Source: Varibaculum prostatecancerukia (lineage in GTDB: Bacteria > Actinomycetota > Actinomycetes > Actinomycetales > Actinomycetaceae). From it: a stretch of DNA of 64,000 bases. The stretch covers positions 1,922,001 to 1,986,000 of the forward strand of contig NZ_OW968402.1 of NCBI RefSeq assembly GCF_943169825.2, written 5' to 3'. Position numbers and translations under genes: made by a program. The stretch's first letter is position 1. Each line of letters opens with the position of its first letter. This document shows, piece after piece, positions 1 to 64,000 of this stretch. The notes beneath the pieces were generated by a model. The model worked only from the letters and a program-made list of their open reading frames with translations, was not told where the DNA came from and ran no database searches.

Positions 1-29
1 TCTGCTCCCTAGCTAGCCGAGTTCTGAAG

Positions 30-710
30 TTAATCTAGCTTGGCGGCGGCTGCCAGCATTTTTTCAATCTCGGCGCGATATTTTCCGTCTGCGTTCCGGA
101 TTTCGCCGCTATCTGCTAGGTAGGTTTTCAAGAATTTTTCTAGAGGACGACCCAAGCCTTGCCCCGCAATCCTGCCGGTACTAGCCGCGATCCCGGCATG
201 AGCGCGTCCTCCAAAACTGAGAAGCCACATATCCTCCCCCACCGGCACGTTCGCACTCAGGCGCGGCATCACGAAAGGAAAGTCCAGGTGTTTAGCTCCC
301 AGGCGCTGGTAGAAAGCCCAACGCCGCTGCGGATCCCCTCTGTCTTCCGAGGACGCGTGGAGCTGCGGATCCTCAATTTCTCCCAGAATCAACAGGGGAT
401 TATTACTAGATTCCAGAGCGTAAATCGCTTGACGGAAAAGTTTAGAGCCCACCCCATGACCGCGAGTGCGGGGACTGACCGCCAGCCAACTCAGCAAAGT
501 AACTTCGCTGGTTGCCGACCATGCTATCGCTGCCCCTAGCGGGCGCGTGCCCTCCCAAGCAGAAAAAGTCTGGAACTGCCCCGCCTGCAGCTGAGCGATT
601 AAATCTTCCGGCTCCCCCAACTCTTCGGGCCCAAAAGCAGTTTTCAAAAGTTCACGCACCAGGATTTCTGTCTGCCCCGGTTCCAGGTGGTTTTGATACT
701 CGATTTGCAC
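30..710 (-). CDS. GNAT-family N-acetyltransferase
   Basis: Predicted cytoplasmic acyl-CoA-dependent acetyltransferase of 226 residues; the acceptor substrate cannot be read from the sequence. Residues about 70-95 carry the GNAT acetyl-CoA loop, seen as LAVSPRTRGHGVGSKLF, which matches the family pattern R/Q-x-x-G-x-G/A, and a preceding hydrophobic beta strand (EVTLLSWLAV). The region after residue 130 (WAFYQRLGAKHLDFPFVMPRL) resembles the last strands of GNAT proteins, where a Tyr after 'AFYQRLG' is typical. The C-terminal 60 residues are Ala/Lys-rich and outside the core fold. The start is GTG with AAGAGG directly before it, so the exact start is uncertain. The gene stands alone and is transcribed away from the remnants at 784-1031. 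Family assignment is fairly secure; role is unknown. Confidence 0.75.
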   Translation of the reverse strand: MQIEYQNHLEPGQTEILVRELLKTAFGPEELGEPEDLIAQLQAGQFQTFSAWEGTRPLGAAIAWSATSEVTLLSWLAVSPRTRGHGVGSKLFRQAIYALESSNNPLLILGEIEDPQLHASSEDRGDPQRRWAFYQRLGAKHLDFPFVMPRLSANVPVGEDMWLLSFGGRAHAGIAASTGRIAGQGLGRPLEKFLKTYLADSGEIRNADGKYRAEIEKMLAAAAKLD

Positions 711-783
711 CTCTTAACCCTAGCCCACAACATGAGTTAAGCTCGAGTTTCCATGCCAGCTAGATGAAGCACGGGCGCTTAGC

Positions 784-912
784 TCAATCTTCCAGACCAA
801 GTTCCGCCTTCACTTCCTCTAGAGAGTAAGTTTTCGCTTTACCAGCGCGGATTTCTTCTACTTCATTTAGTAGGGTGTATTTCGTTAACGCCTGAGTTAA
901 CGTGCGGATACG
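784..912 (-). pseudogene. C-terminal remnant of a RelB/Phd-like antitoxin
   Basis: On the minus strand a frame stays open from a stop at 913-915 to a TGA at 784-786 and encodes about 42 residues. It ends with EEIRAGKAKTYSLEEVKAEL followed by GLED, a pattern seen at the C-terminus of many type II antitoxins of the RelB/ParD/Phd groups. There is no ATG/GTG/TTG start with a ribosome binding site and no DNA-binding N-terminal half, and no toxin gene follows. It is therefore read as the tail of a lost toxin-antitoxin pair. Its upstream edge touches the signal peptidase remnant on the other strand, which suggests that a deletion joined two unrelated fragments. Assignment rests on a short peptide, so family is tentative. 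Confidence 0.5.
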
Positions 913-1031
913 CTATCCCTATGGCTACAATGTACACGCACCAAGCCATCGGCACCGTGTCCGAAGATCAGATTGTCGGCAAAGCCATGCTAATCGTCTG
1001 GCCCCTAACCAACTTCGGCGGAGTTCGTTAG
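903..1031 (+). pseudogene. C-terminal remnant of a type I signal peptidase (lepB-like)
   Basis: The plus-strand frame ending at TAG 1029-1031 reads GTVSEDQIVGKAMLIVWPL and a few more residues. This matches the last conserved box of actinobacterial signal peptidase I, which typically runs G-T-V-P-x-x-x-I/V-V-G-K/R-A-x-x-x-x-W-P. The catalytic Ser and Lys regions, the membrane anchor and any start signal are absent; upstream codons (from about 903) do not resemble the protein. It is a decayed gene end next to tRNA-Arg and abutting the antitoxin remnant. A short expressed peptide starting at ATG 921 is possible but no ribosome binding site is visible. Confidence 0.55.
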
Positions 1032-1114
1032 GTTCGCTCTTCTGGAAGCTGTCAGATATTGGAGCAGGTATTAACCCCGCAATAGGGGTAGGCGGCGTGC
1101 TTTAGAAATTGGAA

Positions 1115-1153
1115 AAACCCCGTCACCGCTGGATCGCAACGAGGACGGGGTTT
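1115..1153 (-). terminator. Intrinsic terminator after tRNA-Arg
   Basis: A perfect 10-bp inverted repeat pairs 1115-1124 with 1144-1153. Read on the minus strand it begins 3 bases after the tRNA-Arg 3' end and its second arm runs into TTTTT, as in a Rho-independent terminator. Confidence 0.8.
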
Positions 1154-1155
1154 GG

Positions 1156-1228
1156 CGCGCTCGACAGGATTCGAACCTGCAACCTTCTGATCCGTAGTCA
1201 GATGCTCTATCCGTTGAGCCACGAGCGC
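1156..1228 (-). tRNA. tRNA-Arg (anticodon ACG)
   Basis: The minus strand folds as a 73-nt cloverleaf. The acceptor stem pairs GCGCTCG with CGAGCGC, the anticodon arm is TCTGA-CTACGGA-TCAGA with anticodon ACG, and the T arm contains GGTTCGAATCC. CCA is not encoded. It lies downstream of argS-argR on the same strand, separated by a structured repeat, and is followed by its own terminator. The sequence beyond its 3' end holds gene remnants, as is common at tRNA sites used by integrating elements. Confidence 0.95.
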
Positions 1229-1342
1229 ATTTGCCGTTGCCTTAGCAACTACCTCAGTCTAAGACAGAGCCAATAAGCCTTCCAAATCCACGACAGCTTA
1301 TTTAATGTGATTCACACACTAGCGCCGCGGTGGGGACGTACT

Positions 1343-1454
1343 GCACGGGGGATAGTTTTTATCCGATAGGCTAGGCGGGCGTAAATCCGTAAATGCCGCA
1401 GGCAGTTACGGATTTTGGGCAGCAGGAAAAAACTATCCCCCGCATATTATGTGC
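1343..1454 (+). repeat. Structured repeat element, copy A
   Basis: The first of four related elements. Outer arms 1346-1360 and 1428-1442 are a perfect 15-bp inverted repeat (CGGGGGATAGTTTTT and its complement). Inside lies the conserved 5' motif ATCCGATAGGCTAGGCGGGC followed by GTAA, then an inner inverted repeat (AAATCCGTAA with TTACGGATTT), then the conserved 3' motif TTGGGCAGCAGG. GCAC (1343-1346) and GTGC (1451-1454) can extend the outer stem across a bulge. It lies between argR and tRNA-Arg, both on the minus strand, so the element as oriented is antisense to its neighbours. The shared motifs and differing stems in the other copies are discussed in the findings. Confidence 0.8.
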
Positions 1455-1495
1455 TTTTACCGAGCCAGCCCCGAAGCGGGAGGCAAAATCCTACT

Positions 1496-1516
1496 CCCCG
1501 CGAAACCTCCGCGGGG
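1496..1516 (-). terminator. Probable terminator after argR
   Basis: A 7-bp GC-only hairpin (CCCCGCG with CGCGGGG, 7-nt loop) lies 15 bases after the argR stop on the minus strand. The T-rich part (ATTTTG) follows about 7 bases later, so it is weaker than the terminator at 1115-1153. Confidence 0.5.
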
Positions 1517-1530
1517 TAACTCTACGCAAC

Positions 1531-2025
1531 CTAATCGGTAACGAACTGCATGAACAGCTCGTTTAAGGCGTTTGCATCTTCGTCAGTTTTGCAGATGACC
1601 AGAATAGTATCGTCACCGGCGATGCAGCCGAGCACGGCATCAAACCACGCCATATCGATTGCGCCTGCGAGCAACTGGGCTCCTGCCGCCGGGGTGCGCA
1701 GCACTACCTGATTATGCACCACTGCGGAAGATACCAGCAGGTCTTGACACCATTTCGCCAACTTTTCATTACCGGGATCTTCCTGTCCCCGCCGCACTCG
1801 CACCGGATAAGGCTCCGGCAGCATATAGATAGTTTTCCCACTGGTAGCACGCACTTTGGTGGCTCGTAAAGCTAAAAGATCCCGCGACAGAGTGGCTTGG
1901 GTGGTAGGGATTCCGCGTTCAGCCAAGTGGGTAAGCAGCTGTGACTGGCTAGAGATTTCCTGCTTACTGAGGATTTCACGGATCGCTTCCTCGCGCGCAG
2001 CCTTAGTGGTCGGTACGGTTGCCAT
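1531..2025 (-). CDS. argR: Arginine repressor ArgR
   Basis: DNA-binding regulator of arginine metabolism (164 residues), expected to act as an arginine-bound hexamer. Residues 8-70 form the winged helix-turn-helix, with the typical recognition segment TTQATLSRDLLALRATKV. The C-terminal oligomerisation and arginine-binding domain ends with GCIAGDDTILVICKTDEDAN, matching the family's G-T/C-I-A-G-D-D-T signature. It starts 15 bases after argS ends and is probably cotranscribed with it. No arginine biosynthesis genes are in the window, so here the repressor travels with the synthetase instead of with argCJBDFGH. The assignment is secure; its targets are unknown. Confidence 0.95.
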   Translation of the reverse strand: MATVPTTKAAREEAIREILSKQEISSQSQLLTHLAERGIPTTQATLSRDLLALRATKVRATSGKTIYMLPEPYPVRVRRGQEDPGNEKLAKWCQDLLVSSAVVHNQVVLRTPAAGAQLLAGAIDMAWFDAVLGCIAGDDTILVICKTDEDANALNELFMQFVTD

Positions 2026-2040
2026 GCCCCTATCTTCCCA

Positions 2041-3711
2041 TTACATCCGCTCGGGAGCTACCACTCCGCAAAGATCCAAGCCATTTTCTAGCACTTGCCG
2101 CACGGCCTCATTCAGGTGCCTGCGCGCCACGTGTGCGTCGGTTATTTCCTCGCCGGAACGGGGAATTACCCGGCACTGGTTGTACCAAGTGTGATAGCCC
2201 GCCGCTAGTTTCTCCAGGTAACGCGGAATCCGATGGGGTTCGCGCTCTTCCGCGGCCAGTTTCAACTCTGCCGGGTATTGCGCCAAAATCCCGAGCAGAT
2301 CCTTATCGGCTTGGCTAGACAGCGCGGAGGCATCATATTTGCCATCAGCTTTCACTCCGGCCTCATCGGCGTTGCGCCCCACCGAGCAGGTGCGGGCATG
2401 CGCATATTGCACATAGTAAACCGGGTTTTCATTGGTGTGGGAGCGCAGCAAATCTAGGTCAATATCGACAGTGGAATCCATCGACACTCGCACCAGCGAA
2501 TAGCGGGCAGCATCTACTCCCACCGCATCTACCAGGTCATCTAGGGTAATCACGGTGCCGGCACGTTTAGACATTTTTACTTCTAGGCCGTTTTCTTTCA
2601 GATTCACCATCTGCCCGATGATAATCTCTAGGCTCTGACCCGGCTTGCCCCCGAAAGCTGCGCACATGGCATACATACGGTCGATATATCCGTGGTGGTC
2701 AGCGCCCAAAATCAAGATTTCATGGGTGGCTCCCCGGCGCTGTTTGTCCCGATAATAGGCAATATCGGCTGCGAAATAGGCGGGATCCCCATCGGATTTC
2801 AAGATTACCCGGTCTTTATCGTCCCCATATTTAGTGGACTTCAGCCAGGTGGCGCCGTCTTTTTCATAGATGACACCGCGGGAACGCAGCTCTTCGATCG
2901 CGTCAGTAACTGCCCCGGAAGTGTGCAGCTCGTCCTCGTGGAAGAAAACATCAAAATCGGCGCGGAAATCATGCAAACACTCTTTGATCTCTGCAAACAT
3001 TAAAGTGGTGCCGGCTTCCCGGAAATATTCTTCCGCCTGTGCTTCCGGCAGCTCCGCTAGCTGCACGCCCTCTGCTTTAGCGCGCTCAGCCACTTTATCC
3101 GCAATATCGAGGACGTACTGCCCGCCGTAACCATCTTCCGGCACCTCTTTGCCCTGCCAACGCGCCAAAAGCGACTTGGCAAAGCGAGTGATCTGGGCGC
3201 CGTGGTCATTGAAATAGTATTCGCGGGTCACTTTTGCCCCGCTGGCCGCCAGAATCCGGCAGAGGGTATCTCCGACGGCGGCCCAGCGCCCTCCCCCCAA
3301 ATGGATGGGGCCAGTGGGATTGGCAGACACATACTCCACGTTAATGTTTTGCCCACTCAAAACTTCGCTGTGCCCGTAATTTTTCCCGGCCTGCAAAATC
3401 GTGGAAACAAGCGCCCCGGCAGCAGCCGCCCCCAACCAAATATTTACGAACCCCGGCCCGGCCACCTCGGTTTTCGAGATACCTGCTACCTGGTCAAGCT
3501 GGGCGGTGATCTTAGCGGCGAGGTCGCGTGGCGCCATACCCGCTTTCTTTGCCAACTGCATAGCCACATTAGTTGACCAATCGCCATTATCGCGCGAACG
3601 CGGACGCTCAACTTTCACGGTTTCCGGGATAGCGTCCGGATCTAAACCGGTGTCGGCTGCCAGTTGAGAAAGAATCTGGCGGATTAAGGCACTTAGTTCT
3701 TCTGGAGTCAT
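2041..3711 (-). CDS. argS: Arginyl-tRNA synthetase
   Basis: Charges tRNA-Arg with arginine in the cytoplasm (556 residues, normal length for a bacterial class Ia ArgRS). The N-terminal about 100 residues match the Arg-specific additional domain. The class I HIGH-type motif is seen in NPTGPIHLGGGRWAAVGD and the KMSKS-type loop as EVKMSKRAGTV around residue 380. The C-terminal helical anticodon-binding domain includes YYVQYAHARTCS and ends in the LCGVVAPERM tail. The ATG start follows a short purine-rich stretch; an 84-bp gap separates it from the divergent kinase-like gene. argS leads argR, and tRNA-Arg(ACG) lies further downstream. Confidence 0.96.
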   Translation of the reverse strand: MTPEELSALIRQILSQLAADTGLDPDAIPETVKVERPRSRDNGDWSTNVAMQLAKKAGMAPRDLAAKITAQLDQVAGISKTEVAGPGFVNIWLGAAAAGALVSTILQAGKNYGHSEVLSGQNINVEYVSANPTGPIHLGGGRWAAVGDTLCRILAASGAKVTREYYFNDHGAQITRFAKSLLARWQGKEVPEDGYGGQYVLDIADKVAERAKAEGVQLAELPEAQAEEYFREAGTTLMFAEIKECLHDFRADFDVFFHEDELHTSGAVTDAIEELRSRGVIYEKDGATWLKSTKYGDDKDRVILKSDGDPAYFAADIAYYRDKQRRGATHEILILGADHHGYIDRMYAMCAAFGGKPGQSLEIIIGQMVNLKENGLEVKMSKRAGTVITLDDLVDAVGVDAARYSLVRVSMDSTVDIDLDLLRSHTNENPVYYVQYAHARTCSVGRNADEAGVKADGKYDASALSSQADKDLLGILAQYPAELKLAAEEREPHRIPRYLEKLAAGYHTWYNQCRVIPRSGEEITDAHVARRHLNEAVRQVLENGLDLCGVVAPERM

Positions 3712-3795
3712 GCTTTAAGCCTAGACTGCCAGGCGTATTTATCGCCAAATCTGGCGAGCTAGCCCACACCGGTAGTCAGCTGGCACAATAGGGCT

Positions 3796-4656
3796 ATGAG
3801 TGAGCAGGTTTACCACAAGGTTGATAATCGCCATCCCGAGGCTCTGGAGCTTGAAGAACTGGGGCTAAAGTGGCTGGCAGAGCCGATGGATAAAGGCGGA
3901 GCGCACGTGGCGAAAGTCGCGGCTTCTGGTCGTGGGTTCTTAGACACCGAATTAATACCCTCTACCGCCATCACCAGCGAAGCGGCGCGCGCCTTCGGGG
4001 CAGCACTGGCGATTACCCACGCAGGCGGAGCCGATTGGTACGGGCAGCCCCCTCTGGGCTATTCCGGTCCCGGCTATATGGGTCGCTCCCGCTTGGATTT
4101 AATTTATGAGGACGATGGACAAAGCTGGGGAGAGTTTTTCGCGGATCACCGGATTATGCCGAATCTGCCGCCTGCCCTCGCCAACGGGTCGATCGATAGT
4201 TCGGGAGTGGCAGTTTTAGAGCGGCTGGCTGAGCGCCTACGCGATGGAATCTTCAATGCTCCCGAACCAGAGTTAGTAAAATCCAAAGCCGCGCGAATTC
4301 ACGGTGACCTGTGGACCGGGAACGTAATGTGGGCGCCCGCGAGGGCCTTAAAGCGTTTTCCTGCTCTGGCGGGAAGGGGCGCTGCCTCGGATCAGCCCCT
4401 TCCCAAAGCGGTGGGGGTACTGATAGATCCGGCTCCGGCAGGGGGACACGCAGAAACCGATTTGGCGGCATTGGGAGTTTTCGGGCAGCCCTACCTGGAG
4501 GAAATCTACCAAGGTTACAACCAGGTCTCTCCCCTAGCTTCGGGGTGGCAAGAACGCATCGGCCTGCACCAAATCCATATGTTGGCGGTACACGCTAACC
4601 TGTTCGGAGGATCTTACGGCCCTCACACTGTGCAGCTAGCTAGTCAATATCTCTAG
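3796..4656 (+). CDS. Fructosamine-3-kinase-like protein
   Basis: A 286-residue member of the fructosamine kinase family, in the protein-kinase-like/APH fold. These enzymes phosphorylate ketoamine adducts on glycated proteins or small amines, which then decay, so the likely job is repair of glycated molecules. The catalytic loop is seen as HGDLWTGNVMW near residue 170, followed by the metal-binding segment LIDPAPAGGHAETDLA, both hallmarks of the family. An insert of about 25 residues (ARALKRFPALAGRGAASDQP) separates them. The gene is alone, divergent from argS. Enzyme class is well supported; the in vivo substrate is not known. Confidence 0.85.
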   Translation: MSEQVYHKVDNRHPEALELEELGLKWLAEPMDKGGAHVAKVAASGRGFLDTELIPSTAITSEAARAFGAALAITHAGGADWYGQPPLGYSGPGYMGRSRLDLIYEDDGQSWGEFFADHRIMPNLPPALANGSIDSSGVAVLERLAERLRDGIFNAPEPELVKSKAARIHGDLWTGNVMWAPARALKRFPALAGRGAASDQPLPKAVGVLIDPAPAGGHAETDLAALGVFGQPYLEEIYQGYNQVSPLASGWQERIGLHQIHMLAVHANLFGGSYGPHTVQLASQYL

Positions 4657-4768
4657 TTGCTGCGGGCGGCTGATAGCTACCGGGACTCCCGGGACGTGTC
4701 TACGAATTTTAGAGGATGGAATTGACGCGAGACTCAAGCAAGCCTGAAAACAGGTTAGGCTAGTTGCT

Positions 4769-5317
4769 ATGAACCACATTGTCGCCTTGCTTATGGGAGC
4801 AGTATTACTGGCTGGCTCAGCCTGGATTCGGCATGGCAGTGCGAGAGCCCGCTTTTGGATCCCGAAGCAAAAGAAAGACATTTCCCGCTCCGGCATTCTG
4901 ATTATGGACGAACGCTGGGTGTTGGTGTTCTTGCCGGCGCTGGGACTGTTCTTCCTGACTATCGGAGCAACTCTGCCCGCAAACGCCGCCCCCAGACCCT
5001 GGAACTATCTCCTGCTGACCATATCTTTAATCGGCGCAGTTATCGGCCTGGTAGGGATTATCTGGGGGGTAACTAACTTCTACTATCCGGAGGGAGTGCG
5101 TCCGGCGTGGCTGCGCGCCTACTACCAGCGGCTGGGGTTTTCGCCTTCCCGAGGTGCGCGACTAGCTCCCGCCTGGTACCGCGAGCAACTAGGTGACGGG
5201 AATTTAGAAAATCCCCGTCTGAAGCGCAATAAGCAGACAGCCGAAAAAAGTGGGAAAAAGACCTCTGAGAAGGCGACACATAACAAACAGAAACGCAAGC
5301 AGCGGCGACCACGGTAA
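4769..5317 (+). CDS. Small membrane protein with basic C-terminal tail
   Basis: I do not recognise a named family. The 182-residue protein shows three hydrophobic segments: residues 3-19, about 50-69 (WVLVFLPALGLFFLTIGATL) and about 80-103. It then ends with a roughly 80-residue hydrophilic tail, the last 40 residues of which are dominated by Lys and Arg (KRNKQTAEKSGKK, KQKRKQRRPR). Such tails sit on the cytoplasmic side and may touch nucleic acid or membrane phosphate. The ATG lacks a good ribosome binding site; an internal ATG at residue 46 would leave only two membrane segments. It is followed by a 144-base gap and the HtrA-type protease. Confidence 0.6.
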   Translation: MNHIVALLMGAVLLAGSAWIRHGSARARFWIPKQKKDISRSGILIMDERWVLVFLPALGLFFLTIGATLPANAAPRPWNYLLLTISLIGAVIGLVGIIWGVTNFYYPEGVRPAWLRAYYQRLGFSPSRGARLAPAWYREQLGDGNLENPRLKRNKQTAEKSGKKTSEKATHNKQKRKQRRPR

Positions 5318-5461
5318 AAACGCTTGTTCCAGTAAAAACAGCTGGTCTCCGAACAACAAAGACCACTTTCCCTATTCAGAAAACATCCAGAAAACATCCA
5401 GAGTGGAAACAGTTGTCGGTGCCATTATGGGGCCAAAGAGATAAAGAGGAGATTGAGATTG

Positions 5462-7132
5462 ATGATGAACAACAATGATTCACCCCGACCCGATAACGCT
5501 CATCAGCCGCTCGACGACTGGGAAATGGACGATTGGCAAAGCGCCGGCTGGCCCGGAGAAATCCCGGAGCCGAGCGGTAATAGGTTTCCGGCAGCAGATC
5601 CCGGGAACAACGGAAACATTAACTCCAGCAAAAACGAGGACGCGCGTCCCGAATTAACCGGTAGGATTACCGATATTCAACCCGGCAACCCGGCGATTAG
5701 CGGCGGGGAGGCATCCTCCAATAGTGGAATCAGTCCCCAAACTAATCAGGATTTTCCCGCTGGACAGGCACGACTAGAGGGATATCCTTCCCCCTACAGC
5801 TCTGGTATTAGCGGGGCCTCCCACTCGCAAAATGAAAGTTTCTTCTCTAACGACTTTGCCCCCGAGCAGGCGACAAACACTACTACTTTCCCCTACTCCC
5901 CCTCACCCCAGGGAACATTTTCCTCCCCGGAGCATCCCGCTTGGGAACCGGCCGCGATGCCTCCCCGGAAACAAGAAAAAACTAAACGGGGTCCGGGTTG
6001 GCTAGCCACTATCGCAATCGCGGTGGCAGCGGCCCTCTGCGTATGGCTGTTGCCAGCCGAATTTGGGTCCCGTACTACTGCGCTTGGCAAATCTCCAGTA
6101 AAGGTGGCAACCGAAGCGCCGGTAGTGCAAGCTAACGCCAAACAGACCAACTGGGAGGCAGTCGCCAAAGCCGTCCAGCCCTCGGTGGTAGCTATCCAGG
6201 TGGCTTCCGGCGATTCCGGGGAAAGCGGATCCGGGGTAATTTTCGATGAGGCCGGACACGTGATTACTAACTATCACGTCGTTGCCTCCGCGGTTTCCGG
6301 GAAAGCGAAAGTGCAGATAGAGCTGAATAACGGCAAAATCTATGAAGCCAAAATTTTAGGTACTGATTCTTCCACTGACCTGGCAGTTCTAGAGTTTGTG
6401 AAACCTCCGAAAGATTTACAGATGGCTGCGCTGGGCAGTTCCTCGAATTTGCGAGTCGCCCAGCCGGTAGCCGCCATCGGTTCTCCTTTGGGGCTAGAGA
6501 ACACGGTTACCACCGGAATCATTTCGGCTCTGGATCGCCCGGTAGTAGTCACCCAGTCTTCGGGTAAATCGGGGATTCAGATTCCGGGACTTAATGAGCG
6601 TTCTGGTGCCGGGGAACGGGTCGTTACCAATGCTATCCAGGTGGATGCGGCGATTAATCCCGGCAACTCTGGGGGGCCTCTCTTTGATGCTTCCGGCAAG
6701 GTTATTGGGATTACCTCCTCGATTGCTTCTCTAGGTTCCTCTGGGGAGGGACAGGCCGGTTCCATCGGTATCGGTTTTGCTATCCCAGTGAACCTGGTAC
6801 GTAACGTGGCCGATCAGATTATCACCTCGGGCAAAGTTACCCACGCGATGCTGGGAGTCACCATTGAGACCGGAATTGCCCAGATTTCTGGGGAGGCTCG
6901 TATGGGGGCGAGGGTGTCCTCGGTAGTTCCCGGCTCGGGAGCCGATAAAGCCGGGCTCAAGCAAGGGGATCTGATTACTAAGATTGATGGGCGCCTGGTG
7001 GGTTCCGGAGTTGCACTGACCGGCTATGTTCGCTGGTACAACCCGGGGGACAAAGTAAAACTCACAGTAATCCGGGAGGACGGCTCCCACGAGATTGAGG
7101 CTCAGCTCGGCGCTCAGAAAGCCGATCGCTAG
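5462..7132 (+). CDS. Membrane-anchored HtrA/DegP-type serine protease with PDZ domain
   Basis: Trypsin-like envelope quality-control protease (about 556 residues). Residues 1-175 are a low-complexity cytoplasmic region rich in Pro, Ser, Asn and Gly. One membrane segment follows (WLATIAIAVAAALCVWLL). The extracellular protease domain has the His of NYHVV, the Asp of DSSTDLAVL and the nucleophile Ser of NPGNSGGPL. The C-terminal about 95 residues form a PDZ domain (VVPGSGADKAGLKQGDLI). The frame could begin at TTG 5453, but AGAGGAG at 5444-5450 is better spaced for ATG 5462 (or ATG 5465). The layout matches actinobacterial HtrA proteins such as PepD. It ends at a terminator shared with the convergent metalloprotease gene. 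Confidence 0.9.
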   Translation: MMNNNDSPRPDNAHQPLDDWEMDDWQSAGWPGEIPEPSGNRFPAADPGNNGNINSSKNEDARPELTGRITDIQPGNPAISGGEASSNSGISPQTNQDFPAGQARLEGYPSPYSSGISGASHSQNESFFSNDFAPEQATNTTTFPYSPSPQGTFSSPEHPAWEPAAMPPRKQEKTKRGPGWLATIAIAVAAALCVWLLPAEFGSRTTALGKSPVKVATEAPVVQANAKQTNWEAVAKAVQPSVVAIQVASGDSGESGSGVIFDEAGHVITNYHVVASAVSGKAKVQIELNNGKIYEAKILGTDSSTDLAVLEFVKPPKDLQMAALGSSSNLRVAQPVAAIGSPLGLENTVTTGIISALDRPVVVTQSSGKSGIQIPGLNERSGAGERVVTNAIQVDAAINPGNSGGPLFDASGKVIGITSSIASLGSSGEGQAGSIGIGFAIPVNLVRNVADQIITSGKVTHAMLGVTIETGIAQISGEARMGARVSSVVPGSGADKAGLKQGDLITKIDGRLVGSGVALTGYVRWYNPGDKVKLTVIREDGSHEIEAQLGAQKADR

Positions 7133-7151
7133 CCGATACGTACCCTAAACG

Positions 7152-7185
7152 AAGTGAGCCCGCTGGAAAACCAGCGGGCTCACTT
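7152..7185. terminator. Bidirectional terminator between convergent protease genes
   Basis: A perfect 15-bp inverted repeat (7152-7166 with 7171-7185, loop AAAA) sits in the 67 bases between the two convergent stops. T-rich sequence follows on the plus side (TTATTGGTTTT), so it can serve both genes. Confidence 0.85.
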
Positions 7186-7199
7186 ATTGGTTTTAAACT

Positions 7200-8333
7200 C
7201 TAGGAGAAGATCGCGCGGAAGAATCCGCCGAACCAGGAGAACACCCTCACGAAGAACACCCGAACTTTAACTACAAAATTATTGGAGTTATCGGCTTGCT
7301 CGTCTGGCTGCGTAGTTGGCTCCGGTACCGCAGTAGGCGGATCGTCCGGAGTTGGCGCCTCGGTAAAGGTAGGCTCTGGGGTGGAGGGGGTAGGTTCTAC
7401 GCTTGGCTGCGGATCCGGAGTCGGCTTAGGAGCAGTGGTCGGATCTTCACTGGGCTGAGGAACCTCAGCAGTGGGATTCGGGGTCGGATTAGCGGTTTCA
7501 GTGGGAACCTCCGGCTGAGCCGGTTCACTCGTAGGTTGAGCCGTAGGCTCTGGCTCTTGGCTGGGCTCAGGAGTAGTCGTCGAATCTTCACTGGGCTGCG
7601 CGGTTTCACTAGGCGCCGGATCCGGTGTGGGCTCGGGAACAGCGGTTGGATCTTCACTGGGCTGAGGAACCTCAGCAGTGGGATTGGGAGTGGGCTGAGC
7701 CGGCTCGGAGCCCGCCGGGTAGCCTAAATATTTTTCTAAACCTTGTAGCGCTAGAGCCACATCGGCGCCCCCAATCGGGTTCTTGAAATCTTTAACCCCT
7801 GCCATACCGGCGGCCATTAAATCGCCTTTACAAGTGTGATCCAGACCTAAAAGATGCCCGATTTCATGTGCCACAGTAGAAACTTGCGTCAGCCAGCCAC
7901 TGCGATCAAGACGCAAGTATAAGAGCCGCTGGGCAGCATAGGCGGTACCAATCGCTTTACCCTCGGAATAGGGGGAATCGATTACCCGTACCGGACGATT
8001 AGCCATCGAATCCACGAAGCGGAAGTTAATCTTTCCGCCACTGCGTTCGGTCCACATCTTGGTTGCGGCTTCGATTGCTGGGCGGAACTTGGTGTTACCC
8101 AAATATAGGGACAAAGTATAAGAGTCGGCGCTGGTAGCGCCGATCAAAAAGGTATCTATATTGGTGATGGGTTGTCCTTTAGCTACCTGGTTATGCATTA
8201 CCCGGCATTCGCGCACCGTAGGAGTGCGGTCAGCGGCTTGCACATTTTGGCTCCCAGAAACTGCGAACAGTCCCCCCATTGCCAGCCCCACCATCGTTAA
8301 GGTGGCTACTAAAATATTCCTTTTTCGACTCAT
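7200..8333 (-). CDS. Secreted metzincin-like zinc metalloprotease with Pro-rich repeats
   Basis: Exported protease of about 377 residues. A signal peptide (MSRKRNILVATLTMVGLAMG to about AVSGSQNVQA) precedes a catalytic domain with the zinc site HEIGHLLGLDH (HExxHxxGxxH) and a nearby Met in GDLMAAGM that could form the Met-turn. After residue 200 comes a roughly 130-residue stalk of Pro, Thr, Glu and Ser with repeated units such as PTAEVPQPSEDPT, likely exposed on the cell surface. The last 25 residues (FVVKVRVFFVRVFSWFGGFF) are hydrophobic and basic and could insert in or lie on the membrane; there is no sorting motif. Three in-frame starts occur (TTG 8345, ATG 8339, ATG 8333) without a clear ribosome binding site; the last gives the cleanest signal peptide. 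Role, host protein or wall remodelling, is inference. Confidence 0.8.
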   Translation of the reverse strand: MSRKRNILVATLTMVGLAMGGLFAVSGSQNVQAADRTPTVRECRVMHNQVAKGQPITNIDTFLIGATSADSYTLSLYLGNTKFRPAIEAATKMWTERSGGKINFRFVDSMANRPVRVIDSPYSEGKAIGTAYAAQRLLYLRLDRSGWLTQVSTVAHEIGHLLGLDHTCKGDLMAAGMAGVKDFKNPIGGADVALALQGLEKYLGYPAGSEPAQPTPNPTAEVPQPSEDPTAVPEPTPDPAPSETAQPSEDSTTTPEPSQEPEPTAQPTSEPAQPEVPTETANPTPNPTAEVPQPSEDPTTAPKPTPDPQPSVEPTPSTPEPTFTEAPTPDDPPTAVPEPTTQPDEQADNSNNFVVKVRVFFVRVFSWFGGFFRAIFS

Positions 8334-8344
8334 ACTCATACTCA

Positions 8345-8366
8345 AATCTTACCAAGCGGTAAGATT
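8345..8366 (-). promoter_or_regulatory. Perfect palindrome at the metalloprotease start
   Basis: AATCTTACC (8345-8353) and GGTAAGATT (8358-8366) form a perfect 9-bp inverted repeat with a 4-base spacer, directly in front of the start codons of the metalloprotease gene. It could be an operator or an RNA hairpin that hides the start. No regulator gene is adjacent. Confidence 0.5.
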
Positions 8367-8456
8367 AAAGCAAGGTGATAGTCCCATCTTCCTTGAGAGC
8401 TTTTTCATATATGGCTGTCCGCCGCTTTGCCTTAAATAAAACAACAGGTAAAAGCC

Positions 8457-8497
8457 AAGGGGGCTTGCCTAGCTAGCTTAGCTAGGCAAGCCCCCTT
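8457..8497 (-). terminator. Strong intrinsic terminator after rpoC
   Basis: An 18-bp perfect inverted repeat (8457-8474 with 8480-8497) with a 5-base loop begins 20 bases after the rpoC stop. On the minus strand it is followed by GGCTTTTACCTGTTGTTTTA, a T-rich tail. Confidence 0.85.
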
Positions 8498-8517
8498 TAG
8501 GAACTCAACTACTTAGA

Positions 8518-12414
<3,897 letters not shown>

Positions 12415-12444
12415 AATCGACTCTTACCTTCTCTTCCCTGCTGC

Positions 12445-15400
12445 CTAGATTTCTTCCAAAGAAACATTGGGGTTTGGCCGCGAGCCAATATTGATCCCCA
12501 ACTCTTCGCTGGCGCGCTCAGCACCGTCATCGTCTTCAGCCAGGGACACCACATTGTCTTCGGCGTCCAGGGCCTCCACATTCAGGCAGAGGGAGCGCAT
12601 TTCTTGTATGAGGACGCGGAAAGATTCCGGAATGCCAGGCTCAGGAATATCCTCGCCCTTAACAATCGCTTCGTAGACCTTCACACGGCCGGTAATATCA
12701 TCCGATTTCACGGTCAGCAGTTCCTGCAGCGAATAGGCCGCGCCATAGGCCTCCATCGCCCAGACCTCCATCTCGCCGAAACGCTGCCCGCCGAACTGGG
12801 CTTTACCACCCAGAGGCTGCTGCGTAATCATCGAGTAAGGCCCGGTGGAACGAGCGTGAATCTTATCATCTACCAGGTGGTGTAGCTTCAACATGTACTT
12901 GTAGCCCACCGAAATCGGGTAGGGGAACGGTTCGCCGCTACGCCCATCAAATAGGCGAGCTTTACCGTCTTCGTTGATGAGGCGATCCCCGTCCGCGTTC
13001 GGACGGGCGCATCCCAGCAGTCCGGTCAAAACGTCTTCTTCCACACCGTCGAATACCGGGGTGGCGACCTTTTGCCCTGCGGGAGCCGTGAGGCCTTCCT
13101 TGGGGAGTTTTTCAATCCACTTGGCGCCTTCTTCTGCCAGCTTGGAAGCATCCCAACCCTGGTGAGCAATCCAACCCAAGTGGAACTCTAGAACCTGCCC
13201 GATGTTCATACGACCAGGTACACCCATGGGGTTCAAAATAATGTCAACCGGAGTGCCGTCCTCTAAGAAAGGCATATCTTCGATCGGCAGAATCTTGGAA
13301 ACCACACCCTTGTTACCGTGGCGACCAGCCATTTTATCACCAATGGTGATCTTGCGACGCTGCGCTACATAAACGCGCACCATCTGCTTAACGCCGGGAG
13401 GTAGTTCGTCGTCATCATCGTTAAACTCGCGAACCCCGATCACAATCCCGGATTCGCCGTGAGGAACCCGCAGCGAAGTGTCCCGCACTTCCCGGGCTTT
13501 CTCGCCGAAGATAGCGCGCAGCAGGCGCTCTTCACTGGTCAGCTCGGTTTCACCCTTGGGGGTTACTTTCCCGACCAGGATATCGCCGGCCTGTACCTCG
13601 GCACCGATGCGGATAATGCCGCGTTCGTCAAGGTCAGCGAGGGCGTCCTCGGAGATATTGGGAATATCGCGAGTGATTTCTTCCAGACCCAGCTTGGTTT
13701 CGCGGGCATCGATTTCGTGTTCTTCAATATGGATTGAAGTGAGCACGTCATCTTGGACTACCCGGCGGGAAAGAATAATCGCGTCCTCGTAGTTGAGGCC
13801 TTCCCACGACATGTAGGCAACCAGCAGGTTCTTGCCGAGGGCAAGTTCGCCGTGATCGGTGGCCGGACCATCAGCGATTAGCTGCCCGACCTCTACCCGG
13901 TCACCGGCAGCCACCCGTACATGCTGGTTGTAGCAGTTACCGGGGTTGGAGCGGTGGAACTTGTCCAGCTTATAGGTGAAGTAAGAACCGTCATCGCACA
14001 TGATTTGGACATGCGCCGCGTCGGCTTCTACTACTACCCCGGAGTGTTCGCTGATCATGGCTTCGCCAGCGTCCATAGCGGTGCGGCGTTCCATGCCGGT
14101 GCCCACAAGCGGAGCCTCGGTGGTCAGCAAGGGAACCGCTTGGCGCTGCATGTTTGCACCCATGAGGGCGCGGTTGGCGTCATCGTGTTCCAGGAACGGA
14201 ATCAGGGCGGCAGCCACCGAAGTCATCTGCCGCGCCGAAACGTCCATGAAGTCAACTTCTTCGCGCCGCATTTCCTGCGGGTCTTCCCCGGCGATCCGAC
14301 AAAGCACCAGTTCTTCAGCAAAAGAACCATCGTCATTTAGGGGTGCCGAAGCCTGGGCGATATTGTAACCGGCCTCTTCATCCGCACTTAGATAGTGAAC
14401 CTCGTCGGTGACTTTTCCGTCTTTAACCACGCGATAGGGGGTCTCAATGAAACCGAAAGAGTTCAACCGGGCATAGGTTGCCAGCGAACCGATCAGACCA
14501 ATGTTCGGGCCTTCCGGAGATTCAATCGGGCACATCCGGCCATAGTGGGACGGGTGCACGTCACGAACTTCCATGCCCGCGCGGTCACGAGAAAGACCTC
14601 CCGGACCAAGCGCAGACAAACGCCGCTTGTGGGTTAGCCCCGACAGCGGGTTATTTTGATCCATGAACTGGGACAGCTGCGAAGTACCAAAGAATTCTTT
14701 GATCGCGGCCACTACCGGGCGGATGTTAATCAGCGACTGCGGAGTGATTGCCTCCGCATCCTGGGTGGTCATCCGTTCGCGCACTACCCGCTCCATCCGG
14801 GAAAGCCCGGTGCGAATCTGTGCCTGGATTAGTTCCCCAACCGCGCGAATCCGGCGGTTACCGAAGTGGTCGATATCATCGGTTTCTACCCGCAGGTCGA
14901 CGATTTCGCCGTCCTCGTTGGTAGCAGATACCGTCTGGTCGCCCTTTTGCAGCGCCAGTAAGTATTTGAAACCAGCAACGATATCGTCCAGCGTCAAAGT
15001 AGAAGTGTGAATATCGCTGTTGAGCCCCAGTTTGCGGTTGACCTTGTAGCGACCAACTTTGGCCAGGTCATAACGCTTTGGGTTGAAGTAGAAGCCTTCA
15101 ATCAGGTTGCGTCCGGCTTCGGCGCTGGCCGGCTCGCCAGGACGAATCTTCCGGTAAATATCTGCCCGGGCATCATCGGTGGACTGAATGTTGTCCGAAT
15201 CCTTGTCCAAGGTCGAAAGCATAATCGGGTAGTCCTGGAACTCTTCCCGGATTTCTTCCGCGGTCATTCCCAGGGCGCGCAAGAACACCGTACCGGACTG
15301 CTTGCGGCGCCGGTCAATGCGGATACCCACGTTTTCCCGTTTGTCGATTTCCAGCTCTAGCCATGCTCCCCGCGAGGGAATGAACTTGCAGCCGTAAATG

Positions 15401-15933
15401 TCTTTATCAGAGGTCTTGTCCGCGACTTTCTCGAAATAAACACCAGGAGAGCGTACCAACTGGGAGACTACTACCCGCTCAGTGCCGTTAATAACGAAAG
15501 TTGCCCGCGGAGTCATCAGCGGGAAATCCCCCATAAACACGGTCTGAGATTTAATCTCGCCGGTGTTTTCATTCATGTATTCGGCAGTAACGAAGATGGG
15601 AGCCGCATAGGTGTAATCCTTGGCTTTACATTCTTCAATGGAATACTTCGGGGGCTCGAACTTGGGGTCAGAAAACGACAGCGACATAGAGCCGGCAAAG
15701 TCCTGGATCGGGGAAATCTCTTCAAAAATTTCCTCTAAACCAGAAAGCACCGGATCGGTGCGACGGGTCGCTTTTGCTTTTTCTTCTGCACTCTCGCGCC
15801 ACTGGGGGGTGCCTAAGAGCCATTCAAAGGACTTTCTTTGAATGTCTAGCAGATTCGGGGGAGCCATAACTTCCTGCAGTTTTGCAAACGACAGGCGAGA
15901 GGGCTTATTGGCGGATGCGGTTTCAGCAGCCAA
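12445..15933 (-). CDS. rpoB: DNA-directed RNA polymerase subunit beta
   Basis: Second-largest subunit of core RNA polymerase. The frame is open from 16053, but the first 40 residues are Arg/Pro-rich and unlike RpoB. The TTG at 15933 has GGAAGGA six bases before it and gives 1162 residues, close to the actinobacterial norm, so it is preferred. The rifampicin region ([18 protein letters not shown] then [15 protein letters not shown]) carries the wild-type Asp, His and Ser positions, predicting a rifampicin-sensitive enzyme. Other conserved blocks include [17 protein letters not shown] and [15 protein letters not shown]. It is the first gene of the rpoB-rpoC unit; the promoter must lie in the gap above 15933. 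Confidence 0.97.
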
Positions 15934-16215
15934 AAGGATTCCTTCCGGACGATGTAACTTCGCGCGTATTTCTGGTTTCCGGCCCCTTCCGGGCTCTGGT
16001 TGCTCTTCCGACCGCCTTGCGCATTTTAGAGGCGAATCAGCAGACCAGACCACATCGGGCTACGGCAAACGCAAGTATCAATGCTAGTTTGAAACCGCTG
16101 ATTATGCCACATAGGAGGCGCGGACGTGCGCATTTTCACAGCTTTTTTAAATATTTTGCGCAAAATTGTTTGTTGCTCCCCCGCTTTTGGGAGTTTCCAA
16201 GCGCCTTCCTAGTAC

Positions 16216-18147
16216 CTACTTATCCGAATTTTCTTGCCCTAAAGTGAACTCTGCATCCCGTTCGTGGGCAACTAACTTCGCCAGTTCACCTGCCTGCGCC
16301 AGCACCTGCTTCGGAGCGCCCTGTTCTACTAACTTGCCCCGGGAAAGCACCAACACCTGGTCAGCTTCCTCCACTTGTCGCAAGGTGTGGGTGATTTCAA
16401 TAATGGTGGCCTGCGGGCGAAGCTCGCGCACCCGGCTACGCAGCCGCTCCGCTAACTGCGGTTCTAAATGCGCTGTGAACTCATCTAACACCAAGACGGG
16501 GGAATCAGAAAGCAGCGCTCTGGCCAACGCCAATCTTTGCCGCTGCCCCCCAGAAAGCGCCCCGCCATGTTTTCCAACCCGGGTTTTTAAACCTGCGGGT
16601 AGATCTGCGACCGTCTGATCCAGTTCCACGATTTTCAGCACTTGCCAAAGCTGTTCCTCTTCCGCGTCAGGTTTGGCCAGCCGCAAATTATCGGCAATCG
16701 AAGCCGAAAAAATGTGGATCCGCTGAGTAACCAGAGGAATGGCGCGGCGAAGAGCTTCCGGATCTACCTCGCTTAGCGGCAACTTACCCAAGAGGATCTG
16801 TCCGCTATCTACATCCCAATAACGCAGCAATAACCTGGCCAAGGTAGATTTTCCGCTCCCGGTCGCCCCGCAGATAGCCGTCCAGGAACCGGCAGGAATA
16901 GTAAAGGAAATATCGCTGAGCGCCGCAGGCGCCGAAATCTGTTTTCCGCTTTGGGGATAGGTGAAAGATACGTCCTCGAAAATGATCGGGAAAGGTGCCG
17001 CTGGTAGCTGCTTACCTCCCGTGGGCACCTGGGGAGCGGTGTTGGCAACTTGCCAAACTCGGCGAGCCGCCGCGAAAGAGTTGGCCAAAAAAGTAGAGAA
17101 ATCTTCCACCCCCCGGCAAACCTCCCAAGAGCGCAGCACCGCGAATACGGCAGCCAGGGCGGGTGCGAGCGCGGTGAAATCTGTTGACGCCGGCATCCCC
17201 ACCCAAATCACCGCTAGGGCTGCCAGATACATTCCGCTTTGCGTCAGGGCGCGACGCAGCGCATATAGCGAGGTCAAAGCGCGGGAGGCGGCACCATCAA
17301 TCGACATATAGCGTTCTAGTTGGATAATCCTGGTGCGCTGCAAACCATAGCCGACAACCTCGCTAATCCCGTTGACTGAATCGGTTACGGACTGCGAAAC
17401 CTGTCCTTTGGCGCTGGCAGAGGCATCGGCAGCCCGGTTTCCTTCTCCCCCACCCAGCAGGGCTAAGGAAGTCAGAGTTGCTAGGTAGATAAGGAATAGG
17501 AGGGCGCCGCTGAGGGGGGAAACCAAAAAGCCGGTCAGAATCGAAACCCCGAGCGGGATTATCAGGGCGCTGAAAGCCGGAACCAGGGTGTGAGCAAAGA
17601 ACACTTCGATCCGGTCAATATCCCCGGTGATACGAGCCAACAGGTCCCCGCTTTTCGCCCCCACCATACAGGCCGGGGATTGGGGCGCCAGCCGCAAGAA
17701 CATTTCTTGCCGCAAGATCTCCAAGGCTTTGAAGGCTACATAGTGTCCAGCGAACTGTTCCAGGTAACGGAAAAATGCTTTCAGGAACGCTAAAGCGGCC
17801 ATCACCGCAATGCTCACCCAAAGATAAGACATTGGAAAGGCGCCGCCGCCAGCGATTTCTACCACTGCGGCGCTAACTCGGTAAACCCCGAAAGTTATCA
17901 AGCCGATGCCTAGTCCCTGGTCTAATAACCGGGCCGCCCCCGATATGTACAAGGGTTTTAGCACTGGGTGAGCCAGGCTCAGCAACCAGGCAATAAGCTG
18001 GCGGGTTCCCACCTTGTCAGGTGCGGGCGACCCTGCTGCTTCACCGGCTTCGGCCACAGATGTTTGCCCAGGTAGGTTTTGATTGAGATCTTCTGTATCT
18101 CCTTTAGTAGGGCGCCAGCGGTCTAAGAATCCCGGTTTTTTGCTCAC
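16216..18147 (-). CDS. ABC exporter, CydC-like fused permease/ATPase
   Basis: Half of a heterodimeric ABC exporter (643 residues). After a hydrophilic N-terminus come six membrane segments (residues about 60-340), then a nucleotide-binding domain with Walker A GATGSGKST, signature LSGGQRQRLALARALL and Walker B VLVLDEFTA. The closest type by arrangement is CydDC, which exports cysteine and glutathione and is needed for assembly of cytochrome bd. Its start overlaps the stop of the upstream partner by four bases (ATGA), so the two are translationally coupled. No cydAB genes are in this window, so the CydDC label is an inference from layout and could equally be another type I exporter. Confidence 0.75.
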   Translation of the reverse strand: MSKKPGFLDRWRPTKGDTEDLNQNLPGQTSVAEAGEAAGSPAPDKVGTRQLIAWLLSLAHPVLKPLYISGAARLLDQGLGIGLITFGVYRVSAAVVEIAGGGAFPMSYLWVSIAVMAALAFLKAFFRYLEQFAGHYVAFKALEILRQEMFLRLAPQSPACMVGAKSGDLLARITGDIDRIEVFFAHTLVPAFSALIIPLGVSILTGFLVSPLSGALLFLIYLATLTSLALLGGGEGNRAADASASAKGQVSQSVTDSVNGISEVVGYGLQRTRIIQLERYMSIDGAASRALTSLYALRRALTQSGMYLAALAVIWVGMPASTDFTALAPALAAVFAVLRSWEVCRGVEDFSTFLANSFAAARRVWQVANTAPQVPTGGKQLPAAPFPIIFEDVSFTYPQSGKQISAPAALSDISFTIPAGSWTAICGATGSGKSTLARLLLRYWDVDSGQILLGKLPLSEVDPEALRRAIPLVTQRIHIFSASIADNLRLAKPDAEEEQLWQVLKIVELDQTVADLPAGLKTRVGKHGGALSGGQRQRLALARALLSDSPVLVLDEFTAHLEPQLAERLRSRVRELRPQATIIEITHTLRQVEEADQVLVLSRGKLVEQGAPKQVLAQAGELAKLVAHERDAEFTLGQENSDK

Positions 18148-19985
18148 GGTGTCACCTCCTCTAAAGCGCCATTATTGAGGTAGAGGACTCGGTCGGCGTT
18201 AGCCAGAGCGCTGGCACGGTGGGTGAGTAGTACGATGGTTTTTTCTCGCGCCACCTCCGCGAGCGCCTGGGTAATCGCCGCTTCGGACTCCAAATCTATC
18301 TGCGAGGTTGGCTCATCCAGGAGCAGCAAGTTTCGTCCAGACAGCAACGCCCGCGCTAGCGATAGCCGCTGGGCTTGCCCCCCGGAAAGCGCATAGCCCT
18401 CCTCCCCCACCGGGGTATCTAGTCCTTGCGGGAAAGAACTAATTTCCTGGTCCAGACGCGCCTGCTGGAGACAATCCCACAGCTGCTTTTCACTGGCCCG
18501 CGGAGAAACCATCATCAAGTTAGAGCGAATCGTGCCACTAAAAATCCAGGTGCGTTGGAGTACCAGCGCAGATTGTCTTCTAAACCACTCCCTACTACCC
18601 GTTTCCAAGAGACGTCCTTGCAGGTTAATAGCGCCTTTACTGGGCAACAGGTTGCCTTTAACCAGTTCCATTAGGGTAGATTTTCCTGCTCCAGAAGCCC
18701 CGCAGATGGCCGCCCATTCCCCACTTTTAACTTTCAAATTAAGTTCGCTAAGGACGGGCTTGCCACCGGGGTAAGCAAAACTTACTCCGTGGGCAGCAAG
18801 CAGCACTTCAGAGGTATCTGTTTTAGGATCTCGGGTCTGGTTACTACCCCACTCTTGCTCACTGCCGCAATCTTGCCCGCTTTCTACTTTTTGGGTGCTA
18901 ACTGAGCCTTGCGCGCTAGCTGCACCGGAGGTAGCGGCATCCTCCGCCTGACCTTCCGATCCCGCTGAAACCGCCTTTACGAAGGTAGAAGCAGTTTTCT
19001 TTCCAGTTTTCCGCTGCGGATGCGAGGGCGCTTTCCCGCTTAAGAAGGCGCGCACCAGGCGTTGATTCGCCATCCCCGCCATCCCCACATAGAAGAAGGC
19101 GCCGATTTTATTCATCGGTTCCAATAGCAGCAACGTCAATCCCAACATGGAAACCACGGGAGCGATCACGGTGATATCGGAGCCCCATGAAGCATTGAGA
19201 ACCTTCCAGAGGGTGAGGGCGAACCCGCAGGTAAGCAGCAAGAGATTGAATCCCATATCAATCACCAGCAAGATTAGCTGGTTGGCCGCCAGCAAGCGCA
19301 TAGTAGAAAGCCGGTTTTCTTCCCCGGCTTTCGCTAGTTCTTCCCCCCGCGAGTCGGTAGCGCCCAGCAGGCTTAAAGTTTCTAAACCGGAAATAGCGTC
19401 CAGGTAGGCGGCAGCCAGCTGGTTGCGCCGCCGCCGCGATTTACTAGAAACTTTCCGGGTCAATTTGGAGAACACAAAAATAATGATCGGAACCAGGGGA
19501 ACAAAAGCCAGCAGAATCAAGGCACACCAGGGGTCGATAAACAACGCCATGAGCCCCAGCACCAGCAGAGGACTGAGCATCGCTCCTATCATGGAGCCCA
19601 GGAATGCCTGGCGGTAGCGCTGAATTTTTTCGGTACCGGCAGTCATCATATCGACCAGAGAACCAGCGTTACGGCGGGCAAGAACTCCGGGTCCTTGGTG
19701 AAAATAGCTACGCAAAAGACGCGACTGCAAGGCCACCTGTTCTTTATGGACCGAACGCTGCTCAATCGCGATTCGCGTCCCCTCGCAGCCTCCGATCCCA
19801 ATAGCTAGGACAATCAAGCCGCTGAGCTGCCCGGAGAAACTTTTCCCCGAAAAGGCTTGCCCAAAAGCACTGCCCAGCAAAATCATGAACCCGGCAGCCA
19901 ACATGACTGAAACCAAAGTTAGGAGCACGCTGGCGATAATCGCTACTGTCCCCGCCGGACGGGAAATTGACAGTTTTTTCGCCAT
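18144..19985 (-). CDS. ABC exporter, CydD-like fused permease/ATPase
   Basis: Partner of the preceding gene (613 residues): a six-helix membrane domain in residues 10-310 and an ATPase domain in residues 390-613 with Walker A GASGAGKST, signature LSGGQAQRLSLARALL and Walker B LLLLDEPTS. The phrase AAYLDAISGLETLSLLGA after the fourth helix is typical of CydD-type subunits. An unusual feature is the linker between the domains (about residues 325-385), which is rich in Ser, Gly, Gln and Glu with short repeats and contains a Cys. The gene starts the two-gene unit and diverges from the LytR_C protein at 20093. Confidence 0.75.
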   Translation of the reverse strand: MAKKLSISRPAGTVAIIASVLLTLVSVMLAAGFMILLGSAFGQAFSGKSFSGQLSGLIVLAIGIGGCEGTRIAIEQRSVHKEQVALQSRLLRSYFHQGPGVLARRNAGSLVDMMTAGTEKIQRYRQAFLGSMIGAMLSPLLVLGLMALFIDPWCALILLAFVPLVPIIIFVFSKLTRKVSSKSRRRRNQLAAAYLDAISGLETLSLLGATDSRGEELAKAGEENRLSTMRLLAANQLILLVIDMGFNLLLLTCGFALTLWKVLNASWGSDITVIAPVVSMLGLTLLLLEPMNKIGAFFYVGMAGMANQRLVRAFLSGKAPSHPQRKTGKKTASTFVKAVSAGSEGQAEDAATSGAASAQGSVSTQKVESGQDCGSEQEWGSNQTRDPKTDTSEVLLAAHGVSFAYPGGKPVLSELNLKVKSGEWAAICGASGAGKSTLMELVKGNLLPSKGAINLQGRLLETGSREWFRRQSALVLQRTWIFSGTIRSNLMMVSPRASEKQLWDCLQQARLDQEISSFPQGLDTPVGEEGYALSGGQAQRLSLARALLSGRNLLLLDEPTSQIDLESEAAITQALAEVAREKTIVLLTHRASALANADRVLYLNNGALEEVTP

Positions 19986-20092
19986 AAAGTCCTCTTGTTC
20001 ACTCGTTTTCCTGGCTTTACTTTACCTGTTTTAACCTACACAACGCACCGCCGACCCCTGCCTTAGTCCTCAAGGGAGGTAAAGTAACAAGC

Positions 20093-20755
20093 ATGAATCA
20101 AACCCAGGTGAGCCCGGGCGGCGAAAAAGACTTGTACCAGTCAGAAATGGCGGCGTCCTCTGATACCACTGACCCGCTGGCAAATCTTAGCCCCTACCAG
20201 CGTTATGTACGTCGCCGTCAGCAACGTGAAACCATGGTTTTCACTATTATCGGCTCGGTGATGGCCGGCCTCTTGGTGCTTTCCATTCTGGTCGGATTCG
20301 GGATTTTACCTTTCCCGTTCTTCAATGACTTCAAACAGGCTCCCCAATATGCCCAGGCCGGCGATGTTCCCTGCCCGACCTCTGAAAAAGCGGTTCCCCT
20401 TGACAAAATGGAAGTCCATGTAGTCAACGGTACCGATGTTTCCGGGCTGGCCGGCAAAGTAGCCGCGGGGTTAAAGGAGCGGGGCATCCCGGTGAAAGAT
20501 ATTGGAAATATCACCACCGGATCCTATGAGGGCAATGTCCAGATCATTACTGGCCCGACCGGGGTTAACGTTGCTTACACTTTGGCGCGTGCCTTCGAGG
20601 ACGCAGAAATCGTTTTAGATCCGCGACCTACTTCTGATGTGACCGTGACTATCGGGTCTCGCTATTCCGATATGGTTACCCCAGAAAAGTTCAAAGGTAT
20701 CGCCCAAAAGAATCTTGAGGAGATTGACGGCTGTAAGCTGGTGCAGATCGCCTAA
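20093..20755 (+). CDS. Membrane-anchored LytR_C-domain protein
   Basis: A 220-residue envelope protein. Residues 1-50 are cytoplasmic and end in a basic patch (RYVRRRQQRE), followed by one membrane segment (TIIGSVMAGLLVLSILVGFG). The extracellular part contains a LytR_C-type domain beginning EVHVVNGTDVSGLAGKVAAG and including VTVTIGSRYSDMV. This domain is found at the C-terminus of wall-polymer ligases and as stand-alone regulators; here no LytR-CpsA-Psr catalytic domain is present. Ribosome binding site GGGAGG precedes the ATG. It is convergent with the uracil permease gene, 35 bases away, with no clear terminator between them. Wall-linked function is inference. Confidence 0.75.
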   Translation: MNQTQVSPGGEKDLYQSEMAASSDTTDPLANLSPYQRYVRRRQQRETMVFTIIGSVMAGLLVLSILVGFGILPFPFFNDFKQAPQYAQAGDVPCPTSEKAVPLDKMEVHVVNGTDVSGLAGKVAAGLKERGIPVKDIGNITTGSYEGNVQIITGPTGVNVAYTLARAFEDAEIVLDPRPTSDVTVTIGSRYSDMVTPEKFKGIAQKNLEEIDGCKLVQIA

Positions 20756-20790
20756 GCTCCACGAGGTCGAGTATTCTCGCCGTTAGCAGA

Positions 20791-22218
20791 TTATTCGCTC
20801 GCTTGCGGAGCAGAATTATCCAAGTTTGACGCTACCCGTTTTTCATAGGAGCGGGACTCTAGATCCGTACCCGCCGGGGCAGAAGCCGGAGACGCCTGTT
20901 CGAGGAAGGTACCGCGCGCCTTCGAAATCCCCCGCATCACGTGGTAGACCACGATCGCGGCGGCCGAACCCAAAGCAATACCGTTGAAGGTCAGGGAGCC
21001 AATCTGCCAAGTGTAGTCGGCGATGGCAATAATCATCGCAACCGCAGCGGTATTCAGATTCACCGGATCCGCAAAATCAACTTTGTTTTGTACCCAGATC
21101 CGCACGCCCAGCATTCCGATCATGCCGTAGAGGACGGTAGCCGCGCCTCCAAGTACCCCGGGAGGAATGGTGGCGATGGCCGCCCCAAACTTGGGGAACA
21201 TTGATAAGACCAGAGCTACAAAAGCAGCCACAATATAGGCGGCGGTGGAGTAGACGCGGGTTGCGGCCATTACCCCAATATTTTCCGCATAGGTGGTGGT
21301 GGCGCTACCGCCGCCGCAACCGGCGAATACGGTAGAAATCCCGTCTGCAAACAGGGCGCGCCCGGTCAAGTGGTCTAGGTTTTCCCCGGTCATCGCGGAT
21401 ACGGATTTAACGTGACCGACGTTTTCAGCAATCAAGACCAGCACTACCGGGATAAATAGTCCCAAAGTCGAAGGTTCGAAAGAGGGGGTGTGGAATTCAG
21501 GCAGGCCAATCCAGGCGGCTTCGCCGATGGCTTTGAAGTCCACTTCATGTTGGATTACCGCGGCTATATAGCCCACGCCCACGCCAATCAAAATGGACAA
21601 GCGGCCGATGATTCCTTTGAAAAGGACGGTGATTAGCACGATGGAGGTGACGGTGATTACGGCAGTGACCGCGCCCTCTTTAAACCAATTCCAGGCGGCC
21701 GGTGCCAGGTTGAAGCCGATTAGAGCTACGATACATCCGGTCACGGTAGGCGGCATGATGCGGTCAATCCACACGATGCCCGCAAAATGAACGATTACCC
21801 CGATCAGTGCCAATGTAACCCCGACGCTGATGACCCCGCCGAGCGCCGCTGACTGTCCGTACTGGGAAGATACCGCGGTGATGGGGGCAATCAAAGCGAA
21901 GGAGGAACCCAAATAGGAGGGCAGTTTACCCGCAGTTACCAGCGCGAAGAGCAAGGTTCCTATCGCGGTGAAGAACAAGGTGGTGTTGGGAGGAAAGCCG
22001 GTCAGCAAGGGCACCAGGAAGGTGGCACCGAACATGGCGACTACGTGTTGGGCGCCAATGCCTGCGGTGCGCGGCCAGGAGAGCCTCTCACGAGGCATTA
22101 CCACTTCACCGGGTCCAATAGAGCGGCCATCACCGTGAAGTTTCCAGAAACCCAGGAGAGATTTTTTCTGGGGTTGCTGGGGGGATACAGATTGAAGATT
22201 CTGATCGTTACTAGACAT
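20791..22218 (-). CDS. uraA: NCS2-family uracil permease
   Basis: Polytopic importer (475 residues) of the uracil/xanthine (NCS2) family, expected to bring uracil in with protons. It has about 14 hydrophobic segments. Conserved family stretches include LVPLLTGFPPNTTLFFTAIG near the N-terminus, the substrate-region ENVGHVKSVSAMTG and the following LFADGISTVFAGCGGGSATT. These fit uracil transporters better than xanthine ones. Ribosome binding site AGGGA precedes the ATG. The 5' leader on the minus strand can fold a GC-rich hairpin (about 22236-22262), which could be a control element, but no known riboswitch pattern was recognised. Substrate choice is inferred. Confidence 0.88.
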   Translation of the reverse strand: MSSNDQNLQSVSPQQPQKKSLLGFWKLHGDGRSIGPGEVVMPRERLSWPRTAGIGAQHVVAMFGATFLVPLLTGFPPNTTLFFTAIGTLLFALVTAGKLPSYLGSSFALIAPITAVSSQYGQSAALGGVISVGVTLALIGVIVHFAGIVWIDRIMPPTVTGCIVALIGFNLAPAAWNWFKEGAVTAVITVTSIVLITVLFKGIIGRLSILIGVGVGYIAAVIQHEVDFKAIGEAAWIGLPEFHTPSFEPSTLGLFIPVVLVLIAENVGHVKSVSAMTGENLDHLTGRALFADGISTVFAGCGGGSATTTYAENIGVMAATRVYSTAAYIVAAFVALVLSMFPKFGAAIATIPPGVLGGAATVLYGMIGMLGVRIWVQNKVDFADPVNLNTAAVAMIIAIADYTWQIGSLTFNGIALGSAAAIVVYHVMRGISKARGTFLEQASPASAPAGTDLESRSYEKRVASNLDNSAPQASE

Positions 22219-22348
22219 TTCGTCCCTATCAGCTAGGAGACCCCGCCCACAGGGGCGCGAGTCTACTTAAGTTTTACGGTCAGAACTTAACTTTATTCCC
22301 TTCAGGGCGCTTAAGAAAAGTTAGCCCAAAATTCGTCCTCGAAAACCA

Positions 22349-22377
22349 TTGAAAACATAAGAATCTGGTTTTATAGT
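22349..22377 (+). promoter_or_regulatory. Sigma-70-like promoter of the 22.4-26.8 kb unit
   Basis: TTGAAA (22349-22354) and TATAGT (22372-22377) are separated by 17 bases and lie 44 bases before the first start codon of the AT-rich five-gene unit. Spacing and both hexamers are close to consensus. Confidence 0.6.
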
Positions 22378-22420
22378 TAGCCTATTGATTCATCGTCAAC
22401 CAAGTTGGGAGATTCCTATT

Positions 22421-22774
22421 ATGTCCACTTTCAAAAGACTGTCCGGAGCACTAGCCGCCACCGCCATGTTGATATCGGGAATAGTTTGTGCCCCAGCTGC
22501 ACAGGCAGCTCCTTCTTGCCCTTCTGGCTACGTGTGTATGTGGAACGGAATTAACGGGACCGGTACGAAGTTCAAATATTCCTCATCTGCAAATCACACC
22601 CATCAAATCCACTCAGTCTATTTTAACTATAGAACAATGGGAACCAAGTTTACGAGCGAAAGAAATGGCAAGGGATATAGAATTACGTACTACACCCCCT
22701 CTCAAAGAGGTTTTCGGAATTGGGATCGTATAAACTGGAAAGCTTGTCGCTCACACCAGGACTTTAAGATTTAA
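22421..22774 (+). CDS. Small secreted protein, peptidase inhibitor I36-like
   Basis: A 117-residue exported protein. The ATG at 22421 has GGGAG at suitable distance and starts a clear signal peptide (MSTFKRLSGALAATAMLISG) with cleavage after AAQA; a longer frame from 22385 would spoil it. The mature part begins APSCPSGYVCMWNGINGTG and carries three Cys and many Tyr, Asn and Gly. This N-terminal pattern matches the I36 family, whose founding member is a Streptomyces metalloprotease inhibitor and whose fold is a beta-gamma-crystallin type. It could inhibit a protease or act as an antimicrobial peptide exported by the ABC system encoded downstream. Family is fairly likely; activity is unknown. 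Confidence 0.7.
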   Translation: MSTFKRLSGALAATAMLISGIVCAPAAQAAPSCPSGYVCMWNGINGTGTKFKYSSSANHTHQIHSVYFNYRTMGTKFTSERNGKGYRITYYTPSQRGFRNWDRINWKACRSHQDFKI

Positions 22775-22794
22775 TCTCGAATTGCAGGATCCGT

Positions 22795-23706
22795 ATGAGA
22801 GCCAACCATGCGCTGAAAATCTTACAAATACTCTGCGGAATTTCACTGGTTAGCTTTATGACGGCGTGCGCTTCACAACCGGTTGATGATAGCGCCGAGT
22901 GGACTCCTAGTAAAGCTGCTGTAAATAGCCACATTTATCTAAGCGAGACCAACGCTATTCTCTATCCCCCACAGGCAGAAACTAACCAGTTGCGTAACGC
23001 ATATTATGCCGCAGTTACATCTTGTATGCAGAAGCAAGGATTTTCTTATACTCCCACAGACGCCAATTCCCCATCATTGGATTTGATTTCAATGAACGAA
23101 AAGGCAATTGAAAATGTTTATGAATATGTCTCGGAAGAAGATGCGGTAAAATACGGCGTCGCAGTTCCAGGATGGTATGACCAGAATGCTAAAGCTGCAG
23201 ACGATAAAATTTTGTCTCCTGAGGATCGGGCGCTCTACGGAGACGAAAACAGTAAAAACCCTTCAGGATGTGTAAACGAAGCAATGAAAGAGGTACTTCC
23301 AAAATATAAACGCATGGTCGAACTAGAGCAGGAAGCAACCAACATTTCATTACAAGCCACAGACGCAATCTCCACAACGAAAGACAAAGCTGCAGCAGCT
23401 TGGAATAAATGCATGAAAAACGAGGGATACACTCAGTTTTTATCTCCCTCTTCCCTGTCTAGCCCGAAGGGGGATGAGGCTCCCGACCTGTCCTGGCCAG
23501 CACCAAATCCCGGTATAGAAGAAATAAAGGCAGCTCAGGCTGCTTCTCGCTGTATGTTAAGCACCAGGTACCTTGAAAAAGTTTCCAAAGCGGAGGCACT
23601 AGCGGTGCATAAGATATTAGCGAAGAAACCAGGGCTAATCGCGGAGTGGCAAGAATTACGTCAAGATAGCCTAAAAAAGAGTAAAAATATTTCCAGAGAA
23701 AACTAA
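22795..23706 (+). CDS. Lipoprotein of unknown function, exporter-linked
   Basis: A 303-residue predicted lipoprotein: signal sequence to residue about 24 with lipobox MTAC. The mature part is largely helical and hydrophilic, with spaced conserved-looking cysteines in YYAAVTSCMQKQGFSY, NPSGCVNEAM, AWNKCMKNEGY and ASRCMLSTRY. The repeated 'CM...GF/GY' pattern suggests a duplicated helical unit with two disulfides. It lies 20 bases downstream of the I36-like gene and 32 upstream of the adaptor gene, all on one strand and all AT-rich. A role as an immunity protein or as an extracytoplasmic part of the exporter is inference; no named family was recognised. Confidence 0.65.
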   Translation: MRANHALKILQILCGISLVSFMTACASQPVDDSAEWTPSKAAVNSHIYLSETNAILYPPQAETNQLRNAYYAAVTSCMQKQGFSYTPTDANSPSLDLISMNEKAIENVYEYVSEEDAVKYGVAVPGWYDQNAKAADDKILSPEDRALYGDENSKNPSGCVNEAMKEVLPKYKRMVELEQEATNISLQATDAISTTKDKAAAAWNKCMKNEGYTQFLSPSSLSSPKGDEAPDLSWPAPNPGIEEIKAAQAASRCMLSTRYLEKVSKAEALAVHKILAKKPGLIAEWQELRQDSLKKSKNISREN

Positions 23707-23738
23707 TATTTTTTCCCCACGACTTAGGATGCTATAAC

Positions 23739-24932
23739 TTGAAATTATTGAGCCGCAGTAAACGCCGAGTTGCGTGGAAAACAGTCATTTTTACTGCTAG
23801 TGGAGCAGCTATATGTCTGGGTTTTGTTTTACTTCTGACGCTGAGTTTCTTATCCCCGTCCAAGGCGCGTCCTATCTCTAGTGCTCACCCGGTCGCTACC
23901 GCGAAAGTAGAAGCTGGAAAACTATCTCGCACGCTAACAGGAACAGCTAACATTTCGTCCTCTAGCGAAAGAGAAATTCCTCTTTCAGTTAGAAACGAGG
24001 ACGAAGTAGGGGTGATCTCGGCGGTGCCAGTCAGCGCCGGAAAACCTGTTCCGTACTGTCATGCTTTATTAGAAATATCAGGGCGTCCTCTTTTAGCGTT
24101 GAACGGATTAATACCTGCCTACCGCGACCTCCATATCGGCGACAGCGGCAAGGATGTCACCCAGCTGCAAAAAGCTTTGAATAGCTGTGGCTATTCGGTT
24201 GCAGCAGATGGACAGCTAGGAAAATACACTGCCCAGCTCGTCGCGAAGCTCTATCGAAACAACGGTTATGCTCCGGCCCAGAACCCGAAGACACGAAACG
24301 CACGTCAGGATACGCCTGGCAACAAACCCCAGGCCGAATCGGACACCAATAGCACTGAAAATGAAACTGCCTCAGATGATTCATTAGTTATCCCCCGCAG
24401 TGAAGCCGCCTTTATCCCTGCCAATTCCACTATTACCGAGCTGCCTGATTTGGGTAGCTATCTGGGTGAGAAATCTAGTGTGAAAATCGGGGTAGGCGCA
24501 CCCTTAGCAATCCTGGAATTAGACGCAAAACAGATACTGAAGCTGCGCGAAGGTTTACCGATAAAATTGGAGTCTGGTCAATGGAATAACGAGACCACAT
24601 TACCCGCAATTCCCAACTCCCCCGACTCCAATGATAAAGATGAAGAACAAAACTCACAGCCAACATACACTCTGCGTATTCCCTTAAATAATCCCCCAAA
24701 TAATGCTCTAACTACTTGTCAATGGAGTGTGACCATCGGTTCCAACACTATTTATCCGTTCACTGTGCCCGCGGCAGCAATCCGTGAGGATAACAAAGGA
24801 ACCTATGTGCAAAAGAAGACCGGCGATTCTACCCAGAAAACTTATGTTGAAATTATCGAAAGCGGAGATGGAGCCGTTGCTATTAAAGGGGCAGTAAAAA
24901 CTGGTGAAATTGTCTTGCTGGGAGATAAATAA
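23739..24932 (+). CDS. MacA-like adaptor with peptidoglycan-binding domain
   Basis: A 397-residue membrane-anchored protein starting at TTG. One N-terminal membrane segment (residues about 13-35) is followed by a beta-rich region, then a PG_binding_1 type domain at about residues 130-178 (IGDSGKDVTQLQKALNSCGY, with the LQ-AL-x-x-x-GY pattern). After that lies a Pro/Asn/Ser/Thr-rich insert, and a C-terminal beta-barrel-like part (YPFTVPAAAIRED). This arrangement is seen in actinobacterial adaptors encoded just before MacB-type ABC transporters. It likely links the permease at 25666 to the cell wall. It sits one base before the ATPase gene start. Confidence 0.75.
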   Translation: MKLLSRSKRRVAWKTVIFTASGAAICLGFVLLLTLSFLSPSKARPISSAHPVATAKVEAGKLSRTLTGTANISSSSEREIPLSVRNEDEVGVISAVPVSAGKPVPYCHALLEISGRPLLALNGLIPAYRDLHIGDSGKDVTQLQKALNSCGYSVAADGQLGKYTAQLVAKLYRNNGYAPAQNPKTRNARQDTPGNKPQAESDTNSTENETASDDSLVIPRSEAAFIPANSTITELPDLGSYLGEKSSVKIGVGAPLAILELDAKQILKLREGLPIKLESGQWNNETTLPAIPNSPDSNDKDEEQNSQPTYTLRIPLNNPPNNALTTCQWSVTIGSNTIYPFTVPAAAIREDNKGTYVQKKTGDSTQKTYVEIIESGDGAVAIKGAVKTGEIVLLGDK

Positions 24933-25679
24933 TTGGACTCTAACGCTCAGGTTAATACATCTGATATAGCCCCTCCGACTACCAATGAGCCCCCTATCCT
25001 AGAAATGCATAACTTAAACCGTACCTTCGGGACAGGAAATTCTACTGTTTATGCGTTAAAAAATGTGAATCTAAAAATAAAAAAAGGGGAGTCAGTAGTA
25101 ATTACCGGTCCTTCTGGGGCGGGAAAATCAACTCTCCTAAATATCCTAGGGTTATTAGACCCTAACTACGAAGGCACGTTAAAGATACAAGGGAAGGATT
25201 GCAGTAAACTAAAACCAGCACAAATTGATCAATTACGAGCTGATCATATTGGTTTTATTTTTCAGGATTTCGGTTTAATTCCTTACCTGAATGTAATACA
25301 AAATATCGAGTTGGGTTTTACCTACAGTAATCTCGAAAGGAACATACGAAAAGAAAAAACACTCTTTTGTTTATCGGCAGTGGGGCTAGAACACCGAGCA
25401 ACCGCTCGCATTAGCACCCTATCTGGGGGTGAAAAACAGCGGGTAGCCATTGCACGAACCTTAACTAGATCGCCCAGTCTACTGTTAGCTGATGAACCCA
25501 CCGGTAATCTCGATCAAGATAATTCCCAAAAAACTATTGAACTCTTATTGCAGGTACAACGGAGCAGCGGATGCGCTCTGGTAGTGGTCACGCATGAGCC
25601 AGAAGTGCGCGCCCACTTCGGCCACGGTTATTTGGTGGTAGATGGAAACGTGGAGCAGATCGATTATGACAAGAGTTAA
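24933..25679 (+). CDS. MacB/LolD-type ABC transporter ATPase
   Basis: Cytoplasmic ATPase (248 residues, usual for the family) powering the neighbouring FtsX-type permease. It shows Walker [10 protein letters not shown], the Q-loop [13 protein letters not shown], signature [15 protein letters not shown] and Walker [12 protein letters not shown], with the switch His in VVVTHEPEV. The start is TTG immediately after the stop of the adaptor gene, so they are probably coupled. Codon use is markedly AT-rich (for instance a run encoding [12 protein letters not shown]), unlike the genes before 22.2 kb and after 26.9 kb, which supports horizontal acquisition. Family secure; cargo unknown. Confidence 0.92.
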
Positions 25680-26835
25680 TTGGGGACTGCTACTACAGCA
25701 ATCTCTTGGTGCCATCTGGGGCAGAAAAATGCGCTCCGTCATGACCGCGTTTGGGATAACCGTGGGGATTCTAGTTTTTCTGGTCACCTTAGGTTGGTCT
25801 CTCTCCGCCAGTGCAGACATAAACGCAACTTTCGATGAGCGTACAGCGACTACCATAACCGTTACTGCCCGCGAAGATGCTGAGCAAATACTAGATAAAA
25901 ACTTCACTGACAGGGTAACGAAAATGCAGGGGGTAAAAGCAGCAGGACGTTACAGCGCCGCACCTCAAGCCGATTGCCGCACTCACCCCGGCGAAACTCA
26001 AGCCACCCCTATAATCGTGGCTGATCCCGGGTTTTTACAAGCCAGTGGGATGAAAGTAAAGAGCGGGAGACTTTTCGATAAAAGCATCGAGAAAATTCCG
26101 GGGCCGGTCGCCTTATTAGGGCCAACTGCTGCTAACAACTTGGGTATGACCACAACTGACGGCACCACAAGAATTATTTGCGATGGCAAATCTATTCCAG
26201 TGTTTGGGGTCTTATCCTCCACTGGCCAGGCCGCAGGCGCAAGTTCAGCGGTAATTATTTCTAAGAATCTAGACGGCAGCGATGTGTCTTATCAAGCTGG
26301 AAACGGACTTGCTGGCGTGGTTGAAACCGAGTTAGGTGCCACTAAGAAAGTGGCTGCTGCTCTTCCGTATGCAGTATCTGCCAGGCATTCGGAACTAGTC
26401 GCAGTCAGAATGCCACCAAGCACCGAAGAACTCCGCGGTAAAGTAACAACTTCATTAAACACAATGGCAATCGGGGTTTCTATTCTTTCCCTAGTAGTAG
26501 GCGCAATAGGAATTATGACAACTACGCTAACCTCGGTTATTGAACGCACTACCGAAATAGGGTTGCGTCGTTCTCTTGGGGCACGTCCGCGTCACATTGC
26601 ATACCAGTTTATTATCGAAGGAGTGTTTCTTGGAGGCATCGGCGCTTTTTTTGGAGTACTTCTCGGCTTAGTGTCACTGTTAGTACTAGTCAGACTACAA
26701 GGGTGGACGCCAGTAATGTATCCGCTAATACCGCTGCTATTAATTCCCGGAGGGATGATAATCGGAATACTCTCATCCCTGGTTCCTGCCTTACGTGCTG
26801 CTAAAATCCCTCCAGCAGCCGCCTTAAGACACTAA
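25666..26835 (+). CDS. MacB-type (FtsX-domain) ABC permease
   Basis: Permease of about 389 residues. The frame opens at ATG 25642, but ATG 25666, which overlaps the ATPase stop and has GGAG upstream, gives a start more typical of the family ([20 protein letters not shown]). Membrane segment 1 (residues about 25-45) is followed by a large extracellular MacB periplasmic-core domain. Three more segments lie in the last 130 residues with the FtsX signature ERTTEIGLRRSLGARPRHI. Such transporters move peptides or perform mechanical work instead of classical pumping. It is the last gene of the AT-rich unit; no clear terminator follows. Confidence 0.9.
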   Translation: MTRVNWGLLLQQSLGAIWGRKMRSVMTAFGITVGILVFLVTLGWSLSASADINATFDERTATTITVTAREDAEQILDKNFTDRVTKMQGVKAAGRYSAAPQADCRTHPGETQATPIIVADPGFLQASGMKVKSGRLFDKSIEKIPGPVALLGPTAANNLGMTTTDGTTRIICDGKSIPVFGVLSSTGQAAGASSAVIISKNLDGSDVSYQAGNGLAGVVETELGATKKVAAALPYAVSARHSELVAVRMPPSTEELRGKVTTSLNTMAIGVSILSLVVGAIGIMTTTLTSVIERTTEIGLRRSLGARPRHIAYQFIIEGVFLGGIGAFFGVLLGLVSLLVLVRLQGWTPVMYPLIPLLLIPGGMIIGILSSLVPALRAAKIPPAAALRH

Positions 26836-26901
26836 AGAAATAGATCCCTAAAAATCGAAACCTAGTCATTCACTCCCTGCTGCCAGCAATAGTATGGGTG
26901 T

Positions 26902-27396
26902 ATGCAAAAAAAACTGGTTTACCGCGACGAAGTTGATGACCCGATTACTTTGCCGGATCTGAGCGACCCGGAAGAAACTGCTCAGTTCTTGCGGTCATTG
27001 CCGGATGTTTCCGACAAGTGTCCCTCGACTGAAGCTCAACTTATTGAGACGATGGGGATCCGCTTTCACCACTTGGGCGGGGAGGTAATGGTTTGCTCAA
27101 TGCCAGTAGAGGGCAACCGCCAGACCTTAGGGGTCCTGCACGGCGGCGCGAATGCGGTGTTGGGGGAAACTACCGGGTCTTTGGCTGCCAACTACGTGGC
27201 TCCCAAAGGCAAACACGCGGTAGGGGCAAATATCTTCGTCACCCATCATCGTCCGGCTATCGAGGGCCGGGTGTATTGCGTGGCGACTTTAGCCCAAAGC
27301 GGGCGCACCCTCGCGACCTATTTCTTGCAGATTTTTTCCGAGGACGGCAAACTCACAGCCTCCGGCACCCACACCTGCGCATTTGTGGATGATTAG
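26902..27396 (+). CDS. PaaI-type hotdog thioesterase
   Basis: Hydrolase of 164 residues expected to cleave acyl-CoA or aryl-CoA thioesters in the cytoplasm. The signature region GVLHGGANAVLGETTGSLAA around residues 77-96 carries the HGG turn and the acidic residue of the central helix used in catalysis by PaaI-like and 1,4-dihydroxy-2-naphthoyl-CoA thioesterases. The last strands (HHRPAIEGRVYCVATLAQSG) also fit. Menaquinone biosynthesis is one possible pathway but no men genes are nearby. Base composition returns to the genome norm here. Family secure, substrate unknown. Confidence 0.85.
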   Translation: MQKKLVYRDEVDDPITLPDLSDPEETAQFLRSLPDVSDKCPSTEAQLIETMGIRFHHLGGEVMVCSMPVEGNRQTLGVLHGGANAVLGETTGSLAANYVAPKGKHAVGANIFVTHHRPAIEGRVYCVATLAQSGRTLATYFLQIFSEDGKLTASGTHTCAFVDD

Positions 27397-27534
27397 GGCG
27401 AGGCTGCGCAAAAAACTGATTTCGATATTGCACGGATATTGCACGCGGCAGCTTCATGAGACAACGCAGAGACAACGCTGGGAGATTTTTTAACTTGACC
27501 GTTGCATTTGCCTTGGTCAGAGCCATTTATTTGG

Positions 27535-27620
27535 TGCGCAAGGGGGGACTTGAACCCCCATGCCCGGTAAAGGGCACACGGACCTGAACCGTGCGCGTCT
27601 ACCAATTCCGCCACTTGCGC
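27535..27620 (-). tRNA. tRNA-Leu (anticodon CAG)
   Basis: The minus strand gives an 86-nt class II cloverleaf: acceptor GCGCAAG with CTTGCGC, D arm GGCGGAATTGGTAGACGC, anticodon loop TTCAGGT with anticodon CAG, a long variable arm (TGCCCTTTACCGGGCA) and T arm GGGGGTTCAAGTCCCCC. Discriminator A is followed by an encoded CCA. Confidence 0.95.
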
Positions 27621-27958
27621 TTAGGTTTAACGCCCGGAAGCGTTAACCAACGAATAGAAATCTACCCTGAAACCAAAGGCGGGAGCAAGCCCACAGAAAA
27701 AAGGCGTCACGTTTCACAACGTTTACCGCCAAAATTTGCAACTCAGGGCGGATTCTCTCTGCTGCTTTAGACTTTTTCACCCCGCCAGCACGCCTAATAT
27801 CGCCCTATTCACCCTGCGATAATACTTCTCAGACATTTTTCTATTACCCTGGGTCTTAGGTGTGTTTGCTGCGCGCTGTTTTTACCGGCAAAATCTGCCA
27901 GATAAAAATAGCGCCGCAAGATGCTTCAGATCTGGTTTTTACAGGAGAGGACGAAAAT
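27621..27958. other. Divergent intergenic region between tRNA-Leu and fhaA
   Basis: These 338 bases must hold the promoters of tRNA-Leu (minus) and of the fhaA-pknB operon (plus). An imperfect inverted repeat (GGTTTAACGC with GCGTTAACC, about 27624-27648) lies just upstream of the tRNA. I see no coding frame with support; the frame running into fhaA from 27860 lacks a ribosome binding site. Confidence 0.5.
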
Positions 27959-28654
27959 ATGGGAGTGGTTGACCGCTTCGAAAGAGCCGTTTCCCAGGGG
28001 GTAAACGCTCCTTTTTCTAAAATGTTCGCCAGTTCAATTAAAGCGGTAGACGTAAAGTCGGCGATTCGGGAAAGCATGGACAGCTCCCGCGCCACTTTGA
28101 GCGATGGCCGGGTAGTAGTGCCCAATGAGTACCGCGTACTCCTTAATGAAAAAGACTTCCAGTCGGTTATGGATCAGAACTCGCAGGTATTCGCGCAAGA
28201 ATTAGCGCAAGACGCCACTTCATACGCTACGGAACAAAGCTACGTGTTCGTGGGGCCAGTGGAAGTTACTTTTTCTGCCGGAGAATATCCGCTGGGAGAA
28301 CTAAAAATCGAAAACGCTATCCGGCGTGGCCCCGCTGCCCCGGTGACCACTGCTGGCGCCAGTCCCGCCCATCCGATTATCGATATCGAGGGACAACAGT
28401 GGCTACTAACCGAACCAGTCACGGTGATAGGGCGTGGATCTGAAGCCGATATTGTGGTACATGACCCGGGAGTATCCCGCCGCCACCTGGAACTGCGAAT
28501 AACTTCTCAAGGAGTAATCGCTACCGATTTAGGTTCCACTAACGGATCCTATGTGGAAGGTCATCGCATCAGCGCCGCCACCCTGTTAGATGGAAACGAA
28601 ATAACTATCGGTCGCACTCACCTGCTATTTTGGACATCAAGCGCGGATGAATAA
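27959..28654 (+). CDS. fhaA: FHA-domain protein FhaA
   Basis: Phosphothreonine-binding adaptor of the kinase-controlled wall synthesis system (231 residues). The N-terminal domain (MGVVDRFERAVSQGVNAPFS onward, residues 1-120) is the DUF3662-type module of FhaA. The C-terminal FHA domain (residues about 150-230) shows VIGRGSEADIVVHDPGVSRR, HLEL and LGSTNGSYVEG, with the Arg, Ser, His and Asn residues that read phosphothreonine. In mycobacteria FhaA binds phosphorylated MurJ-type partners. The start chosen is ATG 27959 behind AGGAGAGGA; the longer frame adds 33 non-conserved residues. First gene of the operon that ends with pknB. Confidence 0.92.
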   Translation: MGVVDRFERAVSQGVNAPFSKMFASSIKAVDVKSAIRESMDSSRATLSDGRVVVPNEYRVLLNEKDFQSVMDQNSQVFAQELAQDATSYATEQSYVFVGPVEVTFSAGEYPLGELKIENAIRRGPAAPVTTAGASPAHPIIDIEGQQWLLTEPVTVIGRGSEADIVVHDPGVSRRHLELRITSQGVIATDLGSTNGSYVEGHRISAATLLDGNEITIGRTHLLFWTSSADE

Positions 28655-28666
28655 TAGGCGGTAATT

Positions 28667-29158
28667 GTGGCGGTAGGACTTTTATACACTATTCTTCGAT
28701 TCGGTTTCGTAGCCCTATTATGGCTGCTGGTAATCGGATTGGTACTAGTGCTACGCCGCGATATTTTCTTGGCGTCCTCGGCATCTGCAAAATCTCCTCT
28801 CCGAGGCTCGCGCGCACGGCGCCCTCAAAATAAGAAGAGCAAGCCCCAAAAATCCAAACGCAAAGGCCGTCCTCGCTACCTGGCTTTCACCGGTGGCGCC
28901 CTGGCCGGAAATCGTTTGAAACTTGACGGAAACCCCATTCTCTTAGGGCGCTCTGGCGAGTGCACGGTACCTCTGAAAGATTCCTACTCCTCCAATAGAC
29001 ACGCGCGTATCTACAACAACAACGGACGCTGGTTTATTGAGGATCTGAACTCAACGAATGGAACATTCGTTGGCAACAAACGCCTCACCACCGCTCAGCC
29101 CCTCGAGCTGGGAGTCGTGGTGCGGATTGGACAAACAACAATGGAGCTAACTAGATGA
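28667..29158 (+). CDS. fhaB: FHA-domain protein FhaB/FipA
   Basis: A 163-residue membrane-anchored FHA protein starting at GTG 12 bases after fhaA. One N-terminal membrane segment (residues about 8-28) is followed by a basic linker (RARRPQNKKSKPQKSKRK) and a complete FHA domain: ILLGRSGECTVPLKDSYSSN, RHARI and DLNSTNGTFVG. In mycobacteria the orthologue (FipA) links FtsZ and FtsQ under PknA control. Its stop overlaps the pstP start by four bases (ATGA). Confidence 0.92.
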   Translation: MAVGLLYTILRFGFVALLWLLVIGLVLVLRRDIFLASSASAKSPLRGSRARRPQNKKSKPQKSKRKGRPRYLAFTGGALAGNRLKLDGNPILLGRSGECTVPLKDSYSSNRHARIYNNNGRWFIEDLNSTNGTFVGNKRLTTAQPLELGVVVRIGQTTMELTR

Positions 29159-30333
29159 GCATCGGATTCAACTATGCTGCCCTCTCCGATATCGGTAAGA
29201 TCCGGCAATCTAACCAAGATTCGGGTTACGCCGGTCCAAATCTGCTGATATTAGCAGACGGGATGGGAGGCCCAGCCGGGGGGGATATTGCCTCGTCAAT
29301 AGCTATCGATCATGTACGCGGCCTCGACTCCTTAGCCGAAAGCCCCGAAGACGCTCTAGAAAGCCTCCGGACAGCCTTAGGGCAAGCGCATCAGGAACTT
29401 TGTGAACGCTCCAGCCAAGATCCCGCGCTGGCCGGCTTTGGTACTACCTGTATCGCTATTCGCCGCAGCGAAAATGCTCTGACCATGACCCATATCGGGG
29501 ATTCGCGCGCCTACCGGCTGCGGGGCGGAGAACTGCGGCAAATGACCAATGACCATTCTTTCGTGCAATACCTGGTGGATACCGGGCAACTCACCCAGGA
29601 TCAAGCAGAAAACCATCCCCAACGTTCGGTACTACTACGGGTTTTAGGGGATTCTCAAGAGGACGTAAATCTCGACGAATCTCATCCCGAACTCAAAGTT
29701 GGTGACCGCTGGCTGCTGTGTTCGGACGGCTTGTGCGGTTTTGTATCCGGGCAAACCATCGGCAAAGTGCTCTATCACAGTGAAACCCCGCAGCAGGCTT
29801 GCGAATCTTTAGTGGAACTGGCGCTGAAAGCCGGCGGCCCAGACAATGTGACCTGCGTAGTTGCCGACATTGTGGAGGACGCCCCGCAAAGCGAGCCACA
29901 AGTAGTGGGAGCGGCGGCCACCGACCGGTTAGCGCAGGTGCGCAGACAGCTGGATACGCTTTCCGAAGACACCTTGTCTGCTAGTCCCGATAGTCCCGAC
30001 CCGGCCGCTACTGATGCCCGGGACGAGGACGAGTCTTTTTCTGCGGCGCGGGCGGCGGTACCGACGGAGCCCCTAGAGGAGGAAACCCAGGTTCCTAAGT
30101 TCCGCTGGGGTCGAATCATCGGGGTAGTCCTGGGACTACTGGTCTTGATTGGGCTGTTTTTGGGGGCTTTGCGGTACGGGATGTCTTCTCGCCCCACCCC
30201 TCCTCCGACTGCCACTTTGACCTCGGTGTCCGAAACCGAATCTACTGATACTTCGCCCCAGAAAGAAAAAACTGAAACTGAAAATCCTTCGCAGACGGAA
30301 ACCTCTAAATCTGCTCATCCCGATAAGTCTTAA
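29155..30333 (+). CDS. pstP: PP2C-type Ser/Thr phosphatase PstP
   Basis: Membrane phosphatase that removes phosphate from the kinases and substrates of the same operon (392 residues). The catalytic domain (1-240) has the metal-binding motifs RQSNQDSGY, LADGMGGPAGGDIAS, HIGDSRAYRLRGG, CSDGLCGFV and GGPDNVTCVV. An acidic linker leads to one membrane segment (residues about 320-340, IIGVVLGLLVLIGLFLGALR) and a Thr/Ser/Glu-rich external tail of about 45 residues. Arrangement and neighbours are as in M. tuberculosis. Confidence 0.94.
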   Translation: MSIGFNYAALSDIGKIRQSNQDSGYAGPNLLILADGMGGPAGGDIASSIAIDHVRGLDSLAESPEDALESLRTALGQAHQELCERSSQDPALAGFGTTCIAIRRSENALTMTHIGDSRAYRLRGGELRQMTNDHSFVQYLVDTGQLTQDQAENHPQRSVLLRVLGDSQEDVNLDESHPELKVGDRWLLCSDGLCGFVSGQTIGKVLYHSETPQQACESLVELALKAGGPDNVTCVVADIVEDAPQSEPQVVGAAATDRLAQVRRQLDTLSEDTLSASPDSPDPAATDARDEDESFSAARAAVPTEPLEEETQVPKFRWGRIIGVVLGLLVLIGLFLGALRYGMSSRPTPPPTATLTSVSETESTDTSPQKEKTETENPSQTETSKSAHPDKS

Positions 30334-30401
30334 GCGGCAAGTGATAACCGCGAGTTAAGAAGTTAACGCGGTTCCAGTAAAGGAAAGGAGGGACAGCGCT
30401 T

Positions 30402-31982
30402 TTGGTAAAAATAAAACACCCCACTGGCCGACTGGCAGAACTGCTTTTAATCGCAGTAGCCTTAGCGGCCTGTTTTGCTGGATACTTTTCTATTAATGTC
30501 AACCGTACCGGCGCTCTTCCTACCTCCTTTGTACTGCACATTTGTATCCTGGCTACCTTCGCCCTCGCTACCCACCTAGCAGTGCGTTTCTTAGCGCCCT
30601 ATGCCGACCCGGTGCTGCTACCCGCGGTTTTGATGCTCAACGGGATTGGCCTAGTGATGATTTACCGTCTGGATCTGGCTTACGGTCCCGAGTCCCAGCT
30701 GTATGTGGGTTTTAAGCAGGCAGCCTTCACCCTGCTCGGCGTGATTTTAATGGTGGTTACTTTGGCGGTCGTGCGTGACTATCGCAAGCTGCGTAACTAT
30801 ACCTATTTGTCGATGCTGATGGCGATAGCGCTACTCCTACTACCGCTGGCACCAGTGATTGGGCGCACCATCAATGGTGCCCGCATCTGGATTTATATCG
30901 GATTTTCGCTACAGCCTTCCGAAATCGCCAAAATTTGCTTGGCTATTTTCTTCGCCGGATATTTAACTACCCGCCGGGAAGCACTAATCCAAGGCGGGAA
31001 ATCGCTGCTGGGAATGCGCTTGCCGCGCCTGCGAGATCTCGGTCCGTTAGTAGTGGTGTGGGCAGCCTCTATTATGATTTTGGTGTTCGAGCGTGACCTG
31101 GGAACTTCCCTGCTAATCTTTGGTTTGTTCGTGGCGATGCTGTACGTGGCCACCAATCAAACCTCGTGGCTGCTTATCGGGGCGATCCTTTTCGCACCGG
31201 CAGTAGTCTTGGCTGCCCGGATGTTTTCACACGTACAGGCGCGGATTGATGTGTGGCTTCATGCCCTCGACCCCGAGATCTATTCCCGCGCCATCGGTGG
31301 TTCTGGGCAGCTGGTATCCGGTCTTTTCGGAATGTCCGATGGCGGAATCTTGGGGACTGGTTGGGCGCAGGGGTCTCCTTCGCTCACTCCTTTCGCGAAC
31401 TCCGATTTTATTTTCGCTTCTCTCGGGGAGGAACTGGGGTTAACCGGGTCGCTAGCCATCCTCACTCTCTACCTAATTTTTGTGGAACGCGGGCTACGCA
31501 CCGCTCTGATTGTGCGCGACAGTTTCGGCAAACTATTGGCAGCCGGTTTTGCTTTTACTATCGGATTCCAAGTGTTTGTAGTGGTAGGCGGCGTTACCAG
31601 AGTTATTCCTTCTACTGGCCTTACCTTGCCGTTCGTAGCGGCCGGCGGTTCCTCGCTAGTAGCCAACTGGGTGATTCTGGCTCTGTTGCTACGCCTTTCC
31701 AACGAGGCACGCAAACCGGTAACTACCGAAAGTGGGGTTATTGATACTGCCGAGTTAGAAGCGGTAATTGCCCGCCAACAGGATAAACACTCCGTGACCG
31801 AGCTGGCAGATTCCGAGTCTCCCCTTGTTGCGGACGCGACTTCGGTTCCCCCTCACGAAACCCAAAAACCAGCCACCTGGACACCCAGAGCTGCGCGACG
31901 TCGCCCAAATCATCCCGCACCAAATGCCTCCTCCCACCTCCAACAACCTTTTGGGGGTGACCGCCATGAATCCGCAGATTAA
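30402..31982 (+). CDS. SEDS glycosyltransferase FtsW/RodA
   Basis: Peptidoglycan polymerase of the shape, elongation and division family (526 residues, about 10 membrane segments). It begins at TTG with AAGGAGGG upstream. Conserved SEDS features are NGARIWIYIGFSLQPSEIAK, the region FERDLGTSLLIFG and the C-terminal PSTGLTLPFVAAGGSS. In this operon position the mycobacterial protein is called RodA (or FtsW-like) and works with the transpeptidase encoded next. The 80-residue cytoplasmic tail is hydrophilic and overlaps the pbpA start by 17 bases. Confidence 0.92.
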   Translation: MVKIKHPTGRLAELLLIAVALAACFAGYFSINVNRTGALPTSFVLHICILATFALATHLAVRFLAPYADPVLLPAVLMLNGIGLVMIYRLDLAYGPESQLYVGFKQAAFTLLGVILMVVTLAVVRDYRKLRNYTYLSMLMAIALLLLPLAPVIGRTINGARIWIYIGFSLQPSEIAKICLAIFFAGYLTTRREALIQGGKSLLGMRLPRLRDLGPLVVVWAASIMILVFERDLGTSLLIFGLFVAMLYVATNQTSWLLIGAILFAPAVVLAARMFSHVQARIDVWLHALDPEIYSRAIGGSGQLVSGLFGMSDGGILGTGWAQGSPSLTPFANSDFIFASLGEELGLTGSLAILTLYLIFVERGLRTALIVRDSFGKLLAAGFAFTIGFQVFVVVGGVTRVIPSTGLTLPFVAAGGSSLVANWVILALLLRLSNEARKPVTTESGVIDTAELEAVIARQQDKHSVTELADSESPLVADATSVPPHETQKPATWTPRAARRRPNHPAPNASSHLQQPFGGDRHESAD

Positions 31983-33438
31983 GCGACTTTTCCTCGTAGT
32001 TTTTGTCATGTTCTTGTCGCTGATGGTGGCGTGTACCTACATCCAGTTCCTGGGGGCAGATTCTCTCAACGCAGATGGACGCAACTCTCGCGCCTTCTAC
32101 CGTTCCAAATATATTGAACGCGGCCCTATTATGGTGGGCGAAAACGCGATTGCATCCTCCCAACCCACAGAAGACTCTACCGGCTATCGTAAGCGCTACC
32201 ACCGGGTTTACTCTGACCAGGCTCCGCTGTACTCTAACCTGACCGGTTACCTCTCCCCGGGCGGCAATGCTACCGGGATTGAACGACTACAAAACTCGGT
32301 TTTAATGGGGGAAGCCTCTAGCCAGGCTCTATCCCAGATGCTTAAGCACGCGGCGGGGGAAAATCAGAAGGGCGGAGGGGTACGCCTGACTGTTAACCCC
32401 AAGATTCAGGAGGCGGCGGCGCAGGCACTAGGGAATCGCAAGGGCGCCGCAGTCGCAATCAACTACCAGACGGGAGCAATCCTAGCGGCGGTTACTACCC
32501 CTCGTTTTGATCCGAACTCGCTAGCGAGTGGCAGCGAGGAAGAGTCACAAAAAACCTTAAAAGGGCTGAACTCAGACCCGGCAAAACCGATGCTAGATCG
32601 CGCTTTGCGCGGGGAGTTTGCGCCGGGCTCGTCCTTCAAAATTATTACCGCTGCTGCTGCACTCGAGCAGGGAATTCGCTCTCCCGAAGACCAAGTTGAT
32701 GCTCCGGTCTCGGTGCCTTTGCCAGGTTCAAATGCGCGGATTTCTAATATCGAGTCCACCAACTGCGGCAACGGTAGCCCGACTTTTAGTTATGCTTTTG
32801 CCCTATCTTGCAATACGCCTTTCGCTACCATTGGTCAGGACTTAGGATATGAAGCCTTAAAACAACAGGCTGAAGATTTCGGCTTCAACCCAAAGTCCGT
32901 TTTGAACGTGCCGCTACCAGTGCAAAAGTCCTATTTCCCCACCAGTGATCCCGGGCTGGCTCCCACAATGATGAGCGCGATTGGGCAGTACGAGGTGCGA
33001 ACTTCTCCTTTAATGATGGCCACCGTAGCCGGGGCAGTAGCGAATCAAGGTACCCAGGCGCGCCCCTTCTTAGTGGCGTCCGAACTGGGACCAGATGGTA
33101 AGGAAACGCGCAACTACCGCTCCGGCGGCACTATGGGTAGGCCTATTTCCAAAGAGGTAGCCCAGCAGCTACGTGAAATGATGATCCAAACGGTAACCGA
33201 AGGCACCGGTAAGGCAGGTAGTGTTTCCGGGGTGGAAATGGGAGCCAAGACTGGAACTGCCGAGATTGATGGTGGCAGAACCGACGCTTGGTATGTGGGT
33301 TGGGCAGATATTCCCGACTATCCCCTGGCATTTGCGGTGGTAGTAGAAGGCGATTCCGCTAACCCGGCTCCCCACGGCGGACCGGTCGGGGGACCGATTG
33401 CCAAAACCATAATTCAGGCGGCGATGAATCATGACTGA
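31966..33438 (+). CDS. pbpA: Class B penicillin-binding protein PbpA
   Basis: Transpeptidase cross-linking new peptidoglycan, partner of the SEDS polymerase (490 residues). ATG 31966 is chosen because GGGGGTGA lies before it and the product then begins MNPQIKRLFLVVFVMFLSLM, an N-terminal anchor like that of PbpA; the longer frame lacks conservation. The catalytic motifs are SFKI (after GEFAPG), SCN in FALSCNTPF and KTGTAE. The last codons overlap the pknA start by eight bases. Confidence 0.94.
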   Translation: MNPQIKRLFLVVFVMFLSLMVACTYIQFLGADSLNADGRNSRAFYRSKYIERGPIMVGENAIASSQPTEDSTGYRKRYHRVYSDQAPLYSNLTGYLSPGGNATGIERLQNSVLMGEASSQALSQMLKHAAGENQKGGGVRLTVNPKIQEAAAQALGNRKGAAVAINYQTGAILAAVTTPRFDPNSLASGSEEESQKTLKGLNSDPAKPMLDRALRGEFAPGSSFKIITAAAALEQGIRSPEDQVDAPVSVPLPGSNARISNIESTNCGNGSPTFSYAFALSCNTPFATIGQDLGYEALKQQAEDFGFNPKSVLNVPLPVQKSYFPTSDPGLAPTMMSAIGQYEVRTSPLMMATVAGAVANQGTQARPFLVASELGPDGKETRNYRSGGTMGRPISKEVAQQLREMMIQTVTEGTGKAGSVSGVEMGAKTGTAEIDGGRTDAWYVGWADIPDYPLAFAVVVEGDSANPAPHGGPVGGPIAKTIIQAAMNHD

Positions 33439-35344
33439 TAGCCGCGTTTTACCTGCCCCGCCGCGCGGGCGGGAAGCAGAAATGTCAACTCCCCTTGACC
33501 CGATTGCTACTTCTGGCCAAGACGCGACCAGCGCCCAAAAAGCGATTGCCGCTTTGAAAGTGGGGATGAAGATTGCTGGTCGCTACCTGCTGCTTTCTCG
33601 TTTAGCTATCGGCGGTATGGGGGAAGTTTGGCAGGCTCTAGATGAAAAAACTGGCGAACGTCTGGCACTAAAAATTTTACGTCCAGAACTGGCCGGAAAG
33701 AAACTTTTCCTCTCGCGCTTACGAATCGAAGCCTACAATGCTTCGCGGGTGCATCACCCGAACCTAGCGGCAGTTCAGGCTTCCGGTGAGGACGGCGGGC
33801 TGGGTTGGATCAGCATGGAGCTGGTTGACGGGGTTTCCCTAACCGAAATCCTGGATCAGGAACACACTTTAGATACCGATTTTCTGCTTTCGGTGTTATA
33901 CCAAACCGCTGACGCCCTCAGTGCGGTACATGGAGCCGGGATTGTACACCGGGACATTAAACCTGGAAACATCATGGTTACTCCTACTGGAGAAGTAAAA
34001 CTTACCGATTTCGGGATTTCTAAGGCACCGGGTCAGGCTAATTTAACCCAGGTGGGAATGGTGATGGGTACTGCCCAATATCTGCCCCCCGAACAGGCGA
34101 TGGGTCAGCCGGCCACGCCTGCTGGTGACCTCTATGCCCTAGGGATTATCGCCTATGAAGCCTTGGTTGGGAAACGACCCTTTAGCGGGGAAAAGCCGGT
34201 AGATATCGCTTTCGCCCACGTTAACAAACCGGTTCCGGCTCTACCAGAGTCAATTCCGTCTGAGATGCGTGAATTGGTGATGGAGCTTTTGGAAAAAGAA
34301 CCGCAAAACCGCCTGGCCAGCGCAGCTGATTTAATGCGGCGCCTGGAGGAAGTACAGCACTGTCTGGCTCATCCGCAGCTTAAGAAACAGGAACAGACTA
34401 GCGCCCAGGAATCACCGGCACTATCCCCGCAACCAGCTGAGGCGGCGGCTACTGCCGCTGAAACTGAAGAATCCTCTGCGCAAGCTGCAGATTTAGAAAA
34501 CTTCCAAGAAGATATGGAAGAACTAGCCGAGCTCGAGCAGGCGAACCAAGACTCCGCTGCCGTGGCAACAGTTGCTGAAGAGGCGCCACCTATCGCTGCT
34601 GCGTCTGCTCCTCTGCCTGCCGCAGACCCCGCTGCCCTGGCAGCTTCCCCCGCCCCCAGCTGGCGGCCTCCCTTTGCCACCTCGTGGCCGAAAGAAGAAG
34701 ACGGGTCGCGAATGCTCTATCTATCCGGAGGCACCGTCCCCGCACCCCAGGTACTTCCTAACTCGATTCCTCTTCCCGAGGGCGCCTGGGGTCAGCGCCT
34801 GCGGCAGCGGATACGACCCCGCGAGTTTGCCGAGCTCATCCCGCCAGTTTCCGCATCCCGTCCGCGTTCCCAAATACAACGCCTACGGTACTTGCCCCAA
34901 GTTTTTAGTTGGCGTAAAGCCCCGACTCCTCCTCGTTACGTGGCACCCGGCGCACCCGAAACCGGGAAAGCCTCATCTTCGCTGGCTACACCGTTAGTTT
35001 CCTGGAGCCATAGACTGGAATCTCAGATCGGGCTGCAACCAGCCGATCCCCTAGACGCCGAGGTAGCCCGGCTGCGCCGTCCCTACGAAAAAGTAGCGAT
35101 CTTCAGCCGAAAATGGTGGAACCAAGATGTTTCGCGAGCCCGACACGGACGGCATGATCAGCGGTGGGCGCTACCTCTAATTTTGGTTACTCTGCTCCTA
35201 TGGATTCTGGTAACCACCCTGAGCCTGGGCGCTGGCTTACTGTTTTCGGCGGCTAACTCCCCGGCAACCCCCACCCAAAAAGCTATGATAAAGATAGTTT
35301 CGGAACCAAAGGAAGACACATGGCAGATTCTCCATACCGCATAG
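33431..35344 (+). CDS. pknA: Ser/Thr protein kinase PknA
   Basis: Membrane-bound Hanks-type kinase (637 residues) controlling cell shape and division. The kinase domain (about residues 50-310) has the Gly loop AIGGMGEVWQA, Lys in LALKIL, catalytic loop HRDIKPGNIM and DFGISKA. A roughly 270-residue linker, Ala/Glu/Pro-rich and longer than in M. tuberculosis PknA, leads to one membrane segment near residue 590 (LILVTLLLWILVTTLSLG) and a short outside tail. No PASTA repeats. The 3' end overlaps pknB by 25 bases, so translation is coupled. Confidence 0.93.
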   Translation: MTDSRVLPAPPRGREAEMSTPLDPIATSGQDATSAQKAIAALKVGMKIAGRYLLLSRLAIGGMGEVWQALDEKTGERLALKILRPELAGKKLFLSRLRIEAYNASRVHHPNLAAVQASGEDGGLGWISMELVDGVSLTEILDQEHTLDTDFLLSVLYQTADALSAVHGAGIVHRDIKPGNIMVTPTGEVKLTDFGISKAPGQANLTQVGMVMGTAQYLPPEQAMGQPATPAGDLYALGIIAYEALVGKRPFSGEKPVDIAFAHVNKPVPALPESIPSEMRELVMELLEKEPQNRLASAADLMRRLEEVQHCLAHPQLKKQEQTSAQESPALSPQPAEAAATAAETEESSAQAADLENFQEDMEELAELEQANQDSAAVATVAEEAPPIAAASAPLPAADPAALAASPAPSWRPPFATSWPKEEDGSRMLYLSGGTVPAPQVLPNSIPLPEGAWGQRLRQRIRPREFAELIPPVSASRPRSQIQRLRYLPQVFSWRKAPTPPRYVAPGAPETGKASSSLATPLVSWSHRLESQIGLQPADPLDAEVARLRRPYEKVAIFSRKWWNQDVSRARHGRHDQRWALPLILVTLLLWILVTTLSLGAGLLFSAANSPATPTQKAMIKIVSEPKEDTWQILHTA

Positions 35345-37119
35345 GCGGAGGCCGCTACGAGATCCGTTCCCTGATCGGCAGGGGCGGGATGGCTGAGGTA
35401 CACCAGGCCTACGACACCTTGCTTTCTCGCGTTGTCGCCATCAAGATGCTACGCATTGACCTCGCGAAAGATTCGGTGTTCTTAACTCGTTTCCGACGTG
35501 AAGCTTTGGCGTCTGCTTCCTTGAATCACGAGAACATCGTCCAGGTTTATGACACCGGCGAACAGGTGGTCACTACCCCGGAAGGTACCGAAGTTCACGT
35601 TCCCTATATTGTAATGGAGCTGGTAGAGGGACACACAGTCCACCAATTGCTGACCGATGGACAACCGGTTCCCATCAATGAGGCAGTTGAGATTATGACG
35701 GGGGTGCTCAACGCCCTCGAATATTCCCATAAACGCGGACTAGTACACCGTGACATTAAACCCGGCAATGTAATGATTACGAACACCGGCAAGATCAAGG
35801 TGATGGATTTCGGGATTGCGCGCGCCCTAGAAGATTCGGGGCAGACCATGACCAGCACGGATGCTGTGGTGGGTACCGCTCAATATTTGTCCCCGGAGCA
35901 GGCAAGAGGGGAAACCGTTGATACCCGTTCTGATCTTTACTCTTGCGGCTGTATGCTTTTCGAACTGCTGACCGGTAGGGCCCCTTTTAAAGGAGATTTC
36001 GCAGTTTCCGTTGCTTATCAACACGTAGCGGAGATGCCGCCACTACCTTCTTCGATTGCCTCCGATATCAGCCCCGAGCTTGATCGGATGGTAATGAAAT
36101 CTCTGGCTAAATTGCCGGAAGAACGCTATCAGGATGCTGCTTCTATGCGTTCAGACATGGTCAGGGCGGCAGCGGGCGCCGAAATTTCTGCCCCGGTGCT
36201 GCCTCCGTTACCAGTTAGTACCCCAACTGAAGGTTTTATGCAGCCGCATGCCTCCTATCCACCTGCCCAGTGGTCACAGGTAATGGAAGAAGACCCTGAC
36301 CAGGAAGAAGAGGACGAGGAGGCTGCCCGCAAGAAAAAACGTAAGAAGATTATTTGGGCAGTAGTTATTGGGATAATAGTTGCCGCTGCGCTGATAGGGC
36401 TGATTTGGTGGCTGATGGCTTCTGGTAAGAATCAGGAACCCGAGCAGGTCACCATCCCGAAAGAAATTATCGGGATGAGCGCAATTGAAGCGCAACGTAC
36501 TCTTGAAGATCTGGGATTAAATATGGAACAGGGTCCTGCTATTGCCTCCGATGAGGTAGACAAGGGTAAGGTCGCCGAAACTGATCCCGAACCGGGAACT
36601 GAAGTTGAATCCGGATCTACAGTAACCATTCATTTATCTTCGGGAGCTGCCGAAATTACCGTACCTGACGTATCTGGACAAACTCAGGATGCCGCCCGAA
36701 AGACCCTAGAAGAAGCAGGTTTGCGGGTGGGATCTGTCAAATACGAGGATGATTCTAAAACAGCGGCCGAGCGGGTGATCCGTACAACTCCGGAAGCAGG
36801 CAGTTCTGCCAGTAAGGATGATGAAATCATCTTGGTGCTGTCCTCAGGCTATGTTTCTATTGACTCCTCTCAAGTAGTGGGTAAGAGCCAACAGGAAGGA
36901 TTAAGGTATCTGGCTGGTCTAGGTTTACAGACCAACACGGTGACCCAGGAAACCAGCCAGACTCCCAATGGACAGATTATTTCGGTAGAGCCTTCTGGCA
37001 GGGTAAAAAATGGTACTTCGGTGACAGTTAAGGTGGCAAAAACCCCGCCGCAGCAGTCAAGTGCACCCTCGCAGCCTGCAAATAACAGTTCCGAAGAGCC
37101 GACTGAACCAAACCCCTAA
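35320..37119 (+). CDS. pknB: Ser/Thr protein kinase PknB with three PASTA repeats
   Basis: Master kinase of wall growth (599 residues). The kinase domain (10-275) shows GRGGMAEVHQAYD, VAIKML, HRDIKPGNVM, DFGIARA and the activation-loop Thr cluster (SGQTMTSTDAVVGTAQYLSP) that is autophosphorylated in homologues. An acidic/basic linker and one membrane segment (residues about 344-366) follow. The outside part has three PASTA units (starting near TIPKEIIGMS, TVPDVSGQTQ and SSQVVGKSQQ) that bind muropeptides, then a Ser/Pro-rich tail. M. tuberculosis PknB has four PASTA units. Last gene of the fhaA operon. Confidence 0.95.
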   Translation: MADSPYRIGGGRYEIRSLIGRGGMAEVHQAYDTLLSRVVAIKMLRIDLAKDSVFLTRFRREALASASLNHENIVQVYDTGEQVVTTPEGTEVHVPYIVMELVEGHTVHQLLTDGQPVPINEAVEIMTGVLNALEYSHKRGLVHRDIKPGNVMITNTGKIKVMDFGIARALEDSGQTMTSTDAVVGTAQYLSPEQARGETVDTRSDLYSCGCMLFELLTGRAPFKGDFAVSVAYQHVAEMPPLPSSIASDISPELDRMVMKSLAKLPEERYQDAASMRSDMVRAAAGAEISAPVLPPLPVSTPTEGFMQPHASYPPAQWSQVMEEDPDQEEEDEEAARKKKRKKIIWAVVIGIIVAAALIGLIWWLMASGKNQEPEQVTIPKEIIGMSAIEAQRTLEDLGLNMEQGPAIASDEVDKGKVAETDPEPGTEVESGSTVTIHLSSGAAEITVPDVSGQTQDAARKTLEEAGLRVGSVKYEDDSKTAAERVIRTTPEAGSSASKDDEIILVLSSGYVSIDSSQVVGKSQQEGLRYLAGLGLQTNTVTQETSQTPNGQIISVEPSGRVKNGTSVTVKVAKTPPQQSSAPSQPANNSSEEPTEPNP

Positions 37120-37135
37120 ACCCAGGGATAAAATT

Positions 37136-37324
37136 CTAGAGGGCGCCGCCCGAGCCATACCCAAGGGGACTACCTACGGTGGTTCCAGTGAGATCCAGGG
37201 TCTCGGAAATCCAGGGGAATAGCCACCAAAAGCAGGCCATAATGATTAGGGCGATTATCAGCACCACCTGCAGGAATTTCAGCCACTTGGGACCGGGAAG
37301 TAAATCCCAAATTAACCCGCACAT
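37136..37324 (-). CDS. Tiny membrane protein behind the sortase gene
   Basis: A 62-residue protein with one strong membrane segment (LKFLQVVLIIALIIMACFWW) and a Gly/Ser-rich end. Its ATG overlaps the sortase stop by 13 bases, so it is likely translated with it. Small single-span proteins at this position next to class E sortase occur in other actinobacteria; a role in sortase function is inference. No named family recognised. Confidence 0.55.
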   Translation of the reverse strand: MCGLIWDLLPGPKWLKFLQVVLIIALIIMACFWWLFPWISETLDLTGTTVGSPLGYGSGGAL

Positions 37325-38064
37325 GCGTTGCCTCCTTCTGCCAGTTCCTTGGGGATACCGCTGTTACGAGGCACCCAATGGTCGAAGCTCAGATGCACAA
37401 TATAGCGTTCCCAGTTCCCATACTCCGGGTTACAGGTAGTCATAGTCATTAGCCGCTCGGTGGGCTGCTCCCCCGGCTTTTCTGGTACCGGTAAAATCAC
37501 GTCCGATTGGGTAGGTCGCACAATCTTGTGGTTCCTCACCTTGTAGATTAACCACTCATTCTCGGTTTCCATGACTACGGTGTCCCCGGGTTTCAATACG
37601 TCAATGCGCCGGAAGTTAGATCCGAAAGATCTGCGGTGAGCCGCCACCGAAAAGTTCCCTATTTGTCCAGGTAGCGCTGTAGTTTCATAGTGTCCAGCAG
37701 CTCCGGTATTCAAAATCAGTTGAGTGGTGCCTTCCTTAACTGGAATCACCATATAGTTCCATTTCGGAACGTGCAGGGCCCCCAGAGTCTCATTTTCTTG
37801 TTTAATCCCGATACTGGGGGGAGCGCTTTTGCGCTCGTCGGTGGAAACACGATTGGGGCAGCTCTTAGTGCTCTTCTGGAAAGAATCCAAAGCCTGGTGA
37901 TTGTAGCTGGCCACCTGCCAGTCGGTGACAAAAACGTCCCAAAATGCGAATAATCCGAACACCAGCCCCACGATAATCAGTAGTTCCCCAAAAGCCGCGA
38001 TGGGGTCGAAGCGGCTACGGCGTTTTTCTTTTTCTGGCCGTGTTTGCTTGGTTTTTCTACTCAT
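37312..38064 (-). CDS. srtE: Class E sortase
   Basis: Cysteine transpeptidase that attaches surface proteins to the cell wall (250 residues). An N-terminal membrane segment (residues about 23-45) precedes the sortase barrel. The catalytic His lies in VAAHRRSFGSNFRR, the catalytic Cys in MTMTTCNPEYGNWERYIVH, and the Arg follows in that stretch; TxTTCxPxxG is typical of class E. Class E enzymes usually recognise LAxTG. Located opposite to pknB and head-to-head with crgA, as in several actinobacteria. A candidate substrate tail occurs at 47335-48144. Confidence 0.9.
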   Translation of the reverse strand: MSRKTKQTRPEKEKRRSRFDPIAAFGELLIIVGLVFGLFAFWDVFVTDWQVASYNHQALDSFQKSTKSCPNRVSTDERKSAPPSIGIKQENETLGALHVPKWNYMVIPVKEGTTQLILNTGAAGHYETTALPGQIGNFSVAAHRRSFGSNFRRIDVLKPGDTVVMETENEWLIYKVRNHKIVRPTQSDVILPVPEKPGEQPTERLMTMTTCNPEYGNWERYIVHLSFDHWVPRNSGIPKELAEGGNACAG

Positions 38065-38217
38065 ATTCTTCCGAGATTCGTCTGTTTGGACCTGCGGGCA
38101 TTATTCCCTGCTTTTATCCTAGACTTAATTTACCGGAAAGCAGACTTAACTATGTCTCTAGCGCTATTCCCACTAGAATGGGTCTAGCTAATAAAATCGT
38201 ACTTTTTGGAGGTACTC

Positions 38218-38487
38218 GTGCCGGAGTCTCGTAAGCGCAAGGGCGCTAAGCCTCACCGCTCCCAACAGCCAGAAGAGTTAAATAAGTCTTGGGCTGCTGA
38301 TATGAAGCCATCTCCTCGCTGGTGGGCGCCTCTTTCAGTGTCGTTGATGCTGATTGGGTTGGTTTTAGTAGTGGTTTACTATATTACTTCTGGTGGCTAC
38401 CCCATCCCTAGTGCTGGCAACTGGAACCTGGCTTTGGGTCTGGGCGTTGCCTTTGGGGGCTTCTTAATGTTGCTGCGTTGGAAGTAA
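38218..38487 (+). CDS. crgA: Cell division protein CrgA
   Basis: Small septum protein of actinobacteria (89 residues) that bridges FtsZ, FtsQ and PBPs. GTG 38218 is preferred because GGAGG lies five bases before it. The sequence has a basic hydrophilic N-terminus, PSPRWWAPLSVSLMLIGLVLV as first membrane segment, the conserved external YPIPSAGNWNL and a second membrane segment ending MLLRWK. Position next to the pknAB cluster agrees with other actinobacteria. Confidence 0.93.
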   Translation: MPESRKRKGAKPHRSQQPEELNKSWAADMKPSPRWWAPLSVSLMLIGLVLVVVYYITSGGYPIPSAGNWNLALGLGVAFGGFLMLLRWK

Positions 38488-38683
38488 GGTCTAACCCTCT
38501 TTCCAGCATTTTCTTTCTTCTGGGAGGGCGCGCGTCCTCTTTACGTCGACACTAATAGTAACCGGCGTTACCGAAACATTTCGGGCAAAGTGTTTACATT
38601 CCTGGCTTATTCCTCTATTGTTAATAATGTAAGGACAAAGGAACGGGAGTTTGTTACTCCCCTGCACAGAACAGAGTTGTTTT

Positions 38684-39676
38684 ATGTTGAAATTTGGATT
38701 GCTGGGAGCCGGACGGATTGGTCATGTTCACGCTAAAACTCTTGCGGCCAACCCTGATGCTTCTCTAGAAGTAGTTTTTGACGTACGCCAAGACGCGGCT
38801 GACGAATTAGCTAAACAATACGGCGGACGCGGAGTAACAGATGAAAAAGAAATTTGGGACAACCCGGATATTGATGCGGTAATTATTGGTTCCCCGACAC
38901 CGCTACACGTTCCCCATATCATCGCCGCCGCTAAATCCGGCAAAGCTGCGCTGTGTGAAAAACCGGTGGCCATGGAAACCGCCAAAGTTGAGGAATTGCG
39001 CGAAGCCCTTAAGGGACTAAATCCCACGGTGATGATGGGATTCAACCGCCGCTTTGACCCTTCGTTTGCACGGGTAAAGGAACTTATGGATAAAGGCGAA
39101 ATCGGTCAGGTGGAACAGGTAACTATTATTTCGCGTGACCCTGCCGCACCGCCTGCCGACTACATCAAAGTTTCGGGTGGAATCTTCAAAGATATGACCA
39201 TCCACGATTTCGATATGGCGCGCTTCCTGCTGGGCGATGTCGATACCGTCACCACCATTCCGCAGAACCTGGATCCAGAGATCGCCGCTTGCAATGACTA
39301 TGACGCAGCAGTGATCGTACTGACCGCTAAGTCGGGTGCAGTAGCCACCATTATCAATAACCGCCACTGCGCCACCGGATACGACCAGCGCTTAGAAGTA
39401 ACCGGACGTGAGGGTCAACTTAATGCAGATAACATGCGTCCCACCACGATTTCGCTGTCCAAAGATAGCTATTCGCTTTCCCGCGAGCCCTATCTGGACT
39501 TCTTCTTGACTCGCTACGCCGATGCCTACGCGGCTGAGCTCAACGAGTTTATTTCCATAGTTAAAGAGGGCGGCAAACCTACACCCTCGATCGAGGATGG
39601 AGCCCAGGCGTTACTACTGGCAGAGGCAGCGGAAAAATCTGCCCGTGAGCAGCGCCCGGTTAAGGTCGGCGAGTAG
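38684..39676 (+). CDS. iolG: Inositol 2-dehydrogenase-like Gfo/Idh/MocA oxidoreductase
   Basis: NAD-dependent sugar or polyol dehydrogenase (330 residues). ATG 38684 starts the Rossmann fold directly (MLKFGLLGAGRIGHVHAKTL). The family EKP motif is seen in ALCEKPVAMETAKVEEL with the catalytic Lys, and the C-terminal half includes GGIFKDMTIHDFDMARFLLG, where the His/Asp pair binds the substrate. This HDFD-type pattern is that of myo-inositol dehydrogenases. The gene is followed 150 bases later by an IolE-like gene. Ribosome binding site is weak. Inverted repeats at 38558-38571 upstream may be an operator. Substrate inferred. Confidence 0.82.
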   Translation: MLKFGLLGAGRIGHVHAKTLAANPDASLEVVFDVRQDAADELAKQYGGRGVTDEKEIWDNPDIDAVIIGSPTPLHVPHIIAAAKSGKAALCEKPVAMETAKVEELREALKGLNPTVMMGFNRRFDPSFARVKELMDKGEIGQVEQVTIISRDPAAPPADYIKVSGGIFKDMTIHDFDMARFLLGDVDTVTTIPQNLDPEIAACNDYDAAVIVLTAKSGAVATIINNRHCATGYDQRLEVTGREGQLNADNMRPTTISLSKDSYSLSREPYLDFFLTRYADAYAAELNEFISIVKEGGKPTPSIEDGAQALLLAEAAEKSAREQRPVKVGE

Positions 39677-39826
39677 ACCTTAGGTATCGCTTTCCACAGC
39701 GTCTGTGGGCGAGAAAAGCGTTAGTGTCCACTGGGATATCAATAAAAAAACAAGCAGTAAAAGATAACTAAAAATTACAGGTCGCGTAAAAGACGTTTCA
39801 CCTGGAAATCAATAATGGAGGAAAAT

Positions 39827-40690
39827 ATGAAGATTGCGGGAGCTCCTATTTCTTGGGGCGTATGTGAGGTACCGGGCTGGGGATATCAAATGACCCCTGA
39901 GCGCGTGTTGACCGAAATGAAGGAAATTGGCTTAACCGCCACCGAATTCGGGCCTCAGGGCTGGCTACCGATTGAGGCTGCTGCTCGCGCAAAAGAGGTA
40001 GGCAAATATGACCTCAAGCCGGTAGGAGCTTTTTTCCTGGCAATTATGCACGATCCTGAGGTTGACCCCATCCCGGCAGTAAAGAAAGAGCTAGAAGCAT
40101 TCAAGGTTGCTGGAGGGGAATACCTGATCTTGGCGGCAGATTCTGGTCGTGACGGTTATGATGACCGCCCGGTACTGGATGATGAAGGTTGGAAGACCCT
40201 ATTCGGAAATTTGGACAAGATCAGCGATGTTTGCGCCGAGGCCGGAGTAAAGGCTTGCGTGCATCCTCACTGGGGAACCATGATTCAAAATGACAGTGAG
40301 ATTCGCAAGATGCTGGACGAATCCAAGGTGGCTCTCTGCTTGGATACCGGACACATGGTTTGCGGCGGCTGCGACCCGGAGGCAATCGTTAAGGAATACC
40401 CCGGTCGTACCGTGATCGTTCACGCGAAGGACGTACACAAGGAAATGACCGATAAACTGCTGCCCGGTGAGATCACCTGGTCGCAGGGAGTTAAGGCCGG
40501 AATGTTTGCTCCTATTGGTGAAGGCGATATTGATTTCGGCACCATTGTGGCGGAACTGGATAAGGCCGGCTTCGACGGCTACTACGTGCTGGAACAGGAC
40601 ATCATGATTGATGAGGAGCCTCCCGCTGGTGGTGGCCCGAAAGCTAATGCGGAGAAGTCCTTAAAGGCACTGCAAAAACTGGCTAGCTAG
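39827..40690 (+). CDS. IolE-like TIM-barrel isomerase/dehydratase
   Basis: A 287-residue member of the xylose-isomerase-like superfamily; GGAGG precedes ATG 39827. The N-terminus MKIAGAPISWGVCEVPGWGY closely resembles inosose dehydratase IolE. Metal-ligand candidates are E106-type positions in the barrel: GVKACVHPHWGTMIQ, ALCLDTGHMVCGGCDP and IVHAKDVHKEM. Together with the adjacent dehydrogenase it suggests catabolism of inositol or a related sugar; the other iol genes (iolB, C, D, transporter) are not in the window. It ends at a strong terminator. Function as dehydratase versus epimerase is open. Confidence 0.8.
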   Translation: MKIAGAPISWGVCEVPGWGYQMTPERVLTEMKEIGLTATEFGPQGWLPIEAAARAKEVGKYDLKPVGAFFLAIMHDPEVDPIPAVKKELEAFKVAGGEYLILAADSGRDGYDDRPVLDDEGWKTLFGNLDKISDVCAEAGVKACVHPHWGTMIQNDSEIRKMLDESKVALCLDTGHMVCGGCDPEAIVKEYPGRTVIVHAKDVHKEMTDKLLPGEITWSQGVKAGMFAPIGEGDIDFGTIVAELDKAGFDGYYVLEQDIMIDEEPPAGGGPKANAEKSLKALQKLAS

Positions 40691-40718
40691 TAAAAAGGTA
40701 GCTAGTTAACTAAAAAGT

Positions 40719-40760
40719 AATGGTTGGGGGTTGCAACTAAGGTTGCAACCCCCAACCATT
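40719..40760 (+). terminator. Strong terminator after the iol pair
   Basis: A perfect 19-bp inverted repeat (40719-40737 with 40742-40760) with loop TAAG begins 28 bases after the stop codon and is followed by TTATTAATA. It can also work for minus-strand transcription coming from rpmG. Confidence 0.88.
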
Positions 40761-40933
40761 TATTAATACTAAGTCTTTACTTTTAGCGTTATAGCTTAAG
40801 TCTTTTCTGTTTCTTCGCCTCTAGTTGCTGCTCGCCGGCAGATACTGATCTGGTTATTGCAGCTTATAAAGCACAGCTGCTGATAACCTATGCAACAAGC
40901 AGACAGCCACAGCCGCCTGCAGCAACCGCGAAC

Positions 40934-41104
40934 TTAGCGAGTTTCCTTGTGTACAGTGGACTTGCGGCAACGCGGGCAATACTTCTTCAGTTCCAAGCGA
41001 TCCGGGTTATTCCGGCGATTCTTCTTGGTGATGTAGTTACGCTCTTTGCACTCGCTGCACGCCAAAGTAATCTTAGGGCGGACGTCGGACGACTTGCTGG
41101 CCAT
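40934..41104 (-). CDS. rpmG: Ribosomal protein bL33
   Basis: A 56-residue component of the large ribosomal subunit. The minus-strand frame reads [20 protein letters not shown] and ends [15 protein letters not shown]. Both CxxC pairs (CSEC, CPRC) are present, so this is the zinc-binding form. It lies downstream of tRNA-Tyr, -Thr and -Met on the same strand; a tRNA plus rpmG unit is common in actinobacteria. Confidence 0.95.
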
Positions 41105-41172
41105 TCTTATTTACCTCTATGTCTCGGGCCGCCCGATCAGCGGCATTTCCTATTTCAATCTAAATTGAAAAG

Positions 41173-41246
41173 TAGCGAGGGCGGGGTTCGAACCCGCGAC
41201 CTCACGATTATGAGTCGTGCGCTCTCACCAACTGAGCTACCCCGCC
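41173..41246 (-). tRNA. tRNA-Met, elongator type (anticodon CAT)
   Basis: A 74-nt cloverleaf on the minus strand: GGCGGGG pairs with CCTCGCT through two G-U pairs, anticodon loop CTCATAA with anticodon CAT, T arm GCGGGTTCGAACCCCGC. The paired first base and D-arm sequence AGCTCAGTTGGTGAGAGC favour elongator over initiator. Confidence 0.93.
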
Positions 41247-41275
41247 GCTTGAGTGTTTGCCAAAACAAACCTCAG

Positions 41276-41348
41276 AGCCCCGACAGGGATTTGAACCCTG
41301 GACCTTCTCCTTACCATGGAGACGCTCTGCCTACTGAGCTATCGGGGC
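41276..41348 (-). tRNA. tRNA-Thr (anticodon GGT)
   Basis: A 73-nt cloverleaf on the minus strand: GCCCCGA pairs with TCGGGGC, anticodon loop ATGGTAA with anticodon GGT, T arm CAGGGTTCAAATCCCTG. It lies 29 bases upstream of tRNA-Met in the same transcript direction. Confidence 0.95.
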
Positions 41349-41443
41349 AACAGTGAATAAACTTGCTGGACTAAGCGATGACTTAACCGCCCTGCTGCCC
41401 AGCAGTTTTCCACTCTGCCACCAAGTCCGAAGACCTGGCAACG

Positions 41444-41525
41444 TGGCGGGTGAGGGATTCGAACCCCCGAAGGCTACGCCGGCTGATTTACAGTCAGATC
41501 CCTTTGGCCGCTTGGGTAACCCGCC
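41444..41525 (-). tRNA. tRNA-Tyr (anticodon GTA)
   Basis: An 82-nt class II cloverleaf on the minus strand: GGCGGGT pairs with ACCCGCC, anticodon loop CTGTAAA with anticodon GTA, long variable arm (CCGGCGTAGCCTTCGG), T arm GGGGGTTCGAATCCCTC. First of three tRNAs upstream of rpmG. Confidence 0.95.
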
Positions 41526-41628
41526 TTGTACACTCAGGCACCCCAAAAGACTATCAAACCGCGTTGGGCATACAAAAATGCTAGCAAGGAAAGTTACCCA
41601 CTTCACCGAATTTTTGTGTGTCCACCCT

Positions 41629-43914
41629 TCAAACTTTATTTTTTTCTGGAACTAACACCGGTTTTGCTTCCTCGGCACTTAAAATAAGCATCGCGTTGAT
41701 AGCCGGGAGGGTAAATAATCCCGAGCACACTAAAATCAAAGCACCTGAATCATTCGTTAATGCCGCGAGCAGCGAAGTTAATATCACCCCTTGTGCAAAG
41801 CGGTAGGCTCCCGGAACTGGTTCCAGAGAATGAGAAGCAGAGATACCTAAGAGACTGCGGCGTTTAGAGGAATATCCGGGTCTACTGCGAACAATCTTGA
41901 AGACGATGACCGCGACCACCAAGACCATTACCACCGTGAACCCGATGGGGCCTCCGAAACTGTTAATCATTGCCTGCGCTTTGCGGGCGACAATAATTCC
42001 GCCGCCTCCGCCTCGGACTTCGGAAATGAAACGCCCAAAGTGGGTGCGAGCAGTGGGACTTGCCACCTTGTCCACCAGCACGAATACGCTTGAGGATAGC
42101 AAAGCCGCCACTACCAGAACCGCCACTTTCCCTACTCCCACTTTTCTACCGAGAACCCAGTTCAAGGTGATACCCACTCCCAGGATCATGGCCAACGGCC
42201 CGCCGACATCTGCCCCCAACCAGGGGAAACCATCAAGGACTACCGCCAGCCCTAGCAGGGAGAATCCATAGATAAAATAGTGACGGCCTTTGTGTGGGAA
42301 ACGCGCTATTAGCGGCGCGAAAATCAGGCACTGTAAAGCCAGGACGGCAGAGAAGAGGAAGGAATACTTGTTGTTATTTAGTCCGTAGAAACGGGTAGCA
42401 GCCGTGGCAGCGGAGGAAAACATCGCGGAGATTTGATCTGGAGAACCGCTGAGTAGGCTCACCATAATCCAGACCATCACCACGATGGCAGCTACTAATA
42501 TTGGCGCCGAGTAACGCAGGTAAGTCCATTTCCGGGCAATCAGCCCGCCCCCGGCAAAGCAGAGAGCGGAAAATACTCCGGCGATAAATAACACTAGCAG
42601 CAGAAATTGGGCGGTGAGGATGGGAGCAGACATTTTCAGGGCGTTGGCGGTGAAATTTCCGCCCGTTCCCCCCAGCATTTTGGTCGGCGTATAAGCCGCA
42701 AGGGTGCTTGCTGGTCCCAGCAGGCTGGCGCTTAAACAGATTCCAGCCAGTAATTTGCGGGCATGCGGGGAACTGCGCAACTTTTTTCGTCGCAATAAGA
42801 CCCCTAAAAGAACAGCGGAAAGCAGCAGGATAATTCCGGTGAGGACGATAAAGCGCGCCTGAACGATAGTAGCCTGATCGGCGCGCAGCGACTGATTACG
42901 GAGCCAGTCAAGATTTCCAGCCAACCCATAGTCACGTTCAGGGCTAAAGTCTCCTCCTACCAGGTAGTCCGGGATATTTGCTCCGCTAACCTCCAGAATT
43001 TGTCTGGTGAAGTCCACAGTGGCAAGTAGTCCCAATTGCCGGGTAGAAGATGAACGTAATATTCCGGTCTTGGAGCCGGGTTCTCGGAAAAAAGCCATTC
43101 CCAGGTGGGGGGTGGCAGAATGATCAGCCACATCTAATCCGAAGATTAAGTCGTTGTCGCTCGCTCCCCGCAAAGCAGCCGTAAGCGTCTTTAATATCTG
43201 TTCGCTGTGGGGTTTACCCACCCTATCCACACCGGGTAAACCATCGGCGGGAGTAGCGTTTAGTGAAGTGGGGGAAACTTTAATCTCTGCACTGGAACTG
43301 ACCGAACCAACATCCACAACGGTCACGTCGCTATCTTCTAGCGCCGCCTTCACCTGCGAAGTTAGCCGAGAGGCATCTGCCCGCGAACTATATTTAGCCA
43401 TCTTGCCGGCACTGTCCATAGTCGCGATAGCTGCACCTTCACCGATAGCTCGCACCCTAGTGCCGTTTTCCTCCAGACTTTGCCCTAAAGTTCCGGGAAG
43501 GGCTTGTTCATTTTGTCGGGAAGCATCGTGCCTCCAGGAGTTTATGGAGCTGGCGGGAACTGTGCCACTGGACAGGTCAGGAATATCCGGACAATGCCCA
43601 CTGGCTCGTCCTTGGGTGGCAGTCACCCGCATTCCGGTCGACAAGGTGAGATACCCATCTAGGGGGCAGGTAGTTTTGGCGGCGTTATGTCGCGTTAAGT
43701 TAGCGAGGGTGGCTGGACCTAGAGCCTCCAGGAACTCTTTGCCACTCTCTTCTTGCGGGTTGACATCTGACCAGGAAATACCGGAGGAAACCAGTACTAG
43801 TACGCGGGGATGTTCGCGCGCCTGAGCGTGCAGAGGGGTAAGTAGCGCTATCGCGAAGGTAAATATCAAGAGGGCGATAGCGCGCCGCGACACGCGGGAG
43901 CAGCGTTTCTTCAC
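41629..43914 (-). CDS. Large exported polytopic protein, phosphatase-like ectodomain
   Basis: I do not recognise a named family. From GTG 43914 the product has 761 residues and a clear signal peptide (MKKRCSRVSRRAIALLIFTF to about LHAQA). The frame extends to 44073, but those 53 residues hide the signal; neither start has a good ribosome binding site. The secreted half (about 35-400) begins VLVLVSSGISWSDVNPQEES and has CPLDGYLTLSTGMR and GHCPDIPDLSSG; the layout resembles alkaline-phosphatase-like ectodomains but no full metal site is evident. The second half has about ten membrane segments. It diverges from the amino-acid importer. A wall or lipid transferase role is speculation. Confidence 0.65.
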   Translation of the reverse strand: MKKRCSRVSRRAIALLIFTFAIALLTPLHAQAREHPRVLVLVSSGISWSDVNPQEESGKEFLEALGPATLANLTRHNAAKTTCPLDGYLTLSTGMRVTATQGRASGHCPDIPDLSSGTVPASSINSWRHDASRQNEQALPGTLGQSLEENGTRVRAIGEGAAIATMDSAGKMAKYSSRADASRLTSQVKAALEDSDVTVVDVGSVSSSAEIKVSPTSLNATPADGLPGVDRVGKPHSEQILKTLTAALRGASDNDLIFGLDVADHSATPHLGMAFFREPGSKTGILRSSSTRQLGLLATVDFTRQILEVSGANIPDYLVGGDFSPERDYGLAGNLDWLRNQSLRADQATIVQARFIVLTGIILLLSAVLLGVLLRRKKLRSSPHARKLLAGICLSASLLGPASTLAAYTPTKMLGGTGGNFTANALKMSAPILTAQFLLLVLFIAGVFSALCFAGGGLIARKWTYLRYSAPILVAAIVVMVWIMVSLLSGSPDQISAMFSSAATAATRFYGLNNNKYSFLFSAVLALQCLIFAPLIARFPHKGRHYFIYGFSLLGLAVVLDGFPWLGADVGGPLAMILGVGITLNWVLGRKVGVGKVAVLVVAALLSSSVFVLVDKVASPTARTHFGRFISEVRGGGGGIIVARKAQAMINSFGGPIGFTVVMVLVVAVIVFKIVRSRPGYSSKRRSLLGISASHSLEPVPGAYRFAQGVILTSLLAALTNDSGALILVCSGLFTLPAINAMLILSAEEAKPVLVPEKNKV

Positions 43915-44124
43915 GTCCCTAGCATATCGGTCTTTTGTTTGCGAAAGTGCGAGCGTGCGTCCTCGTCCTAAAAAATCAGCTGTTTGCTGTAGAACAGTAG
44001 AACAACAGGGATCTTGAGGACGCGGCAGCGAACGAAAGAGATAACTGCCACAGACCGCCAGAAGATTTTGCATAATTATTCGTAGTGTTGCATACTTTCT
44101 ACATAGCTATTGATTGGAGATATC

Positions 44125-45045
44125 ATGAAACGCAAACTTGCGGCACTGGCCGCCATTTCCCTAACCTCGCTTGGCCTGGCAGCCTGCAGCTCCGGCAGTG
44201 GAACTGCCGCCGATCCCGCAGCTGATCCAGGAGAAAAAGGCTTCGACGTATCGACCATTAAAGCCGACCCCGCCGTAGAAAAGCTGGTACCGGCAGACAT
44301 CAAGAAAGCCGGAGTGCTAAAGAACGGCGCCTCGGTGGACTACGCGCCTGCCGAATATATGAAAGCTGATAACAAGACTCCCACCGGTTATGACGTGGAT
44401 ATGGTCAAAGCCATTGCCAAAGTTATGGGACTAAAGGACGGCACTACCACTCACGGTGAGTTTGATTCCCTGATCCCGCAAATCGGAACTAAATACGATA
44501 TCGGAGTTTCCGGGTTCAGCATCACCAAAGAACGTGAAGCCGAAACCCAGATGGTTTCCTATGCCGAACTGGGATTCTCTTACGGGGTAGCCAAAGATAA
44601 CCCCAAGAAGTTTGACCCCAAGAATCCCTGCGGCAAGACCGTCGGGGTACAGACCGGTACCGCCCAGCAGGACACCATTAAAAAGATTTCTAAACAGTGC
44701 GAGGCGGACGGCAAGCCCGCAATCACCGTAAAAGAGCACAAGATGCAGACCGAAATCGTCCCCAAGGTCACCGGCGGACAGTATGACGCGGTGCTCGCCG
44801 ATTCCCCGGTAGTGGGATACGCAGTCAAGATGAGCGGCGGGGAACTGGAACTTATCGGTAACGCTTTTGAAACTGCCAAACATGGCGTGGTCGTTAACAA
44901 AGATAACGAACAGCTGGCGAAAGCGGTACAGGCAGCACTGCAGAAGCTGATGGATGACGGTACTTTGAAGAAGATCTTCGCGGTTTACGGTTCCGATAAC
45001 TTCGTCCTCGACAAAGCGGAAATCAATCCCGAAGTTTCCGAGTAA
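44125..45045 (+). CDS. Polar amino-acid ABC transporter, substrate-binding lipoprotein
   Basis: Extracellular solute receptor (306 residues). ATG 44125 with GGAG upstream starts a lipoprotein signal with lipobox LAAC. The mature part is a type II periplasmic-binding fold: GVLKNGASVDYAPAEYM, PTGYDVDMVKAIAKVMG, the ligand segment DIGVSGFSITKEREAE and KTVGVQTGTAQQDTIKKISK are typical of family 3 amino-acid receptors (GlnH, ArtJ, TcyA types). First gene of a three-gene importer operon. Substrate (glutamine, arginine, cystine or similar) cannot be decided. Confidence 0.9.
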   Translation: MKRKLAALAAISLTSLGLAACSSGSGTAADPAADPGEKGFDVSTIKADPAVEKLVPADIKKAGVLKNGASVDYAPAEYMKADNKTPTGYDVDMVKAIAKVMGLKDGTTTHGEFDSLIPQIGTKYDIGVSGFSITKEREAETQMVSYAELGFSYGVAKDNPKKFDPKNPCGKTVGVQTGTAQQDTIKKISKQCEADGKPAITVKEHKMQTEIVPKVTGGQYDAVLADSPVVGYAVKMSGGELELIGNAFETAKHGVVVNKDNEQLAKAVQAALQKLMDDGTLKKIFAVYGSDNFVLDKAEINPEVSE

Positions 45046-45069
45046 ATCCTCGGGGTTTAGTCTGTAAAT

Positions 45070-46026
45070 ATGGATAGCCAAAAAATTAAAGATGGCGCTG
45101 CGCTGACCAGGCCGCGTCCGGTGTTTTCGCCGGGGCGCCTGGTCAGCGCGGTTGTAGTACTGATTCTGGCGGCCATGCTGGTGCATGGCCTGGTCGCTAA
45201 TGAAAAGTTCCGTTGGGATCAGGTAGCCATATACCTCTTTCACCCCACGGTTCTGCGTGGGATTATGTGGACACTTATTCTTACGGTAGTTTCCATGCTG
45301 ATTGGGGTAATCCTGGCGGTGACTATGGCGATTATGCGCCAGTCCCCTAACCCGATTATGAAGGGGGTTTCCTGGACCTATATCTGGTTCTTTAGGGGAA
45401 CTCCTATCTACACCCAGCTGCTGTTTTGGGGGATGCTACCCACCCTTTATTCCACCCTCTCGCTGGGAGTGCCTTTCGGCCCGGAACTGCTCACTTTCGA
45501 CACCAACACGGTGATCAGCCCGGCGGTGGCCGCTATTTTGGGACTGGGGCTTAACGAGGGAGCTTACCTGGCAGAAATCGTGCGCTCCGGCCTGAACGCG
45601 GTGGATTCGGGACAAGAGGAGGCGGCGCGCGCCCTAGGGATGAGGCGCAGTCAGATTCTGCGGCGAATTATTCTTCCGCAAGCCATGCGGGTGATTATTC
45701 CGCCTACCGGCAACGAAACCATTTCCATGCTGAAGACCACTTCCTTGGTCTTGGCGGTGCCCTTTACTTTGGAGATTACGTTCGCTACCCAAACCATAGG
45801 GCAACGTCTGTTCCTGCCGATCCCATTATTACTGGTAGCAGCGATTTGGTATTTGACTATTACTTCGATTCTGATGGTGATTCAAAGCCACATTGAAAGC
45901 TACTTTGGTCGCGGGTTTGATGAACGGACCGGCGGGGATAAGAAACTCTCCGGACCAAGTAAGTTACGCGCGATAGCCGAGTCTGGCACTACCAAAGACG
46001 ATCCCTTCTTGGAGTACACCCCATGA
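45070..46026 (+). CDS. Polar amino-acid ABC transporter permease
   Basis: Permease of 318 residues in the HisMQ family. After an extended N-terminus with one hydrophobic segment come about five more; the conserved EAA loop is seen as [20 protein letters not shown] followed by [13 protein letters not shown], which contacts the ATPase. The C-terminal tail is hydrophilic. It starts 24 bases after the receptor gene and overlaps the ATPase gene by four bases (ATGA). A single permease gene implies a homodimer. Confidence 0.92.
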
Positions 46027-46868
46027 GCTCACAACCAGATAAGCAACCCCTAATGGTGGATTTGCAGCACGTCCACAAGTTCTTTGGCGATCTCCACGTG
46101 CTGCGGGACGTAAGTTTACAGGTTGCCCCAGGGGAAGTGTGCGTGCTCCTCGGTCCCTCTGGCTCCGGAAAATCGACCTTGCTGCGCTGCGTAAACGAGC
46201 TGGAACAGGTGTCTGGAGGGCGCGTGTACCTAAACGGGGAACTATTAGGGATGGAAGAGGGTGCGCCCTCGAAAAATCCTATCCGCGCCGCCTTAGATCG
46301 TCGCCGCGGATCTATCACCGAGCAGGGTACCGTGTTGCGACGCCTGAGCGATAAGGAAATCGCGCGCCAACGCTCCCAAGTGGGCATGGTGTTCCAGCGT
46401 TTCAACCTGTTCCCTCACAAGACCGCACTGGAAAACGTGATGGAAGCCCCTATGCAGGTGAAGGGAATCGGCAAAGAGGAGGCACATGCGAAGGCACTGG
46501 AGCTGTTAGAGCGAGTCGGGCTGGCAGATCGCGCTGACCATTATCCGGCTCAGCTATCGGGAGGACAGCAACAGCGAGTAGCCATCGCCCGCGCCCTCGC
46601 TATGGAGCCAGAGCTGATGCTGTTTGACGAGCCTACTTCGGCCCTGGATCCCGAATTGGTGGGGGAAGTACTTTCAGTTATGCAGGATCTGGCGCGCGGA
46701 GGCATGACCATGATCGTGGTTACCCACGAGATTGGTTTCGCCCGGGAAGTCGCCGACCACGTGGTGTTCATGGACGAAGGTAAAATCTTGGAACAAGGGA
46801 CTCCTGACCAGGTAATTAACCACCCTCAGAATCCCCGCACCCAAGACTTCTTCTCCAAAGTACTTTAG
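46023..46868 (+). CDS. Polar amino-acid ABC transporter ATPase
   Basis: ATPase of the importer (281 residues): Walker [11 protein letters not shown]-loop [13 protein letters not shown], signature [15 protein letters not shown] and Walker [15 protein letters not shown], switch His in VVTHEIGFA. An insert of about 35 residues between Walker A and the Q-loop ([20 protein letters not shown]) is longer than in typical GlnQ proteins. A weak hairpin follows the stop, so termination is not certain. Confidence 0.93.
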
Positions 46869-47334
46869 CTGGGAAAACTCCTCGGTTTCTAGGCTTTTAG
46901 CGTAGAAATCTATCAAATTAGAAAGTCTCACTACCAGCGCATATATTCCATTCTGATGGATTTGGCTAGATTAGACTGATGGATTTGGCACTTTTATTAG
47001 AGTCAAGCCCTCTGCTCTACGGACTATAAGTTTTGAATAGATCACGAGGATCCAGTTGCTTCCTCCAGTGATTAAGTATGACTTCTCAGATTGCTGCTAA
47101 CCGAACAAGCTGCACATATGCATGATTCCGGCAGGTCGAGAGCACGCGGATAGCGACTGGTTTTCCCTCGCCCTCCGCAGGTATTTCTATAAGATTAATT
47201 TTGAGGACGCATATCAGCCTTGACCACTCCCCTGCTTAGGGGACTGTCGCGCAGAAGCGAGGTAACGGGTTAGATGCGGGCTCGCCCCACGGAAAACCTA
47301 CCTATCACAAGCAAAAATCTAGGAGAAGTGAACC
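46869..47334. other. Intergenic region with a 14-bp direct repeat and GC hairpins
   Basis: No supported gene in these 466 bases. CTGATGGATTTGGC occurs at 46953-46966 and again at 46976-46989, 23 bases apart, a spacing of about two helical turns as in a tandem operator. Closer to the next gene lie small hairpins (TCCCCT-GCTT-AGGGGA near 47228-47243, GGGC-TC-GCCC near 47278-47287). A ribosome binding site AGGAGA precedes the TTG at 47335. No known riboswitch pattern could be matched. Confidence 0.5.
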
Positions 47335-48144
47335 TTGAAACTTAGAAAAATAGCTGCTGGAGGCATTGCTCTGGCGCTTGCCTTGGCGCTGACGCCCGCG
47401 ATTGCCAGCGCCGCTAATTCCTCAGCTAGCGATAACGCCCAGTTCGGTTTTTGGCTCAATGGAGACCGGGAAAAGCCGGTTTACTTCTCTTCAACTATGA
47501 CAGTTAGCGCTAGCCGCGACTCTAAGTCCGGGAAGAGTGTTGACCTGGATGCCGTGCACTATGGCGACACCGTGAAAGTAAACTTTAGCGCGGTAAAGAA
47601 TCCCGAAGGCTATAGCCAGGCTCCCAAGTCAGCAAATATTACCTCCGGAATCTGGACTGAAGAAATGGACTTCTCGAAGTACGAAGGTAACTCCGATGAT
47701 TTGAGAGTGGATATTCCCGGTAAAGCAGATGAAGCATTTAACCCGCAATCGGGAACCAGCTACGAATTCCAGGTTCCGTGCAGCCTAGAACAGCAAACCT
47801 ACTATGTAAGCGGTGATTTAAGGGTCGAGCTAGCCGATATGGGCAACCTGCAAATCATGCAGGTACTTTCCAATGATCCGGAGCGTCTTTTCGCGAACGT
47901 GCCTTTTACGATTAATGATCCAGAGGGCGCGGATCGGTGTGCAGGGAAACCGGTAGCAACCACCAAGGAAGTTAAGAAACCCACCCCGAAACCGACTCCC
48001 ACTGCCAAAAAGGGGATCCTTGGCAAAACCGGGGCTATCGCCCTGGGAGTAGCGGCCGTTGCCGTAATCCTAATTGCGGTAGGGGGCACTATTACCTGGA
48101 GGGCGCGGCGTAAGAAGATGGGTGAACTGACCGAAGAAAGCTAG
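47335..48144 (+). CDS. Secreted surface protein with LGKTG-type sorting tail
   Basis: A 269-residue exported protein starting at TTG behind AGGAGA. Signal peptide residues 1-27 (ending AIASAA), an ectodomain of about 190 residues with two Cys (PCSLEQQTYYVSG and DRCAGKPV), then a Pro/Thr/Lys linker (KKPTPKPTPTAKK). The end is ILGKTG, a hydrophobic span (AIALGVAAVAVILIAVGG) and a basic tail (RARRKK), the layout of a sortase-anchored protein. The motif departs from LPxTG and LAxTG by a Gly at position 2, so it is either a variant substrate of the class E sortase at 37312 or simply a membrane anchor. Function unknown. Confidence 0.75.
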   Translation: MKLRKIAAGGIALALALALTPAIASAANSSASDNAQFGFWLNGDREKPVYFSSTMTVSASRDSKSGKSVDLDAVHYGDTVKVNFSAVKNPEGYSQAPKSANITSGIWTEEMDFSKYEGNSDDLRVDIPGKADEAFNPQSGTSYEFQVPCSLEQQTYYVSGDLRVELADMGNLQIMQVLSNDPERLFANVPFTINDPEGADRCAGKPVATTKEVKKPTPKPTPTAKKGILGKTGAIALGVAAVAVILIAVGGTITWRARRKKMGELTEES

Positions 48145-48228
48145 TTACCTCTAATGCTGTGCATCATGCTGGGCGCGGTTGTTGTTTAAAGTCAGGTTTT
48201 CCTCGACTGAAAAGGGCGCTGCGCGGCA

Positions 48229-49314
48229 TTACAGTCGGACTGGACAGGAACGCGGCCCCCAGGTGCCGGGACGGGAATTAAAATGTCCCGCTAGGGCTTT
48301 TCCGCAATCCGGGCATTTGCCCGCCACCAGATTATATTCGCGCAATTGATACCAGTCGCGGCGAATCAGCTCCTTACCGCAACCGGCGCAATAGGTGGTG
48401 TCGGCCTGCGGGTCATGTACGTTACCCAGGTAGACGTGCCTTAACCCGGCCTCGCGGGCAATATCGCGGGCAGTGCGCAGCGTCTGCAAAGGCGTAGGCG
48501 GGGTATCTAACATTTTGTGATCGGGGTGGAAAGCGGTGAAATGTAGGGGGATCTCTGTGCCCAGCTCGCGCGCTATCCATTCGCATTCTGCCTGCAGCTG
48601 TGCCCGATCATCGTTATAGCCGGGAATAATCAGCGTGGTCAGCTCCACCCAGGTGGAGGTGTTATGCACCACCCAGGCGATATTGTCCAAGATGTTGGTC
48701 AGGTGCGCGCCGGTTAAATGCCAGTAAAAGTCCTCGTTAAAACCTTTTAGGTCGATATTTGCGGCGTCCATGACGGAAAAGAATTCACCTCGAGCCTCAG
48801 GGGAAATATAACCGGCGGTTACTGCAATGGGATGGATTCCTAGGGCGCGACAGGCGCGGGCAGTATCGATCGCATATTCCGCGTAAATTACCGGATCGTT
48901 GTAGGTAAATGCTACTGCCTGCACCGACATTTCTTGCGCGGCCGTCGCGATTCGCGTCGGGGTGGCGGATTGCGCCAGGCGATCCCATTGCCGCGCAGCC
49001 GAGATTTCATGGTTTTGACAGAACTTACAGCCTAGATTGCACCCGGCGGTGCCGAAGGAAAGCACGGGGGTTCCGGGATAAAAGTGGTTTAGCGGTTTCT
49101 TTTCTATTGGGTCAATGCAGAATCCACTCGACCTACCCCAGGTGGCGAGCACAATCCGTTCCCCGCGGCGCTCCCGCACGAAACAATATCCTTTTTGCCC
49201 CTCCCGTAAGCGACAGTTTCGCGGACAGAGGTCGCATTGGATTCTGCCGTCATCTAGCAGGTGAAACCACTTTCCCGGCAGAGCGGTTTCTTCCCCTATT
49301 GCGGAAGTATTCAT
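48229..49314 (-). CDS. amrS: AmmeMemoRadiSam system radical SAM enzyme
   Basis: Radical SAM protein (361 residues) of the AmrS type. N-terminal cysteines in CDLCPRNCRLREGQKGYC precede the [4Fe-4S]-binding CNLGCKFC (CxxxCxxC) around residue 93. Core barrel motifs follow (FTYNDPVIYAEY, ANIDLKGFNEDFYW). The C-terminal 55 residues hold two zinc-ribbon-like pairs (CAGCGKELI and CPDCGKAL), an extension beyond the shorter PflA-like homologues. Its start shares one base with the stop of amrA, so the three genes form one operon amrB-amrA-amrS. The reaction is not established. Confidence 0.92.
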   Translation of the reverse strand: MNTSAIGEETALPGKWFHLLDDGRIQCDLCPRNCRLREGQKGYCFVRERRGERIVLATWGRSSGFCIDPIEKKPLNHFYPGTPVLSFGTAGCNLGCKFCQNHEISAARQWDRLAQSATPTRIATAAQEMSVQAVAFTYNDPVIYAEYAIDTARACRALGIHPIAVTAGYISPEARGEFFSVMDAANIDLKGFNEDFYWHLTGAHLTNILDNIAWVVHNTSTWVELTTLIIPGYNDDRAQLQAECEWIARELGTEIPLHFTAFHPDHKMLDTPPTPLQTLRTARDIAREAGLRHVYLGNVHDPQADTTYCAGCGKELIRRDWYQLREYNLVAGKCPDCGKALAGHFNSRPGTWGPRSCPVRL

Positions 49315-49868
49315 TATTCACTCCAGGCGGTAACCGTATAGGTCTGAACCTGCGCGCGCGCATCCCACCAGGAAGCAGGTAGCCCCGCTTTCATTTTCAG
49401 ATGCGCCAGGAATTCTTTAGGATCAGGCAGTTGCTCCCACACTTGCGGTAGGAAGGTAGCGCGAGCGTATCCAGCATTAAGGACCACCCCGCTCACCTGA
49501 GGTTTTAGTTGGAAAATCACTTCTGCTTCGCTGCCTGCCTGCAGAGTTACCCGGGGGCTTAATACCGAAACTTCAATCTGGATAGCAGGCAGCTCCGCCC
49601 GGGTCACCGCGGGAAAACGGGGGTCTTGGAAAGCAGCGGCACGCGCGTTCTCTATCACGTCGCGTCCCAGGGGACGGTATTCTTCCAAACTGCCGATACA
49701 CCCGCGCAGGTTCGTGTTTTCGGTGAGGGTAACGAAACTGGCACCGTCTTCCTGTAACCAGGAGGGAGTATCGGGAATTACCGGGTCTGCCTGGTCTAAT
49801 AACGCAGTCTGGATTGCCTCTCGTGCCAAAGGTAATAATATCTTTCCGGCATCTGTGGGAACTGTCAT
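49314..49868 (-). CDS. amrA: AMMECR1-domain protein AmrA
   Basis: A 184-residue AMMECR1 protein. The hallmark LRGCIGS is seen in NLRGCIGSLEEYRPLG, followed by ENARAAAFQDPRFPAV and the C-terminal FLPQVWEQLPDPKEFLAHL. AAGGAG precedes the ATG. It lies between amrB and amrS with gaps of two and minus one bases. Human AMMECR1 and archaeal homologues share the fold; biochemical function is unknown, so the assignment is to family and system only. Confidence 0.93.
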   Translation of the reverse strand: MTVPTDAGKILLPLAREAIQTALLDQADPVIPDTPSWLQEDGASFVTLTENTNLRGCIGSLEEYRPLGRDVIENARAAAFQDPRFPAVTRAELPAIQIEVSVLSPRVTLQAGSEAEVIFQLKPQVSGVVLNAGYARATFLPQVWEQLPDPKEFLAHLKMKAGLPASWWDARAQVQTYTVTAWSE

Positions 49869-49870
49869 GG

Positions 49871-50713
49871 CTAGCTCCTTATCTCGAAGGCGGCGTACCC
49901 TACCACTCGGTCGCTGCCCGCATAGGGGGTGTCGCCCGAGTTGTAGTTTCCGATTAGGCGCGGATAGATTCCGCGCTGCCTACACAGCTCTAGCAGCCCA
50001 TTTAGCGGGCGCACCCCGCAGGCTTGTTCCGAAGTGAGCGGCAGTTCTAGATTTTCTATCTGGGAAATGGTTGCTGCATCTATGCGTTCTGCCTGTTCAT
50101 AGGGGTGATAGTGGGAAAGATCAGAACTAACTGCTATCAGGGTTTGTTCATCGGCAAGAGCATCGATGATGTCTGCGACCGCCCTGGGGGCTGCCTCCCC
50201 CACATTTAGCGGAATCAGCTGCACGTCCTCACCAAAGTTCTCGATTATCAGCGGAACCTGCACTTCCAGGGCATGTTCTTCCAGGTGAGTAAGTGGATCT
50301 ATGGTTACTTTCAGCGGTAAATCCTGGGTTTGCTCCAGCACCTTTTGAGTGGGTACCGATAACATTCCCGCTGGAGTTCCGAACTGGTCACAGCCGGGTA
50401 AAGCCACTCCCCGAATCGCAACCCGATGAGTGGGTCCCAGTAACACAATCCGCCGAGTTTCTTTGCGTCCTAAAGCCGCCCGGCGCCAGGCTGCCGCCGC
50501 CAACATTCCCGAAAATACCCACCCGGCATGAGGTGCCACAATTGCCTTGACCTGCCCGCTTACTTGGGGATCATCGGGTGGTAGATCCGGTCGCACCTGC
50601 AAGTATTTCTCGGCAGCTTCATTTAAGATGCGCGCCTCAGATTTAATCTCTACCACTTCCTGCGGATAAAACATTCCGGCCACCGCCGGTTCCCGCCTCA
50701 GATTCTCTCCCAT
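49871..50713 (-). CDS. amrB: MEMO1-family protein AmrB
   Basis: A 280-residue MEMO family protein related to class III extradiol dioxygenases. Visible blocks are REPAVAGMFYP at the start, IVAPHAGWVFSG, VLLGPTHRVAIRG and AVSSDLSHYHPYEQAERID; the His residues in these blocks form the metal-like pocket of the family. GGGAGGGG precedes the ATG. It is the first gene of the amr operon; a structured repeat lies between it and the next upstream gene. Confidence 0.93.
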   Translation of the reverse strand: MGENLRREPAVAGMFYPQEVVEIKSEARILNEAAEKYLQVRPDLPPDDPQVSGQVKAIVAPHAGWVFSGMLAAAAWRRAALGRKETRRIVLLGPTHRVAIRGVALPGCDQFGTPAGMLSVPTQKVLEQTQDLPLKVTIDPLTHLEEHALEVQVPLIIENFGEDVQLIPLNVGEAAPRAVADIIDALADEQTLIAVSSDLSHYHPYEQAERIDAATISQIENLELPLTSEQACGVRPLNGLLELCRQRGIYPRLIGNYNSGDTPYAGSDRVVGYAAFEIRS

Positions 50714-51101
50714 AGCCCCTCCCTCATCGCAGGTGGATAACCTCTATTTTAGCTGGTAATCCGGGGTGACATGAGCATTTTCCGCACCTAAACAAGCAGC
50801 CGGGGATAGGTTTCCACTGAGCGTTCTGCACGGAGGGTAGATTTTTCCTCCTGCCCAAGAAATTCGGAAAACGTCGCTACGTTTTCCGAATTCTTATGCC
50901 CACCGCGCCTGCTCGGATAAAATCTACCCTCCGCGCTTATATGCAGCATGAGCACAAGGATTATGGGCGAGTAGAAACACGCGCCTAGCAAGTGCCTGCA
51001 ATATCGAACCGCACCATTTAGCCCACCGCATATCGCCGCATCCTCGCTTTCGCAAGAAAACAAGCTTCTCGGCTACTTTTACCGTGCTATCCGAGTAAAA
51101 G
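50714..51101. other. Intergenic region holding structured repeat copy B
   Basis: 388 bases without a supported gene. The part 50827-50945 is the structured repeat listed separately; the remainder contains the promoter of amrB and the end of the 51102 transcript. A minus-strand frame across it is only the complement of the repeat. Confidence 0.5.
50827..50945 (-). repeat. Structured repeat element, copy B
   Basis: Minus orientation. Outer arms 50831-50845 and 50919-50933 form a perfect 15-bp inverted repeat (CGGAGGGTAGATTTT on the plus strand). Inner arms 50861-50874 and 50879-50892 form a perfect 14-bp inverted repeat with a CGCT loop. Read on the minus strand the order is outer arm, ATCCGAGCAGGCGCGGTGGG then CATAA, inner stem, TTGGGCAGGAGG, outer arm. 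TGCA at 50827-50830 and 50942-50945 may extend the outer stem. Relative to copy A the outer arms are similar but the core is inverted. Confidence 0.8.
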
Positions 51102-52250
51102 TTATAGATACGGGCGAAGATCTATCGGTGGCGCCCCTGCTAATTTTTGAAATGGTGATCCCCTGTCACCTACGTAACCCACGCCAGTTTTTCTATCAAC
51201 TGTGTAATAAGTGTGGTTTTGACTACCCTGCGATGGGTTCTGCCAGTCGAGCCTGATGGCAACCTGATCCCCTTGTTGCTGGTAAACGGTAACAGTTAAA
51301 ACCTCGCCACTGCTCTTTAAACGTTCTTCTCCGCCGTCTCTCAACTCAAATGCCCTGGCTGCTTGCGTCAATTGGCTATCGCTGTAACCTTTGGCTTCTT
51401 GCGCTTTCTTGGCTTCTTCGGCTTTTTTAGCTTCGGCCTCGGCTTCGGCTTTGGCGATCTCAGCTTTCTTCGCCTCGCGAGCGTCGGTTACTTTCTTAAT
51501 AAACTGCTCTATCTGGGCATCGTCCATGCCGTACTCTTTATAAATCTTCTTAAGCTGGGCAATCTGCTCATCGCTAACATTTTCCGGACTGATCGGGTCC
51601 AGCTTAAAAACCGTTTTTGAAGCAGAACCTTTAGCGTTATTACCAGTAGTTTTACCGTTCTGTCCCGATTTATCAGACTTTGTACCATTACCCGTCTGTT
51701 TGTCACCAGCGGTCTTCTTGTCGGGAACCGCAACCTGCAGCGGAACCGGATCCTTCGGTACCGTAAAAATCTGACCATCATCCAGAATCGGGGAAGCCTC
51801 TAGCGCCAGCCGATACCGACCAGCCATTAATTTAAGCTTGGTTTTGCCAGGAAAAAACTTAACTCGTTTATCCACCTTTTCCTTATCTAAATCCTCACCC
51901 TGAACCCGAAGCGGCACAAAGGAAGACTTTGCCGCATCGTAGCTCTCCCCGTTAACCTCAACTAACACCGATTGGTATTGATGAGCCGCCTGCCAAGCAG
52001 CATTTTCCGCCTGCTGCTTACGGTAAAACCAAAAACCAGCACCGAGCGCACAAACCAGGACCAACACCAAGATGCAGCACACAATAATCAATCCCCGGCG
52101 CCCTTTGGAGTCTCCAGCGTCATTAGAATCAGCACCACCCAACCCAGGCTGTTGTCCCACCACCGGAGGCATCACCCCAGTCGCATCCCCATCACCAGGA
52201 ACATAAGTATCACCCATAGAGTCCGGACGACTATCAAAACCACTCGTCAT
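51102..52250 (-). CDS. Single-span membrane protein with coiled coil, unknown function
   Basis: A 382-residue protein; ATG 52250 with GGGAG before it is preferred over TTG 52265. The first 50 residues are Gly/Asp/Pro-rich and cytoplasmic, then one membrane segment (GLIIVCCILVLVLVCALGAG). The outside part has a beta-rich domain (residues about 85-170, LVEVNGESYDAAKSSFVPLR), a Lys/Thr/Gly/Asn linker, and a strongly predicted Ala/Glu/Lys coiled coil (KAEIAKAEAEAEAKKAEEAK). A final about 75-residue domain contains TYYTVDRKTGVGYVGDRGSP. No family recognised. The gene is flanked by structured repeats B and C in opposite orientation. Confidence 0.7.
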   Translation of the reverse strand: MTSGFDSRPDSMGDTYVPGDGDATGVMPPVVGQQPGLGGADSNDAGDSKGRRGLIIVCCILVLVLVCALGAGFWFYRKQQAENAAWQAAHQYQSVLVEVNGESYDAAKSSFVPLRVQGEDLDKEKVDKRVKFFPGKTKLKLMAGRYRLALEASPILDDGQIFTVPKDPVPLQVAVPDKKTAGDKQTGNGTKSDKSGQNGKTTGNNAKGSASKTVFKLDPISPENVSDEQIAQLKKIYKEYGMDDAQIEQFIKKVTDAREAKKAEIAKAEAEAEAKKAEEAKKAQEAKGYSDSQLTQAARAFELRDGGEERLKSSGEVLTVTVYQQQGDQVAIRLDWQNPSQGSQNHTYYTVDRKTGVGYVGDRGSPFQKLAGAPPIDLRPYL

Positions 52251-52358
52251 AACTAATACTCCCAAGAAAGCGAAGTAAAAACGTTAAATCCTGCCCCCAT
52301 GCTAACGCCCCAAACAGCGCCATACCCAGCATTCTCTGTCTGAATTACGGTACAACGC

Positions 52359-52440
52359 GGGGGAGGGATCTTTCCGAGCAGGCGCGGTGGGCGTAAAAGG
52401 GGCGCGGCCGGAAAGCCACGGTCTTCGCCATCACTCCCCC
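52359..52440 (+). repeat. Structured repeat element, copy C (divergent)
   Basis: Outer arms are short (GGGGGAG 52359-52365 with CTCCCCC 52434-52440). The conserved 5' motif is intact (CCGAGCAGGCGCGGTGGGCG then TAAAA), but the 3' motif GGGCAGGAGG is missing and the inner stem is weak (GGCCG with CGGTC). It is either a decayed copy or a shorter variant. Confidence 0.6.
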
Positions 52441-52585
52441 ATCGGGAACACACCCATTTAGCCACCACAACAAATTCCATTCTTAGCGTCTGCCAGGAAT
52501 CGAATCAGCAGGTGTTTTTATCTATTCAAACCCGCAACTTGCAACGCGCAGAAACACCAAAACACAGGCATCAATGGGGAAGAAA

Positions 52586-52690
52586 GCGCTGAAACTAGGT
52601 TTTCCCGAGTCGGCTAGGCGGGCGTAAAACTCGGAAAATGCATGAGCATTTTTCGAGTTTTTGGGCAGGAGGGGAACCTAGTTTCAGCGC
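52586..52690 (+). repeat. Structured repeat element, copy D
   Basis: Outer arms 52586-52601 and 52675-52690 form a perfect 16-bp inverted repeat (GCGCTGAAACTAGGTT) unlike those of A and B in sequence. The core reads CCCGAGTCGGCTAGGCGGGC then GTAAAA, an inner stem of about 16 bp (ACTCGGAAAATGC with GCATTTTTCGAGT, one G-U), and TTGGGCAGGAGG. It ends eight bases past the stop of the ABC transporter gene 52698-54593 and could double as its terminator. Confidence 0.8.
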
Positions 52691-52697
52691 GATTCAA

Positions 52698-54593
52698 TCA
52701 AGCATCGATGTCACCTTTGGTGAACTGCGCGTTGTAGAGGCGGGCGTATGCGCCCTCGGCGGCCAGCAACTCTTCATGCGTCCCGGATTCGACAATATCG
52801 CCATGCTCCATCACGAATATCACGTCACTGTCGCGAATGGTAGACAGGCGATGAGCAATCACGAACGAGGTGCGTCCCGCAGTAGCTTTGGCCACTGCTC
52901 GCTGAATCAGCTGCTCCGTGCGAGTATCAACCGAGGATGTAGCCTCGTCAAGAATCAAAAGCGGCTTATCGGCAATCATGGCGCGGGCAATAGTCACCAA
53001 TTGGCGCTGCCCGGCTGAGAGGGCGGAATCTTCACGGATCTCGGTATCGAGGCCGTGGGGCAGTTGCGCGACCAGATCACTAAGTCCTATCGCTTTAATC
53101 ACTTGCGCTAGGCGCTCCTCGGATACGTCCTGGTGGGAATAAACAATGTTTTCCCGTAGGGTTCCTTGGAACATCCAGCTGTCCTGGAGCACCATCGCGA
53201 ATTGTGAATCCACGTCCTCGCGCCGCATCGCAGAAAGCGGGGTGCCGTCCAGGAGAATTTCTCCAGAGTCCAGTTCGTAAAAGCGCATTAGCAGGTTTAC
53301 CAGAGTGGTTTTCCCGGCTCCGGTCGGACCTACGATGGCCACGTTTTGTCCCGGCTGTACTAGGGCGGAAAAACCGTGAATGATTTCTTTGCCCGCTTCA
53401 TACGAGAAGCGGATATCCCGGAATTCGACTTCGCCCCTAGTGTCCTTGCCGTTCAGCGCCGGTTTTTCGGATTCGTCGGACAGCTCGTCCTCTTCTAGGA
53501 TCTCAAATACGCGCCCTCCGGCAGCAGCGGCGGATTGGAAGGAGGCCGCCGCAGACGCCAGGTTCGATAACGGCTGGGTGAAAACCCGGATATAGAGCAT
53601 AAATGCCGCAATTACTCCGATGGTTACGTAGCCTTTCACCACGAGGACTGCACCCAGCACGCATACCACCACGTAACCCAGGTTTCCCACGAACCCCATT
53701 ACCGGCATCATCAGTTGGGAGAGGAAATCCGCACGCCAGGTGGCGTTAAAAAGTCGCTGGTTACGGCGGTTAAACTCTGCGGTGGTAGAGGCAGCAGCAT
53801 TGTAAATATTGATGATTCCTTGCCCGGATAGCGATTCTTCGATATGACCGTTTAGGCTGCCCAGGTAGGATTGCCGGCGAATAAAAAACCGTTGCGAGAA
53901 CACCATGATCACGGCGTTGAGGATGAATCCTAGAACTGCCACCCCCATACCGGCCAGCGCCATTCGCCACTCGGTGTACAGCATCATAAAAGCGGCGCCT
54001 ACCAGAGTAACTACTCCGGTAATGATGGTGGTGATTGCGGAATGTAGGGTTTGTACCAGGGTGTCGATATCGTTGGTTACCCGGCTCATGGTGTCGCCGT
54101 GGCTGGTTTTGTCAAAAAAGGACAGCGGGAGACGGTCGATTTTTCGGTCGATGGCGGAGCGCATCCGCTGCCCGGTGCGTTGGGTAACTACCACCATTAT
54201 CAGCGATTGTCCCAGGTTAAAGAAGAATCCCAGGGCGAGGACGAGGGTTGCCATCCGCAAGAGGGAAAATATCCTGTCCATATCGATACTGCTGCGCAGT
54301 CCCGAGGCAATCACATCGGTTATCAAACCTAAGAACATCGGCATAATCGCAGTCAGGAGCGATCCCACAATCGCCAAAACTACCGCAACCAGGATAGCTA
54401 GGCGGTAACGCCCTAAAAACTTGGCAAGTCCGCGCACCGATTGCGAAAACTGTCCCTTCTTGGCTTTCTCATAGACGTTCCCCCCGTGGCGTCCTCCCGA
54501 GCGCACCGGCGACATTTTTTCTTTTACTGGCTCTAGTCCGCGCCGCGCCGACTCGACTCGCCGGTCCCACCTGCCCATTTCTGCGTATTTCAT
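52698..54593 (-). CDS. Heterodimeric ABC exporter subunit, canonical ATP site
   Basis: Fused permease/ATPase (631 residues) of the multidrug/lipid exporter group. A 65-residue basic N-terminus precedes six membrane segments (about 75-370) and an ATPase domain with Walker A GPTGAGKTT, Q-loop MVLQDSWMFQGT, signature LSAGQRQLVTIARAM, and Walker B LLILDEATSSVDTR with the catalytic Glu. Its ATG overlaps the stop of its partner (ATGA). The signature has Ala for the second Gly, seen in many heterodimeric exporters. Cargo unknown. Confidence 0.9.
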   Translation of the reverse strand: MKYAEMGRWDRRVESARRGLEPVKEKMSPVRSGGRHGGNVYEKAKKGQFSQSVRGLAKFLGRYRLAILVAVVLAIVGSLLTAIMPMFLGLITDVIASGLRSSIDMDRIFSLLRMATLVLALGFFFNLGQSLIMVVVTQRTGQRMRSAIDRKIDRLPLSFFDKTSHGDTMSRVTNDIDTLVQTLHSAITTIITGVVTLVGAAFMMLYTEWRMALAGMGVAVLGFILNAVIMVFSQRFFIRRQSYLGSLNGHIEESLSGQGIINIYNAAASTTAEFNRRNQRLFNATWRADFLSQLMMPVMGFVGNLGYVVVCVLGAVLVVKGYVTIGVIAAFMLYIRVFTQPLSNLASAAASFQSAAAAGGRVFEILEEDELSDESEKPALNGKDTRGEVEFRDIRFSYEAGKEIIHGFSALVQPGQNVAIVGPTGAGKTTLVNLLMRFYELDSGEILLDGTPLSAMRREDVDSQFAMVLQDSWMFQGTLRENIVYSHQDVSEERLAQVIKAIGLSDLVAQLPHGLDTEIREDSALSAGQRQLVTIARAMIADKPLLILDEATSSVDTRTEQLIQRAVAKATAGRTSFVIAHRLSTIRDSDVIFVMEHGDIVESGTHEELLAAEGAYARLYNAQFTKGDIDA

Positions 54594-56371
54594 GCCAACT
54601 CCGCTTCGGAGAGTTGGGACAGGGCAATTTCGCGGTAGATCTTCGAGGACGCCATCAGGGATTCATGTGTTCCCCGCGCCGCGATTTTGCCGTGATCGAT
54701 TACTAAAATCTGGTCGGCCTCCCGCACAGTCGCAATCCGCTGCGCCACAATAATCTGGGTTTTCCCGCTGGCTTTTTCTGCCAATTCCCCGCGAATATCG
54801 CGGTCAGTCGCATAGTCGAGGGCGCTAAAAGTGTCATCGAAAATCAGGATTTGGGCATCCCTAGCCACTGTCCGCGCGATCGAGATCCGCTGTTTTTGCC
54901 CGCCGGAAAAGTTACTGCCTCCTTGAGCTACTTCTGCCGCGAACTCGCCCTCTTTATCGTCAACGAAATCGCAGGCAGCGGTGTCACCCGCCTCAACGAT
55001 ATCGGCGGGAGTAATATTTTTTAGTCCTTCCCCAAAAGCGATATTGGAGGCGATGGTTCCGGTGAATAGGGTGATCTTTGGGGGCGAATACGCGATTTGG
55101 TTGCGCAAGTCGTGCAACCGCCATTCCCGCACGTCCTGGCCGTTTACCAAAACCTGACCTTCGCGGGGGTCGTAAAGCCGGGGAATCAAGTTAACCAGAG
55201 AAGTTTTTCCGCTGCCGGTTGCTCCAATCAGAGCGACGGTTTGCCCGCGCGGAATTTTCAGATTTATCTGATGGAGGGCGTCATCTTCGGCTCCGGGATA
55301 ACGGAAGGAAACCCCTCTAAACTCGATAATCGTCCCTTCGGGATCGAGATTTGTTTCTTTTCCGAGGTCGAGGGCGGATTTATCGCCAGTATCCACCGGA
55401 TCTACTAGGGAGGGCTCGCGATCTAGCACTTCCCGGATGCGACGATTAGCCACAATCGCACGAGGCGCAAATACGAACACCATCGCCATCATTAGGAATC
55501 CGCCAATAGCCTGGGTCGCATACCCAGAAAATACGATCATCTGCGAAAAGAGGGTTACTTTGGCGGAGCCGGCTGCTGCGGAAATCATTAGCGCCCCTAG
55601 CACATAGATCGCCAGGTTAAGCCCGGAAATCACAGTGTTCATCACCGGCATCATGAAAGAAAAAGTGCCGGAGACCATCAGGTGGGTGTTGGTTAGTTCA
55701 GTGTTGGTGGCTTCAAAACGCTTTTGGTGAAAATCTTGGGAGGTGTAGGCACGGATAACCCGCACCCCCTCCATATGTTCGCGAGTCACCCGGTTCAGAT
55801 CATCAGTTATCCGTTGCATCCGCATCATCCGCGGCATCACGATCCGCCAAATGATGAAAATCATGACCATTAGCACCAAGACAGCAACCCCGGTAGCAGC
55901 GGTCCAAGTCAGGTTCTTCCCCGCGATTTTTATAATCGCCCAGATGGTGAGGATGGGGGCTTTCACCATCATCTGACACCCCATAACCACAAACATTTGT
56001 AGCTGAGTGACATCGTTAGTGGAACGAGTGATTAGAGAGGATGCGCCGAAGTGTTCAAAGTCTGCTTCCGGGAGCGAAATCGCTTTTGTAAACACCGATT
56101 CGCGTAGGTTGCGAGCCACGGTAGCGCCGATCATGGCCATGCAATAACCAGTAATGATGGCTACCACCATAGAACCGGCGGCACATCCCAGCATTTTCGC
56201 ACCTTCGGTCAGCACCTCTTTAACGGTAGCGTCGGGCCCCACAATCATTTCGGTGATGGTTTGCATGAAGTCGATCAAGCGCAGATCTAAGAAAACCTGG
56301 CAAACAATGGTGATGATTGCGAGCGCGCTGAGCAGCCATTCTCTTTTCCCAAGGTGCCGTAGCACGGTCAT
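54590..56371 (-). CDS. Heterodimeric ABC exporter subunit, degenerate ATP site
   Basis: Partner of the preceding gene (593 residues from ATG 56371; the frame reaches 56419 but MTVLRHLGKREWLL is the usual start of the family). Six membrane segments are followed by an ATPase domain with Walker A GATGSGKTS, signature FSGGQKQRISIARTV and Walker B ILIFDDTFSALD. The Walker B catalytic Glu is replaced by Asp (FDD), which marks a non-canonical site as in LmrCD, BmrCD and TmrAB. Together they form an exporter with one active and one weak ATP site. Confidence 0.9.
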   Translation of the reverse strand: MTVLRHLGKREWLLSALAIITIVCQVFLDLRLIDFMQTITEMIVGPDATVKEVLTEGAKMLGCAAGSMVVAIITGYCMAMIGATVARNLRESVFTKAISLPEADFEHFGASSLITRSTNDVTQLQMFVVMGCQMMVKAPILTIWAIIKIAGKNLTWTAATGVAVLVLMVMIFIIWRIVMPRMMRMQRITDDLNRVTREHMEGVRVIRAYTSQDFHQKRFEATNTELTNTHLMVSGTFSFMMPVMNTVISGLNLAIYVLGALMISAAAGSAKVTLFSQMIVFSGYATQAIGGFLMMAMVFVFAPRAIVANRRIREVLDREPSLVDPVDTGDKSALDLGKETNLDPEGTIIEFRGVSFRYPGAEDDALHQINLKIPRGQTVALIGATGSGKTSLVNLIPRLYDPREGQVLVNGQDVREWRLHDLRNQIAYSPPKITLFTGTIASNIAFGEGLKNITPADIVEAGDTAACDFVDDKEGEFAAEVAQGGSNFSGGQKQRISIARTVARDAQILIFDDTFSALDYATDRDIRGELAEKASGKTQIIVAQRIATVREADQILVIDHGKIAARGTHESLMASSKIYREIALSQLSEAELA

Positions 56372-56608
56372 GACCCCACCCCTATTTCCTGGTATATAGT
56401 CGCGCCCAACTGTTTGCATCCTAACGCGCGAGGGAGTTCCTGTCGGGTGAATACCCTAGTTTTGCGCCCTCCGCGAATAAGCAAATCACCCCAGAGCTAA
56501 GTAAAAGCCAAATCAAGGGGCTTCAGCAGCGAAAACACCAAAATAAAGACACAAAAAATGTTACTTAGCCCGGCATTAGCCCGAGCTTTCCAGGTAGCTT
56601 GGCAAATA
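56372..56608. other. Intergenic region upstream of the ABC exporter pair
   Basis: About 240 bases that should contain the exporter promoter on the minus strand. I see no gene, strong hairpin or recognisable operator here apart from the rplL terminator listed next. Confidence 0.5.
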
Positions 56609-56648
56609 AAAAGGCGGTGCGGGGAAAACTTTCCCCGCACCGCCTTTT
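56609..56648 (-). terminator. Terminator after rplL
   Basis: A perfect 18-bp inverted repeat (56609-56626 with 56631-56648), rich in GC and flanked by A and T runs, starts about 22 bases past the rplL stop; the minus-strand end is TTTTTATTTG. Confidence 0.9.
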
Positions 56649-56670
56649 GAAAGTAAAAGACTAGCTAGCC

Positions 56671-57060
56671 TTACTTCAGGGTGACAGAAGCACCCGCGCC
56701 TTCCAGCTCTTCCTTGGCCTTTTCGGCATCTTCCTTGGAAGCGCCCTCCAGGATGGTGGTGGGAGCGGAGTCAACCTTTTCCTTGGCCTCTTTCAGAGCC
56801 AGTCCGGGCTGCAGCGCGCGCAGAGCCTTGATTACGGCGATCTTCTTGTCGCCGGGGCCTTCGAGCACTACGTCGAATTCGGTCTTTTCTTCGGCTGCTT
56901 CTTCGCCACCGGCGGCACCGGGGGCAGCAACGGCGACGGCGGCGGGCGCCGCGGCCTCTACGTCGAAGACGTCCTCGAATTCCTTAACGAACTCGGACAG
57001 TTCCAACAGAGTCATTTCTTTGAAAGCATCAATTAGCTCTTCTTTGCTGAGCTTAGCCAT
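56671..57060 (-). CDS. rplL: Ribosomal protein bL12 (L7/L12)
   Basis: Stalk protein of the large ribosomal subunit (129 residues). N-terminal dimerisation domain ([20 protein letters not shown]), an Ala/Gly/Pro hinge, and the C-terminal factor-binding domain with [20 protein letters not shown] and [24 protein letters not shown] precedes the ATG. Second gene of the rplJ-rplL operon, 66 bases after rplJ. Confidence 0.98.
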
Positions 57061-57126
57061 ATTGGCATTCCTTCCTATTTTTGCCCACGCGAGGCAGATT
57101 TTTTCTTGTCGATCTATGCGGCTTTA

Positions 57127-57648
57127 CTAAGCCGCTTTTTCCTGCTTTTCGCGCAGGGCGTCCACGGTGCGAACCGCCTTGGAGGCGGGCGCCTTGAACA
57201 TAAAGGCAGCCTGTACCAGTTTGCCTTGCATTGCACCGGCCAGTTTGGCCAGCGTAGTTTCGCGATTATCCAGTTCAGCGAGTTTCTTGACTTCTTCTTC
57301 AGACAAGAAATTCCCGTCCAGGACACCGCCTCTAATAACCAACTGCTCGTTATCCTTGGCGAAGTCGCGCAGCGCTTTGGCCGCATCCACGGCCTCTCCG
57401 GTTACGAACGCGATTGCGGTCGGGCCGGTTAGCTCCTCGTCCAGGAAGTCAATTCCCTGGTTCTTGGCGGCAATCCTAGCCAGCGTGTTCTTCGTGACGG
57501 AATAAGTAGCCGTTCCTGCCAGGTTCTTGCGCAGCTCAGTCATCTGAGCCACGGTCAACCCGCGGTATTCGGTGAGCAGCAGGGCCGATGCCGAGCTGAT
57601 TTTTTCTTCCAGCTGAGCGATCATGGCTTGCTTGTCAGCTTTCGCCAT
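57127..57648 (-). CDS. rplJ: Ribosomal protein uL10
   Basis: Base of the ribosomal stalk (173 residues). ATG 57648 is chosen because GGAGGG lies before it and MAKADKQAMIAQLEEKISSA is the conserved start; the open frame continues into the leader. Conserved elements include LLTEYRGLTVAQMTELRKNL and the C-terminal helix that docks L12 dimers. rplK and rplA are not directly upstream, so rplJL is an independent unit with its own leader. Confidence 0.97.
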   Translation of the reverse strand: MAKADKQAMIAQLEEKISSASALLLTEYRGLTVAQMTELRKNLAGTATYSVTKNTLARIAAKNQGIDFLDEELTGPTAIAFVTGEAVDAAKALRDFAKDNEQLVIRGGVLDGNFLSEEEVKKLAELDNRETTLAKLAGAMQGKLVQAAFMFKAPASKAVRTVDALREKQEKAA

Positions 57649-57965
57649 TAGGCCCTCCTTCCGTTTATCCGTGCCGGGGGCCAGAACAAGAAAACCCCGT
57701 GCAGATTGCACGGGGCGAAAATAAACCTATCGATCCTGGTGCTGCCTTCCCAAGGGAAGGGCGTCCTCTTTCCCGAGGACGCGCAACCATTTTCGATACG
57801 CTACGCATCGTTCAACCTACACAGGCTTCCGATCTGGAACTTAAACCCACTGGTGTGGGCACCGGCGATCTTGGGCAATAGCCAATTTAACAGCCCCTTT
57901 GTCCGCCGGTCAAAGCCGAAGGGCAGGATATGCCCCTTTTGTGGGTTATTTAACTTCGCAGGCAC
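57649..57965 (-). promoter_or_regulatory. rplJ 5' leader (L10 leader) with attenuator-like hairpin
   Basis: The long minus-strand leader contains several hairpins. CCCCGTGCA-ATC-TGCACGGGG followed by TTTTCTTG (57695-57715 plus tail) looks like an intrinsic terminator just ahead of rplJ. GCGTCCTC/GAGGACGC (57761-57768 with 57775-57782) and CCTTCCC-TT-GGGAAGG (57744-57760) stack upstream. L10-L12 bind such leaders to repress their own synthesis in many bacteria. Exact boundaries and binding site are inferred. Confidence 0.65.
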
Positions 57966-57993
57966 TTAGATAACTAGATGAAAGCGGTTCGCA

Positions 57994-58009
57994 TGTGATC
58001 AAGCTCACA
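57994..58009. promoter_or_regulatory. CRP/GlxR-type operator
   Basis: TGTGATCAAGCTCACA has both perfect half-sites (TGTGA-N6-TCACA) of CRP-family regulators. It lies in the region between rplJL (minus) and the symporter gene (plus), about 80 bases upstream of a candidate promoter of the latter. Confidence 0.6.
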
Positions 58010-58075
58010 AATGACCGCTGCGGCGGAGGTTGAAGAATTTATTACTAAACGATTGCGAACGCCATAGTTTTGCTC

Positions 58076-58104
58076 TTGCGTCAAGATATTAATCTTTATA
58101 TCCT
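58076..58104 (+). promoter_or_regulatory. Candidate promoter of the symporter gene
   Basis: TTGCGT (58076-58081) and TATCCT (58099-58104) are separated by 17 bases and lie 97 bases before the ATG at 58202. Match is moderate. Confidence 0.4.
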
Positions 58105-58201
58105 GCTGTAACGCTGGGCGATGAAAATGGATTATTCATTTTCTACCTAGTTGTGTAGTCCCAAATTTTTTCGCGAAAAATATGTCAGCAGGAGTTCCGC
58201 T

Positions 58202-59716
58202 ATGGGTATGCTCAAACGCAATAAAAATAAAATAGAAGCAGGTCACGAAACTGATTTGGATGTTACTGATCTAACTGCCAGTAAACCCTACGTACCTGAG
58301 AGTAAGAAACCGAAGAAAGATAATACCCACTGGCTATATATCGGGGTGATTATCGCGGTAGTCGCCGGGATTGCTTTCGGGTTAGTTGCCCCCGACGTAG
58401 CAAAAGAGTTCAAGGTAGTAGGCACTACCTTCGTCCGTCTGATTACCATGATGATTGTGCCGGTCATATTTTGCACGATCGTGTTGGGTATCGGGTCGGT
58501 ACGTGCCGCTGCCTCGGTAGGTAAGGCTGGCGGAATCGCCCTAACTTACTTCATCGCTATGTCAACCTTCGCCCTAGCAATCGGCCTGGGAGTAGGCAAT
58601 TTAATCGAACCGGGCAGTGATTTAAATATTGAGGCCAGCAAAGATACGGTTGCCCAGTTTACTTCGGGAGCCAAGCAAGAGGGCGAGGGGGTCGTTGGCT
58701 TTATCCAGTCGATTATCCCGGACACCTTCTTCTCTTCTTTAACCTCCGGGTCAGTGCTGCAAACTTTGTTCATTGCGCTGCTGGTAGGTTTCGCCGTCCA
58801 AAGCTTAGGTAAAACTGGTGATGGCATCCTCCGGGCAATCGAAGCTATTCAAAAGCTAGTTTTCAAGGTACTTTATATGGTGCTTTGGTTGGCTCCGATT
58901 GGTGCGTTTGGAGCCATGGCCGGGGTAGTGGGATCTACCGGCGCCAAAGCCGTGGGGCAGATGATGCTTTTGATGTTGGCGTTCTATATAACCTGTATCT
59001 TGTTCATCTGCATCGTGCTAGGTTCGGTGCTGGCGATTTTCACGCGTTTCAACATCTTCAAACTTATGAAGTACCTGGGTAAAGAGTATTTGCTAATTGT
59101 GGCTACCTCCTCCTCGGAATCCGCCCTCCCCAACCTGATGCGCAAGATGGAACACCTGGGGATTCACAAGGCCACAGTAGGGATTGTGGTTCCTACCGGT
59201 TACTCATTTAACCTGGATGGGACCGCTATTTACCTGACCATGTCGGCTATCTTTATCTCTGACGCTATGAACAAGCCGATGGGATTGGGCGAGCAAATTG
59301 GTCTGTTGCTGTTCATGATGATCGCATCTAAGGGCGCAGCGGGGGTTTCCGGAGCTGGGATTGCCACTCTGGCAGCCGGTTTGCAGTCGCATCGCCCCGA
59401 ACTATTGGACGGCGTAGGGGTAATCGTGGGTATTGACCGCTTCATGTCCGAAGCGCGTGCCCTGACTAACTTCACCGGGAATGCCGTCGCCACCTTGCTC
59501 GTCGCTACCTGGACAAAAACTGTTGACCGGCAGCGGGTTTCCGATGTGCTTAATGGCAAGCTTCCCTACCATCCCCAAGAGGATGACATCGAGGTTGACC
59601 TCATGCACCCATCGATAGAAATCAACAATCAGCTCCCGCACACTCCGCAACCGGATGTGGAAGCAATCGAGCAACTAACCCTGGAAGAAGAGGAATCTTC
59701 GTCCAGAAAGGAATAG
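58202..59716 (+). CDS. Dicarboxylate/amino acid:cation symporter (DAACS, GltP-type)
   Basis: Sodium- or proton-driven importer for glutamate, aspartate or C4-dicarboxylates (504 residues). ATG 58202 follows AGGAG; the open frame from 58151 has no such signal. Eight membrane segments and re-entrant loops are visible; family marks are the Ser-rich loop IVATSSSESALPNLM (HP1), the NMDGT-type motif seen as FNLDGTAIYLT, and the HP2/TM8 stretch SGAGIATLAAGL and DRFMSEARALTNFTGN. The Arg and Asp in the last stretch favour acidic amino acids. A CRP-type site lies upstream and a strong terminator follows. Confidence 0.92.
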   Translation: MGMLKRNKNKIEAGHETDLDVTDLTASKPYVPESKKPKKDNTHWLYIGVIIAVVAGIAFGLVAPDVAKEFKVVGTTFVRLITMMIVPVIFCTIVLGIGSVRAAASVGKAGGIALTYFIAMSTFALAIGLGVGNLIEPGSDLNIEASKDTVAQFTSGAKQEGEGVVGFIQSIIPDTFFSSLTSGSVLQTLFIALLVGFAVQSLGKTGDGILRAIEAIQKLVFKVLYMVLWLAPIGAFGAMAGVVGSTGAKAVGQMMLLMLAFYITCILFICIVLGSVLAIFTRFNIFKLMKYLGKEYLLIVATSSSESALPNLMRKMEHLGIHKATVGIVVPTGYSFNLDGTAIYLTMSAIFISDAMNKPMGLGEQIGLLLFMMIASKGAAGVSGAGIATLAAGLQSHRPELLDGVGVIVGIDRFMSEARALTNFTGNAVATLLVATWTKTVDRQRVSDVLNGKLPYHPQEDDIEVDLMHPSIEINNQLPHTPQPDVEAIEQLTLEEEESSSRKE

Positions 59717-59803
59717 GGAAACCTCAGTTACAGATTTGTCGCCACATTTTAACTGGCGCTCCCTAAAGCAGGGATGCTAGCCGGTCAGCGACAAGTATCT
59801 TTC

Positions 59804-59848
59804 GAGCCCTCAAGTTACTCTCACCTATCGAAAGTAACTTGAGGGCTC
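59804..59848 (+). terminator. Terminator after the symporter gene
   Basis: A perfect 16-bp inverted repeat (59804-59819 with 59833-59848) with a 13-base loop; the tail is CGCTTGCATCTTG, only modestly T-rich. Confidence 0.75.
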
Positions 59849-59959
59849 GCTTGCATCTTGGGGTTAGCGCTGGTTTATACACTCTAAAATAAGTTTTTGC
59901 TTATCCCCAGGAAGAAACCGGGGCTTTTCCTGGGATTACTCGCAGCGTATCCTATTGAC

Positions 59960-60697
59960 ATGGCTCAAAACGACCCGCTCAACGCTGAGGATGCGCCCCC
60001 GGCAGCCAACTATCCGCCCCAAAATAATCAAAATCAGCCCTTCCCAGCCTCGGCTAATTTTTCAGAACCCACCTACTCCAGTTCGAATACGCAGTGTCCG
60101 AATCCAGCAAATCAATTCCACCCCGGCTCTAATCCGTCACCGGCAACTACCCTCACTGTCGACCCGGACCTGCCTACCCCCAAAACCGCGTGGCGAACCA
60201 CCTTGACGGTTATTTCGGCGATAGCCATAGTGGGGATGCCCTTTTTAGTAATGACTTTGAGAACCCTGCAAGGCACGGTTGGCTGGGCGACCCTCATCAT
60301 GATGCTCACGGTTTTCCCGATGTTGGTAGTGATGAATGTAGTTTTCCTAATACTCAGCCGCAAACTGCCAGTAGGTTTCCCGCAAACCAAGTTTTGGAAT
60401 CCCGCTAATCTTTCGGCCGGCTACTACCTGGCTTGGTTTTGGGGAACCCTGGGGCTGGTCTTCGTACCCGATGGGGGCGACGAGGGCGAGAATATGATTC
60501 CCCTGGCTCTAAAGGCACTGAATCCGGCAATAGCTTCCAGTGCGGGGATGACCATCGCCAGTCTTTTAGAATTCCTGGCGCTATCAGCCTTTATCTACGC
60601 CGTCGTTGTCGGCCTATTAGCCAAATCCAAATTTTCTGTCCCGGCAAATCCGCAGTACCCGCCCCTACAGCAAGACCCCAAGTGGGGAAACTATTAG
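59960..60697 (+). CDS. Membrane protein with Pro/Asn-rich N-terminus
   Basis: A 245-residue protein (from ATG 59960; a TTG at 59897 would add 21 residues, and neither start has a good ribosome binding site). Residues 1-75 are hydrophilic and rich in Pro, Asn, Gln and Ser. Four membrane segments follow (about 85-105, 112-135, 160-180, 200-225). No family recognised. It overlaps the convergent hydrolase gene by four bases, with no terminator between them. Confidence 0.65.
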   Translation: MAQNDPLNAEDAPPAANYPPQNNQNQPFPASANFSEPTYSSSNTQCPNPANQFHPGSNPSPATTLTVDPDLPTPKTAWRTTLTVISAIAIVGMPFLVMTLRTLQGTVGWATLIMMLTVFPMLVVMNVVFLILSRKLPVGFPQTKFWNPANLSAGYYLAWFWGTLGLVFVPDGGDEGENMIPLALKALNPAIASSAGMTIASLLEFLALSAFIYAVVVGLLAKSKFSVPANPQYPPLQQDPKWGNY

Positions 60698-61845
60698 GGG
60701 CAGATGGCGCGAACAGCAGTTTCGCTGATTTCACTGACCGGTAGAGCTTGACCGGGCAGTGCCTGAGCTAACCAGCGGTGAATACCAAACCACACGTCTT
60801 GGCGCACGTCCGGGAAAGATAAGAATAGGTCGTGTTTACCGGGGTAACGTTCCATAGTTACCTGCCGGGAGAGCCGCCAGGCATTAGCGCACATGGTTTG
60901 CACACTTAGTACCGAATCGGTAAACATCATTTCCCGCTTGCGTTTCCCAGTAGAGGACGCGGTCGAAGTCAGGAAATAGGTGGGTACCTCGGTGGCCTCA
61001 CCCGCCAAAAGATTCTTTTGCGCAATCGTAATCGCACGTACCCAGCCGAAACGCACTACCGCATCCGGGGTGCCTTTCCAACTTGAAACCAGCGGCCACC
61101 CCTGAAGGGATGGATCGCGCTGCCAGGGTTCCAGGCGTTTAGGCAGGGTGCCATCAACTTTTGAATCCCAACCCATCAAAGAATCTACGTAAGCGGAGTC
61201 TGCTGATTGCAGCGGCACCTCTTTCTTGGCTGCCCGCCGGGAGAAAATTTCCGCGAGGACGCGGGCTCCGAAACGCTGCGAAGTTCCCCCCGCCATTTCG
61301 ATCCAAGGAGAATCGAGCAGCAGCCCCGCTACCTGGTCAGGGTGGCGATTAGCCCAATAGGCAGCAGTCAGGCCACCGGTAGAATGACCGGACAACACGA
61401 GCGGCAAACCGGGATGTTCTGCGCGAATAACCTCAAGTGCGGCAAAAATATCCAGGTCATAGGACAGGAGGTCGTCGGTCCAACCGAACGTCTGCCATTT
61501 GCGCAGCGAACGCCCGTATTTAGACAAATCTATTGCGTAAAAGGCACCACCCGCTAAGGAAATATGGCGCGCTAATTCCCGCTGGAAGAAATAATCATTC
61601 CAACCGTGGATGAACAGGCAGGTAAAAGTGGGTTCATCAGGGGTACCGGAAATTGCCCAAGGGTCTTCAGCGGGCAGGTGACGCACCAAAGTGGCGCATA
61701 GCTCTCCTTCTTCATCGCGCGGCAGCTCCACCGTGCGCGTCTGAAATCCTTTACCTAGAATATCTGGTACCCAACGCCCTACCGGTGCCGGTGTGGCTGG
61801 TGGCTGCGTCGGCAAAGACGCGGCAAATGATCTCCCTTTTCCCAT
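60694..61845 (-). CDS. Alpha/beta hydrolase, lysophospholipase-like
   Basis: Cytoplasmic esterase/lipase-like hydrolase (383 residues from ATG 61845, GAGGAAAG upstream; the frame opens at 61908). The fold is shown by LFIHGWNDYFFQRELARHIS (oxyanion loop), the nucleophile elbow LVLSGHSTGGLTA (G-H-S-T-G), and the late His in ERYPGKHDLFLSFPDV. The serine hydrolase pattern fits monoacylglycerol lipase or lysophospholipase relatives. It lies 10 bases after the RAMA-tail gene, so the two are probably cotranscribed. Substrate not known. Confidence 0.85.
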   Translation of the reverse strand: MGKGRSFAASLPTQPPATPAPVGRWVPDILGKGFQTRTVELPRDEEGELCATLVRHLPAEDPWAISGTPDEPTFTCLFIHGWNDYFFQRELARHISLAGGAFYAIDLSKYGRSLRKWQTFGWTDDLLSYDLDIFAALEVIRAEHPGLPLVLSGHSTGGLTAAYWANRHPDQVAGLLLDSPWIEMAGGTSQRFGARVLAEIFSRRAAKKEVPLQSADSAYVDSLMGWDSKVDGTLPKRLEPWQRDPSLQGWPLVSSWKGTPDAVVRFGWVRAITIAQKNLLAGEATEVPTYFLTSTASSTGKRKREMMFTDSVLSVQTMCANAWRLSRQVTMERYPGKHDLFLSFPDVRQDVWFGIHRWLAQALPGQALPVSEISETAVRAICP

Positions 61846-61855
61846 TTTCTTTCCT

Positions 61856-63103
61856 CTAGTGACCGTGCTTTCCCTGGTGGGCTCCGCTATTGCGTTCAAT
61901 CTCCGCATTTACTTCCGCAATCGCTTCCGCCAAAGTGGGTCCTTCCAGGTTCCCAATCCGGAACGCTTCCCAACCGTCAACCTGGTTATCGCCGCCTACC
62001 TGTATGAATGCTTCCTGAACCTGATCAGTTAGCTGCCCGTCACCAGGGTCGATCATGCCCTCTTGTTTGAGTAGCGCTTCGCAAATCCGCCCCCGCTCAT
62101 CTGACCACAGCAGCACCGCGTCTTGACCGACCAACGCGGAAATAGACCGCAGACCTTCGGGATCTTTTTGCAACAGTTGCGGAGTAGCGACCGACTCTTC
62201 TGCTGCAACCGGGGATTCCCCGGAGGTCTCTTCACTTTCAGCTTCGCCCTCACCAAAAGTACTTTCTACTTCTGCTTCCGGTGATTCTTCGGAATCTTCC
62301 CCCTGACTTTCAGCAACTTCTTCCGCGGGGAGCGGGGATTCTTGCCCTTGCTCCGCAGCTGGTATCTCACTTTCTGCGGATGCCTCCTCTACATACTCGG
62401 AAGGAGTAGGCGGTGCGGGCGGGGTGGGAGAAACCAGTGAAATCTCGGGTTCTTCCGGGGAGGACGCCTCTTCGTCAACGTGCCAAGAAATCTGGGGCGT
62501 TGGGGCGCGATGCCCCCCAATTTGAGGACGCGCATAGCTCATGGCGTTGGGAGTGAGCTCGGCAACCTCTAAAAAGCGACGACCATTAGACATCTGCCGA
62601 GAAGAAACTTGATGAATCTCCAGTCCGGAAGCGAACAGCACTCCCAGCGCGGAATAGCAGGACTGATCAATTTCTCCAACTACCAGGATTAACCGGGGAC
62701 CGGGTTGAGTGGTAGGCGGCATCGCCTCGCGGAACTCTGCCCAACCGGTTTGGAAAGCTTGCACGCCCCCTGGGTATTGCGCAGCTAAATCCATCCAGCC
62801 TTGTCCGGAGACTTGCCCCAGGCGAGACATCGCGGCCACTAGGCTGACTGGATCCAGGCGGGAAAGCACTTCCACGGACACTACCTGGCCGGAGGCGTCT
62901 AGGGCGGTCAAAGAATGCGGACCGGCACCAGTTTCTTCCTCTCCTACGGTACCTGCCCACGCGACGGGGAAAAGGGGTCGGTCAATAACCTCTAGCACCT
63001 GTGAGCGGATAGATTCCAGCACATCTGTTTCCAGGCCATGCCCCACCGGGGTCCCAAATTGTGCCGGTATTAGGCGACCAGATTCCAGTTCAAAGAGTGC
63101 CAT
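61856..63103 (-). CDS. Nuclease-like protein with acidic linker and RAMA-like C-terminal domain
   Basis: A 415-residue protein of unknown function. The N-terminal half (1-190) starts MALFELESGRLIPAQFGTPV and contains DRPLFPVAWAG and SLTALDASGQVVSVEVLSRL, a beta-hairpin with D and E spaced as in PD-(D/E)XK-like folds (D in LTALD, E in VEVL), but without a clear following Lys. An acidic linker rich in Glu, Ser and Pro (about 200-310) follows. The tail (about 315-400) reads ISALVGQDAVLLWSDERGRI to DNQVDGWEAFRIGNLEGPTL and resembles the RAMA domain (GW-x-x-W/F-R plus L-A-E), found in restriction- and methylation-associated proteins. Nuclease activity is not proven; domain calls are by eye. Confidence 0.55.
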   Translation of the reverse strand: MALFELESGRLIPAQFGTPVGHGLETDVLESIRSQVLEVIDRPLFPVAWAGTVGEEETGAGPHSLTALDASGQVVSVEVLSRLDPVSLVAAMSRLGQVSGQGWMDLAAQYPGGVQAFQTGWAEFREAMPPTTQPGPRLILVVGEIDQSCYSALGVLFASGLEIHQVSSRQMSNGRRFLEVAELTPNAMSYARPQIGGHRAPTPQISWHVDEEASSPEEPEISLVSPTPPAPPTPSEYVEEASAESEIPAAEQGQESPLPAEEVAESQGEDSEESPEAEVESTFGEGEAESEETSGESPVAAEESVATPQLLQKDPEGLRSISALVGQDAVLLWSDERGRICEALLKQEGMIDPGDGQLTDQVQEAFIQVGGDNQVDGWEAFRIGNLEGPTLAEAIAEVNAEIERNSGAHQGKHGH

Positions 63104-63198
63104 CGATTCACCGTTCCTGTTTTTTTAAAGATCTTTCTCCTATTGTGTCACGGATAACCCCAAGGTGCCGTTTTCCGCGCCGCTGGCGATTTTAAGCG

Positions 63199-64000
63199 TT
63201 ATTTTTTCGCTACAGATTCTCCCCTAGTCAGCAACTCTGCTAAATGCATTCCCTGGCGTCCATCCAAAGTTTCGGCCTGGGTACGACAAGAAAACCCGTC
63301 CGCTAGGAAAATCGCTTCCGGATTATTTTTTAAGGCAGGTAGGAGGGCGTGTTCTGCTACCGCCAGCGACATCTGACGGTGAGCAGCTTCCATCCCAAAA
63401 TTACCGGCCATCCCGCAGCAACCCTGCAGCTCCACCACCTGAGCACCGGTTTTTTCCAGTAGGGCGCGATCAGCATCCCAGCCCATCACCGAATAGTGGT
63501 GACAGTGGGGCTGCGCCACCACGCTCACCCCAGTTAAATCTGGCAGCGGTAAATCAGGACAGTTTGCGGCAATAAATTCAGCTAGCGTGAAAGTTGATTC
63601 GCTGACCATCAAAGCCCGCGGATCGGCGGGGAACAGTTCCAGTAGGTCATCGCGAAGCACGGCAGTACAAGAGGGTTCGATCCCCACGATCGGGATACCG
63701 TTGGCGGCCGGGGGCGCCAGGCGTTCTAGCAATTTTTCTAGGTGGTGGCGTGCGCCTTTTAGTTGCCCGGTGGTAATCCAGGTCAGGCCGCAACAGGTAT
63801 CTGGCGGTGCTAAAAACACTTGCCATCCCGCATCGCTAAGTAGCTTGATGGCGGCTTTTACCCCGCGCTGATCTAGTCCCCGAGAAAAAGAATCCGCCCA
63901 GATAACCACAGATTTGGGAGTTGAAAGCGCGGCCTGGCGGGTCCGCTTTCCCGCTTGAGCTGCAATTTCTTTGGTCGATATCATCCCAGGTTTTCTGGAA
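63199..64000 (-). CDS. FAD/Fe-S oxidoreductase, C-terminal CCG-domain part (runs off window)
   Basis: Partial gene. The frame is open to the window edge (an internal ATG at 63984 would give 261 residues, but codons before it continue without stop). Two cysteine-rich motifs of the heterodisulfide reductase/GlpC type are seen: PDTCCGLTW near residue 78 and QGCCGMAGNFG near residue 203, which bind an Fe-S cluster with further Cys such as IEPSCTAV. In actinobacteria this domain is usually the end of a large FAD-linked D-2-hydroxyacid (lactate or glycolate) dehydrogenase, which is the most likely identity. The N-terminal FAD domain lies outside the window. Confidence 0.75.
   Translation of the reverse strand, partial: SRKPGMISTKEIAAQAGKRTRQAALSTPKSVVIWADSFSRGLDQRGVKAAIKLLSDAGWQVFLAPPDTCCGLTWITTGQLKGARHHLEKLLERLAPPAANGIPIVGIEPSCTAVLRDDLLELFPADPRALMVSESTFTLAEFIAANCPDLPLPDLTGVSVVAQPHCHHYSVMGWDADRALLEKTGAQVVELQGCCGMAGNFGMEAAHRQMSLAVAEHALLPALKNNPEAIFLADGFSCRTQAETLDGRQGMHLAELLTRGESVAKK

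Follow-up and report, generated by a model that had tools for sequence, protein, structure and literature searches.

Copies A, B and D, three hairpin elements in the window analysed here (64,000 nucleotides, bases 1922001-1986000 of a 2.21-Mb Varibaculum genome, labelled G000), belong to a real family of bacterial intergenic palindromic repeats of Varibaculum, whose core is able to turn round. The explanation that we favour, with a probability of roughly 0.6, is an intergenic repeat family in which template switching would keep up the arms and invert the core, selection would act on the fold, and a species-specific gene insertion would have occurred between copies B and D. The features concerned are the following, in window coordinates:

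1342-1448, plus strand: copy A, an intact element of the GGCTAGGCGGGCG subtype (covariance model, E 1.2e-18)
50825-50937, minus strand: copy B, an intact element with outer arms of about 20 bp, 5′ and 3′ boxes and an inner hairpin (covariance model R1, E 1.8e-25)
50954-52395, no strand: approximate inserted segment, comprising the gene and half element C, missing in congener G005 (BLASTN of the intergenic region, five congeners)
51102-52250, minus strand: accessory gene, an ORF of 382 aa from the ATG
52354-52396, plus strand: copy C, half an element, with the 5′ arm and 5′ box and then a junction to local sequence (covariance match 52354-52433, E 0.002)
52585-52693, plus strand: copy D, an intact element (covariance model, E 1.1e-18)

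The repeat is dispersed, about 110 nt long and double-stemmed: paired, variable outer arms, two conserved G-rich strands and a variable inner hairpin. The conserved 5′ strand is GAGYRGGYGCGGTGGGCATAA or GGCTAGGCGGGCGTAA, depending on the subtype, and the conserved 3′ strand is TTGGGCRGGAGG. When A, B and D are compared, the outer stem of about 20 bp varies in sequence from copy to copy while its pairing is largely kept, and the strand with the G-rich boxes is predicted to form a long rod made of the outer stem, the conserved internal loop and the inner hairpin. The reality of these three copies, assumed in the original prediction, is borne out by their RNA folds (z -9.0 for B, -9.9 for D and -5.4 for A, with none of 200 shuffles as good) and by their E-values (≤1.1e-18 for B and D, 1.2e-18 for A), although the covariance scores hold by construction, since all three were part of the 40-copy set used to build the model.

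Model R1 rests on those 40 own-genome copies and has 29 consensus pairs; for 21 of these at least one copy has both partners changed, the copies being related rather than independent. It gives 48 matches at E ≤ 1e-5 in the 2.21-Mb genome, 40 of them model input. A pattern search of the box, allowing up to three mismatches, found A, B, C and D among 67 genome matches, against 41 for the reversed control pattern, so that many of the weaker box matches are due to chance. Rfam at gathering score returned only five tRNAs in the window and no match for the elements; at loose E-values weak hits appear over the elements, far below threshold. No description of a Varibaculum hairpin-repeat family was found among literature titles and abstract openings. 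With neither an Rfam match nor a literature description found, we regard the family as new, and it is best called a variant of the bacterial intergenic palindromic repeats.

Related arrangements were seen alongside these elements. A third subtype has another 5′ box (GGGTAGGCTTCGGGCCTTAAATCCG or near) and an almost fixed inner hairpin (stretches L011 3161, L014 3155, L071 2716, L073 5045 and L087 16936). In a second repeat family, built on the same plan, AGAGGGG and GGGGTCCCC are the conserved strands, and both the outer stem around GGTAAAAG...CTTTTACC and the inner hairpin vary. This family lies at L009, L011, L031, L033 (for instance L033 3329, plus strand) and elsewhere, stands head to head with the first family in several places, and its exact pattern occurs in all six Varibaculum genomes and in none of 33 genomes of other genera. 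Finally, of the five pattern matches that a scan of own-genome stretches placed outside elements, four look like solitary 3′ halves (box and 3′ arm), in L020, L025 and L033, as would result from deletions or truncated copies.

The family is near-restricted to the genus. The covariance model matches all six Varibaculum genomes and none of 33 genomes of other genera from the family and order; in a wider draw of 151 family genomes, searched with stricter filters, seven match, namely the six Varibaculum and one of the 145 others, with a single copy. This last copy (G150:C7:10599-10712), from a different genus of the family, is high-scoring (E 5.3e-22) and would reflect transfer or contamination. 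The exact element pattern was found in 74 stretches of a collection of 84,980 species, distributed over four assemblies: Varibaculum cambriense DSM 15806, V. cambriense DFI.7.46, V. vaginae Marseille-P5644 and "Tissierella sp. Marseille-P2918". These correspond to congeners G003, G001, G002 and G005; G000 and G004 are not among the matches, and the collection may omit the window's own or very near genomes. The assembly labelled Tissierella sp. Marseille-P2918, which carries elements in L128 and other FQLW loci and corresponds to G005, appears to be a wrongly named Varibaculum genome. In a pattern scan of viral contigs, the one match (IMG/VR contig L195, 503-611) is letter-identical to an element of the G005 assembly and shares a 300-nt stretch with it, and this contig therefore probably comes from the G005 genome.

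The counts given below rest on two sets of covariance matches. The first held 133, of which 114 were kept (17 opposite-strand echoes and 2 partial matches dropped) and to which C was added; the second held 128, of which 108 were kept (4 duplicates and the 16 lowest-scoring dropped). Removal of duplicates and of copies shorter than 90 nt, C among these, reduced the 223 elements to 200: 46 from G000, 38 from G004, 35 each from G001 and G005, 25 from G003 and 21 from G002, the congener figures being copies in fetched stretches and not genome totals.

The stems carry a clear strand signal. In outer stems, G-T/T-G oppositions outnumber A-C/C-A ones by 105 to 15 (153 distinct arm pairs, 165 of 200 elements parsed), and in inner stems 27 wobbles stand against 6 A-C mismatches (87 distinct, 151 of 200 parsed); an earlier count had given 94 against 30 (96 of 115 parsed). 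All of these counts, like those of orientation below, come from related copies and not independent ones. Since a DNA cruciform should lack such a bias, folding is probably maintained in one strand, either as RNA or as single-stranded DNA, and the wobble preference points to the strand with the G-rich boxes. A strong mutational strand bias could also give rise to the wobble excess. Compensatory changes and strand-specific G-U tolerance, the marks of a structured RNA or single-stranded DNA, are both found in the elements.

The elements are biased towards the stop codons of genes and often lie just beyond them. By a crude longest-ORF caller, the downstream gene is convergent for 143 of the 191 elements with one called; its stop falls within 100 nt of the element 3′ end in 98 of 200 cases, against 26 of 200 for an upstream-gene stop at the 5′ end. 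For copy D the distance to the stop codon of its convergent neighbour, gene 52698-54593, is 4 nt. Because the downstream gene is mostly convergent, with its stop near the 3′ end of the element, the folding strand is usually antisense to the nearest gene. A simple 3′-UTR role for that gene is thus not favoured, and our best guess at a predicted function is an RNA role beside gene ends.

Could the elements instead be transcription terminators or insulators between convergent genes, perhaps Rho-dependent on the C-rich strand? They do sit beyond stop codons; where both neighbouring genes were called (180 copies), the pair is convergent in 84 cases; and in sequence the strand sense to the nearest gene has C-rich loops around the hairpin. 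On the other hand, the wobble preference points to the opposite strand. Intrinsic terminators (a GC-rich hairpin followed by a T run) were searched for and rejected: none lies over B, C or D, and the three regional matches are at chance level (2.8 expected). We consider the terminator explanation unlikely.

The original prediction had read copy B as an element whose outer arms align with those of copy A in the same strand while its core is reversed, as if flipped. That alignment is no evidence of a flip in B itself: the arms are inverted repeats of each other and hence alike on both strands, which is why they align in the same strand when the core is reversed. The underlying idea that cores can flip does hold elsewhere in the family. 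Matching sites between species by both flanks gave 249 pairs, 150 with the same core orientation and 99 with the opposite one, many of the latter being merely neighbouring elements. When similar outer arms were required on both sides, 98 pairs remained (84 same core, 14 opposite) at 39 sites, a number slightly too high since a single place was counted as two sites, the G004 element L081:5007 being paired with L032 as well. At 9 of the 39 same-arm orthologous sites the core is found in both orientations between species, and at the other 30 one orientation is kept across the species compared.

The number of flips falls as the flanks are required to align closer to the element: 3 of 15 sites at a limit of 100 nt, 2 of 9 at 50 nt and 0 of 5 at 30 nt. 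Moreover, random pairs pass the arm test at a rate of 2.5% (opposite core) to 4.5% (same core), so that chance could account for two or three of the 14 opposite pairs. The clearest flip is L016:2841 against L083:4485, where the left flank and left arm are the same and the core is opposite. L032 and L081 show the same pattern by eye, this G004 element also belonging to the counted L081/L131 site, and L029 against L086 resembles a larger inversion that takes in the flanks. Some flips could be separate insertions or larger inversions. An opposite core at some orthologous sites is an observed property of the family, seen elsewhere and not for copy B.

The arms themselves also change. In 76 same-arm pairs chosen for having few differences, so that divergent arms are under-counted, 89 positions changed on one side only against 28 paired changes; the excess of single-sided changes indicates that the arms are not kept perfect. 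L010:7716 and L067:7052 have common arms but different inner hairpins, and this partial decoupling of core and arms suggests gene conversion as well.

Flipping of the core between the arms by a recombinase, within a population, would make the element a phase-variable switch altering the expression of the flanking genes. The two orientations at 9 of 39 sites would be expected of such a switch, but they are seen between species only; the arms differ from site to site, which leaves a sequence-specific recombinase with no obvious common crossover site, and the constancy of the 30 other sites suggests that flipping is slow. Of the alternatives weighed here, we hold this one to be the least probable.

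Around copy B, it had been proposed that two structured elements, oppositely oriented, flank gene 51102-52250. Part of this stands: B is intact, structured and on the minus strand. Copy C is half an element, its RNA fold (52354-52445) has a z of -0.56 and 56 of 200 shuffles fold as well, so C is not a folding element. Its right half aligns to G005 sequence that has no element, and the sequences at the junction share a short AAAG. B and C were considered as a matched inverted pair and rejected as such, C being half an element with another arm. Copy D, placed by the same proposal within 150 bases of C, is indeed close by and intact, at a measured spacing of 151 nt.

The gene encodes a product of 382 aa with, by eye, one N-terminal membrane segment and a charged coiled-coil stretch. 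A Pfam search assigned neither this product nor its paralog at 830 kb to a family above cut-off, and a search for relatives by short peptide patterns in the 84,980-species collection, of low sensitivity, matched 595 stretches with none confirmed. The gene is present in one of six Varibaculum genomes and was not found in the five congeners; its own-genome paralogs lie at 830 kb (49% identity) and 1.45 Mb (33%).

We compared the locus in the five congeners between the convergent genes at 46023-46868 and 52698-54593 of the window, which we take to encode an amino-acid ABC ATPase and an ABC exporter. G005 has a homolog of B (88.9%) and the sequence to the right of C. G001 has an extra 422-aa ORF, a homolog of B (88.8%) and then a weaker counterpart of D (L111 4279-4379, 50 bits), and is without 50962-52552. 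Both B homologs have the orientation of B. In G002 there is one element, at the place and in the orientation of D, with other arms, which also fail comparison with the B homolog of G005. G003 has 77 bp between the flanking ORFs and no element. In G004 the genes to the left of B are followed by 115 bp between aligned blocks (1,940 in the window), again without an element, and a short stretch there that looks like B's outer tip may be a remnant.

Compared for presence, absence or inversion, as the original prediction had advised for strains, the locus differs among the six genomes in presence and absence, and no change of orientation was found. In the five congeners the 50.8-52.7 kb segment is absent, never inverted, and B has a single orientation in all three genomes that keep it (G000, G001 and G005). 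These observations do not support the 1.5-kb segment as an inversion unit or switch. As the gene was not found in the congeners and two of them keep B and nearby sequence without it, we think an insertion, some 1.4-1.6 kb long, more probable than an inversion unit. The simplest history, judged from the alignments, is that B and D are older and that the gene and half element C were inserted between them in this lineage. The cassette idea gains from the gene being found in one genome of six and from B being kept without it in two congeners, but the pair at 51 kb, B and C, is unmatched.

The paralog at 830 kb, of 534 aa, lies between two direct element copies with nearly identical arms, accompanied by a third element; the flanking ORFs are presumably miaA and hypD. 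At this site a single such element is present in G003 and G004, followed by a second kind of repeat, and in G001, followed by a counterpart of the third element; none of the three has the gene there. The G000 locus looks like a G003/G004-like and a G001-like allele joined, with the gene between them, and ordinary homologous (unequal) recombination can give this arrangement. Two near-identical copies at 1.005 Mb enclose a methyltransferase gene and a small ORF; unlike gene 51102-52250 and the 830-kb paralog, the methyltransferase is above cut-off in Pfam. The same block is present in G004, and the genes between elements at L011, L027 and L034 are also found in other species (gene names such as Memo and cupin are our presumptive reading of translations). 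With the 51-kb pair unmatched and other between-element genes present in other species, no general cassette system emerges; given the 1.005-Mb block in G004 and the L011 and L027 genes in other species, a cassette-like history is supported for the two paralogous genes only.

These loci bear on the possibility that the elements are non-autonomous transposons which insert next to the ends of genes and, as composite or cassette elements, carry genes enclosed by two copies. Such an origin would fit the presence or absence of elements at matching sites, and the element sequence on each side of both the 51-kb gene and its 830-kb paralog, the latter between direct copies with near-same, otherwise variable arms where three congeners have one. 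Against this, the outer ends are variable, unlike transposon ends, and the Y1 (RAYT) transposase (PF01797) was found in none of the six Varibaculum genomes, the same search being positive in 5 of 14 control genomes. The copies flanking the 51-kb gene are unlike each other, one being a half; the other between-element genes are not peculiar to one species, no covariance-model match lies near the 1.45-Mb paralog, and the 830-kb locus looks like two known alleles joined, which homologous recombination can give. We therefore find a transposon origin improbable, if less so than a terminator or a switch. A reverse transcriptase as the spreading enzyme was also considered and rejected, as its domain occurs in three of the six genomes and is thus not common to all carriers of the family; G000 has one at G000:C1:919728-920444.

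We thus return to template switching and selection for the fold. Two reports, in their available portions, describe template switching between inverted repeats as one way in which arms become homogenised and spacers inverted (PMC8604942, PMC8794818). In Varibaculum, switching between the two arms during replication would keep them complementary and now and then invert the core. Template switching fits both the paired arms and the flips, and selection on the fold is also needed because of the strand bias: selection for a folded strand, probably as RNA, would remove broken copies. At the 51-kb locus, a species-specific insertion of about 1.4-1.6 kb would have brought gene 51102-52250 between the older copies B and D, probably by recombination through dispersed element sequence, and half element C would be what remained at the right edge of the insertion.

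A bolder form of this idea would make the elements transposase-free, RNA-like hairpins acting as hot spots that flip their own core and capture genes by recombination between copies, as with the 51-kb gene and the 830-kb paralog. We rate it about as low as the terminator explanation; if true, it would mean hairpin-based gene shuttling without an integrase in Varibaculum. The family offers a large set of natural experiments, run in parallel, on the upkeep of paired hairpin arms by replication and the inversion of what lies between them; it also bears on whether a long hairpin just past a stop codon acts on that gene.

How do these elements compare with known systems? Among dispersed bacterial palindromes the REPs, linked to a transposase and conserved at their ends, are the best known. 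In the available part of one report, REP and REPIN sequences are dispersed extragenic palindromes predicted to form hairpins in single-stranded DNA or mRNA (PMC3116915), and the Varibaculum elements are likewise dispersed, extragenic, hairpin-forming palindromes. They differ in being about 110 nt long, with two stacked stems and no Y1 transposase; instead of a conserved end palindrome they have outer arms that vary while pairing is largely kept. What is conserved in them is the internal loop and not the ends, and between species their core stands in opposite orientations at about one fifth of the comparable sites. The fixed terminal inverted repeats of MITEs derived from DDE transposons are likewise lacking, both arms containing a variable segment. 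ERIC-like repeats are intergenic, non-coding and about 100-130 nt long, form a long imperfect hairpin, and share their sequence along the whole length from copy to copy. The Varibaculum elements resemble them in size, intergenic place, hairpin form and want of coding capacity, but their arms vary with each copy and yet stay complementary. A parallel in process would be the template-switch inversions of yeast coding DNA (PMC8604942) and RNA-gene hairpins (PMC8794818), which, in the portions of these reports available, likewise combine arm homogenisation with inversion between the arms. Those cases involve short spacers or loops, whereas in Varibaculum the arms of a dispersed repeat enclose about 70 nt of conserved core.
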